DNA of 36,905 nucleotides from Caldilineaceae bacterium (lineage in GTDB: Bacteria; Chloroflexota; Anaerolineae; Caldilineales; Caldilineaceae). How positions within the stretch are numbered: the first letter of the stretch is position 1; the number at the start of each line of letters is the position of its first letter. The translations under genes and the position numbers were made by a program. Below are positions 1 to 36,905 of this stretch, piece by piece. The stretch is from the NCBI GenBank assembly GCA_023384455.1, contig JAHDWH010000036.1, forward strand, positions 1 through 36,905, in the 5' to 3' direction. Under the pieces are notes generated by a model, which was not told the DNA's origin, made no database searches, and saw only the letters and a program-made list of their open reading frames with translations.

Positions 1-81
1 TTTACTGCGTTCCTCTACTTTAGCACGTGGTCCAGTTATTGGGGTCAATTATAATATTCGAGTATTAACCATGGTCATTTC

Positions 82-333
82 TTGCACGAGTATCGTAAGA
101 ACGGAGGGCTACGGTCTAACGCTGATTTTTCTCTATGGATCAAGAATATAATTGAGCAGCGGGTCGATCTCTTGTTCATTACGCGTGATCTTCAAACCAA
201 TACATTCCCAATCGAGGAAGAGTGGGCACAAGACCATCTGAAAATATTTTCATTGGAATATAGTCAGGAAAACGTGCATATTTGGCGAGTCAATCGTAGA
301 GAATTGATCCGATTGTTCACTCCCAATTCATGA
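82..333 (+). CDS. C-terminal fragment of a probable membrane glycosyltransferase (GT-C/GT39-like), partial and possibly frame-broken
   Basis: This is the 3' end of a gene entering from the left edge. The frame is open from 55 to 333, and the TTG at 82 is only the first possible start, not a convincing one. The 83 residues have the character of the soluble tail of ArnT/GT39-type membrane glycosyltransferases: a strand reading VDLLFITRD, then a segment ending in VHIWRV. The same frame has a stop at 52-54. The next frame is open from 2 to 151 and reads PVIGVNYNIRVLT, which would fit directly upstream of GHFLHEYRKNGG, so a one-base indel near 60-75 is likely. That could be a real pseudogene or a sequence error. 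The family call rests on general resemblance only. Confidence 0.4.
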   Translation: MHEYRKNGGLRSNADFSLWIKNIIEQRVDLLFITRDLQTNTFPIEEEWAQDHLKIFSLEYSQENVHIWRVNRRELIRLFTPNS

Positions 334-443
334 GAGCTTCCATTGCATTAGTTGGGAGTCGATGGGAATCGATATGGTCGTTTTGGACGAGAGAGGACTG
401 TGTGATGTTCCTGCTCCTCGTATCAAACAGAAAAGAGAGATAG

Positions 444-3400
444 ATGGATTTCTTATGTAGACTTCGGAATCGTGTACGACGATTCTCTATCGTCACTGGC
501 GTTTTCGTGCTTCTCGGAGTGATACTAGCAGTTTCTCCAACAGTCGTATTCGCCGATCCGGTACAACCCACCGGGAAAATCGATCTGTCCGGCGTGGCAC
601 CCGTCAAGTTCTCGTCCCCTACACTTGTTGATCTGGACGGTGATGGCGATCAAGAGATTCTTGTTGGAACGACAGATGGTAAAGTGATTGCTCTCAACCG
701 TAGCGGGAATACCCTGTCTCAACTTTGGGCATATAGCACGAGCACTGTGCTGGGCGGTGCTACCATTGTCCGTGGTGCGATCTCTGCGGGCGATCTCGAC
801 AAGAATGGTACGGTTGAGGTCGTTGTTCCTGTTGGTGATATATTCAGCACCAATACATACGGCGGTCTAGTCGTATTGGATGCCTACGGCAATCTACTTT
901 GGTATTATCGAACATACGATCATGTTGGTACGGCTGGTCCGCCGGATGGCTACAGCGATGGCATTATTGGTGCTCCTGCATTGGGCGATCTGGACAACGA
1001 CGGCGATCTGGAGATTGTCTTCGGCAGCTTCGATCACCGCATCTACGTCTTCCACCATGACGGTACCATCGCTGACGGGTGGCCCCAGTTCATCAGAGAC
1101 ACCATTTGGTCGTCTCCGGCATTAGCTGATCTGGACGATGACGGCTTCCTGGAAATCATCATCGGCATTGACACCCATCAGGAAGGTACTCCATTTAACA
1201 CACCGAACGGTGGTGGGCTCTATGTCTATCGCAGCAATGGAGAATTGGTCTGGAAGAAATTCATCAATCAAGTGATCTACTCTTCGCCGGCTGTCGGCGA
1301 TCTGGATGGCAACGGGACATTGGAGATCGTGCATGGTACCGGTCCCTACTTTCAGACGGCGGCAGGGCAAGCGGATGGCCACAAAATCTATGCGTGGGAT
1401 GCCGCGGGCAATCCACTCTGGAACGGCAATACATCAGGTTATACATTGGCAAGTCCTGCCCTGGGTGATATTGATGGCGACGGGAAACTTGAGATAGTAT
1501 CCAACGTTCTCGACCGCAAGGCCTACGCCTGGAATCACGATGGCTCCAGCCTGTGGACCAAAACACCTGTTGACATGTTTGGGAAGACGATGGAATTGGC
1601 AAGCGCACCGGTTCTGGCTGATTACACAGGCGACGGAAAAGCAGACGTATTTGTCAACATCTTCTGGGAAGCGGCTATCCTTGACGGCAACTCGGGAAAT
1701 CAGCTCACTGCCACATCGTTTCCGAACAACCCTGCGCCCGCCTATGTAAGCGGTCACACAGCATCCGACAACTCATCTGCGCTGGGTGATCTGGATGGCA
1801 ATGGAACATTGGAACTTGTCCTCGCCAGCGCTGATAATGCCGGCGGTCATGCCCAGATCGTATTCTGGGACTCACTTGTCGGCAACGGGAAGCCTGCACC
1901 CTGGCCTATGGTCGGTCAGAATCCTCGCCACACCAATCTCTATCCCCACAGGCTACCTCTGGCATCCGAGATCATCGCGCACACCATCCCGGCGGTCATG
2001 AGTCCAGGGGAAAGCCGGGACGTAAGCATCACACTGAAGAATACGGGCACAGAGACATGGACATCAGGCATCAACCGGGCTGAAGACGCGTCCACTGTGG
2101 CGTTAGGTGCGGTGGGGGATGCGGATCCGTTTACCTCGGCTACGCGCCAGCAACTACCAAAAGGAACAACCGTCGCGCCTGGTCAGAGCTATACATTTAA
2201 ATTCGCCCTGAAATCACCTTCTCAGAACGGTTACTTTATCACAGATTGGCGTCTGATAACTGACACCAGCGGTAAATGGTTTGGCGCTACCGCCAAAGTC
2301 AATGTGAAGATAGGGGATCAACCGAATTTGCAGCTTCTGACAATCCAGGGACTGAAGGCCGCCGGGCTTGCCACAGCACCGTTGCCTAATCCGGTGGGTA
2401 ATTTCACCAACTGGCCAGCTGCTCTGATATTGAAGCTGACTACCGACAAGCTAGGCGGCTATCATATGTTCGATAGTTTCGGCGGCCTTTGGTATGGCGG
2501 AAACACATTCCCCCATCGGCCCAAAGGTCCGGTTGCAGACCCACGAGAATTCCTGCTTGGCCCAGATAGTATCTCCTACTACGTGCTCTTGGGAGATGGT
2601 ACAGCCTATGGATGCAATACCGAGACCTGTACTCTGAACTTCACCCCGGCCCCGCCCACCAACATTCAGGCCCGCTCCTTTGCCCTGGCTGTAACGACCG
2701 ATCCCCAGGAGGCTAAGAACGCCCTGGGCGTCTACGTTCTGGATGGCTTTGGCAACGTCTACACTGGCGGCGCGGCGCCGGCCATCAGCAAACCCAGCGG
2801 CTTGCCTGTGGCCCAGGACATCTTCGTGCGCATCAAATTAAAGGCGGACGGCAAGGGCTACTATCTGCTGGACAAGTACGGCCGCATCTGGAATGGCGGC
2901 AGCGCGCCGGCTCTGGCGCCCAACTATACACCAAAGACCGGCGAAGACTGGGCCAGGGACTTCGAGTTGACCGCCGACGAGAAGGGTTTTTACATGCTGG
3001 ACAAGGACGGCAAGGTCTACAGCGGCGGCGACGCGCCCGACCTGACCGTCAATATTCCAGCCAGCGGCCCAGGCATCGGCCGGGATTTGGAGTTGGTGGA
3101 CACCCGCAAGAGCAGTGCACCCAGCGCGAGCTTCACGCCCGATGGCATAGGAATCTTCCACGAGAATGGCGCTACTGGTCCAATCCAGACCACAATCTCT
3201 CTGTCCAACCAGGGCGCAACTGCCTTTCAATGGACGGCCTCGGCGGCCTGGCCTACCCCAGTTCGTATGCCTGTGGTTAAAATTACACCGAACTCTGGCA
3301 CGTTGAATCCGGGCGCAGCGCAGCCCCTAGCCGTGGAAATCTCTGGACTGGATGGCCTATCCAACGGAGTCTATACGGTCGATATTGCGGTCTCAGCCAC

Positions 3401-3500
3401 TGGCGTCACTGGCGGGCCACAGATCAACCGCACAACGAAGCTGACGGTTTTAGTGGTAGACCAAGTCCATTCTGTGAATTTGCCGCAGATCACCCGGTAG
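444..3500 (+). CDS. Secreted FG-GAP/VCBS repeat protein with NBR1-like Ig domain and propeller-like repeats
   Basis: A 1018-residue protein with an N-terminal signal peptide: arginine-rich start, hydrophobic stretch about 17-34, likely cleavage after VVFA near 37. Residues about 60-460 hold eight calcium-loop motifs of the form DLDGNGTLE (one degenerate, DYTGDGKAD), the hallmark of FG-GAP/VCBS beta-propellers. Residues about 505-625 resemble the NBR1-type Ig-like domain (ITLKNTGTETW, followed later by TDWRL). Residues about 629-872 carry repeats built on YxLDxxGxVYxGGxAP, probably a second propeller. Residues about 885-1010 look like an Ig/BACON-type beta-sandwich. The protein ends VNLPQITR with no membrane anchor. 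An AGAGAGA purine run about 10 bases upstream supports this ATG. A hairpin follows the stop. The likely role is extracellular adhesion or scaffolding; no catalytic motif is visible. Confidence 0.85.
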   Translation: MDFLCRLRNRVRRFSIVTGVFVLLGVILAVSPTVVFADPVQPTGKIDLSGVAPVKFSSPTLVDLDGDGDQEILVGTTDGKVIALNRSGNTLSQLWAYSTSTVLGGATIVRGAISAGDLDKNGTVEVVVPVGDIFSTNTYGGLVVLDAYGNLLWYYRTYDHVGTAGPPDGYSDGIIGAPALGDLDNDGDLEIVFGSFDHRIYVFHHDGTIADGWPQFIRDTIWSSPALADLDDDGFLEIIIGIDTHQEGTPFNTPNGGGLYVYRSNGELVWKKFINQVIYSSPAVGDLDGNGTLEIVHGTGPYFQTAAGQADGHKIYAWDAAGNPLWNGNTSGYTLASPALGDIDGDGKLEIVSNVLDRKAYAWNHDGSSLWTKTPVDMFGKTMELASAPVLADYTGDGKADVFVNIFWEAAILDGNSGNQLTATSFPNNPAPAYVSGHTASDNSSALGDLDGNGTLELVLASADNAGGHAQIVFWDSLVGNGKPAPWPMVGQNPRHTNLYPHRLPLASEIIAHTIPAVMSPGESRDVSITLKNTGTETWTSGINRAEDASTVALGAVGDADPFTSATRQQLPKGTTVAPGQSYTFKFALKSPSQNGYFITDWRLITDTSGKWFGATAKVNVKIGDQPNLQLLTIQGLKAAGLATAPLPNPVGNFTNWPAALILKLTTDKLGGYHMFDSFGGLWYGGNTFPHRPKGPVADPREFLLGPDSISYYVLLGDGTAYGCNTETCTLNFTPAPPTNIQARSFALAVTTDPQEAKNALGVYVLDGFGNVYTGGAAPAISKPSGLPVAQDIFVRIKLKADGKGYYLLDKYGRIWNGGSAPALAPNYTPKTGEDWARDFELTADEKGFYMLDKDGKVYSGGDAPDLTVNIPASGPGIGRDLELVDTRKSSAPSASFTPDGIGIFHENGATGPIQTTISLSNQGATAFQWTASAAWPTPVRMPVVKITPNSGTLNPGAAQPLAVEISGLDGLSNGVYTVDIAVSATGVTGGPQINRTTKLTVLVVDQVHSVNLPQITR

Positions 3501-3538
3501 CCCGCAGAACCACTGGCCTAGCTGTCCGCAATCCGCAC

Positions 3539-3587
3539 AAGAATAGAGGACGAAAGACGTGCAGCACATCTTTCGTCCTCTATTCTT
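3539..3587. terminator. 19-bp perfect hairpin, terminator-like
   Basis: Positions 3539-3557 and 3569-3587 are perfect reverse complements around an 11-base loop. The stem lies 38 bases after the stop of the FG-GAP gene and upstream of the ABC-ATPase. There is no clean T-run after the stem, so it may act through Rho or simply as an RNA-stabilising structure. Confidence 0.6.
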
Positions 3588-3597
3588 ATGCCCAAAT

Positions 3598-3627
3598 GTG
3601 ACAAAGTCTCACTGTTTGCGGTACTAT
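3598..3627 (+). promoter_or_regulatory. Candidate sigma-70-type promoter for the ABC-exporter operon
   Basis: GTGACA at 3598-3603 and TACTAT at 3622-3627 are separated by 18 bases. Transcription would start near 3634, leaving a leader of about 50 bases before the ATG at 3685. It sits just past the hairpin, as expected for a new transcription unit. The consensus match is moderate. Confidence 0.3.
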
Positions 3628-3684
3628 TGAGGTGATTATTGTGCGGCGTGTTGGGGTTACTGTTTCTCTATATGGTGTGTTCCT

Positions 3685-5031
3685 ATGGCTGTCTCTGTCC
3701 GTTTTCAAAATGTTTCCAAACGTTTCGTTCTGCATACGGGGCGGTCTCGCACCTTGCAAGAACAGATTCAGGATCTGTTTCTGCAGTCGCACAACCGCGT
3801 GTTGCCGCAGAAAAACGATTTTTGGGCTTTACAAAACGTTTCGTTTGATGTGGAACAGGGACACACAGTCGGTCTGGTTGGTTCTAATGGCAGCGGCAAA
3901 AGTACAGCGCTGAAACTCATCGCGCGCATTCTCGAACCCACCTCCGGCTCGGTCCAAGTGAAGGGCCGGATTTCTGCACTATTGGAGTTGGGCGCGGGTT
4001 TTCACCCGGACCTGACCGGACGGGAGAATATCTACCTCAACGGATCGTTGATGGGAATTGGACACAAACGGCTAAATCGGGTGTTCGATGAGATTGTCGA
4101 CTTCTCCGAACTGGAAAAGTTCATCGATATGCCGGTGAAGCACTTTTCATCCGGGATGTACACACGGCTGGCTTTCGCTGTGGCGATTCACGTGGATCCT
4201 GAAGTGCTGCTGGTCGATGAAGTATTGGCGGTAGGGGATGGCGCGTTTCAGCGCAAATGTATGGAAAGCATCGGAAAGCTGCGCCGAGCGGGCGTCACCA
4301 TTCTCCTCGTCTCCCATGACCTGGAAACAGTCGCCCGGCTCTGTCACACCGCCGTCTGGCTGGACAAAGGGGGGATTCACGCTATCGGAGACGGACAGCT
4401 AGTCATCAATGACTACATCGCCCACATTAACGAACAACAGCGCGCGCTCCTGGAGCGCACCCAGAAACAGGGCGAGGAGAAGGAACATGCCGAAGGTCCT
4501 GCCGAGCAGAACAATAGCGCCACGAATAGTGCTGACGAAACCGTTACGGTTGCGCCCCTTAAAGAAGCGCAAATCACCCGCATCGAAACGCTGGACCGGG
4601 ATGGGAACCCAGCCAAAAGCATTCTGACTGGCAATCCTCTTTATATCCGCATTCATTATACGGCCGACCGCCGCATCGACACACCTGTTTTTGGGCTGGC
4701 CCTGCACCGGGACGATGGAGCGCACGTCACCGGCCCCAACACCCAAGAAGGCGGCTACCCGATTGAGGCGATTGAAGGGGATGGTTTCATCGATTACTGC
4801 CTGGACCGGATCCCGCTCACCGCTGGCCGCTTCTATATCTCCGCTTCTCTTGTTGATCAGACCTGCACATTCTTCTACGACTATCACCACCAAACCCACT
4901 CCTTTGTCGTACAGCCACGTTCCGTCTGGGATCAGCTTGGCGTTGTCAAGTTGGATGGGCAATGGCGTCTACGGCCCTTTGCTTCCCAGAGGCGCAAACC
5001 AACACCTTTGCTGGAGACCAGTAAGCCATGA
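3685..5031 (+). CDS. wzt: ABC transporter ATP-binding protein of polysaccharide export (Wzt type)
   Basis: A 448-residue ATPase that powers export of undecaprenyl-linked polysaccharide through a partner permease (Wzm). Visible motifs are Walker A GSNGSGKST (66-74), the shortened signature FSSGM (154-158) typical of this family, Walker B VLLVDE (174-179) and the switch histidine in SHD (211). After a charged, low-complexity linker (about 255-290), residues 295-412 match the Wzt C-terminal beta-sandwich that binds the modified end of the glycan. The ATG at 3685 puts MAVSVRFQNVSKRF at the N-terminus, as in relatives, although no strong ribosome-binding site is visible. It overlaps the next gene by four bases (ATGA). 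No ABC-2 permease gene is adjacent or elsewhere in the window, which is unusual because the two are normally side by side. Confidence 0.9.
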   Translation: MAVSVRFQNVSKRFVLHTGRSRTLQEQIQDLFLQSHNRVLPQKNDFWALQNVSFDVEQGHTVGLVGSNGSGKSTALKLIARILEPTSGSVQVKGRISALLELGAGFHPDLTGRENIYLNGSLMGIGHKRLNRVFDEIVDFSELEKFIDMPVKHFSSGMYTRLAFAVAIHVDPEVLLVDEVLAVGDGAFQRKCMESIGKLRRAGVTILLVSHDLETVARLCHTAVWLDKGGIHAIGDGQLVINDYIAHINEQQRALLERTQKQGEEKEHAEGPAEQNNSATNSADETVTVAPLKEAQITRIETLDRDGNPAKSILTGNPLYIRIHYTADRRIDTPVFGLALHRDDGAHVTGPNTQEGGYPIEAIEGDGFIDYCLDRIPLTAGRFYISASLVDQTCTFFYDYHHQTHSFVVQPRSVWDQLGVVKLDGQWRLRPFASQRRKPTPLLETSKP

Positions 5032-5852
5032 TACCACCCGATCTCGACTACGCATTTCTCAAATATATTGGAGTGGATCCTTCAGTTGCAGAGAAAGTTC
5101 ATCGTTTCTATTTATCCCACCTTGCCGGATATACGCGTATACTCGACCTTGGCGCAGGTATGGGCGGCTTTGTCAAACTCCTGTGTGATGCGGGAAAGGA
5201 TGCCTATGGGGTTGATTCAGACCCGGGTTGCGTGGCCGAAGCCAGGGCGCTTGGCGTTCCCTTTGTGGACGCTGATATTATTGATCATCTCCGCTCTCTG
5301 GAAGAAGGGAGTCTGGATGCCATCTTCTCCGCTCATCTAGTGGAACATCTACCTTACGACATTGCGCTTGATCTGATTCAACTCGCCTATCGGGCGTTAC
5401 GGCCAGGCGGACGCCTGATTCTCGCTACCCCTGATCCCCGCGGCCTCATCTCCCACCTGGAGTTCTACCACCAACACTTTGGTCACGTAGCCTTCTATCA
5501 CCCCCAACTCCTCACTTTCTTTATGGACTACTGCGGTTTCCAGCGAACCCAGATCGGCGAAAACCCTGATACCAGCCCGGATCGAATAATGCCGAACCAT
5601 CCCCTGGCAAAGCTGGCCCCTCCCCTGCCCGCACCCCTAACCTACCGGGAAATCCTACCGCGCCCGCAGTCTTTTTGGCGGCGGCTGGTCTGGGTTCCCA
5701 AAATGTGGCTGGTGCGCTGGCTTGTCCGTCCCTATACCGATCGATTGATGGGGCGGCTGGCCCAAGACGAACAATTGCTGGCTGCGTACTCGGCGGCCCT
5801 CAACCGGCCCTTTGAATGCTACGCCATCGGTGACAAAGCTGTAGACCCGTGA
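5028..5852 (+). CDS. Class I SAM-dependent methyltransferase
   Basis: A 274-residue protein with the SAM-binding glycine motif DLGAGMGGF (40-48), an acidic ribose-binding position in GVDSD (61-65), and the post-motif SAHLVEHL, as in Methyltransf_11/UbiE-like enzymes. It overlaps the preceding ABC-ATPase by ATGA and the next glycosyltransferase by GTGA, so the three are translationally coupled. Beside a Wzt with a chain-end-recognition domain, a natural role is methylating a sugar of the exported glycan, perhaps as a chain terminator; that role is inference. The C-terminal 70 residues are proline- and arginine-rich with amphipathic stretches and could touch the membrane. Confidence 0.85.
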   Translation: MIPPDLDYAFLKYIGVDPSVAEKVHRFYLSHLAGYTRILDLGAGMGGFVKLLCDAGKDAYGVDSDPGCVAEARALGVPFVDADIIDHLRSLEEGSLDAIFSAHLVEHLPYDIALDLIQLAYRALRPGGRLILATPDPRGLISHLEFYHQHFGHVAFYHPQLLTFFMDYCGFQRTQIGENPDTSPDRIMPNHPLAKLAPPLPAPLTYREILPRPQSFWRRLVWVPKMWLVRWLVRPYTDRLMGRLAQDEQLLAAYSAALNRPFECYAIGDKAVDP

Positions 5853-6862
5853 ACGTCCTTTACCACCTGACCGTCCTGCCCCCGCAAATGCCAGAGGCGG
5901 AAGCGCTCTCTCAGGAGATAGAGGCTCTGCGCCAAACCTATGCGGGCGATCTGATCTATCTGAATCCCAATCGACAGGCCATTGGCCGCATCCCCCGTAT
6001 CTGCTTCGGCTTCCACCGTCTGCTCGAAATACGTCGACGAGAAGCCCGGATCGCTCTCCACCACTTCTACAACCCGGATCCTTTCCCCTTTCCTGTTCTG
6101 CGTTTTTTGCGCCGCCCAATCGTCTATACCGTCAGCAGTGGGTTGGCGGCCAACCAGCCGATCCCTGCTTTTTTTCGACGCCTTGCCTGGGTAACTGTGC
6201 CCGACGAACGCAGCCTGACCCAACTGCGTGCGGCCGGGATTGACAATTCTTCAGTGGTACGGGCCGGTGTGGACATCAGCCGTTTTTCCCACGCGCCCAG
6301 ACCGACCGGGGATGAGATTCGGCTGTTGATGGGTTCCGCGCCCTGGACGGAAGCCCAGTTTGCCAGCAAAGGCGTGGACGCGTTGCTGGCCGCGGCGCGC
6401 CAGGAGCCGCGCCTGCATCTGATTTTTCTTTGGCGGGGGGTGTTGACCAACCAAATGGTGGCTCGCGTGCAGAAATTGGGCCTACAAAAACAGGTGACAG
6501 TATTGAATCGACTGGTCGATGTCAACCAGATTCTTGCCGATGTCCACGCGGCCATTGCGCTGGCCGACGGGCCAGGCATCGTCAAATCCTACCCCCACTC
6601 TCTCTTGGATTCCCTGGCCGCGGGCAAGCCGGTTCTGGTCAGCCGGGCTATCCCTATGGCGGATTATGTAGCGGAGATGGGCTGTGGTGAAGTAGTGGAG
6701 GAGATAACAACAGCAGCGATTCTGGGGTCTGTCGAGCGGCTGCTGGCTGCCTATCCAGCGCGCATGGCAGCAGCGCAACGGGTGGGGAAAAAGGACTTCA
6801 CCCAGGAGGCAATGGTAGAAAGTTACGGCCGCATCTATCGTTCACTGACCGGGGCTGATTGA
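5849..6862 (+). CDS. Glycosyltransferase, GT-B fold (GT4-like), short form
   Basis: A 337-residue protein starting at GTG, coupled to the methyltransferase stop (GTGA). The N-terminal half shows a degenerate GT-B Rossmann domain (FRRLAWVTVPDERS, then SSVVRAGVDISRF). The C-terminal half resembles the GT4 nucleotide-sugar domain, with ADGPGIVKSYPHSLLDSLAAG in the place of the usual E-x7-E segment, so the first glutamate is not conserved. It is shorter than typical GT4 enzymes (about 370-400). It probably transfers one sugar in glycan assembly; donor and acceptor cannot be predicted. It converges with the minus-strand gene, with only eight bases between the two stops and no visible terminator. 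Confidence 0.75.
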   Translation: MNVLYHLTVLPPQMPEAEALSQEIEALRQTYAGDLIYLNPNRQAIGRIPRICFGFHRLLEIRRREARIALHHFYNPDPFPFPVLRFLRRPIVYTVSSGLAANQPIPAFFRRLAWVTVPDERSLTQLRAAGIDNSSVVRAGVDISRFSHAPRPTGDEIRLLMGSAPWTEAQFASKGVDALLAAARQEPRLHLIFLWRGVLTNQMVARVQKLGLQKQVTVLNRLVDVNQILADVHAAIALADGPGIVKSYPHSLLDSLAAGKPVLVSRAIPMADYVAEMGCGEVVEEITTAAILGSVERLLAAYPARMAAAQRVGKKDFTQEAMVESYGRIYRSLTGAD

Positions 6863-6870
6863 GTTCTGCG

Positions 6871-8439
6871 TCAAGCGATGGCTCCCATCTTTTGCAAGGA
6901 GCGGTCGATGGCTGCACCAAAATGGCCGCGATTGAAACGCTGACTGTCTGCCAGCGCATTCCTTGCCATTTTCTGACGCAATGCTTCGTCCCGGATCAGG
7001 CGCAAAGTATACTCCCGCAACTCTTCGATTTGGCTCCACAGAAAACCCGTGCGCCCGTGCTCGATAATCTCCGTCTGGCCTCCTTTACGGATTACCACAG
7101 GCACACAGCCCGACGCCATCGCCTCCACAGTCGTCACGCCAAAATGCTCCAATTTGATCGGCTCTCGCTCCTCGTCCTCGCCAAAGCCCGCCGCGTGCCA
7201 ATAGATTGTGCTGCGGCTGTAAAGATCGACCAATTCGGCAAAGGGCTGGTTGGCATGGATTTCAATAGGGTATCCCTGGGCGGCTTCACGTACACGTTCC
7301 AGATAGCGCTGGTGGATCGGATCATCCACCACCCCCCCAGCCAGGTGTAGCGCCCAGCCGGTCAACCCATCATCCACCAGTTTTTTGAATGCCTGAATCA
7401 TCACCAGGTGCTTCTTATTGTGGGCCGCCACAAAAAAACGGCCCACACTCAAAATCATCTGCTCTTTGGCCGCCGGACGAAACGACTCCACCTCAACCAT
7501 TGGGTAAACGACATCGCTGGAACGGCTCCAATAATTCTTAATCCAGCCCTGGGTGAAGATCGAGTTGGCCCAGATGGCATCATACGTGTCCACCTGTGCC
7601 AGAAAGTTATCGGCGGGCACGTGTTGAAGCCGATCACGCCAACCCGGCAATAGCTTCTCGAAAAGTTGGTGAAAGATGAATGCTCTCGGGTGATTGATCT
7701 GGAAATTCACCAAGCGGAGATAGGGCAGGTCTCGCGAAGTAGCGGCAGTGCGTCCTGGAGTGGAAGTTGGAATTTCATCACTCTCAAATCGGATACGATA
7801 CGATCTCCGGAACTGCTTTGGAAAATCGAGTCGAAACGATTTTGCAGCTTGCGGCGACAGAATAATGTCATGCAAGGGACGGTCATCCAGGCCTATTTTC
7901 ACCTTTCGCTCTTGGGTAGTGGGATTCAACAGGGAAAAGGTAGCTTCCAGTGCAGCAAAACTGGGCGCAATCTCCATTTCTGCATCCCCAGTCAACAGTC
8001 GCACGCCTTGACCGCTATCATACTCAGGCTCGAATATTCCAACCGTTGCCAACTCTACAGCAAGCCAATCATTGAGCAACTTTGCTACCGTGCGTCGGAT
8101 ACGCGCAGCGACTCCCAGGTGGTATTGTGTGGGGAAAAAGATGAGCAGCGCACCGTACCTGGCCTGACACGGAATGTAATAGTTATGGAGCGCATTGACG
8201 AACAGATCGTATTCCTGGGTAAGCGAAGCCAACTGGACGACCGACTGTGTGGGAACAGAGCGCAGGTCAACCCGTGACATATCAAGCGTCAGATGGCGCG
8301 TGATGGCAGAAGCCCCTAATGGGGTATGGGTGATTACCTCGACCTGATGATGATGGCTCAGGTGTTCCGCAATCGCCAAAGCGTGACGATTGCCGCCCCC
8401 CAGGGATGTCAGTTGTCGGATGTAAACGCCTAAGCGCAT
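6871..8439 (-). CDS. GT4 glycosyltransferase with inserted beta-rich domain (paralogue of its upstream neighbour)
   Basis: A 522-residue GT-B enzyme. The N-terminus contains the glycine-rich donor/acceptor loop SLGGGNRHALAIAEHL (12-27). The C-terminal half has ILSVGRFF (329-336) and the retaining GT4 motif E431-x7-E439 in EHFGVTTVEAMASG. Between about residues 140 and 250 lies a beta-strand-rich segment not found in ordinary GT4 enzymes. It aligns along its whole length with the adjacent 529-residue protein (HNKKHLVMIQAFK versus HNKKHLVMIEAFK), so the two arose by tandem duplication. The start is ATG at 8439 with AAGG about seven bases upstream. It is the last gene of a three-gene minus-strand unit, 31 bases after the previous gene. 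The sugar specificity is unknown; the pair may add two successive related residues. Confidence 0.85.
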   Translation of the reverse strand: MRLGVYIRQLTSLGGGNRHALAIAEHLSHHHQVEVITHTPLGASAITRHLTLDMSRVDLRSVPTQSVVQLASLTQEYDLFVNALHNYYIPCQARYGALLIFFPTQYHLGVAARIRRTVAKLLNDWLAVELATVGIFEPEYDSGQGVRLLTGDAEMEIAPSFAALEATFSLLNPTTQERKVKIGLDDRPLHDIILSPQAAKSFRLDFPKQFRRSYRIRFESDEIPTSTPGRTAATSRDLPYLRLVNFQINHPRAFIFHQLFEKLLPGWRDRLQHVPADNFLAQVDTYDAIWANSIFTQGWIKNYWSRSSDVVYPMVEVESFRPAAKEQMILSVGRFFVAAHNKKHLVMIQAFKKLVDDGLTGWALHLAGGVVDDPIHQRYLERVREAAQGYPIEIHANQPFAELVDLYSRSTIYWHAAGFGEDEEREPIKLEHFGVTTVEAMASGCVPVVIRKGGQTEIIEHGRTGFLWSQIEELREYTLRLIRDEALRQKMARNALADSQRFNRGHFGAAIDRSLQKMGAIA

Positions 8440-8470
8440 CTCTTGCCTTCACACTTTCCGGTCTACTGGT

Positions 8471-10060
8471 TCAGCGTCCTGTTTTTGGGCCAGACGGAAG
8501 CGCGTCCATAGCTGCATCTATCTGCCTGCCAAAATTGGGCAGGTCGAAGTGGCGGCTTCGGATCTGCGCCGCTGCGGACACGGCCGCATACAATTCTTCA
8601 TCCTCAATCAATTGTCGGGTGTAGCCCTGCAATTCGTCCAAAGTCTGCCAAACGAACCCACTCTGGCCGTGCTCAACGATCTCTGGCTGGCCGCCTTTGC
8701 CGATCACTACCGGCGCGCACCCCGCGGCCATAGCCTCCACTGTCGTCATGCCGAAATGTTCAAACTTGTCCGGCTGGTGCGCTTCGTCCTCCCCATAACC
8801 CGCCGCGTGCCAATAAATGGCGCTCTCTCCGTAGAGCCTCAGCAATTCTTCCCTGGGTCTGTTTGTGTGGATGTGGATGGGATACCTTTGGGCCGCCTCC
8901 TGGACTGTGCGCAGATACGCCTGGTGTATGGGATTGTCGATAGCCTCACCGGCCAGATGCAACTCCCACCCTTCCAGCCCCTGATGGCACATCGCTTTGA
9001 ATGCCTCAATCATCACCAGATGCTTTTTGTTATGGAATGCAACGAAAAAGCGCCCTACGCTGAGAATCCGCTTTTTCTTGGGCAATGGCGGCAAGTCATC
9101 CACCACAACCGGAGGGTAGATGATTTTGCTCTCCCGCTGCCAATAGGCAAGTGTCCAGCGCCGTGTGAATTCGGATATCGACCACACGTCGTCGTAACTT
9201 TGAATGCGTGTAGCCGCGTCGCCTGGCACTGGATTAAGCAGCCGATCCCGCCAATGGGGCAGCCAGTTCTCGAAGAGCTGGCGATAGACCCGGTAGGCGG
9301 GGTGGGAGAGATGGAAGTCGGTCACGGCCAGATGGGGGAAGCTATCTACGGGCAGCGAGTGCAGCGAGAAACGCTCTTGTGCAGAAGCACCATCGATTTT
9401 GAGATGCAACCGATGGGCAGATCCTGCCGCGCGGCCCGCAACCTCTACTTGGCAAAGGGATGATCTGCCTTCTCCTGGCACCACCACACACTGAATGTGT
9501 TGGTCATCCAGCCAAACGTCCACGAGCCGGTCGGTGGCGGAAAGGTTACGCACCCGGAAGGTCACTCTGTAAGTTAGGGGCGCAGATGCCAAATGCATCT
9601 CGGCGTGCGCGGCGAGCAGTTGTATCCTATCTGGGCCCAGGTGTTCTTCGCCGAAGAATCCGTCGTGGAACCTATACGGGATGAGACGCCATTCCAACCA
9701 CTGAGCAGCCCAGCGCCGCAGCCGCCCCATCGGGCCAAACTGCACAGGCATGGGAAAGAGGACCAGCAGCACGCCGCGCCGTGCGCGACAGGGCATCAAC
9801 ACATTGTGCAGCCGATTGATAAAGAGGTCGTATTCGCCTGTCAGTGCGACCAACTTCTCTTCTGGTAGCACGGGGACAACCCGCAGATGGATGCGCGACA
9901 GGTCCAGGCCGAATTGGGGCAGAGTCTGGGACGCGCCGTAGGGAGTGTGGGTAATAATCTCCACATCGTGCTGCTGGCTGAGGTGCTCTGCGATGGAAAG
10001 CGTATGTCTATTCCCTCCGCCCACCGAAATCAATTGTCTGCAATAGAGGCCAATTTTCAT
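8471..10060 (-). CDS. GT4 glycosyltransferase with inserted beta-rich domain (first of a tandem pair)
   Basis: A 529-residue protein, paralogue of the next gene downstream. The glycine-rich loop SVGGGNRHTLSIAEHL is at 12-27, RILSVGRFF at 331-339, and the catalytic pair E434-x7-E442 lies in EHFGMTTVEAMAAG. Residues about 140-250 form an insertion of alternating beta strands (YRVTFRVRNLSATD, then VDVWLDDQHI), like a small Ig or CBM-type sandwich placed inside the N-terminal Rossmann domain. The polypeptide then returns to the GT fold at YDDVWSISEF (289-298). Typical GT4 enzymes are 350-420 residues, so the insertion explains the extra length. It lies 19 bases downstream of the polytopic membrane protein gene and is probably co-transcribed with it. 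Confidence 0.87.
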   Translation of the reverse strand: MKIGLYCRQLISVGGGNRHTLSIAEHLSQQHDVEIITHTPYGASQTLPQFGLDLSRIHLRVVPVLPEEKLVALTGEYDLFINRLHNVLMPCRARRGVLLVLFPMPVQFGPMGRLRRWAAQWLEWRLIPYRFHDGFFGEEHLGPDRIQLLAAHAEMHLASAPLTYRVTFRVRNLSATDRLVDVWLDDQHIQCVVVPGEGRSSLCQVEVAGRAAGSAHRLHLKIDGASAQERFSLHSLPVDSFPHLAVTDFHLSHPAYRVYRQLFENWLPHWRDRLLNPVPGDAATRIQSYDDVWSISEFTRRWTLAYWQRESKIIYPPVVVDDLPPLPKKKRILSVGRFFVAFHNKKHLVMIEAFKAMCHQGLEGWELHLAGEAIDNPIHQAYLRTVQEAAQRYPIHIHTNRPREELLRLYGESAIYWHAAGYGEDEAHQPDKFEHFGMTTVEAMAAGCAPVVIGKGGQPEIVEHGQSGFVWQTLDELQGYTRQLIEDEELYAAVSAAAQIRSRHFDLPNFGRQIDAAMDALPSGPKTGR

Positions 10061-10079
10061 TGGGATCGAGTCTCTGATT

Positions 10080-11966
10080 TCACGGAGAAGGTCGGATTTG
10101 AAAGACCCACGCGCATTCGTCTTGATGCGCCAGTTTCAAGTGGGGATAGGTCGCAAGCACCTCGCCACGCAAAGGGAGGCTGAACGGATTCTCCATACAG
10201 CCGACATAGACGTAGGATACGCCTGTCCGTGCCAATTCTTCCGCCGCGGCCGGGTCCTGGACCAATGATTGCGCCAGTTGAGAGAGGGCAGCCACTTCTT
10301 GACGATAGGCTTTCGCCCCCAGACTGGATAGCATTGAACCGGTGTTGGTCTTTCTGCCTGTAAAATAGGGAATCCAATAGCCGGCGTCGCTGCCGTGAGG
10401 CAGAGTAGGAAGCCAGAAATGGGTATTGATGGCAAAACGCGCGTCTGCCGGGGTATTGTCCCGAATCCACTCCATTGCCCGCACATCAGCAGGTGTCACA
10501 AAGAAGCGATTGGTCTCTACTTCGGTCAGCCGCACGTGGCTGGCGACAAAGCCCAAAACCAACACACCAGCCCAGACCACAGGCAATACTTTTTCCTGCC
10601 TGTGCATACCCAGGCGATCCAGAATATCCTGTGCCACAATCCCGATAACCAACCCGACAGGAATGTAAAAGAGAAGATAGATCGCACCCAAATTGGTCAC
10701 ATTCAGGAGTGGGATGCCCAGACGATAGGTGTTGCCCAGCGCAAAAAGGGCGGCAAGCCAGAGGGCAATCCCCCAAACCAACCGGTTACGCAGCAGAATC
10801 CCCAGCACCAGCGCGCCGATTCCTGTCCAGAGCAAAAGCGGATGAGCCACCAGATAGGGGATCGATTCAGCAGCAAAGTCAAAATAGGCAGAGTGAACCC
10901 CGGTAGGTGGCACTACCTGTCGCCCAAAGCCGCGGGTGGAGACGTAATAGGAGATAGCCGGTGTAAGAGCCGGTATGACAAAAAATAGCGAAGATGCGCC
11001 CACACCAACCGCGGCCAGAAAAGTAGCGCGCAAGCGGCCACTGCCCACAGCCAGAAATAGCTCCCACAGGACTGTGCCAGCAATCAGGAATAGCAGAAAG
11101 AAGGCAACCCGGAAATGGATAAGAAAGATGCTGGCAATGAGCGCGCCGGCAAAGCCAATCTGCCAGAGAACGTGCCAGCGGGGAAGCGGTTGCTTTTGCC
11201 GCCAGGCCGAAAGAAAATCCCACAATACAACCCAGGCAATGGGCAAAATCACCTGTCCGGCAAGTTGGGTGAAGCGCCCCCAGTTGACATAGAAAGCCGG
11301 TTGATGGGAGTATAGACCGATGACTGCTGCCGCCAGCAGAGCACCTGTGCGCCCCACCCGTCGATCCAGCACCAGATAGACACCGATGCCACACAGTCCA
11401 TTCAATACCTGGGCTGTCCACAACAGGGCAATGTGTGCGGGGACCCGAGCCAGCCACATGACTGGCGCTGTAATCGCATAGAGTCCGAGATGGTATTGAT
11501 CGAGGGAGATCGGCTCGTAGGGTTCCAGTGTTGCAGGCAGGCGGCCCTGAATCGCGGTCAGTTTGGTGAGGAGTGTGTGGTGGAGGGAATCCGACCAGGC
11601 AGGGAAGGGGTGATCCCGCAAGACCCAAAGGCGGATGAAAATTGTTGCGCCGATGACGGTCACCGCCAGCCACTCGACCCGATCTAAGCGTACCAGATCG
11701 GGCAACTGTTTGCGCAGCAACCAAACGGACGTCAGCAGCATCACGGCCAGTACCGCCGCCAGCTTATAGGGGCCGAGCGGCAGAAACGAACGCACCCCAT
11801 AGAAAAGAATCGGATAGAAGGCAATGCTCAGACCGACGGCGATAATCCAGCGCTGTAATCCTGTCCAGGATTTCCACAGACCGGAGATCGCCAAAAGAAA
11901 CCAGCCCGGCAGCAAAAGCAGTAGAGCCAGAACGCCCAACACACGTATTGTCGTAACTGTGTCCAT
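10080..11966 (-). CDS. Polytopic membrane protein, probable GT-C-type glycosyltransferase
   Basis: A 628-residue protein with roughly a dozen hydrophobic segments in the first 460 residues and a soluble C-terminal domain (about 465-628, beginning near MEWIRDNTPADARF). The first large loop contains AWSDSLHH with an acidic residue (D126) and histidines, matching the position of the catalytic aspartate in GT-C enzymes, which use polyprenyl-phosphate sugars on the outer face of the membrane. The C-terminal domain pattern (WIRDNTPADA) is common in such proteins. No named family is certain from the sequence alone. It is the first gene of the minus-strand unit, upstream of the two paralogous GT4 genes. 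Its ATG at 11966 lies only about six bases after a promoter-like TATTGT, so the mRNA may be leaderless. Confidence 0.75.
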   Translation of the reverse strand: MDTVTTIRVLGVLALLLLLPGWFLLAISGLWKSWTGLQRWIIAVGLSIAFYPILFYGVRSFLPLGPYKLAAVLAVMLLTSVWLLRKQLPDLVRLDRVEWLAVTVIGATIFIRLWVLRDHPFPAWSDSLHHTLLTKLTAIQGRLPATLEPYEPISLDQYHLGLYAITAPVMWLARVPAHIALLWTAQVLNGLCGIGVYLVLDRRVGRTGALLAAAVIGLYSHQPAFYVNWGRFTQLAGQVILPIAWVVLWDFLSAWRQKQPLPRWHVLWQIGFAGALIASIFLIHFRVAFFLLFLIAGTVLWELFLAVGSGRLRATFLAAVGVGASSLFFVIPALTPAISYYVSTRGFGRQVVPPTGVHSAYFDFAAESIPYLVAHPLLLWTGIGALVLGILLRNRLVWGIALWLAALFALGNTYRLGIPLLNVTNLGAIYLLFYIPVGLVIGIVAQDILDRLGMHRQEKVLPVVWAGVLVLGFVASHVRLTEVETNRFFVTPADVRAMEWIRDNTPADARFAINTHFWLPTLPHGSDAGYWIPYFTGRKTNTGSMLSSLGAKAYRQEVAALSQLAQSLVQDPAAAEELARTGVSYVYVGCMENPFSLPLRGEVLATYPHLKLAHQDECAWVFQIRPSP

Positions 11967-11971
11967 CGCCT

Positions 11972-12001
11972 ACAATACCTTTGCCCGGCTGCCAGTGTTA
12001 A
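11972..12001 (-). promoter_or_regulatory. Candidate promoter of the minus-strand glycosyltransferase unit
   Basis: Read on the minus strand, TTAACA (12001-11996) and TATTGT (11977-11972) are separated by 18 bases. The start codon at 11966 lies six bases after the -10 box, so transcription would begin at or next to the ATG. No Shine-Dalgarno could then be present in the transcript. Confidence 0.35.
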
Positions 12002-12086
12002 TTATGATTGATAGTGAGGAGAGCAATCTGTGTCAGATTCTCTGGGAAACGCGCCAAGCAGACAAAGTTCAGTAAACCACACGGCA

Positions 12087-12106
12087 GATGATTTGGCTAA
12101 ATCATC
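12087..12106. promoter_or_regulatory. 8-bp perfect dyad, candidate operator
   Basis: GATGATTT (12087-12094) and AAATCATC (12099-12106) form a perfect dyad around a four-base centre. It overlaps the -35 element of the candidate promoter for the FkbM gene and lies in the divergent gap, so a repressor could act on one or both units. No regulator gene is nearby. Confidence 0.3.
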
Positions 12107-12122
12107 GAATGCTGCGTATGAT
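12093..12122 (+). promoter_or_regulatory. Candidate promoter of the FkbM methyltransferase gene
   Basis: TTGGCT (12093-12098) and TATGAT (12117-12122) are separated by 18 bases and would give a leader of about 65 bases before the ATG at 12193. The start codon itself lies in a 12-bp palindrome, ATTCATATGAAT (12188-12199), which could be chance. Confidence 0.3.
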
Positions 12123-12192
12123 TCCACTTCCCGAACCAGCCTTCGTTGCGCCGGCAGCTCCCTGTGACGGACAGTAGACCGTTGAGATTCAT

Positions 12193-13083
12193 ATGAATAG
12201 CCCTTCCTTAAAATGGCAAGCACGCATAGGCCAGGCATTCTTCACAGCCGCACGCCCATTTTTACAGCGATTCCCCCACGCAACCGCCTTCTACCGCTAT
12301 CTGCGGGAGGGCTATCCCCTCTTTGCCCAGCCAAAGCAGACACCCCTGGGATTTTGGCTGGCAGGGGACGCCCGGATGGAGAGCGGCAGCTATGAAAAAA
12401 GGGAGGTGGGCATTGTCGAGAATTGCCTTGCCACTGTGGACGTGTTTATCAACATCGGTGCCAATATCGGCTATTATTGCTGCCTGGCCCTGGCACGCAA
12501 CAAACCGACAGTCGCTTTTGAACCCCTGGACGCCAACCTGAAATTGCTCTATAAAAATATCGCAGCCAACGGCTGGCAGGAGCAGATTGAGATATTCCCC
12601 CTTGCCCTCAGCAATCGTACGGGTTTGCTCGAACTTTTTGGCGGACACACGGGCGCATCCCTGATCGAAGGCTGGGCGGGCACACCCGAACATCACCGCC
12701 GCCTGGTCCCCCTCTCCACGTTGGACACTGTGCTGGGGGATCGTTTTCGCACCAGCCGCTGTTGCATTCTGGTCGATATTGAGGGGGCCGAATACGCGAT
12801 GCTTCAGGGCGCATCCCGTTTCCTGGCCCAGTCGCCCAAACCGCTTTGGATCATCGAAATTCAGGGCGCAGATCACCAGCCTGCGTCCATAGGCTTCAAC
12901 CCCCATTTTCTGGAAACGTTTCAATTATTCTGGAATAACGGGTATGATTGTTGGACTGTGCAGCCGATGCCCCGTCTTGTCACACAGGGCGAAATTGAAT
13001 CAATATGGGCGACCCGACAAAATACCCTGCCAGTCCACAACTTTCTCTTTGTCGAGTCCAACGTAGCGCCACCCCATATCTGA
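12193..13083 (+). CDS. FkbM family SAM-dependent methyltransferase
   Basis: A 296-residue protein with the FkbM signature. Motif I is FINIGANIGYY, the ribose-binding acidic residue is in AFEPLDAN, and the late motif LVDIEGAEYAMLQGA is characteristic of this family. FkbM enzymes O-methylate sugars or polyketides, and in glycan loci they are taken to methylate a sugar hydroxyl. The start is ATG at 12193 with only a weak purine stretch upstream. The gene stands alone between the divergent minus-strand unit and a palindromic repeat cluster whose first hairpin begins on its TGA stop codon. The target sugar cannot be read from sequence. Confidence 0.88.
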   Translation: MNSPSLKWQARIGQAFFTAARPFLQRFPHATAFYRYLREGYPLFAQPKQTPLGFWLAGDARMESGSYEKREVGIVENCLATVDVFINIGANIGYYCCLALARNKPTVAFEPLDANLKLLYKNIAANGWQEQIEIFPLALSNRTGLLELFGGHTGASLIEGWAGTPEHHRRLVPLSTLDTVLGDRFRTSRCCILVDIEGAEYAMLQGASRFLAQSPKPLWIIEIQGADHQPASIGFNPHFLETFQLFWNNGYDCWTVQPMPRLVTQGEIESIWATRQNTLPVHNFLFVESNVAPPHI

Positions 13084-13231
13084 GAGCCTGTTTAATAATT
13101 CAGGCTCTCAGCGCGCAGCTTTGTAACCACGGAAAACACAGAATACACGGAAAATTCTCTTTCGCTTTTTTTCTGTGTATTCCGTCTTTTCCGTGGTCAA
13201 ATCAAGAGCCTGTTTAATAACTCAGGCTCTG
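13081..13231. repeat. Composite palindromic intergenic repeat (two identical-type hairpins flanking a longer inverted repeat)
   Basis: Hairpin one (13081-13110) has arms TGAGAGCCTG and CAGGCTCTCA around TTTAATAATT. Hairpin two (13205-13230) has arms AGAGCCTG and CAGGCTCT around TTTAATAACT. Between them, CCACGGAAAACACAGAATAC (from 13128) is imperfectly complementary to the stretch ending CCGTGG near 13196, with about three mismatches over 28 bases. The first hairpin contains the fkbM stop codon. This resembles REP or MITE-like elements and may also end the fkbM transcript. Confidence 0.75.
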
Positions 13232-13263
13232 AGCATTTAACGGACTTTCCATCGTTTACTATT

Positions 13264-14571
13264 ATGCGCATTTTACATCTCGTCCATCAATACCCGCCCG
13301 AATATGTGGGCGGCACAGAATACTATACCCAGAGCGTTGCTCAGGCATTGACCCAGCGCGGCCATTCGGTGGCCGTCTTCACCCGGCGCAATGGGGATGG
13401 CAAAGGCAGCAGCCAGCGTATGGATGGGGATGTGGCCGTACATCTGGCCTGGAATGGAGAACTCACCCCTGGGCAACGTTTTTTGACAACCTTTGGCCAT
13501 GCAGCTATCGCCGAGCCATTCGACGCGCTGCTTGCCCAGTTCAATCCCCACCTTATCCACATCCAACATATGCTGGGAATGCCCACCGCGCTCCTGGAAC
13601 ATATCCTCCAGCGCAAAATCCCTTTTGTGCTTACATTGCACGACTTCTGGTGGGTGTGCGCCAATGCCCAATTGATCACAAACTACAGCGGCGAGATTTG
13701 TGACGGACCCAATCTCTGGCTCAACTGTGCCCGCTGTGTACTGGCCCGCAGCCAAAAGCAGACTTTCTGGCCTGCGATACTCCCCGTGGCGGCTATGCTG
13801 GGCCATCGCAGCGCCCGATTAAATCGATTAATGAAGGCAGCCACCCGGATCATTGCGCCCTCCCAATTTGTCAAAACGTGGTATAGCCAGCACGGGATTT
13901 CCACCGACAAAATTGTGGTTCTGAAACACGGGGTGGACCGACACCCCAAATCGCTGCCAGCCAATCACCCGCCAGAGATACAACCAACAGCCCGCCGCCC
14001 CATCCGTCTTCTCTACGCAGGGGGACTTAGCTGGCAAAAGGGCATACATATACCCATCGAAGCCATCGCGTCGATTGTCGGGGATATTGAACTGTGGATT
14101 GCAGGCGACGAGCGCTTTGATCCTGAATACAGCGAACGGCTGCATCGATTGGCCGCTCAGAACGGGGCTGGGCGGGTACGCTTCTTGGGCAGACTTTCTC
14201 ATACCCAAGTGCAAAGACATCTGGCCGACGCCGACGCCGCGATTGTGCCAGCCCTCTGGTACGAGACCTTCTCTCTCTTCGTCCACGAAGCCTTTGCCGC
14301 TGGCACCCCTGTCATCGCCTCGAATCTGGGTGCGCTGGCCGAAGCCGTCCGTCACGCAAAGGATGGGCTGCTCCTCCCCCCCGGTGATGTACAGGCATGG
14401 GCTTCCCTCTTCCAGCGTATTCTCTCCGAGCCAGGGCTGCTGGCCGATCTGCGCAGCAACATCCAAAGACCGCTGAGCGTCGCCGAGCACATTGACCATC
14501 TGCTGGGAATCTACGCGGAAGCCGTTGATCCCCTATCCTCCTCTCAACCAGAGGTCATTCTCTCCTTATGA
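13264..14571 (+). CDS. GT4 glycosyltransferase with cysteine cluster
   Basis: A 435-residue GT-B enzyme. The N-terminal loop YPPEYVGGTEYYTQSVA (10-26) is the usual GT4 glycine-rich motif, and LLYAGGLSWQKG marks the start of the donor domain. The catalytic segment is ETFSLFVHEAFAAG with E-x7-E spacing. Residues 132-158 contain a cluster C132, C146, C155, C158 (last two as CARC) after LHDFWWVC, which also occurs in the GT4 gene at 21009 and may bind a metal. No Shine-Dalgarno is visible before the ATG at 13264. It begins a run of six glycosyltransferase genes with overlapping or abutting ends, its own stop overlapping the next start by four bases. Confidence 0.88.
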   Translation: MRILHLVHQYPPEYVGGTEYYTQSVAQALTQRGHSVAVFTRRNGDGKGSSQRMDGDVAVHLAWNGELTPGQRFLTTFGHAAIAEPFDALLAQFNPHLIHIQHMLGMPTALLEHILQRKIPFVLTLHDFWWVCANAQLITNYSGEICDGPNLWLNCARCVLARSQKQTFWPAILPVAAMLGHRSARLNRLMKAATRIIAPSQFVKTWYSQHGISTDKIVVLKHGVDRHPKSLPANHPPEIQPTARRPIRLLYAGGLSWQKGIHIPIEAIASIVGDIELWIAGDERFDPEYSERLHRLAAQNGAGRVRFLGRLSHTQVQRHLADADAAIVPALWYETFSLFVHEAFAAGTPVIASNLGALAEAVRHAKDGLLLPPGDVQAWASLFQRILSEPGLLADLRSNIQRPLSVAEHIDHLLGIYAEAVDPLSSSQPEVILSL

Positions 14572-17489
14572 CACATCCTGCCTCCCCTTCGCTGCTTTCC
14601 ATTGTGCAGTCAATGGTAACCCAACAGAACAGCCAGAAGTTGGCTCAGATTCTTGTCTTGGGCAATGAAACGGCTATCCGCGGCCATGCACTTGCCGAAA
14701 ATCTCTATCCTAAGGCGGTTGTCCATCAATGTACATTGCACGAATCAGCAGCCTTTTTTCAGTCTTCCCAAACACGCTTTGACCTGATCGTTCTTCTCGA
14801 AACACCCCTCCCCCAGTCAGCAGACCGTACCCAAACACTCGTTCTCAATACAACGACCGCATCCGATGATATTCTCCTCATCCTGAACCCACAGGCTGTC
14901 AACCTGCCTGCCGATGGCAGCCATTGGATAGAACTACTCAGCCGCTTCGCGGCCCAGGGCTATGGGTGCGACATCCAAAAGGAGGCCCTTTTCGCAGAGA
15001 TTCCCCTGCTGCATCTACGCCGCACGCTACTGACACCCGCCCAGATTGCGGCCCATTTGAGTTTGATTGCACGCCATTTCTGGCAGCAGGTTTTGATTGG
15101 CCAGCACAACGCGCGACAGCAGGACCAGCTGCTCATCTCCATTGCCAGCGATGCCCAGGCGCTCCAAGACCAGGCCGAACAGTTGGCCCGACGCATCGCC
15201 CTTTTGGAGGAGCAGACGCAAATGATGGGGGGCGATTGGGAACGCCTGCGCACCACCCCCGGCTATGCAGTGATGGTGGCTTTGCAAAAAGCCCGTGCCC
15301 GGGTAGCGCCACCCAACAGTCGTCGCGAACGTACGCTGGAAATGACAGTGGGGTGGGCCAGAATCGCCGGCGAGCATGGCATTCCCGGTCTCTTTCGCCA
15401 TCTGCATGGGGAAGTCCGTTGGCGATCTCAGGTATGGATTTCCCGCTTTGATAGCCGCAAAAATTACGCCAGCCGATTTGTAGAGATCAAACATCTGCCC
15501 CAACGCCCACCCCTGACCGTTCATCGGATGCCTGTGGATATTGTCGTCTGCGTTCACAATGCACTGGAAGATGTGCAGCGCTGCCTGGCATCGGTTCTCC
15601 ACCACACATTCGAACCCTACCGTCTCATTCTGATCGATGACGGCAGCGATCTGCCCACTCGAGACTTCCTGGCAGACTTTGCCCGTCGCCATTCACAGGC
15701 TGTTCTGCACCGTTCGGAGACAGCTAGCGGGTATACAAAGGCGGCCAACCGGGGTATGCGCATCAGCGATGGGGAGTACGTCGTTCTGCTTAACAGCGAC
15801 ACAATCGTGACAGAGCAGTGGCTGGAACGGATGATAGCCTGCGCTGAATCTGACCAGCAGATCGGACTGGTCGGCCCTCTTTCCAACACAGCCTCCTGGC
15901 AGTCTGTTCCTGCGATTCTGCATGGCAACGACTGGGCAGAAAACGCGCTACCCGCCAGCCTGGACATAGATGGATGGGCACATCTCCTCGCCCGCCATTC
16001 AGGGCGCATTTATCCAGAGATGCCCTTTCTCAATGGGTTCTGCCTATTGGTGCGCCGCCAACTGCTTACGGTCATCGGCCATTTTGACGAGAATGCCTTT
16101 GGGGCTGGCTATGGCGAGGAGAATGACTTTGCCCTGCGCGCCCGCAAAGCAGGCTGGAAACTGGCCCTGGCCGACGACGCCTACGTCTACCACGCCCAAT
16201 CCCGCAGCTATTCCCACGAGCGCCGCCGACAACTGAGCGCCCAGGCCCACACAGCTTTGCTGGCAAAACACAAGGCATCGGTGATTGAGGCTGGGGTGGA
16301 CTATTGCAGAAACAATTGGGTACTGGAAGGAATCCGGGCCAGAGCCGCGGTCCTGGCCGAGCGAGAAGCACTAAACCAGCAGGGACGACGGCTCTATGGG
16401 GGGAAGCGGGTTCTCTTTGTGCTGCCCATCAACCACCCCGGCGGCGGCGGTAATGTAGTGATCAAAGAAGGGTTGGCAATGAAGCAGATGGGGGTGGATG
16501 TTCATCTGTTCAATCTGGCATCCTGTCGCCCTGGCTTTGAACAGAGCTACCCCGACATAACACTCCCGATCCATTACGGAGAACCGGAAGATTTACCCTC
16601 CCATCTCTCCGATTTCGATGCTGTAATCGCAACCTGGTGCGGATCTGTTCATTGGATTGTCCAGGGGTTGTCCGCGGACAACCAGCCCCGGGTAGGTTAC
16701 TACGTCCAGGACTACGAGCCTTATTTCTTCCCCCCCAATAGCAAACTCTTCCAAATGGCCGTGGACAGCTATACAGCGCTGCCCTCTATGCGCCCTTTTA
16801 CAAAGACAGAGTGGAATCGACAAGAGGTGCTGACAAAGACAGGAGCCAACTGCGCAGTTATTGGTTCATCAATTGACATCGACAGCTTTCGTCCACGGCC
16901 ATTGGGCGAAGAATTCCCGGATTGCCCTCTTCGAGTATGCGCATTGGTACGTCCCAATACCTATCGCCGTGCCCCAGAACTGACAATGCGCCTGCTACGA
17001 CGGCTATCTCATCGCTACGCCAATCGAGTCCAAATTACGATTTTTGGTGTAGACCCCGCCGATCCAAATTTTGCTCCCTTGCCTAAGGATTTTGATTGGC
17101 AATTGGCCGGAGTCATCGACGCCCCGAAAGTGGAAGCGCTCATGGCCCAGACAGATATCTTCACTGACTTCTCGGAATATCAGGCTATGGGGCTGACGGC
17201 GTTAGAGGCGATGGCTTGTGGTGCAGCCGTCATTGTACCCCACAAGGGCGGCGCAATCAGCTTTGCCCGGCACGGAGAAAACGCGTTAATCGTCGATACC
17301 AGTTCGGAAGACGCCTGCTGGGAGAGTCTGGTAAGTCTCGTTGAAAATCGGGAGATGCGCCATTCCCTGCGCCGTGGAGCAATCCACAGTGTCTGCAATT
17401 TTCCCCTGGAACGGGCCGCGCTCAATATTCTAAAAACCCTGTTTCAGCCCTCCCAGCCCGCCGCTCTGTCCGAAGGGGGCCTCCTGTGA
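14568..17489 (+). CDS. Three-module glycosyltransferase: N-terminal Rossmann-like/coiled-coil region, GT2 and GT4 domains
   Basis: A 973-residue fusion. Residues about 25-155 form a Rossmann-like region that resembles a degenerate methyltransferase but lacks its glycine motif. Residues about 180-220 are predicted coiled coil, followed by a basic linker (TTPGYAVMVALQKARAR). Residues 323-545 are a GT2 domain: VDIVVCVHNA, the nucleotide-binding DDGSD, the metal motif in LNSDT (408-412), and GYGEEND (514-520). Residues 613-960 are a GT4 domain with YYVQDYEPYF (711-720), a segment typical of WsaF-like rhamnosyltransferases, and EYQAMGLTALEAMACG, where the glutamates E870 and E880 are spaced by nine rather than seven residues. 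It probably adds two successive sugars. It overlaps both neighbours by four bases. Confidence 0.88.
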   Translation: MTHPASPSLLSIVQSMVTQQNSQKLAQILVLGNETAIRGHALAENLYPKAVVHQCTLHESAAFFQSSQTRFDLIVLLETPLPQSADRTQTLVLNTTTASDDILLILNPQAVNLPADGSHWIELLSRFAAQGYGCDIQKEALFAEIPLLHLRRTLLTPAQIAAHLSLIARHFWQQVLIGQHNARQQDQLLISIASDAQALQDQAEQLARRIALLEEQTQMMGGDWERLRTTPGYAVMVALQKARARVAPPNSRRERTLEMTVGWARIAGEHGIPGLFRHLHGEVRWRSQVWISRFDSRKNYASRFVEIKHLPQRPPLTVHRMPVDIVVCVHNALEDVQRCLASVLHHTFEPYRLILIDDGSDLPTRDFLADFARRHSQAVLHRSETASGYTKAANRGMRISDGEYVVLLNSDTIVTEQWLERMIACAESDQQIGLVGPLSNTASWQSVPAILHGNDWAENALPASLDIDGWAHLLARHSGRIYPEMPFLNGFCLLVRRQLLTVIGHFDENAFGAGYGEENDFALRARKAGWKLALADDAYVYHAQSRSYSHERRRQLSAQAHTALLAKHKASVIEAGVDYCRNNWVLEGIRARAAVLAEREALNQQGRRLYGGKRVLFVLPINHPGGGGNVVIKEGLAMKQMGVDVHLFNLASCRPGFEQSYPDITLPIHYGEPEDLPSHLSDFDAVIATWCGSVHWIVQGLSADNQPRVGYYVQDYEPYFFPPNSKLFQMAVDSYTALPSMRPFTKTEWNRQEVLTKTGANCAVIGSSIDIDSFRPRPLGEEFPDCPLRVCALVRPNTYRRAPELTMRLLRRLSHRYANRVQITIFGVDPADPNFAPLPKDFDWQLAGVIDAPKVEALMAQTDIFTDFSEYQAMGLTALEAMACGAAVIVPHKGGAISFARHGENALIVDTSSEDACWESLVSLVENREMRHSLRRGAIHSVCNFPLERAALNILKTLFQPSQPAALSEGGLL

Positions 17490-18544
17490 GTATTCCCCGG
17501 GTTCTTGTCCTTTATGAATATAGCCATACCGCTCTTCCCCACGGCAGCGCCTATATCCGGCTGCTTCAACCCCTGTCGCACCCTGTGATTCAGCAGCGCT
17601 TTCAGCATACCCCGAGCCCAGTCTATCGTGGGCAGAAGGCCGATATTGTCATTGTTGACCGCTACTGGCATGCGGACACAACCCGTGAAACGGTGGCTGA
17701 GTTGGTGAAGAATATCCGTACCAGCGGAGCCAGACTTGTCTATCAAATTGACGATGACCTGCTCAACCGACCGGATAGTACGGATGAGATGGAAGTTGGA
17801 CGCCAATGTATCCAGCTTTTTTTGCAGGAAGCAGACGGAGTTATTGTTTCGACACCGAACCTGCGCCAACGATTTGCATCAATCAACCCGCGCATTTATG
17901 TGGTCCGCAATGCGCTCGACGAACGCCTACTCACCACTTTTGGCGGCGGGAGCATCCCCCGTATAGCTGCCAGCGAAAGCGTTGTCCTGGGCTATATGGG
18001 AACCTTCACCCATGAGGATGATCTGCGAATGATCCTGCCCGCGCTGTCGGAGCTTGGGGAGAAGGTGTCTCGACCTATTGAGCTACAATTCATCGGCGGA
18101 GTCGGGCGCGAAGCCTTCTGGCAACAGTTACAAGCCTTGCCCTTTCCCGTACGCCGTATCCAACCACCCACGGCGGAATACCCCCAATTCCTGCCCTGGT
18201 TCACCGGCCACATCCGCTGGGACATCGCCCTGGCCCCCTTACGCGACACCCCCTTCAACCGGGCAAAATCCGACATCAAATTTCTGGACTACGCGGCCCA
18301 GGGCACGGCGGGCATTTACAGCGACCTACCCGTCTACAGCGAAAGTGTGCGCCACGGCGAGACCGGTCTGCTGGCGGCCAATGACACCGCCAGTTGGGTC
18401 TCGGCCATCCGCACGCTCATCGAACAGCCCAGCCTGCGCCGAGAACTGGCCGCTAATGCCCGCCGTTACCTGCTGAACGAGCGCGTCCTGGCCCAGCGCG
18501 CCGTGGACTGGGCCAACGCGCTGGAAACCATTTGGCAGAGATAA
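17486..18544 (+). CDS. GT4-like glycosyltransferase (GT-B fold)
   Basis: A 352-residue protein starting at GTG, overlapping the previous stop (GTGA). It reads ADIVIVDRYW and LVYQIDDDLL in the N-terminal domain, LGYMGTFTHEDDLRMI at the start of the donor domain, and DIKFLDYAAQG near the catalytic segment. This pattern is known in glycosyltransferases found next to GT2-GT4 fusions in O-antigen-type clusters. The canonical first glutamate of the E-x7-E pair is replaced by the SDIKFLDYAAQG arrangement. The substrate is unknown. The gene ends one base before the next start region. Confidence 0.82.
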   Translation: MSIPRVLVLYEYSHTALPHGSAYIRLLQPLSHPVIQQRFQHTPSPVYRGQKADIVIVDRYWHADTTRETVAELVKNIRTSGARLVYQIDDDLLNRPDSTDEMEVGRQCIQLFLQEADGVIVSTPNLRQRFASINPRIYVVRNALDERLLTTFGGGSIPRIAASESVVLGYMGTFTHEDDLRMILPALSELGEKVSRPIELQFIGGVGREAFWQQLQALPFPVRRIQPPTAEYPQFLPWFTGHIRWDIALAPLRDTPFNRAKSDIKFLDYAAQGTAGIYSDLPVYSESVRHGETGLLAANDTASWVSAIRTLIEQPSLRRELAANARRYLLNERVLAQRAVDWANALETIWQR

Positions 18545-18545
18545 T

Positions 18546-19718
18546 ATGCCCAAAGCCACTGCGATCATCCCCCTGTGGAATGGCGAACAATGGATCCGCC
18601 CCTGCCTGACAGCCCTGGCCAGACAGAGGGAGGGGACGCCATTTGCCCTGGAAGTCATTGTGGTTGACAATGGGTCGGTTGACAGGGCCCCGGCCATTGT
18701 TCAATCTGAGTTCCCCGACGCCCGGCTGATCCGCAACAGTCGCAACCTGGGCTTTGCTGGCGGCTGCAATGTGGGCCTGGCCGCGGCCACAGGCGATCTG
18801 CTGGTGCTGCTCAACCAGGACACCCTCGTCCAGCCCGGCTGGCTGGCTGGTCTTGCCCGTGCCCTGAACGATCCGCAGGTGGGCATCGCCGGCTCGTTGG
18901 CCCTCCTGCCAGACGGGGCGACTGTCCAGCACGCCGGGGGCATTATCGATTGGCCCCTGGGCATCGCCCGTCACCGGGGCCAGGGAGAAAGTCTGGCCGG
19001 GCCGTGGAAAGAGAGCGCAGAGGTGGCCTTTGTCACGGCTGCGTCGCTGGCTATGCGCCGGGAAGTTTGGGAGAAGATCGGGTCCCTGGACGAAGGCTTT
19101 GGACCGGGCTATTACGAGGACGTGGACCTTTGCCTGCGGGCGCAAGCGGCTGGCTATGGGGTGGTCTACGCCCCCGCTTCACGACTGCTCCACAGCGAAA
19201 GTGGCTCCTTCACCGATTCGCCCTTCACCCGCTGGGCGCGCCTGCGGGGGCGTCTGCGCTTTTGCCTGAAACATCTGCCACCCCAGCGCTTCCTGCACGA
19301 ATTTCTGCCCGCCGAAGCAGACTACCAGCCCACAGTCCTGGCCGGAGATCGCCAGGGCCAGGTCGCCAGGGCCTATTTGGAGGCAATCCCGATGGTGTTG
19401 GAACTGTGGCACAGCCCGGCTGCGACCGATGAAATACGCGAGAGAGCCATCCTCTCTCTTTGCCGCCTTTGCCCGCCCCTGACGCCAGCGACGCCGCCAG
19501 CCCAGAGGATACCCCCGCCCGGCCAGCCCCTGCTCACCCCTTCCCCGCTGGACCGGATTCCCCTGCTCGGTCGGCTGCGCCGGGGTCTGCACCAACTGGC
19601 GATCTTCTATGCAGAGCGCAGAGAACGGGAGTTGCTGGCTCTCTTGGAAGATCAGCAGGAGGCTATTGACCGGCTGCAAAAAGAGAACGCCCGCCTGCGG
19701 GAAAGGCCCCAGGACTGA
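18546..19718 (+). CDS. GT2 glycosyltransferase with C-terminal coiled coil
   Basis: A 390-residue inverting glycosyltransferase of family 2. It shows TAIIPLWNG, VVDNGSVD for nucleotide binding, NLGFAGGCNVGL, LLNQDT in the metal-binding position (asparagine-glutamine-aspartate instead of DXD, as often seen in rhamnosyltransferase-like GT2 enzymes), and GPGYYEDVDLCLRA with the catalytic ED pair. The tail (about 335-390) is proline-rich and then a heptad-like charged helix (LLALLEDQQEAIDRLQKENA), suggesting oligomerisation or docking to another enzyme. The stop overlaps the next start by one base. It is probably a rhamnosyl- or similar transferase, but the sugar is not certain. Confidence 0.88.
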   Translation: MPKATAIIPLWNGEQWIRPCLTALARQREGTPFALEVIVVDNGSVDRAPAIVQSEFPDARLIRNSRNLGFAGGCNVGLAAATGDLLVLLNQDTLVQPGWLAGLARALNDPQVGIAGSLALLPDGATVQHAGGIIDWPLGIARHRGQGESLAGPWKESAEVAFVTAASLAMRREVWEKIGSLDEGFGPGYYEDVDLCLRAQAAGYGVVYAPASRLLHSESGSFTDSPFTRWARLRGRLRFCLKHLPPQRFLHEFLPAEADYQPTVLAGDRQGQVARAYLEAIPMVLELWHSPAATDEIRERAILSLCRLCPPLTPATPPAQRIPPPGQPLLTPSPLDRIPLLGRLRRGLHQLAIFYAERRERELLALLEDQQEAIDRLQKENARLRERPQD

Positions 19719-21004
19719 TGCGTCTGCTTATAATCGTCCCCGCCTATGCGCCCTTTGTAGGTGGCGCACAGACCCTCTGCCGGGGCCTGGCCCAGGGGTT
19801 TGTGGCGGATCAGCACCGGGTGACTGTCCTGACCACCAACAGCCAGCAAGCCGATGATTTCTGGTTGCCGCCCCCGGCCAATCGGGCCCCGCTTGCCTAC
19901 CGGGAGACGCTGGAGGGTGTACAGATCGTGCGTCTTCCCCTCTTTTGGCCCTGGCCCGCGCCCTGGCGCTTTGGCCTGCTGCGTCGGATCAGCCATCTTC
20001 TCGCCCGCTTCCCCCTGCCAGGGCTGATTCAGAAGCCCTTACTAAGACATTTCACCCCTTTTATGCCGCCAATTTTGGAGTTACAATCGGAAGTGCGCAG
20101 AGCGGCAGAGAAAGCGGAGTTGATACTTCTTGTGGATGCGGGCTGGGACGGCCTCTTTGCCAACGCGGCGGAGGTAGTTTTCTCCCTGGCAAAGCCGGTA
20201 ATCGCCCTTCCCCTGTTGCACACAGGCAGCCCGGCCATTTTGAGCCACTTCTGCATGGCCCACCAAATGGCGGTCTATCGGCGGGCAGCCGCAGTCATCG
20301 CCCTCTCTGTGCCGGAACGGACTCGACTGACTGGCTGGGGTGTGACAGAAGATCGGCTTCACTGCTTGTCGCCGGGTGTAACGCCTTTGGAGAGCCTGCC
20401 GCTGGGAGCGTCGGAGGAAGAAAATAGCCCGCTGCCCTCCCCTTATGTGCTCTTTCTGGGCGCGGCTACCTATGATAAAGGCGCATTTACCCTGGCCCAG
20501 GCCGTGGCCGAGCTGCTCCGACAGGGCGAAGAGGTAGCTCTCGTCTTTGCGGGTCCACAACAACACCGGCTGGCTGTGTTTATCGACACCCTGCCCCCGG
20601 AACTCCGTGCTATCCTGAAGCCGCGCCTCCATCTGCTGGGGCAGGTGGACGAAGCCACAAAGCAGAGGCTGTTGGCTGGATGCACGGTCCTGGCCCTGCC
20701 CAGCCGGGTCGATTCCTTTGGCATTGTGATTTTGGAAGCCTGGCAGCACGCCAAAGGGGTAGTGGCCGCGGCGGTGGGTGGACCGGCCTCCCTCATCGCC
20801 CACGAAGAGACGGGGCTGCTTGTGCCCTTTGGCGATTCAACGGCCCTGGCCGGGGCACTCGCACGGATGCTAAACGAAGCTGGTCTGGTCGCTCGTCTGG
20901 GGGCCGCCGGCCACCAGATTGTGATTCACCAGTTCACATGGGACAAATGCTATGACGCTTTTTATCAAATTGCAGCCCGAATCATTGCCCCCGCAGGTGG
21001 ATGA
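19718..21004 (+). CDS. GT4 glycosyltransferase
   Basis: A 428-residue GT-B enzyme. The N-terminus RLLIIVPAYAPFVGGAQTLCRG carries the acceptor loop, VLFLGAATYDKGAFTL starts the donor domain, and the catalytic segment reads SRVDSFGIVILEAWQHAKG, with aspartate instead of the first glutamate of E-x7-E. ATG at 19718 overlaps the preceding TGA by one base. The gene has higher G+C than the left part of the window, like its neighbours on both sides. Function in sugar addition is inferred from family and context; donor unknown. Confidence 0.87.
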   Translation: MRLLIIVPAYAPFVGGAQTLCRGLAQGFVADQHRVTVLTTNSQQADDFWLPPPANRAPLAYRETLEGVQIVRLPLFWPWPAPWRFGLLRRISHLLARFPLPGLIQKPLLRHFTPFMPPILELQSEVRRAAEKAELILLVDAGWDGLFANAAEVVFSLAKPVIALPLLHTGSPAILSHFCMAHQMAVYRRAAAVIALSVPERTRLTGWGVTEDRLHCLSPGVTPLESLPLGASEEENSPLPSPYVLFLGAATYDKGAFTLAQAVAELLRQGEEVALVFAGPQQHRLAVFIDTLPPELRAILKPRLHLLGQVDEATKQRLLAGCTVLALPSRVDSFGIVILEAWQHAKGVVAAAVGGPASLIAHEETGLLVPFGDSTALAGALARMLNEAGLVARLGAAGHQIVIHQFTWDKCYDAFYQIAARIIAPAGG

Positions 21005-21008
21005 GCCG

Positions 21009-22358
21009 ATGAGCGTCTCGCGTAGTCCGCTTGTGCCTGGCGCACAGATAGCGGGGTGGACCGTCAGCCTGCCCCCTACCCCACCGGAAGAGCGGCGACG
21101 CATTGCCTTTGTTGTCCATAAATTCCCGCCAGAAAGCGTGGGCGGCACCGAAATTTACACCTGGGGAGTGGCCCGGGAGCTGGCCCAGGCCGGCCATTCG
21201 GTTCACATCTTCTACCCCACACCCGACCTGCTGCCTGGCAGCGAATGTATCCTGCGGGAGGGCGTGACACTCTGGCGCGTGCCTTTGCCCGACAAGCGCA
21301 GCAGCGAAGACCCGGTGCGCCAGTATTGGCATACCTTCCGCGACACGGCCTTTGAGCAAAATTTTCGCACATTTCTGGCCGAAACCCGACCCGATGTGGT
21401 CCATTTTCAGCACGTACAGGGCGTCTCCGCCCGGCTGATTGAATTGGCCGCAGGCTACCCGCGCATTGTGACCCTGCACGATTACTGGTATTTCTGCGCC
21501 AACAGCCAGCTCATCCGGCCCGACCGCACCCCCTGTAATGGGCCCTCCAGCGGCTGCCTGAACTGTGTAGACTGTGCCACCGAGCGGGCTGACCTGAACT
21601 GGATGCGCGCCTTGCGCCCGCTGGTCGCCCTGCCCTTTGTCTACCGCAACCGCTATCTGCGCCGGGTGACCGAGGGCGTAGACCTATTTATAGCGCCCAG
21701 CTCTTTTCTGCGGGATCAGTACATTCGCCACGGCTTCCCCCCCGAAAAAATTACAGTGCTGGAAAATGGGCTGGATGATCGAAAATTGGTGCAGCGGCCC
21801 AGCCAGCCCTTGCCAGAACCACCCGCCCGCCCCCATTTCGGATTTCTAGGCTCACTGGCCTGGCAAAAGGGGGTTCACGTATTGGTGGAGGCGTTCAATC
21901 AGTTGGGCGAAAATGCGTCGCTGACTATCTATGGCAGCGAGCAGACCTTCCCCGACTATGTGGAACAGATCAAAGGATTGGCCCGCCACCCAAACATCCG
22001 CTTTGCCGGGCTGCTGCCGTCGCAACAGGTGGGCGCAGCGTTGCGCCAGATAGATTGTCTGGTGGTGCCTTCCCTCTGGTACGAGAATTCACCCCTGGTG
22101 ATTCAGGAGGCTTTTGGGGTGGGCACGCCGGTGGTTGCCAGCCGTCTGGGCGCGCTGACCGAGAAAGTGGAAGAGGGACGCACGGGCCGTCTTTTCACCG
22201 CGGGTGATGTGGATGCCCTGGCTGCTGTGTTGGCCGAGATTGCCGCTGCGCCGGAAGCCCTGCGCGAGATGTCCCGGCTGATCCGCCCCGCACCGGTGAT
22301 GGCAGAACACGCCGGCCAGTTGTTGGAAATTTACGGCCATTTCCACCATCACGCGTAG
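21009..22358 (+). CDS. GT4 glycosyltransferase with CxxCxxC cluster
   Basis: A 449-residue enzyme if it starts at ATG 21009, four bases after the previous stop and preceded by AGGTGG. An in-frame ATG at 20952 would add 19 residues and overlap the upstream gene by 53 bases, which I consider less likely. It has IAFVVHKFPPESVGGTEIYTWG in two parts as the GT4 acceptor loop, FGFLGSLAWQKGVHVL for the donor domain, and ENSPLVIQEAFGVG as the E-x7-E catalytic segment. Cysteines C163, C176, C183, C186 and C189 (GCLNCVDC) parallel those of the gene at 13264, with which it shares LHDYWYFCANSQLI-type sequence. It ends the six-gene run and is followed by a strong hairpin. Confidence 0.87.
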   Translation: MSVSRSPLVPGAQIAGWTVSLPPTPPEERRRIAFVVHKFPPESVGGTEIYTWGVARELAQAGHSVHIFYPTPDLLPGSECILREGVTLWRVPLPDKRSSEDPVRQYWHTFRDTAFEQNFRTFLAETRPDVVHFQHVQGVSARLIELAAGYPRIVTLHDYWYFCANSQLIRPDRTPCNGPSSGCLNCVDCATERADLNWMRALRPLVALPFVYRNRYLRRVTEGVDLFIAPSSFLRDQYIRHGFPPEKITVLENGLDDRKLVQRPSQPLPEPPARPHFGFLGSLAWQKGVHVLVEAFNQLGENASLTIYGSEQTFPDYVEQIKGLARHPNIRFAGLLPSQQVGAALRQIDCLVVPSLWYENSPLVIQEAFGVGTPVVASRLGALTEKVEEGRTGRLFTAGDVDALAAVLAEIAAAPEALREMSRLIRPAPVMAEHAGQLLEIYGHFHHHA

Positions 22359-22386
22359 ATCAAAGCAATTCGAAGTCTGTCTCGCC

Positions 22387-22439
22387 ACAGCCAATGCAAA
22401 GGGGACGATCCGCTGGATCGTCCCCTTTGCATTGGCTGT
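22387..22439. terminator. 24-bp perfect hairpin at the end of the glycosyltransferase operon
   Basis: Positions 22387-22410 and 22416-22439 are perfect reverse complements around the five-base loop CGCTG. It lies 28 bases after the stop of the last glycosyltransferase. The stem is very stable but has no T-run, so it may terminate poorly on its own or may be a repeat element. Confidence 0.6.
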
Positions 22440-22520
22440 TGTCAATAGCTCGCAACACTCTGGGTGTGATCTGCTGATTTTGCGAACGCAAAGCGGTTTC
22501 TGTCCAGGCCAAATTACTGG

Positions 22521-22526
22521 TATGAT
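22521..22526 (+). promoter_or_regulatory. Candidate -10 box (TATGAT) before the small membrane protein gene
   Basis: TATGAT lies 37 bases before the ATG at 22563. The -35 region (TTCTGT at 22498-22503) is a poor match. It follows the operon-closing hairpin, where a new promoter would be expected. Confidence 0.22.
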
Positions 22527-22562
22527 AGACAGACAATTCGCCAAATAGCAGAGGTCTGTTCT

Positions 22563-22907
22563 ATGGATATTCTGGTCAAAACCGCGGCCGTGCTTCTCCT
22601 TTTGGTGGGGGCGATCTATCCTCTAGCCGCTATCTTTGGGCTGATGAAACGCATGAACCGCAAACCTGGCCCCCTGCCTTCTCCCGCCCAGGTAATGGTG
22701 CGGATGCTGTTGATTGCAGCGGTTCCTCTGGCGGGGATACTGGGTGGCTTTGCCGGGCTTGCCCCTTCTGTATGGGAAAGCAGCGTCCTGCGCGGGGTGA
22801 TTCTGATTGCGGGGGCGGCGTCGCTGGTGGGTTTTGTCGCTTTGGGCGTCCTCTCGGCCAGGGACAAAGCCCCGGCAGAAGGAAAGTCTTCGTTGATTAG
22901 TAAGTAA
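22563..22907 (+). CDS. Small membrane protein of unknown function
   Basis: A 114-residue hydrophobic protein with three likely membrane segments: about 5-27, 45-65 and 78-100. A short basic loop lies between the first two (MKRMNRKPGP) and a charged C-terminal tail follows (ARDKAPAEGKSS). I do not recognise a family. The start ATG at 22563 is preceded by AGAGG about nine bases upstream, which supports it. The TAA stop (22905-22907) lies inside the left end of the palindromic element at 22903, so the final residues may have been altered when that element inserted. Confidence 0.65.
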   Translation: MDILVKTAAVLLLLVGAIYPLAAIFGLMKRMNRKPGPLPSPAQVMVRMLLIAAVPLAGILGGFAGLAPSVWESSVLRGVILIAGAASLVGFVALGVLSARDKAPAEGKSSLISK

Positions 22908-23036
22908 CTGTCAAGAAATAACGTAGGGGTTTCGCAGACGAGATTCCGGGAATCGGCCACAACATCTTTCGGCTTTCCCCCTATCGTCTGGCCGATTCCC
23001 GGAATCATACCCGCGACTTATTTCTTGACAGTTACT
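22903..23036. repeat. 134-bp MITE-like element with 19-bp perfect terminal inverted repeats
   Basis: Ends AGTAACTGTCAAGAAATAA (22903-22921) and its exact reverse complement (23018-23036) flank a second perfect 18-bp inverted repeat (22942-22959 with 22989-23006). The element has no coding capacity. It contains the stop codon of the preceding gene and ends about 20 bases before the next start. Its AGTAACTG end is shared with the 103-bp repeats further right. Confidence 0.75.
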
Positions 23037-23058
23037 AAGTGATTCCAGGAGCATTCCC

Positions 23059-23676
23059 ATGGCAACAGAAAGTGCGCCGCTTATTCCAGTCCACATCACG
23101 GCCATCTGCGGCAGTATGCGCGGCGACCAGAGCTACACCCGGCTGGCCCTGGAAGCCGCCCTGGCCGCCGCCCGCAGCGCAGGGGCCACGACGGACCTCA
23201 TCGATCTCGCCACCTGCAACCTACCCCTGTGCAGCAGCCCGGAGGATCGGGACGACAATCCCCAAATCATAGAATTGAAGGCCCGGGTCTCGGCTGCCCA
23301 GGGCATTCTGCTGGGTTCGCCGGAATATCACAACAGCTTTAGCGGCGTGTTGAAAAATGCCCTGGACCTGATGGGCGGCGACGAGTTTCGGGGCAAGATA
23401 TTTGGGCTGCTGGGGGTGGCCGGGGGCAGTGCGGGCGCGGTGAATACTCTGGGCCATCTGCGGGTTGTGGTGCGGGGCGTGGGTGGCTGGAGTCTTCCGG
23501 CACAGATTAGCATCCCCACTGTAAAGAGCGCCTTTCACAATGGCAAGCTGGTGGACAAGGCGATGGAGGATCGGGTGCGCTTTCTGGGGCGGGAGCTGGT
23601 GCGCTTCGCCCGTCTGCACAGGTTGGTTCCCGAACTGGAAGACCGGCTGGTGGAGATTATCGACGAGGATGTCTGA
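23059..23676 (+). CDS. NADPH-dependent FMN reductase (flavodoxin-fold oxidoreductase)
   Basis: A 205-residue protein of the NADPH-dependent FMN reductase family (chromate/azo/quinone reductase type), cytosolic and FMN-binding. The phosphate-binding loop is CGSMRGDQSYTRLAL near residues 15-30, and the isoalloxazine-binding motif is GSPEYHNSFSGVLKNALD, a near-invariant signature. The length matches the family (about 180-210). ATG at 23059 has GGAG eleven bases upstream. The stop overlaps the next gene by eight bases. The physiological substrate is not predictable. The gene has no evident link to glycan synthesis and begins a mixed operon. Confidence 0.9.
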   Translation: MATESAPLIPVHITAICGSMRGDQSYTRLALEAALAAARSAGATTDLIDLATCNLPLCSSPEDRDDNPQIIELKARVSAAQGILLGSPEYHNSFSGVLKNALDLMGGDEFRGKIFGLLGVAGGSAGAVNTLGHLRVVVRGVGGWSLPAQISIPTVKSAFHNGKLVDKAMEDRVRFLGRELVRFARLHRLVPELEDRLVEIIDEDV

Positions 23677-24091
23677 GCCTATCATCTATCATTCCCGACC
23701 GGTCTATCGGTATCTGGCCCTGTTGGGGTTGGGCGTCGCCCTGCTCTTTGCCTGGGAGCTGGGCCAGAGCTTCGCCTGGCCGACAATCTTCTTCCTGGGG
23801 ATTGCGCTTGCTTTCGCCGCCACCTACAGCCGCTGGGCAGCCGACCGGGTGGAACTGACACCAACCGGCCTGGCCGTATACCGTTTGTTCTCTCCGCCTA
23901 CCCCCATCGACTTTCGCCAGATCGCCAGCATCGAAGAAGCAGGCCGCATGACCACCGGACTCACCCTCGTCTACTTTCCGCTGAACGACAGGCAGATGAT
24001 CGATCTGGACGGGCCCCGCTCCCTCTTTCTGCCCGGATTGAAAGCGCAGAAAGAGTTGCTGGCAATCATCCAAGCGCAGATGGTCGATTAG
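23669..24091 (+). CDS. Membrane-anchored PH-like protein of unknown function
   Basis: A 140-residue protein. The start ATG at 23669 overlaps the reductase stop. The same frame is open further left, but that part is the antisense-like shadow of the reductase gene. Residues about 15-55 form two adjacent membrane segments (YLALLGLGVALLFAWELG and PTIFFLGIALAFAATY). The rest is a small beta-rich domain (RVELTPTGLAVYRLF, then IDFRQIASIEEAGR) that resembles bacterial PH-type domains (YdbT/DUF304-like). I see no catalytic residues. It is translationally coupled upstream and lies four bases before the GNAT gene. Confidence 0.6.
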   Translation: MSEPIIYHSRPVYRYLALLGLGVALLFAWELGQSFAWPTIFFLGIALAFAATYSRWAADRVELTPTGLAVYRLFSPPTPIDFRQIASIEEAGRMTTGLTLVYFPLNDRQMIDLDGPRSLFLPGLKAQKELLAIIQAQMVD

Positions 24092-24095
24092 CCCT

Positions 24096-25016
24096 ATGGC
24101 CTCCGAACGTCTCTACACCCGGGTTCTCTACCCGCCAGACAGCCGCCAGATGGCCGCGCTGCTGACGGCCAACCTGGAGAGAGCGGTCTACACCTGTCCG
24201 ATGGATGATGAAGCTATTCAGGCCAACTCCTTCCTGCCAGATCCCCCCTCCCTGCATAGCGTGCGTTGGCTGCGCCGCCAGCTTTTGGGTGTGCTGGCCG
24301 AAGAGCGGCTCTTGGGCTTTGTCGATGTGGCGGTCGGCTTTGACCACGCCACCCAACATCTGATGAATGATCGGCCCATCGGTCTGCTGCGCTTTCTGGC
24401 TCTGCCCCAGGACTATACCTTTTCGGGTCGGGTGGCGCATCTGCTGCTGCAAGCTGCCGAGGAGTTCTGGCGGGAGCAGAGTGTGCGCCGGGTGCGGGCC
24501 TTCTCGCTGAGTACGGGTTATCCGGAATTCCAGTTGGGCGCGGGCATTTTGCCCGGCAGTTGGGAAGATCATCAACGCTGGCTGCACCAGACGGGCTATC
24601 GTCCAGTGGAGCGCTACTACTGCCTGACATACCCCCTGCGGCCCACCCGGGAGGATATCCCCCCGCCTGGCTATTCCCTCTATCCCCAGTATGACGCAGA
24701 GAGTTTGCGCTATCAGGTCTACGAAAAGGATGAGGTGCGCATCGCCGCTACCCGAATGATCGAGCGCAGGGTGCAGTCGCCCGCCCAGGCCAATCCGGTG
24801 GCTGGGCTGATCGAGCTGATTGTAGCCTCGGCCTGGCGGCGCAAGGGCATTGGGCGCTGGCTGCTGCGCCGGATGATCAACGATGCCTTTCTGCGCGGCA
24901 ACCGAACTTTCGTGACATTTGTCAGCCACGCCAACCAGGCCGGGCTGGGACTCTGCCGTCAGACGGGTTTTGAAGAGATGAATTACCGGGGCTATACATT
25001 GGAAAAACAACTCTGA
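24096..25016 (+). CDS. GNAT family acetyltransferase, probably two tandem GNAT domains
   Basis: A 306-residue protein, roughly twice the size of a single GNAT domain. The C-terminal half carries the acetyl-CoA pyrophosphate-binding motif in AWRRKGIGRWLL (RRKGIG at 248-253) followed by FVSHANQAGLGLCRQTGFEE, a standard GNAT ending. The N-terminal half has GNAT-like order (LGFVDVAVG, LRFLALPQDYTFSGRVAHLLL, then HQRWLHQTGYRPVERYYCL) but a poorer CoA loop and may be inactive or structural. It sits directly upstream of a GT4 gene whose ATG overlaps its TGA by one base, so acetylation of an amino sugar is possible, though a general N-acetyltransferase role is equally open. Confidence 0.82.
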   Translation: MASERLYTRVLYPPDSRQMAALLTANLERAVYTCPMDDEAIQANSFLPDPPSLHSVRWLRRQLLGVLAEERLLGFVDVAVGFDHATQHLMNDRPIGLLRFLALPQDYTFSGRVAHLLLQAAEEFWREQSVRRVRAFSLSTGYPEFQLGAGILPGSWEDHQRWLHQTGYRPVERYYCLTYPLRPTREDIPPPGYSLYPQYDAESLRYQVYEKDEVRIAATRMIERRVQSPAQANPVAGLIELIVASAWRRKGIGRWLLRRMINDAFLRGNRTFVTFVSHANQAGLGLCRQTGFEEMNYRGYTLEKQL

Positions 25017-26212
25017 TGCACGTTCTACTGGTGTCTGGGGAATATCCCCCTATGCAGGGCGGCGTGGGGGCCTACACAGAAGAGCTGGCAAAGGCCCTGC
25101 TGGGGCTGGGGCTGGATGTGTCGGTTTTGACGGACAGCCGGGCCATACCTCTCCACCGAGCGCCGGGTTCGCCCCAAACCTATCCGCAGGTTACCAGGTG
25201 GGGATGGGGCAGCCTGGGGCAGATCGCCCGCTGCGCCCGCTCTGTCCACGCCCAATGGATTCACGTCCAATACCAGACCGCGGCCTACGGGATGCACCCC
25301 GCCATCAATTTTGGCCCCCTCCTCTGGCAGCGCCAGGGCTTTCGGGTAGCGTGGACCTATCACGACCTGCTGGTCCCCTACCTTTTCCCCAAAGCCGGAG
25401 AACGGCTGCGCCGCTGGGTGACCGAAAGAGCCGCCTTTGCCGCCGATGTTACGATTGTGACCAATGCCCAGGACAGGGAAAGGCTGGCCGGGCGCGTTCC
25501 CACGCTGACGGCCATTCCCATCGGCAGCAACATTCAGAGCGCCACAGTGGGCGAAGCGGAACGTCGCCGTCTGCGTGCCGGGTGGGGCGTTGGGGATGAT
25601 GTGTTGCTGCTGGCCTATTTCGGATTTCTCAACCGCTCCAAAGGAGGAATCACCCTTGTGGAGACCCTACAGAGGTTGGTGGCCGACGGGCGCAATGCCC
25701 ATTTGCTGCTGATTGGCGAACGGGTGGGGGCCAGCGATCCCACAAATTTTGTCTATTTGCAGGAGGTGGAGGCCCGGATTGCTGGGCTGGGGCTGGGTGA
25801 ACGGGTCCACTGGAGCGGGCGGCTGGATGACCCAGAGGTGGCCCGTGCGCTGAATGGGATTGACGTGCTGGTGATGCCCTATACGGATGGGGCCAGCCTG
25901 CGCCGGGGCACACTGATGGCCGGGTTGGCGAATGGTTGCGCGATTGTGACAACCACGCCCCAATCTCCCCTGCCCGATCTGCGGGATGGGCTGGAATGGC
26001 TGGCTGTCCCCCCCGAAAACCCGACGGCCACAGCCCAGGCCGTGGCCCGCCTGGCCGATGACCCGGCTCTGTCTGGAAAATTGCGGGCCAATGCCCGGCG
26101 GGCCAGCGCCAATTACAGTTGGGAGCGCATCGCCGCCCGCCACCTGCCACTTTACGGCGCAGCCTCCGGTTTGGCTATTCCTGGCTCACTGCCGGATAAT
26201 CAGTCGCTATGA
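25016..26212 (+). CDS. GT4 glycosyltransferase (RRGTLMAGLANG subtype)
   Basis: A 398-residue GT-B enzyme. The acceptor loop SGEYPPMQGGVGAYTEELAK is near the N-terminus, LLAYFGFLNRSKGGITL begins the donor domain, and the catalytic region reads DGASLRRGTLMAGLANGCA. This replaces the classical E-x7-E and is found in a recognised subgroup of GT4-like proteins in Chloroflexi and other bacteria. ATG at 25016 overlaps the previous stop, and its own stop overlaps the following membrane GT by four bases. It probably acts on a membrane-linked intermediate; the donor is unknown. Confidence 0.85.
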   Translation: MHVLLVSGEYPPMQGGVGAYTEELAKALLGLGLDVSVLTDSRAIPLHRAPGSPQTYPQVTRWGWGSLGQIARCARSVHAQWIHVQYQTAAYGMHPAINFGPLLWQRQGFRVAWTYHDLLVPYLFPKAGERLRRWVTERAAFAADVTIVTNAQDRERLAGRVPTLTAIPIGSNIQSATVGEAERRRLRAGWGVGDDVLLLAYFGFLNRSKGGITLVETLQRLVADGRNAHLLLIGERVGASDPTNFVYLQEVEARIAGLGLGERVHWSGRLDDPEVARALNGIDVLVMPYTDGASLRRGTLMAGLANGCAIVTTTPQSPLPDLRDGLEWLAVPPENPTATAQAVARLADDPALSGKLRANARRASANYSWERIAARHLPLYGAASGLAIPGSLPDNQSL

Positions 26213-28272
26213 ATTCTGAACTCGCCTCTCCATTTTCACCGCGCTTTGTCAGTTGGCGACATACTAGTGGTCGTTGGCTGCTTATCCTGCTTATTCTGCT
26301 GGCTTTTGCCCGGCTCACCTGGCAGTTGGAAACCAAAAATCTTTGGTGGGACGAGAGCTTAAGTTTGCAACGGGCAGAATCCGATTGGATCGATTTGCTG
26401 GCCGGACGCATTGCGATTGACGATGGCATCTACCAGCGCCCCACGGTGGATCAACATCCCTTTGGCTATTTTGTACTCTTGAGATTGTTTGTGTATTTGG
26501 CAGGTCAGAGCGAGTTTGTTCTGCGCTTTCCATCGGTAATGGTTTCTACCCTGCTACTGCCAGGTCTATGGGTGTTGGCCCGCTTTTTTGCGCGCCGAGG
26601 CGTTCTGCCGGGGCAGACCGCGCCCTTGGCACTCTTCCTGGCCGCGGGCAGTCCTTTCTACCTCTGGTATGGGCAGGAGGCGCGCATGTACACGCTTGTG
26701 GCGCTGCTGGCGGTAATCAGCAGTTATCTGCTCCTGCGCTGGGCCAAAGAGAGCAAGCCACATACCCGCTGCTTGCGTCTGATCGCCTATTGCGGTGTGA
26801 CCCTTGCCTTTGTCTTGAGCCACTACTTCGCTGCGTTCTTACTGCCCGTCCACGCGCTTGTGCTGGTGGGGGGCGTGCGATCCAGACGTAAATTAGCTTT
26901 TCTGCTGGTCGGCACTGGGTTGCTGGTCGTGGTCGGAATGATCGGAACTGCGGCCTGGTTCATGTTGCGCCGACCCTACAGTGGAATCAATTTCGTCTCA
27001 TTGCCCTTCTCCATTCTGCTGCCCGATCTGCTCAATGCCTATAGCCTGGGGCTGAGCGTAAATATCGAGCAGGTCTGGTGGCTGGACCTGGTTTTTGGCG
27101 TGCTGGCTCTATTGGGCGGTTTGTGGGCAATACGTCGGAATGGATGGCAAGAGAGAGGCTGGCTGATTCCAGCGCTGGTTGTAACCCCTATTCTGCTGCT
27201 GGTGCTGGTCAGCCAGATTCAGCCTGCCTATATGAATGCCCGCCACCTGTCGGTAATTTCGGGATTTTTTCTTCTGACCGTAGCAGGTGGTATTGGACTG
27301 GTCTGGCAGCGTAATTGGGTCGCTGGTGGACTGCTCTGTCTACTGTTGATGGTGGGGATGGGCTTCAGCACGCGCAATTATTTTACTTTGCCTGAGTATA
27401 GCAAGGATGATTTTGCCGGTTTGGGTGACGTTTTGCGCCAGAAGATGATGCCCGGGGATGTGTTATTGCTAAATCCGCCCCATATGCTGCGTCTCTTTCG
27501 CTACTACTTGCCTGTGGATACGATCTCATCTATCCAGAGCGAGGGCGGATCGGTTCACTGGTGGGGTGTGCCCACGGCCAATGGTTGGGCAGAAAACGAG
27601 CGTATGCTGACAGAACTGACGAGCAACTATCGCCGGGCTTGGCTGGTCACATCACAGATGTTTCCCTTTGCCGATCCAGAGCAGCAGATCGAAGGGTGGC
27701 TGGAAAGCCGCGCCATGCGGATTCGCGAGCAGAGTTTTTATAGCCCCAATTCAATTCTGAAGATGGATCTCTTTTTATTAGGTGGTGCGGTGACCCACGC
27801 AATGCCGTCTGATACATTGCTTGTCCAGGCCGATTTTGGCGACGCCATCGGCTTGCGAGGCTATCGGGTTGGACGGCCCCTTTGGCCAGGTGCGGTCATC
27901 CCCGTCACCTATTATTGGCGTGGGCTTCGTCCACTCGACCAGCACTACAAATACATTGCCAGGTTAGAATCTCTCCCCGCTGCTTTGGCAGCAGTCCCGA
28001 TTCATCCTACTGAACGGGAGTTCTACGACGGCTTTTTGCCATCTATTTGGTGGACGCCAGACAGTCTGATCGTGGAAGAAAGTGAAATCGGCGCACTGCC
28101 AGCATCGTTCGATGAGGAGGTAATGCTCTCGCTACAACTATACTCCGTTACGACGTTGGAGAAACTGCCGGTTGTGGCAAGCGAGACGGGAGCAATCCGT
28201 ACAGACGGTGATTCCCTGAAATTACCCTTTCCCCTCCTTTCGCCAGAATTCAGTGCGCCGCCGAAGAATTGA
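26209..28272 (+). CDS. GT39-like membrane glycosyltransferase with C-terminal beta domain
   Basis: A 687-residue GT-C-fold protein of the dolichyl/undecaprenyl-phosphate-sugar type (GT39/ArnT/PMT_2). After the first membrane helix, the external loop has LWWDESLSLQRAESDW, where D and E match the catalytic acidic pair of the family. About ten more membrane segments follow to residue 400. The remainder is an extracytoplasmic domain. Residues about 540-687 (QADFGDAIGLRGYRV, then VIPVTYYWRGL) form a beta-sandwich that I associate with membrane glycosyltransferases of Chloroflexi; its role is unknown. ATG at 26209 overlaps the previous stop by four bases. It should use a lipid-linked sugar on the outer face, to modify a glycan or protein. 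Confidence 0.85.
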   Translation: MNSELASPFSPRFVSWRHTSGRWLLILLILLAFARLTWQLETKNLWWDESLSLQRAESDWIDLLAGRIAIDDGIYQRPTVDQHPFGYFVLLRLFVYLAGQSEFVLRFPSVMVSTLLLPGLWVLARFFARRGVLPGQTAPLALFLAAGSPFYLWYGQEARMYTLVALLAVISSYLLLRWAKESKPHTRCLRLIAYCGVTLAFVLSHYFAAFLLPVHALVLVGGVRSRRKLAFLLVGTGLLVVVGMIGTAAWFMLRRPYSGINFVSLPFSILLPDLLNAYSLGLSVNIEQVWWLDLVFGVLALLGGLWAIRRNGWQERGWLIPALVVTPILLLVLVSQIQPAYMNARHLSVISGFFLLTVAGGIGLVWQRNWVAGGLLCLLLMVGMGFSTRNYFTLPEYSKDDFAGLGDVLRQKMMPGDVLLLNPPHMLRLFRYYLPVDTISSIQSEGGSVHWWGVPTANGWAENERMLTELTSNYRRAWLVTSQMFPFADPEQQIEGWLESRAMRIREQSFYSPNSILKMDLFLLGGAVTHAMPSDTLLVQADFGDAIGLRGYRVGRPLWPGAVIPVTYYWRGLRPLDQHYKYIARLESLPAALAAVPIHPTEREFYDGFLPSIWWTPDSLIVEESEIGALPASFDEEVMLSLQLYSVTTLEKLPVVASETGAIRTDGDSLKLPFPLLSPEFSAPPKN

Positions 28273-28285
28273 GATAAACCGAACT

Positions 28286-29548
28286 ATGACATCGTTCTCT
28301 CGTCGGTTGCTAGACTTCTATCTGCTTGCCGCGCTGCTGGGTAGTATTCTCTTTCTGGTCCACAGTGGGTTGCAAGTTTGGTCACCACAAGGAGCTATCG
28401 ACTTTCACTCCTACTGGTTTTCCGGCCATTTTGTGCGCCAGGGCAACGACCCCTACGTCGCCTACTTCAGCCGTAGCCAACCCGCTCTGCCGGTCTACTA
28501 TGTGGATGGCGTGGTTCACCGGGAAGGACCGATCTCCGTACCGGGCCTTTCTGTTACTCCCGCCAATACTGCACCCATCGTCTTGCTGCTTTCGGCTTTC
28601 TCCTTTCTCAGTTGGCTGCCGGCCAAGCTGCTCTGGTCACTCTTCAATGTCGGTTTGATGCTACTTATCCCCTGGCTGGTCATCAGCCTTCTGCCTGGCA
28701 AGCTACCCTGGCGCTACACGCTTGTGATTGTCCTGACCTATTACTGTTTACAAGGCACGCGCGTCTCGATTTGGGTCGGCCAAACCACCCTCCTCACATT
28801 TGCGCTCATGCTCAGTTCGCTGCGGGCCTCCCTGCGCAAGCCGCTACTCTCCGGTTTGTCTCTGGGAATTGCATTGTCCAAATACTCGCTCTCTTTGCCT
28901 GTTGCACTCTTTTACCTCTATGCCCGCAAGTACAAAATTCTGTTCATCAGTCTATTCGTTCAACTTGCTGCCTTATTAATTTTGAGTGGATTGACTGGAA
29001 CTATGCCCTATGACATTGGCGCAAGTTATGTCAAGATGGTTTTCCACCACAACACCCTACCTGGCATCCATTTTCGCAGCCTCTTTGCTCAGCCTACTTG
29101 GCTCTACTATGGGTTACTCGTGAGCGGTACTCTGTTGATCGGCTTGGTCATTGCCAACCAATATCATCTTCACCGTCACAAAGATAGTACCTACAATATC
29201 CACATCTTTGTCATACTGAGCTTATGGACGCTTCTGGTTGGCTATCACCGCGCCTATGATACTACGCTCGTCATCTTTTTCCTCTCCCTCATCATTTATG
29301 GGCTTAATCAGCCTGATTTGTGGCATCTCACACCCAGGCAGCGCAATTTGCTGATTGGGTTTCTATCTCTTTTTATTCTCATCATGGCGGCACCTTTTTC
29401 TATCGTCACCTTATTTCTGCCCCTGGCCTACGGGCCATTCTGGCAGCAAATCATCAATTATGCTATGACGTTAGCTCTGATGATTGCACTCTTCGTTTCT
29501 ATCTGGCTATTGAGCCGGGTAACTTCAGGCGTCGTTCCAGAGCGATGA
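28286..29548 (+). CDS. GT87-like membrane mannosyltransferase-type protein
   Basis: A 420-residue polytopic protein. After a first membrane helix, the loop contains AIDFHSYWFSGHFVRQGNDPY, matching the conserved aspartate-containing loop of GT87/DUF2029 enzymes (polyprenyl-phosphate-mannose-dependent, as in mycobacterial alpha-mannosyltransferases). About nine further helices follow. I chose ATG 28286, 13 bases after the preceding stop. An in-frame GTG at 28253 would overlap the previous gene and add a basic peptide, and is less likely. It lies just downstream of a GT39-like gene, so both probably act on the same external acceptor. The A+T content rises toward its 3' end. Confidence 0.8.
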   Translation: MTSFSRRLLDFYLLAALLGSILFLVHSGLQVWSPQGAIDFHSYWFSGHFVRQGNDPYVAYFSRSQPALPVYYVDGVVHREGPISVPGLSVTPANTAPIVLLLSAFSFLSWLPAKLLWSLFNVGLMLLIPWLVISLLPGKLPWRYTLVIVLTYYCLQGTRVSIWVGQTTLLTFALMLSSLRASLRKPLLSGLSLGIALSKYSLSLPVALFYLYARKYKILFISLFVQLAALLILSGLTGTMPYDIGASYVKMVFHHNTLPGIHFRSLFAQPTWLYYGLLVSGTLLIGLVIANQYHLHRHKDSTYNIHIFVILSLWTLLVGYHRAYDTTLVIFFLSLIIYGLNQPDLWHLTPRQRNLLIGFLSLFILIMAAPFSIVTLFLPLAYGPFWQQIINYAMTLALMIALFVSIWLLSRVTSGVVPER

Positions 29549-29939
29549 TGCGTTCCTTCCTCTGCATCTCTACCCAGCGAACACCTTGAAAAAGCGGTTC
29601 ATTGGGAATGTCCGTGGTTATAGACATAAGAACAGGGGGTATAGCCGAGCATATCTTTTGAGAATCTACGCCGAGTGTGTATCCTACAAGGAGTGAATCA
29701 ACCAACCCATCAATAAGAATGTATCTCAATGAATTCTCAAATCACTTTGCCTCTGGATATCCCCGATGTGGAAATAATCAAGACTGAAATCACTGCAAGG
29801 AGTGTTGGTTGATTGACAGATTTAATTCATGTTTTAGTAAGATTTTGATTCATTCGAGCATAAAGATGGATAAGAAATTAAACAAAATCTATCGGTCAAT
29901 CAGCATCCCTTCCTCCTGTCATCTCCTCCTCCTTCTCCC
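29549..29939. other. AT-rich intergenic region (391 bases) with mobile-element debris
   Basis: Base composition drops sharply in G+C relative to both flanks. The region holds the transposase-like remnant described separately and a short pair TGATTGAC (29810-29817) and GTCAATCA (29894-29901). A minus-strand open frame (29499-29729) overlaps the GT87 gene and is not supported. I see no convincing promoter, and no Shine-Dalgarno before 29940. Confidence 0.5.
29729..29812 (+). pseudogene. Truncated N-terminus of an ISL3-family-like transposase
   Basis: A 27-codon open frame begins MNSQITLPLDIPDVEIIKTE and stops at a TGA. From memory, ISL3-type transposases of Chloroflexi often begin with this kind of sequence before a zinc-binding region, and here the rest is missing. 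The location in an AT-rich gap fits a decayed insertion. The resemblance is short, so this is a tentative call. Confidence 0.35.
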
Positions 29940-31172
29940 ATGCCGCCACTCCACCTGCTCTCTCTCTTCGTCATCGTTCTGACAATCATCGGCGTTGCGG
30001 TCGGGCGCTACCCCTTCCTGCGCATGAACCGGGCCACCATTGCCCTGGTGGGTGGGACCGGGCTGATTTTGCTGGGCGCGATTCCTCTGGAAGCCGCCTA
30101 CGCCAGTTTGGATATGAATACCCTCGTCCTGCTCTTTGGGATGATGATTTTGAACACGAATCTGCGGCTGGCCGGTTTTTTCCAACTGGTGGGCAGGCGG
30201 GTAGTGCTCTGGGCGAAGACCCCCCGGCAGCTTTTGGCGCTGGTGATTGTGGCGTCCGCCATCCTCTCTGCCATCTTCCTCAACGACACAATTGTGCTGG
30301 TATTTACGCCGCTTGCCCTGGAAATCTGCCGTCGCCTGGGGCGTGACCCCATCCCCTATCTGCTGGCTGTGGCCACCGGGGCCAACATCGGCTCCGTGGC
30401 GACCATTACCGGCAACCCCCAAAATATGATTATCGGCATTGCTTCCGGCATTCCTTTTCCCACATTCACTGGCTATCTTGCGCCGGTTGCCCTGCTGGGA
30501 ATGGGAATCATCTATGGGGTGCTTCTCCTGCTCTATCGGGATGAGTTTTCAGGCGCGTATTTTGTGGTGGTCAAGGAAGAAATAGCCCTCCAGGAGATAC
30601 AATGGCCGTTGCTGCGCAAAGGGATGGCAGCCACCGGGCTGATGCTGCTCGCCTTTGTGCTGGGAATGTCTGTGCCCCTGGCCGCCCTGGCCGCCGCGTC
30701 TCTGCTCCTCATCACCCGCCGGGTCCATCCTGAAGAGGTCTTTCGGGAGGTGGACTGGTCGCTGCTGGTCTTCTTTTCCGGCCTCTTTATTGTGACGGGC
30801 GCGCTGGAGACCCTGGGCATCAGCCAGGCACTCTTTGCCCTGGCCCAACCGGTGGCTTCCGGCGGCATTGCTCCACTCACGGCTGTCTCTGCGGTGCTGA
30901 GCAATCTCATTTCCAATGTACCTGCGGTGCTGCTCTTTCGCCCTTTTGTACCCAGCCTGCCCAACCCGGAACAGACCTGGCTGGTGCTGGCAATGGCAAC
31001 TACCCTGGCCGGGAATCTGACCCTTCTGGGATCGGTCGCCAATCTGATTGTGGCCGAGAGTGCCCGGCGTCAGGAAGTTCACCTCTCCTTTCTGGCCTAT
31101 CTGCGGGCGGGCGTCCCAATTACACTGCTCAGTCTGCTGGTAGGAGCGGTCTGGCTGGGGCTGGTTTTGTAA
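29940..31172 (+). CDS. ArsB/NhaD-superfamily anion transporter (ion transporter superfamily)
   Basis: A 410-residue polytopic inner-membrane carrier. The two-fold repeat of the ion transporter superfamily is visible. The first half has the re-entrant loop [13 protein letters not shown] (113-125) and [13 protein letters not shown] (154-166). The second half has [14 protein letters not shown] and [16 protein letters not shown]. This organisation is shared by ArsB, NhaD and CitMHS proteins, which move arsenite, Na+/H+ or carboxylates, and the substrate cannot be told from sequence. No arsR or arsC gene is nearby, so I would not name it ArsB. The ATG at 29940 follows a pyrimidine-rich run with no ribosome-binding site. 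The gene is not coupled to its neighbours. Confidence 0.85.
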
Positions 31173-31272
31173 TGGATTTTTTCCGTCCTTGACATTCAGC
31201 CGAAAAACTATGAAAATTAAGCCAGAAGTAGCGTTCATATACTCATGTTTTTTTCAGCGAAAGGAAATTGCT

Positions 31273-32337
31273 GTGAACAAAGTGCATCGACATCTACCGA
31301 TCTATCGTCTCATCTCTGCCGTTATTCTGGTGGGGCTGCTGCTGGTTGGCCTGCCCGTTGTAGCCCAGGCCGCGCCCGCCCAGACCAGCGCGGCCGCGCC
31401 CCAGGCCCACTACACCTACTACACAGTGCAGCCCGGCGATACACTGAGCAAAATTGCCCTGCGCTATGGCACAACAGTATCGGCGCTGATGAGCGCCAAT
31501 GGCTTGACCAATGCCAATCACATTTGGGTAGGCCAGAAGCTGAAGATACCTTCGGGCAGCGGCTATTGTGTGCGTTATCACACAGTGGCCTATGGCGAGA
31601 CCCTCTCGGGGATCGCGGTCTGGTACGGCGTCTCTGCCTACAGCCTGGCCCAGGCCAACCACATCACCAACTATAACCACATCTACAGCGGCCAGTCGCT
31701 GTGCATACCCGGGGGCGGTGGCCCTGGGCCCCAGCCCAGCGGCGGCTTCTGGTACAAAGTCACCTACGGCGACACTCTCAGCGGGATTGCCTTGCGCTAC
31801 GGCACCACCACCTGGGCGATTATGTCTGCCAACAATCTCACCAGCGCCAACCGGATTCTGGTGGGACAAAAGCTGTGGATTCCCGGCGGCTATGCACCCC
31901 CTCCGCCTCCCTCCGGCCCCAAACCGACCCCTGTACCGCCCCCGCCGCCGTCAGCCAGCACCGGCGGGCCGTGGACAGCCCTCTATTACAACAACAAAGA
32001 CCTGAGCGGTAGCCCTGTAGAAACCCGTGTGGACGGCAAAATCCACTTTGACTGGGGCGTGGGCAGCCCCAGCGCTGCGGTCAACAGCGATGGCTTCAGT
32101 GTGCTCTGGACAGCCATCAACAGCTTCGAGGCAGGCACCTATCGCTTCACCACCACCGCGGACGACGGCATCCGGCTCTACGTGGACGGCGCGCTGGTTG
32201 TGGACGATTGGAACATCCACCCGGCCACGGAGAAGAGCGGCGAGATTGCGCTCGCGGCCGGCAACCACACCGTGCAGGTGCGCTACTTTGAAGATACGGG
32301 TATGGCCTCGGTCTACGTGCGCTGGGTAAGGAAATAG
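31273..32337 (+). CDS. Secreted LysM-PA14 protein (three LysM domains)
   Basis: A 354-residue protein. I choose GTG 31273 because AGGA lies seven bases upstream and the next residues form a normal signal peptide (basic start, hydrophobic 13-30, AQA-AP cleavage near 33). The same frame is open from 31189, but that extension would bury the signal. Three LysM peptidoglycan/glycan-binding domains lie at about 49-93 ([17 protein letters not shown]), 102-145 and 160-203. A proline-rich linker (208-226) follows, then a PA14 domain at 234-353 (YYNNKDLSG, then [14 protein letters not shown] and VDDWN). It probably binds cell-wall glycan through LysM and another carbohydrate through PA14. It has no catalytic domain and lies 14 bases before the amidohydrolase gene. 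Confidence 0.88.
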
Positions 32338-32351
32338 GGAGCTGCCATCCA

Positions 32352-33983
32352 ATGCCCACCTACGACACCCTCATCCGGGGCGCTCGCATCATCGACGGCT
32401 CCGGAAATCCCTGGGTCTACGGTGACGTGGCCCTGGCCGGCGACCGCATCGCGGCCGTCGCGCCGCCGGGCCATATCGACGCCGCCAACTGCGGCGAAGT
32501 GGTGGATGCCGTCGGTCACGTCGTCTGCCCCGGCTTTGTGGACATCCTCAGCCATTCGATCCTGCCCCTGATGGCCGACGGACGCAGCCTATCCAAAATC
32601 ACCCAGGGCGTGACCACCGAAGTGATGGGCGAGGGCTGGACCCCCGCGCCCTACGGCGGTCTGCTGGACGAACCTCTGCCCAAACACCCCTTCGCAGGGC
32701 TGATTGGCGACGAGTGGGAGGCGCGCATCCGGGGCTGGAGCCGCTTTGGGGATTGGCTGGCCGCGATGACGGAGCAGGGCGTCTCCCCCAACATCGGCTC
32801 CTTTCTGGGCGGGGGCAGCCTGCGCAAGTATGCGATGGGGATGGAGATGCGCCCACCGACCGCGGACGAGCTGGAAACAATGCGCCGGGTGACAGCCGGG
32901 GCAATGGAGGATGGCGCGTTTGGCGTCTCCTTTGCTCTCATCTACCCGCCCAGCAGCTTTGCCGAACTGGACGAAATTGTCGAAATCAGCAAAGTCATCA
33001 GCCGCTACAACGGCATTTACATCACCCATCTGCGCTCGGAAGCCGACACTCTGCTGGAAGCCCTGGAAGAGGCGATTACTGTAGGCCAGCGGGCGGATGT
33101 GCCGGTGGAGGTCTATCACCTGAAGGCCGCGGGCAAGCGCAACTGGCACAAACTCGCCTCGGCTATGGAGCGCATCAGCGAAGCCCGCAGCCAGGGCGTG
33201 GACATCACCGCGGATATGTACACCTACACCGCCGCCGGCACAGGGCTGACATCCGTGCTGCCGCCCTGGGCCGCGGCGGGCAACAAACTCTATGAAAATG
33301 TGGCGGACCCGGCCCTGCGCGCCAAAATTAAAGCCGCGGCCCTGCACCCGGACGGGACCTGGGAGGCGATGGCGGAGATGTGCGGCATCGACGGCGTGAT
33401 GCCTACGGGTTTTATGAAGGAGGAGAATCAGCGTTATGTGGGCAAGCGGCTCTCGGAGATTGCCGAGATGCTGGGCAAAGAGTGGCCCGACGCGGTGATG
33501 GACCTGCTCGTCTCCGAAGGCCAGCGCATCGGGACGATTTACTTTGCCATGAGCGAGCACAATCTGCGCCGCCAGTTGCAGCAGCCCTGGATTACCATCT
33601 CCACCGACGCCGGCGGGCTGGACCCGGTGTGGGCTGCGCCTACCGGCCCCTATCACCCCCGGGCCTACGGCACGTACACCCGTGTCCTGGGCAAATATGT
33701 GCGGGAGGAGAAGGTGCTGCCCCTGGAAGACGCGGTGCGCAAGATGTCCTCCGCCCTGTGCGACCGGCTGGGGCTGCGGGATCGGGGGCAACTGCGGGAG
33801 GGATTCTACGCCGATGTAGTCATTTTCGACCCGGAGAGCGTCGGCGACCGGGCCACCTTCACGGATCCCCACCAGCTTTCCGTGGGCGTGCGGGATGTGT
33901 GGGTGAACGGGGCCCGGGTGTTGCGGGACGGGGCACATACGGGCACAACGCCGGGCCGGGTGGTGAAGGGAGTGGGGGGATGA
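32352..33983 (+). CDS. D-aminoacylase / N-acyl-D-amino-acid deacylase family amidohydrolase, atypical metal site
   Basis: A 543-residue cytosolic amidohydrolase. Family features: MPTYDTLIRGARIIDGSGNP at the N-terminus, PGFVDILSHS (60-69), ITHLRSEAD (224-232), YHLKAAGKRNW (255-265), STDAGG with the catalytic aspartate, and HPRAYGTYTRVLGKY followed by RKMSSALCDRLGLRDRG. Oddly, the first histidine of the usual HxH (position 66) is leucine, and the region that normally supplies a cysteine metal ligand reads TTEVMGEGW with no cysteine. The two other histidines are kept. This suggests a subgroup with a single or different metal, and the substrate may not be an N-acyl-D-amino acid. It is followed by a palindromic repeat. 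Confidence 0.85.
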   Translation: MPTYDTLIRGARIIDGSGNPWVYGDVALAGDRIAAVAPPGHIDAANCGEVVDAVGHVVCPGFVDILSHSILPLMADGRSLSKITQGVTTEVMGEGWTPAPYGGLLDEPLPKHPFAGLIGDEWEARIRGWSRFGDWLAAMTEQGVSPNIGSFLGGGSLRKYAMGMEMRPPTADELETMRRVTAGAMEDGAFGVSFALIYPPSSFAELDEIVEISKVISRYNGIYITHLRSEADTLLEALEEAITVGQRADVPVEVYHLKAAGKRNWHKLASAMERISEARSQGVDITADMYTYTAAGTGLTSVLPPWAAAGNKLYENVADPALRAKIKAAALHPDGTWEAMAEMCGIDGVMPTGFMKEENQRYVGKRLSEIAEMLGKEWPDAVMDLLVSEGQRIGTIYFAMSEHNLRRQLQQPWITISTDAGGLDPVWAAPTGPYHPRAYGTYTRVLGKYVREEKVLPLEDAVRKMSSALCDRLGLRDRGQLREGFYADVVIFDPESVGDRATFTDPHQLSVGVRDVWVNGARVLRDGAHTGTTPGRVVKGVGG

Positions 33984-33995
33984 AAGCGGACGTAG

Positions 33996-34098
33996 AGTAA
34001 CTGTTCAGCCACCCCACCCTACCCCTCCCCATTCCAGGGAGGGGACCGGATCGACTCCGCCCCCACAGTGGGGGAGGTTGGGAGGGGGTGTGCAGTTA
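33996..34098. repeat. 103-bp palindromic dispersed repeat, copy 1
   Basis: Starts AGTAACTGTTCAGCCACCCC, has two internal hairpins (CCCCTCCC/GGGAGGGG at 34022-34044; CCCCCAC/GTGGGGG at 34060-34074) and ends CAGTTA, complementary to its beginning. It is equal in length to copy 2 at 36778, with about nine differences by eye. It is REP/MITE-like and may also end the upstream transcript. Confidence 0.85.
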
Positions 34099-34108
34099 CG
34101 ACGCAGAT

Positions 34109-34164
34109 TAAAAAAACTGAAACAAAGATCAGCGCAGATCAATTCAAACCATGAAAATCTGCGC
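34109..34164. repeat. Short REP-like inverted repeat (GCGCAGAT type)
   Basis: CGCAGATTAAAAAAACTGA is followed by GCGCAGAT (34132-34139) and its complement ATCTGCGC (34157-34164). Repeats built on CGCAGAT and ATCTGCG are common in intergenic DNA of such genomes. It is distinct from the 103-bp repeat just before it. Confidence 0.5.
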
Positions 34165-34212
34165 CCCACTCTTTGTCTGTCGGCGGAGTTGCGGCTGTTT
34201 TTTGCAAAGTGG

Positions 34213-34241
34213 TTGCGCGCCGGTGCGCGTAGTGCTATAAT
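34213..34241 (+). promoter_or_regulatory. Strong candidate promoter giving a leaderless mRNA
   Basis: TTGCGC (34213-34218) and TATAAT (34236-34241) have an ideal 17-base spacing. The expected start of transcription is about 34248, which is the A of the ATG of the next gene. No ribosome-binding site lies between them. Confidence 0.6.
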
Positions 34242-34247
34242 CAGCCT

Positions 34248-34520
34248 ATGACAGAGCCAGAAAGCAGCAAACTACCCGAATCCCTGCGCCAATTCATCCA
34301 GGCCAACCCCCAACAGACGGTTGAATTGATTCTGCGGGTGCGCGCGGCGGACGACGAGACCCAGGCCAAACTGGAAGCCGCCGGGCTGACCGTGCGCTAC
34401 CGCCTTACCCTCGTTCCCCAATTCGTCGTGACCGGCCCCGGCCAGGCTATCCTCTCCCTTGCGGATGAGGAGTGGTTGGTCGGCATAGAATCTGATAGAT
34501 CCGTGCATACCTGGCAGTAA
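34248..34520 (+). CDS. Stand-alone I9-like (subtilisin propeptide-like) small protein
   Basis: A 90-residue protein with no signal peptide. The order of strands and helices (VELILRVRAADDETQAKLEA, LTVRYRLTLVPQFVVTGPGQ, then LADEEWLVGIESDRSVHTW) resembles the inhibitor I9 / peptidase S8 propeptide fold, in particular the final strand that would lie in a subtilisin active site. It lies 99 bases upstream of a subtilisin-like protease gene on the same strand. Proteins of this type are known as free inhibitors or folding helpers of subtilases (for example yeast Pbi2). The resemblance is at fold-pattern level only, and the function is inferred mainly from the neighbour. It could be co-transcribed with the protease from the promoter at 34213. 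Confidence 0.6.
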   Translation: MTEPESSKLPESLRQFIQANPQQTVELILRVRAADDETQAKLEAAGLTVRYRLTLVPQFVVTGPGQAILSLADEEWLVGIESDRSVHTWQ

Positions 34521-34619
34521 TTGTGCTACCCCAATTTTGTGGAAGGCGTGTGAGACGCAAGAGGTGGCATCAGACGACGTAAGCTCGCGTTTCACCTGCA
34601 CCAGCAAGGAGAAAACCCA

Positions 34620-35942
34620 ATGGCCTCGGACGAAAACGATAAGGTGACCCCCCGCACGCGTGATCTGATCCAGTCCGCCAGAGGCGGCAGTGAACCCGTA
34701 CCGGTGATTGTCCAGTTCAAAACGGGCCGGGGCCGGGAGGTCTTTGCCACGGGCACCCGCTCCATCTCCGCACTCAATGTGCGCCAGGACTATACAATCA
34801 TCCCCGCGGCCGCAGTGGACGTGGACCCAGACCGCATCGATGAGTTAGCCAACCTGGAAGGGGTGGAAAACGTCTGGTTCGACGAACTGGTCCACACAAT
34901 GATGGATGTCTCTGTGCCCCATATGGGCGCGGACAAAGTGTGGCAGCAGTTGGGCAACCGGGGCGAAGGGGTCACCGTCTGCATCATCGATACGGGCATC
35001 GACAGCGATCACCCGGACTTTGCCGGGCGTATCGGGCAGGTGAAGGACTTCTCCGGCAAAGGCTCGGTGGAGGACGGCAACGGTCACGGAACCCACGTCG
35101 CCTCTACTGTGGCGGGGACGGGCGCGGCCAGCAATGGCAAATATGTGGGCGTGGCCCCGGCAGCCTCTATAATGGTGGCGAAGGTACTTTCCGATTCCGG
35201 CGGCGGGCGCATGAGCGATGTAATGGCCGGGGTGGAGTGGGCCGTGCAGAATGGCGCGGATGTACTCAATCTTTCGTTGGGGTCCGATGGCAACAGCGAC
35301 GGACGGGATGCGCTGAGCACAATGTGCAACGCCGCGGTGGACGCGGGCAAAGTGGTAGTCGTGGCCGCCGGCAATGCCGGCCCAGGGGCCAATACAGTAG
35401 GCAGCCCCGGCGCGGCGGAAAAGGTGATTACCGTCGGGGCCAGCACAGACACCGACGGCATGGCAAACTTCAGCAGCCGAGGCCCCACCGCGGATGGCCG
35501 GGTAAAGCCGGACATTGTAGCGCCCGGTGTAAAAATTATCGCGGCTCGGGCCACGGGAACCCGTATGGGCACACCCGTAGACGACAACTATACCAGCGCC
35601 CAGGGGACCAGTATGGCAACCCCCCACGTAGCCGGTCTCTGCGCGCTGATACTGAAGGCAAACCGCAAACTCTCGCCAGCCGATGTTAAACGGCTTCTGC
35701 GGGAGACCGCCATCAACCTGAATATGGACCCCAACATTCAGGGCCAGGGGCGGGTAGATTCCCTGGCCGCGGTCCTGGCCGCGGCTCCGCCACCCAAGCC
35801 AGACCCGACGCCGACACCGGACCCCAAGCCGACACCGGACCCCAAGCCGACACCCGACCCGACGCCGACGCCCACCCCGGATCCGACCAAACCGCCCGTA
35901 GGCTGTTTGGGCGCCATACTCAAAGCATTTGGATTGCTCTAG
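34620..35942 (+). CDS. Subtilisin-like serine protease (S8) without signal peptide, Pro/Thr-rich tail
   Basis: A 440-residue subtilase. The catalytic triad is visible: D124 in IIDTGID, H156 in GNGHGTHVAS and S331 in GTSMATPHVAG, with the oxyanion N252 in AAGNAGPG. Residues about 28-92 form its own propeptide-like domain (PVPVIVQFKTGRGRE, then IDELANLEGVENVWFDE). No signal peptide is present at the ATG (34620), which is preceded by AAGGAG about eight bases upstream, so the protein may be intracellular or exported unconventionally. The C-terminus has a repeated PDPKPTPDPTPTP linker (about 393-428) followed by a hydrophobic tail VGCLGAILKAFGLL. With the I9-like gene upstream, regulated intracellular proteolysis is possible; this is inference. 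Confidence 0.92.
   Translation: MASDENDKVTPRTRDLIQSARGGSEPVPVIVQFKTGRGREVFATGTRSISALNVRQDYTIIPAAAVDVDPDRIDELANLEGVENVWFDELVHTMMDVSVPHMGADKVWQQLGNRGEGVTVCIIDTGIDSDHPDFAGRIGQVKDFSGKGSVEDGNGHGTHVASTVAGTGAASNGKYVGVAPAASIMVAKVLSDSGGGRMSDVMAGVEWAVQNGADVLNLSLGSDGNSDGRDALSTMCNAAVDAGKVVVVAAGNAGPGANTVGSPGAAEKVITVGASTDTDGMANFSSRGPTADGRVKPDIVAPGVKIIAARATGTRMGTPVDDNYTSAQGTSMATPHVAGLCALILKANRKLSPADVKRLLRETAINLNMDPNIQGQGRVDSLAAVLAAAPPPKPDPTPTPDPKPTPDPKPTPDPTPTPTPDPTKPPVGCLGAILKAFGLL
35808..35880 (+). repeat. Short in-gene tandem repeat coding for Pro-Thr-Asp-Lys linker
   Basis: Units of about 18 bases, with GACCCCAAGCCGACACCG as the core, recur three to four times inside the protease gene and encode PDPKPT-like repeats. 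Slippage here could change linker length. Confidence 0.6.
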
Positions 35943-35945
35943 CCT

Positions 35946-36782
35946 ATGCAATTGACGGCCAGGGAACCGACAAACCCAGACGAAGGCGCCCAGGACGAAC
36001 GGGCGCGCAAACGGCAGGCCATTGGCCTCTCGGCTGCGCGCCCGACGGCCAGGGCAGAAGTCTATCATCCACCTGTGCAGGGCGGGGTCAGCAACTTGCC
36101 CTGGCTGGCTGTGCTGCTTCTGTTGGCCCTGCTGGCTGTCACCCTCTGGCTGCTTCTGCGCGTTACATCGCCAGGTGTAACGCTGACCGCCACCGGCGGC
36201 ACAGAATCGGCCACACTCCTGCAGGACGACTTTGCGCAACCCGTGCTGGGGCTGGCCCCGGAGGTGATGACCGCCGAGTGGTCGATGGGCTATGTGGGGG
36301 ATCTCTACCAGATTCGCATCACCCAGCCCGGCGTCCTGGCCTGGACGACGCTGGGGCAGATCGATCTGGGCGCATACCGCTATGACAGCAGTTTGATGCT
36401 CACCGGATCTTCGGGTGACAACTCGGCCTGGGGCTATGCCGGGCTGATCGTGCGCTATCAGAACGACCAGAATTTCTATCTTTTTGTAGTGGATGGCCGG
36501 GGCAAATATCAGGTGCAGGCCCAGGAGCAGGGAAGCTGGCGCACCCTTCAGCCCTGGAGCGACAGCCCAGCCCTGGCAACCGTCGGTGGCGAGAATCTGC
36601 TGGCGGTGGAGGATGACGGCCAAAGCCTGTATTTCTATGCCGGGGGCGAGCTGCTCTATCGCACAGCCGACCTGCGCCTGCCTGTGGGCGACGTGGGACT
36701 GTTGGCCGGTTCCCGCAGCCAGGGAACGGCCCGGGCGCTCTTCGATTGGGTACGCATCGAAACCATACCCCTGGCAAAGTAA
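35946..36782 (+). CDS. Membrane-anchored protein with LamG/DUF1080-like external domain
   Basis: A 278-residue protein. Residues 1-50 are hydrophilic and charged (cytoplasmic), 53-72 a single membrane helix (LPWLAVLLLLALLAVTLWLL region), and about 90-275 a beta-rich external domain. Its pattern (LLQDDFAQPVLGL, AWGYAGLIVRYQNDQNFYLF, then GDVGLLAGSRSQGTARALFD) is typical of concanavalin-like folds related to LamG and to the 3-keto-disaccharide hydrolase (DUF1080) domain. I see no catalytic residues. ATG 35946 lies three bases after the protease stop, so the two are probably co-transcribed. The TAA stop lies inside the start of the second 103-bp repeat. Confidence 0.72.
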   Translation: MQLTAREPTNPDEGAQDERARKRQAIGLSAARPTARAEVYHPPVQGGVSNLPWLAVLLLLALLAVTLWLLLRVTSPGVTLTATGGTESATLLQDDFAQPVLGLAPEVMTAEWSMGYVGDLYQIRITQPGVLAWTTLGQIDLGAYRYDSSLMLTGSSGDNSAWGYAGLIVRYQNDQNFYLFVVDGRGKYQVQAQEQGSWRTLQPWSDSPALATVGGENLLAVEDDGQSLYFYAGGELLYRTADLRLPVGDVGLLAGSRSQGTARALFDWVRIETIPLAK

Positions 36783-36880
36783 CTGTTCAGCCACCCCACC
36801 CTACCCCTCCCCATTCTAGGGAGGGAACTGAATCGACTCCTCCCCCAAAGTGGGGGCGGTTGGGTGGGGGTGAGCAGTTA
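36778..36880. repeat. 103-bp palindromic dispersed repeat, copy 2, with the start of a third copy to the window end
   Basis: Starts AGTAACTGTTCAGCCACCCC and ends CAGTTA. The preceding gene's TAA stop (36780-36782) is part of this element. From 36885 to the window end (36905), ACTGTTCAGCCACCCCACCC begins a third copy in direct orientation, so a tandem array may continue beyond the window. Confidence 0.85.
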
Positions 36881-36905
36881 TCTCACTGTTCAGCCACCCC
36901 ACCCT

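Follow-up and report, generated by a model that had tools for sequence, protein, structure and literature searches.

The tandem GT4 genes and their locus

The window, that is, the whole stretch of 36,905 nucleotides analysed from a Caldilineaceae bacterium (Chloroflexota), carries two adjacent minus-strand genes for proteins of 522 and 529 residues, the lengths given in the initial annotation. These genes, their subdivisions and the neighbouring genes that bear on them are as follows:

3685..5031, (+): Wzt-type ABC ATPase with Wzt_C (Pfam ABC_tran E 6.6e-22, Wzt_C E 8.1e-20); no match to the module profile
6871..8439, (-): GT4 glycosyltransferase paralogue A (P0001), 522 aa; Pfam PF00534 E 1.2e-19; E431-x7-E439; orthologue L036_7355 with 80% identity over core columns
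7696..8055, (-): jelly-roll insert of paralogue A, at residues of about 129-248, placed by alignment to the modelled insert of B; scored 29 bits by a profile that left out the window clade, shuffled maximum 1.9
8471..10060, (-): GT4 glycosyltransferase paralogue B (P0002), 529 aa; Pfam PF00534 E 3.3e-20; AlphaFold2 model; E434-x7-E442
9140..9307, (-): N-terminal Rossmann domain of B, portion following the insert (residues 252-307, with helices 254-275, strand 291-294 and helix 297-307), from the model; kept in the insert-free homologue P0005
9308..9676, (-): inserted jelly-roll module of B (residues 129-251), from the whole-protein model, the module-alone model, the fold search and the profile match to CBM35 2w3j
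9683..10060, (-): N-terminal Rossmann domain of B, portion preceding the insert (residues 1-126, last helix 110-126), from the secondary structure of the model
10080..11966, (-): membrane protein, 628 aa, immediately preceding paralogue B in the sense of transcription; order shared with genome G002

The two paralogues are 45% identical from end to end, and both exceed the cut-off of 26.4 bits for PF00534 (Glycos_transf_1 C-domain), with 70.9 and 72.8 bits, respectively. In the acceptor domain, Pfam recognised residues 13-58 alone, as a weak N-terminal GT4 match, and the GT4 matches from NCBIfam were generic and far under their cut-offs. The E-x7-E motif of the donor domain is intact in paralogue A (E431/E439) and in paralogue B (E434/E442), the latter two residues being invariant across 32 homologues. 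The AlphaFold2 model, built for paralogue B with 32 sequences, contains the two Rossmann-like domains of a GT-B fold (pLDDT 93, pTM 0.91), and a fold search with the full model returned BshA, MshA and PimA (E about 1e-12 to 1e-14), with TarM, GtfA and SdgB also among the top 50 matches. By sequence and model, both genes are GT-B glycosyltransferases of family GT4 with a predicted transferase activity, and the long plus-strand ORFs that overlap them are mechanical.

Orthologues of both GT4 genes were found in genome G002 of the same genus, where the order membrane protein, paralogue B, paralogue A is kept (locus L033; window 6871-11966), so the duplication predates the split between these two genomes. 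The gene of the 628-aa membrane protein and paralogue B probably form one transcription unit. The Wzt-type ATPase with Wzt_C marks the locus as one of the ABC-transporter-dependent surface-polysaccharide kind. The Wzt gene adjoins an FG-GAP repeat protein of 1018 aa with an Ig-like domain (window 444-3500), and a 973-aa fusion of GT2 and GT4 domains lies within the same locus (window 14568-17489). A search with the module profile found the inserted module in no other protein of the window, the Wzt protein included.

The inserted jelly-roll domain

The homologue alignment revealed two length classes, with Chloroflexota proteins of about 510-550 aa against proteins of about 350-400 aa, the short class consisting of nearly all Patescibacteria homologues together with three close Chloroflexota ones (L058, L063 and L070), which measure 397-415 aa, that of L070 being 397 aa. 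The difference resides in one block, located after a conserved F-F-P motif and its helix and before the helix that precedes the strand with Y-D-x-[IVL]-W-x-x-S. Since insert-free close homologues exist, the extra length is a true insertion of about 120 residues (about 129-251), in line with the 110-120 additional residues originally estimated relative to usual GT4 enzymes. The greater divergence of this part, also noted at the outset, is evident from the identity between paralogues A and B, which is 53% over residues 1-126, 19% over 127-252 and 55% over 301-529; for the two orthologue pairs, the values over 1-126, 127-252 and 253-529 are 68, 30 and 62%, and 79, 42 and 80%.

A quick maximum-likelihood tree, unrooted and with the insert columns removed, placed the insert-free Chloroflexota proteins within the insert-bearing clade. 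Presence or absence was scored by length, so that the shorter inserts of Actinomycetota and the odd segment of L073 were counted as present, and the starred branches of the core tree cannot be explained with fewer than three changes. These may be read, for example, as one gain and two losses, and on the sequence evidence the insert was probably lost at least twice; as the root was not inferred, the direction of gain and loss is a matter of interpretation. The segment in L073 (3668-3979), a Shapirobacteria GT4 homologue, occupies the site of the insert with a different stretch, about 100 residues long, that does not resemble the module.

In the model of paralogue B, the stretch 129-251 comprises about ten strands (129-131, 135-141, 144-149, 152-157, 164-172, 178-184, 187-194, 200-207, 216-222, 230-232 and 244-251), which make up a sandwich of their own, flanked by helix 110-126 on one side and by helices 254-275 on the other. 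The strands 2-6, 32-37, 57-61, 79-84 and 95-100 of the N-terminal domain precede the insert, whilst strand 291-294 and helix 297-307 follow it; the arrangement in paralogue A was deduced from the alignment. The insert was also predicted to fold alone (pLDDT 88, pTM 0.81). The strand-rich character assigned to residues of about 140-250 in the initial annotation is thus borne out, and so is its proposal of a beta-sandwich that interrupts the first Rossmann domain, for which it had suggested structure prediction and a fold search with the insert alone; in the model the region is not folded as an integral part of the GT-B domain, and Pfam gave no match over residues 140-250 of either protein.

The matches of the insert alone in the PDB were mostly carbohydrate-binding structures, including the hyaluronan-binding module 4d0q, CBM35 (4qb1, 4qb2, 2w3j and 2w1w), CBM36, CBM29 and the carbohydrate-binding parts of BcsB, at E about 1e-4 to 1e-3 and with TM-scores mostly of 0.40-0.56, which are modest, so the likeness is one of fold class only, and this class includes proteins that do not bind sugars. 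Other jelly-roll proteins, including toxin binding components, were also among the matches, and a viral fold library gave generic jelly-roll and tail-protein matches only, with no relative found in viral contigs. At the sequence level, the insert profile matched the CBM35 structure 2w3j at E 7.5e-5, and the profile of the wider module family barely reached it (E 0.49). None of the CBM family profiles matched any of 25 inserts and no convincing Pfam family was found for them, CBM60 appearing at E 0.002 in only two of 26 wider module members, while the CBM_35 Pfam model had no match in the window's genome, where the control likewise matched nowhere, so that this result carries no weight. The ASRAH sugar-binding superfamily (PMC2739507) was considered for the module, and no sequence match to it was seen. 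As modelled, the insert is a separate CBM35-like jelly-roll domain in the acceptor-side Rossmann domain; a role in binding carbohydrate or in sensing acceptor length, as guessed in the initial annotation, would be a reasonable proposal.

Recurrence of the module in operon partners

When the insert profile was compared with 301 Chloroflexota genomes, 70 of them had matches, some in proteins other than this GT4, and in some families a single genome had as many as 12. Membrane proteins carry the module C-terminally if they are of the PMT_2/TPR type and close to the N-terminus in other cases (L148, L149, L151 and L163 have membrane proteins with it); it was also located at the C-terminus of Wzt proteins and of methyltransferases, and inside GT2 enzymes. 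In the Wzt protein of L156, for instance, the ABC domain occupies 51-182, Wzt_C 273-389 and the module 454-573. A profile of the GT4 inserts only already detects the methyltransferase L155_+_2701 (1.2e-6), the Wzt protein L156_+_973 (1.3e-6) and the GT2 enzyme L157_-_1647 (1.4e-9), so these matches did not arise by drift of an iterated search.

Around the GT4 genes of loci L036-L066, the module was also observed in the neighbouring GT2 (21 loci), in Wzt (16 loci) and at the C-terminus of the methyltransferase (five loci), although many of these genomes are closely related and the independent cases are fewer than the counts. Wzt, GT2 and GT4 genes are often consecutive in such loci, and neighbours of these kinds that all bear the module, sometimes together with a methyltransferase, occur at L156 973-2691 and 3920-5680, at L047 2797-8825, and in L049, L056 and L066. 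Genome-wide, the three module genes of G361 all belong to this operon, the matches of G363 all fall within about 4 kb of a single contig, and G362 carries three copies in the operon and a fourth outside it. No module was found in the fetched neighbours of the insert-free GT4 genes (L058, L063 and L070); however, the GT2 enzymes of the insert-bearing loci L037, L039 and L044 lack it, so the correlation between insert and neighbouring modules is incomplete. In the window's own genome (G000), the sole match elsewhere to the wider profile is a weak one in a 756-aa frame (contig C443, 66443-66775; L167; E 0.01).

In the GT2 enzymes the module is apparently circularly permuted, judging from its sequence motifs: the last strands (L-x-x-x-T-F-x-P ... 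D-x-R-x-L-G-V) precede the first (G-x-x-G-x-E ... F-R-W-T), as compared with the copies in GT4, Wzt and methyltransferase. This order was seen in the GT2 of L157 (2898-4355, minus strand), L049 (4520-6001), L066 (4607-6001) and others. When the pieces were rejoined as they stand in GT4, 12 of the 14 cases showed a higher profile score, by about 4-14 bits, with two partial matches becoming one nearly complete match, and in ten of those 12 the gain was above all 30 shuffled controls, in support of a circular permutation. The score did not rise for L038 and L157, where the trimming pattern had left the GT2 tail on.

The signature of the module, G-[FW]-[YH]-x2-E ... R-W-T ... A-x-L-x-L ... D-x-R-x-L-G-V-A-V, is strong in the relatives, and among 97 non-redundant modules the positions G5, [FW]6, [YH]7, E10, R18 (85 of 95), W19, T20, A24, R109 and G112 are conserved. 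The window copies have lost most of these residues, and G-[IF]-F-x2-E with the core pattern is all that they retain: paralogue B has GFFGEE, with IQLLA where FRWT is expected, and paralogue A has GIFEPE, with RLLT in place of R-W-T, and D-x-R-x-L-G is lost from both. With the window clade left out, a profile of the remaining GT4 inserts scored B at 61 bits and A at 29 bits against shuffled maxima of about 2, whereas a profile of canonical members only gave 32 and 10 bits, and the wider-family profile (A5) missed both copies in a search of the window's genome. The membership of the window copies therefore rests on the homologous position of the insert and on intermediate sequences. The tandem modules of the window are a fast-diverging branch in which the ligand may differ or be lost, and a function suggested by sequence for the wider module would be transferred to them only with care.

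Possible roles and comparison with known systems

By sequence and predicted structure, the module is a separate domain that has been gained and lost among these GT4 homologues and recurs in partner proteins; of greater interest than the window GT4s themselves is this wider module, together with the way it is spread over one operon. Its recurrence across the operon and its confinement there favour one of two roles: through it the proteins may recognise a glycan in common, or the enzymes may dock onto one another. The best overall explanation, to which we would give an even chance, is that the module serves as an accessory glycan-binding domain in intact GT4s and is shared with operon partners. 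A CBM35-like jelly roll inserted between two helices of the acceptor-side Rossmann domain would grip the growing lipid-linked chain close to the acceptor site, and since GT2, GT4, methyltransferase and Wzt of related operons carry the same module, each would read the same feature of the chain and might keep the chain or pass it on. The fuller proposal, that this unnamed jelly-roll module is a common recognition tag across the operon (as GT4 insert, in permuted form in GT2, and at the ends of methyltransferase and Wzt), with the window GT4s as a fast-evolving branch, is put forward tentatively, as a possibility somewhat less likely than not.

The main rival to glycan binding is a docking domain that forms homo- or hetero-oligomers, as DUF1975 does in TarM and GtfA/GtfB, and thereby assembles the polysaccharide machinery. 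The module does recur in proteins expected to cooperate, and the window paralogues stand in tandem, as GtfA and GtfB do. Inserts of the DUF1975 type bring GT4 enzymes together as trimers, dimers or heterodimers (PMC8561734), but the fold neighbours of the module are mainly sugar-binding, the module also occurs on PMT_2/TPR membrane proteins in other contexts, and insert-free homologues are present in similar loci. We regard docking as rather unlikely, although the present data are compatible with either role. For the window lineage in particular, the loss of signature residues, the low identity of the insert (19% between paralogues and 30-42% in orthologue pairs, against 62-80% for the core of the latter) and its probable complete loss in relatives, at least twice, would agree with a degenerating, ligand-less remnant acting as a structural spacer. 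Yet all four copies (two in the window and two in G002) have kept an intact frame, a confident fold is predicted and the core pattern is still detectable without the window clade; moreover, ligand-binding modules can diversify fast, and the remnant reading is considered improbable. That the extra residues merely elaborate the Rossmann domain might be suggested by their position within a helical region of the N-terminal domain and by the lack of Pfam recognition, but the separate sandwich that is predicted to fold alone, the homologues with a full Rossmann domain and no insert, and the terminal position of the module in other proteins make this extremely improbable, and it is refuted as far as prediction goes.

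One module common to the transferases, the methyltransferase and the exporter of an operon would allow hand-over and control of chain length in Chloroflexota to be tested directly. The insert-free homologues can serve as natural deletion controls, and the module is a candidate for a new domain-family entry. To our knowledge, shared recognition of a growing polysaccharide by synthesis enzymes and exporters is known mainly from Wzt domains that read a terminal cap, and we know of little work on the surface glycans of Chloroflexota; a full-text search for Chloroflexi glycosyltransferases with Wzt and Wzm found no paper in the literature collection covered.

The initial annotation did not recognise the arrangement as one described for GT4 enzymes; however, TarM, GtfA/B and SdgA/SdgB have their acceptor-side Rossmann domain interrupted by an all-beta domain, DUF1975, and in SdgB the inserted domain recognises and binds the acceptor and promotes dimers (PMC8561734). 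Like the window GT4s, these are GT-B enzymes of about 500 aa with an all-beta insert of about ten strands, but the fold of the CBM-like jelly roll in the window is apparently different from theirs. The insert in TarM also sits earlier in the N-terminal domain. DUF1975 was rejected as the identity of the window insert, as there was no Pfam match and none of these enzymes appeared in the list of 50 fold matches to the isolated insert. The window insert shares its fold class with CBM35, CBM6 and CBM36, as seen in the 2w3j profile match and many fold matches, but it differs from them in having no CBM Pfam match, in its TM-scores and in belonging to a biosynthetic enzyme, not a secreted hydrolase. 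An enzyme with an extra predicted CBM is the terminator of Klebsiella O7, which its authors regard as the only such case among terminators (PMC11231755). The jelly-roll domains of Wzt bind the capped end of the chain (PMC9445017), and Wzt_C (PF14524) resembles the module in fold and in the kind of polysaccharide and locus, but the two are distinct, as relatives such as L156 carry both, with the module after Wzt_C. In cellulose synthase, BcsB, which was among the fold matches, likewise provides jelly-roll modules that accompany a processive glycosyltransferase, but as a separate partner protein, whereas in the GT4s of the window the module is inserted within the enzyme itself.
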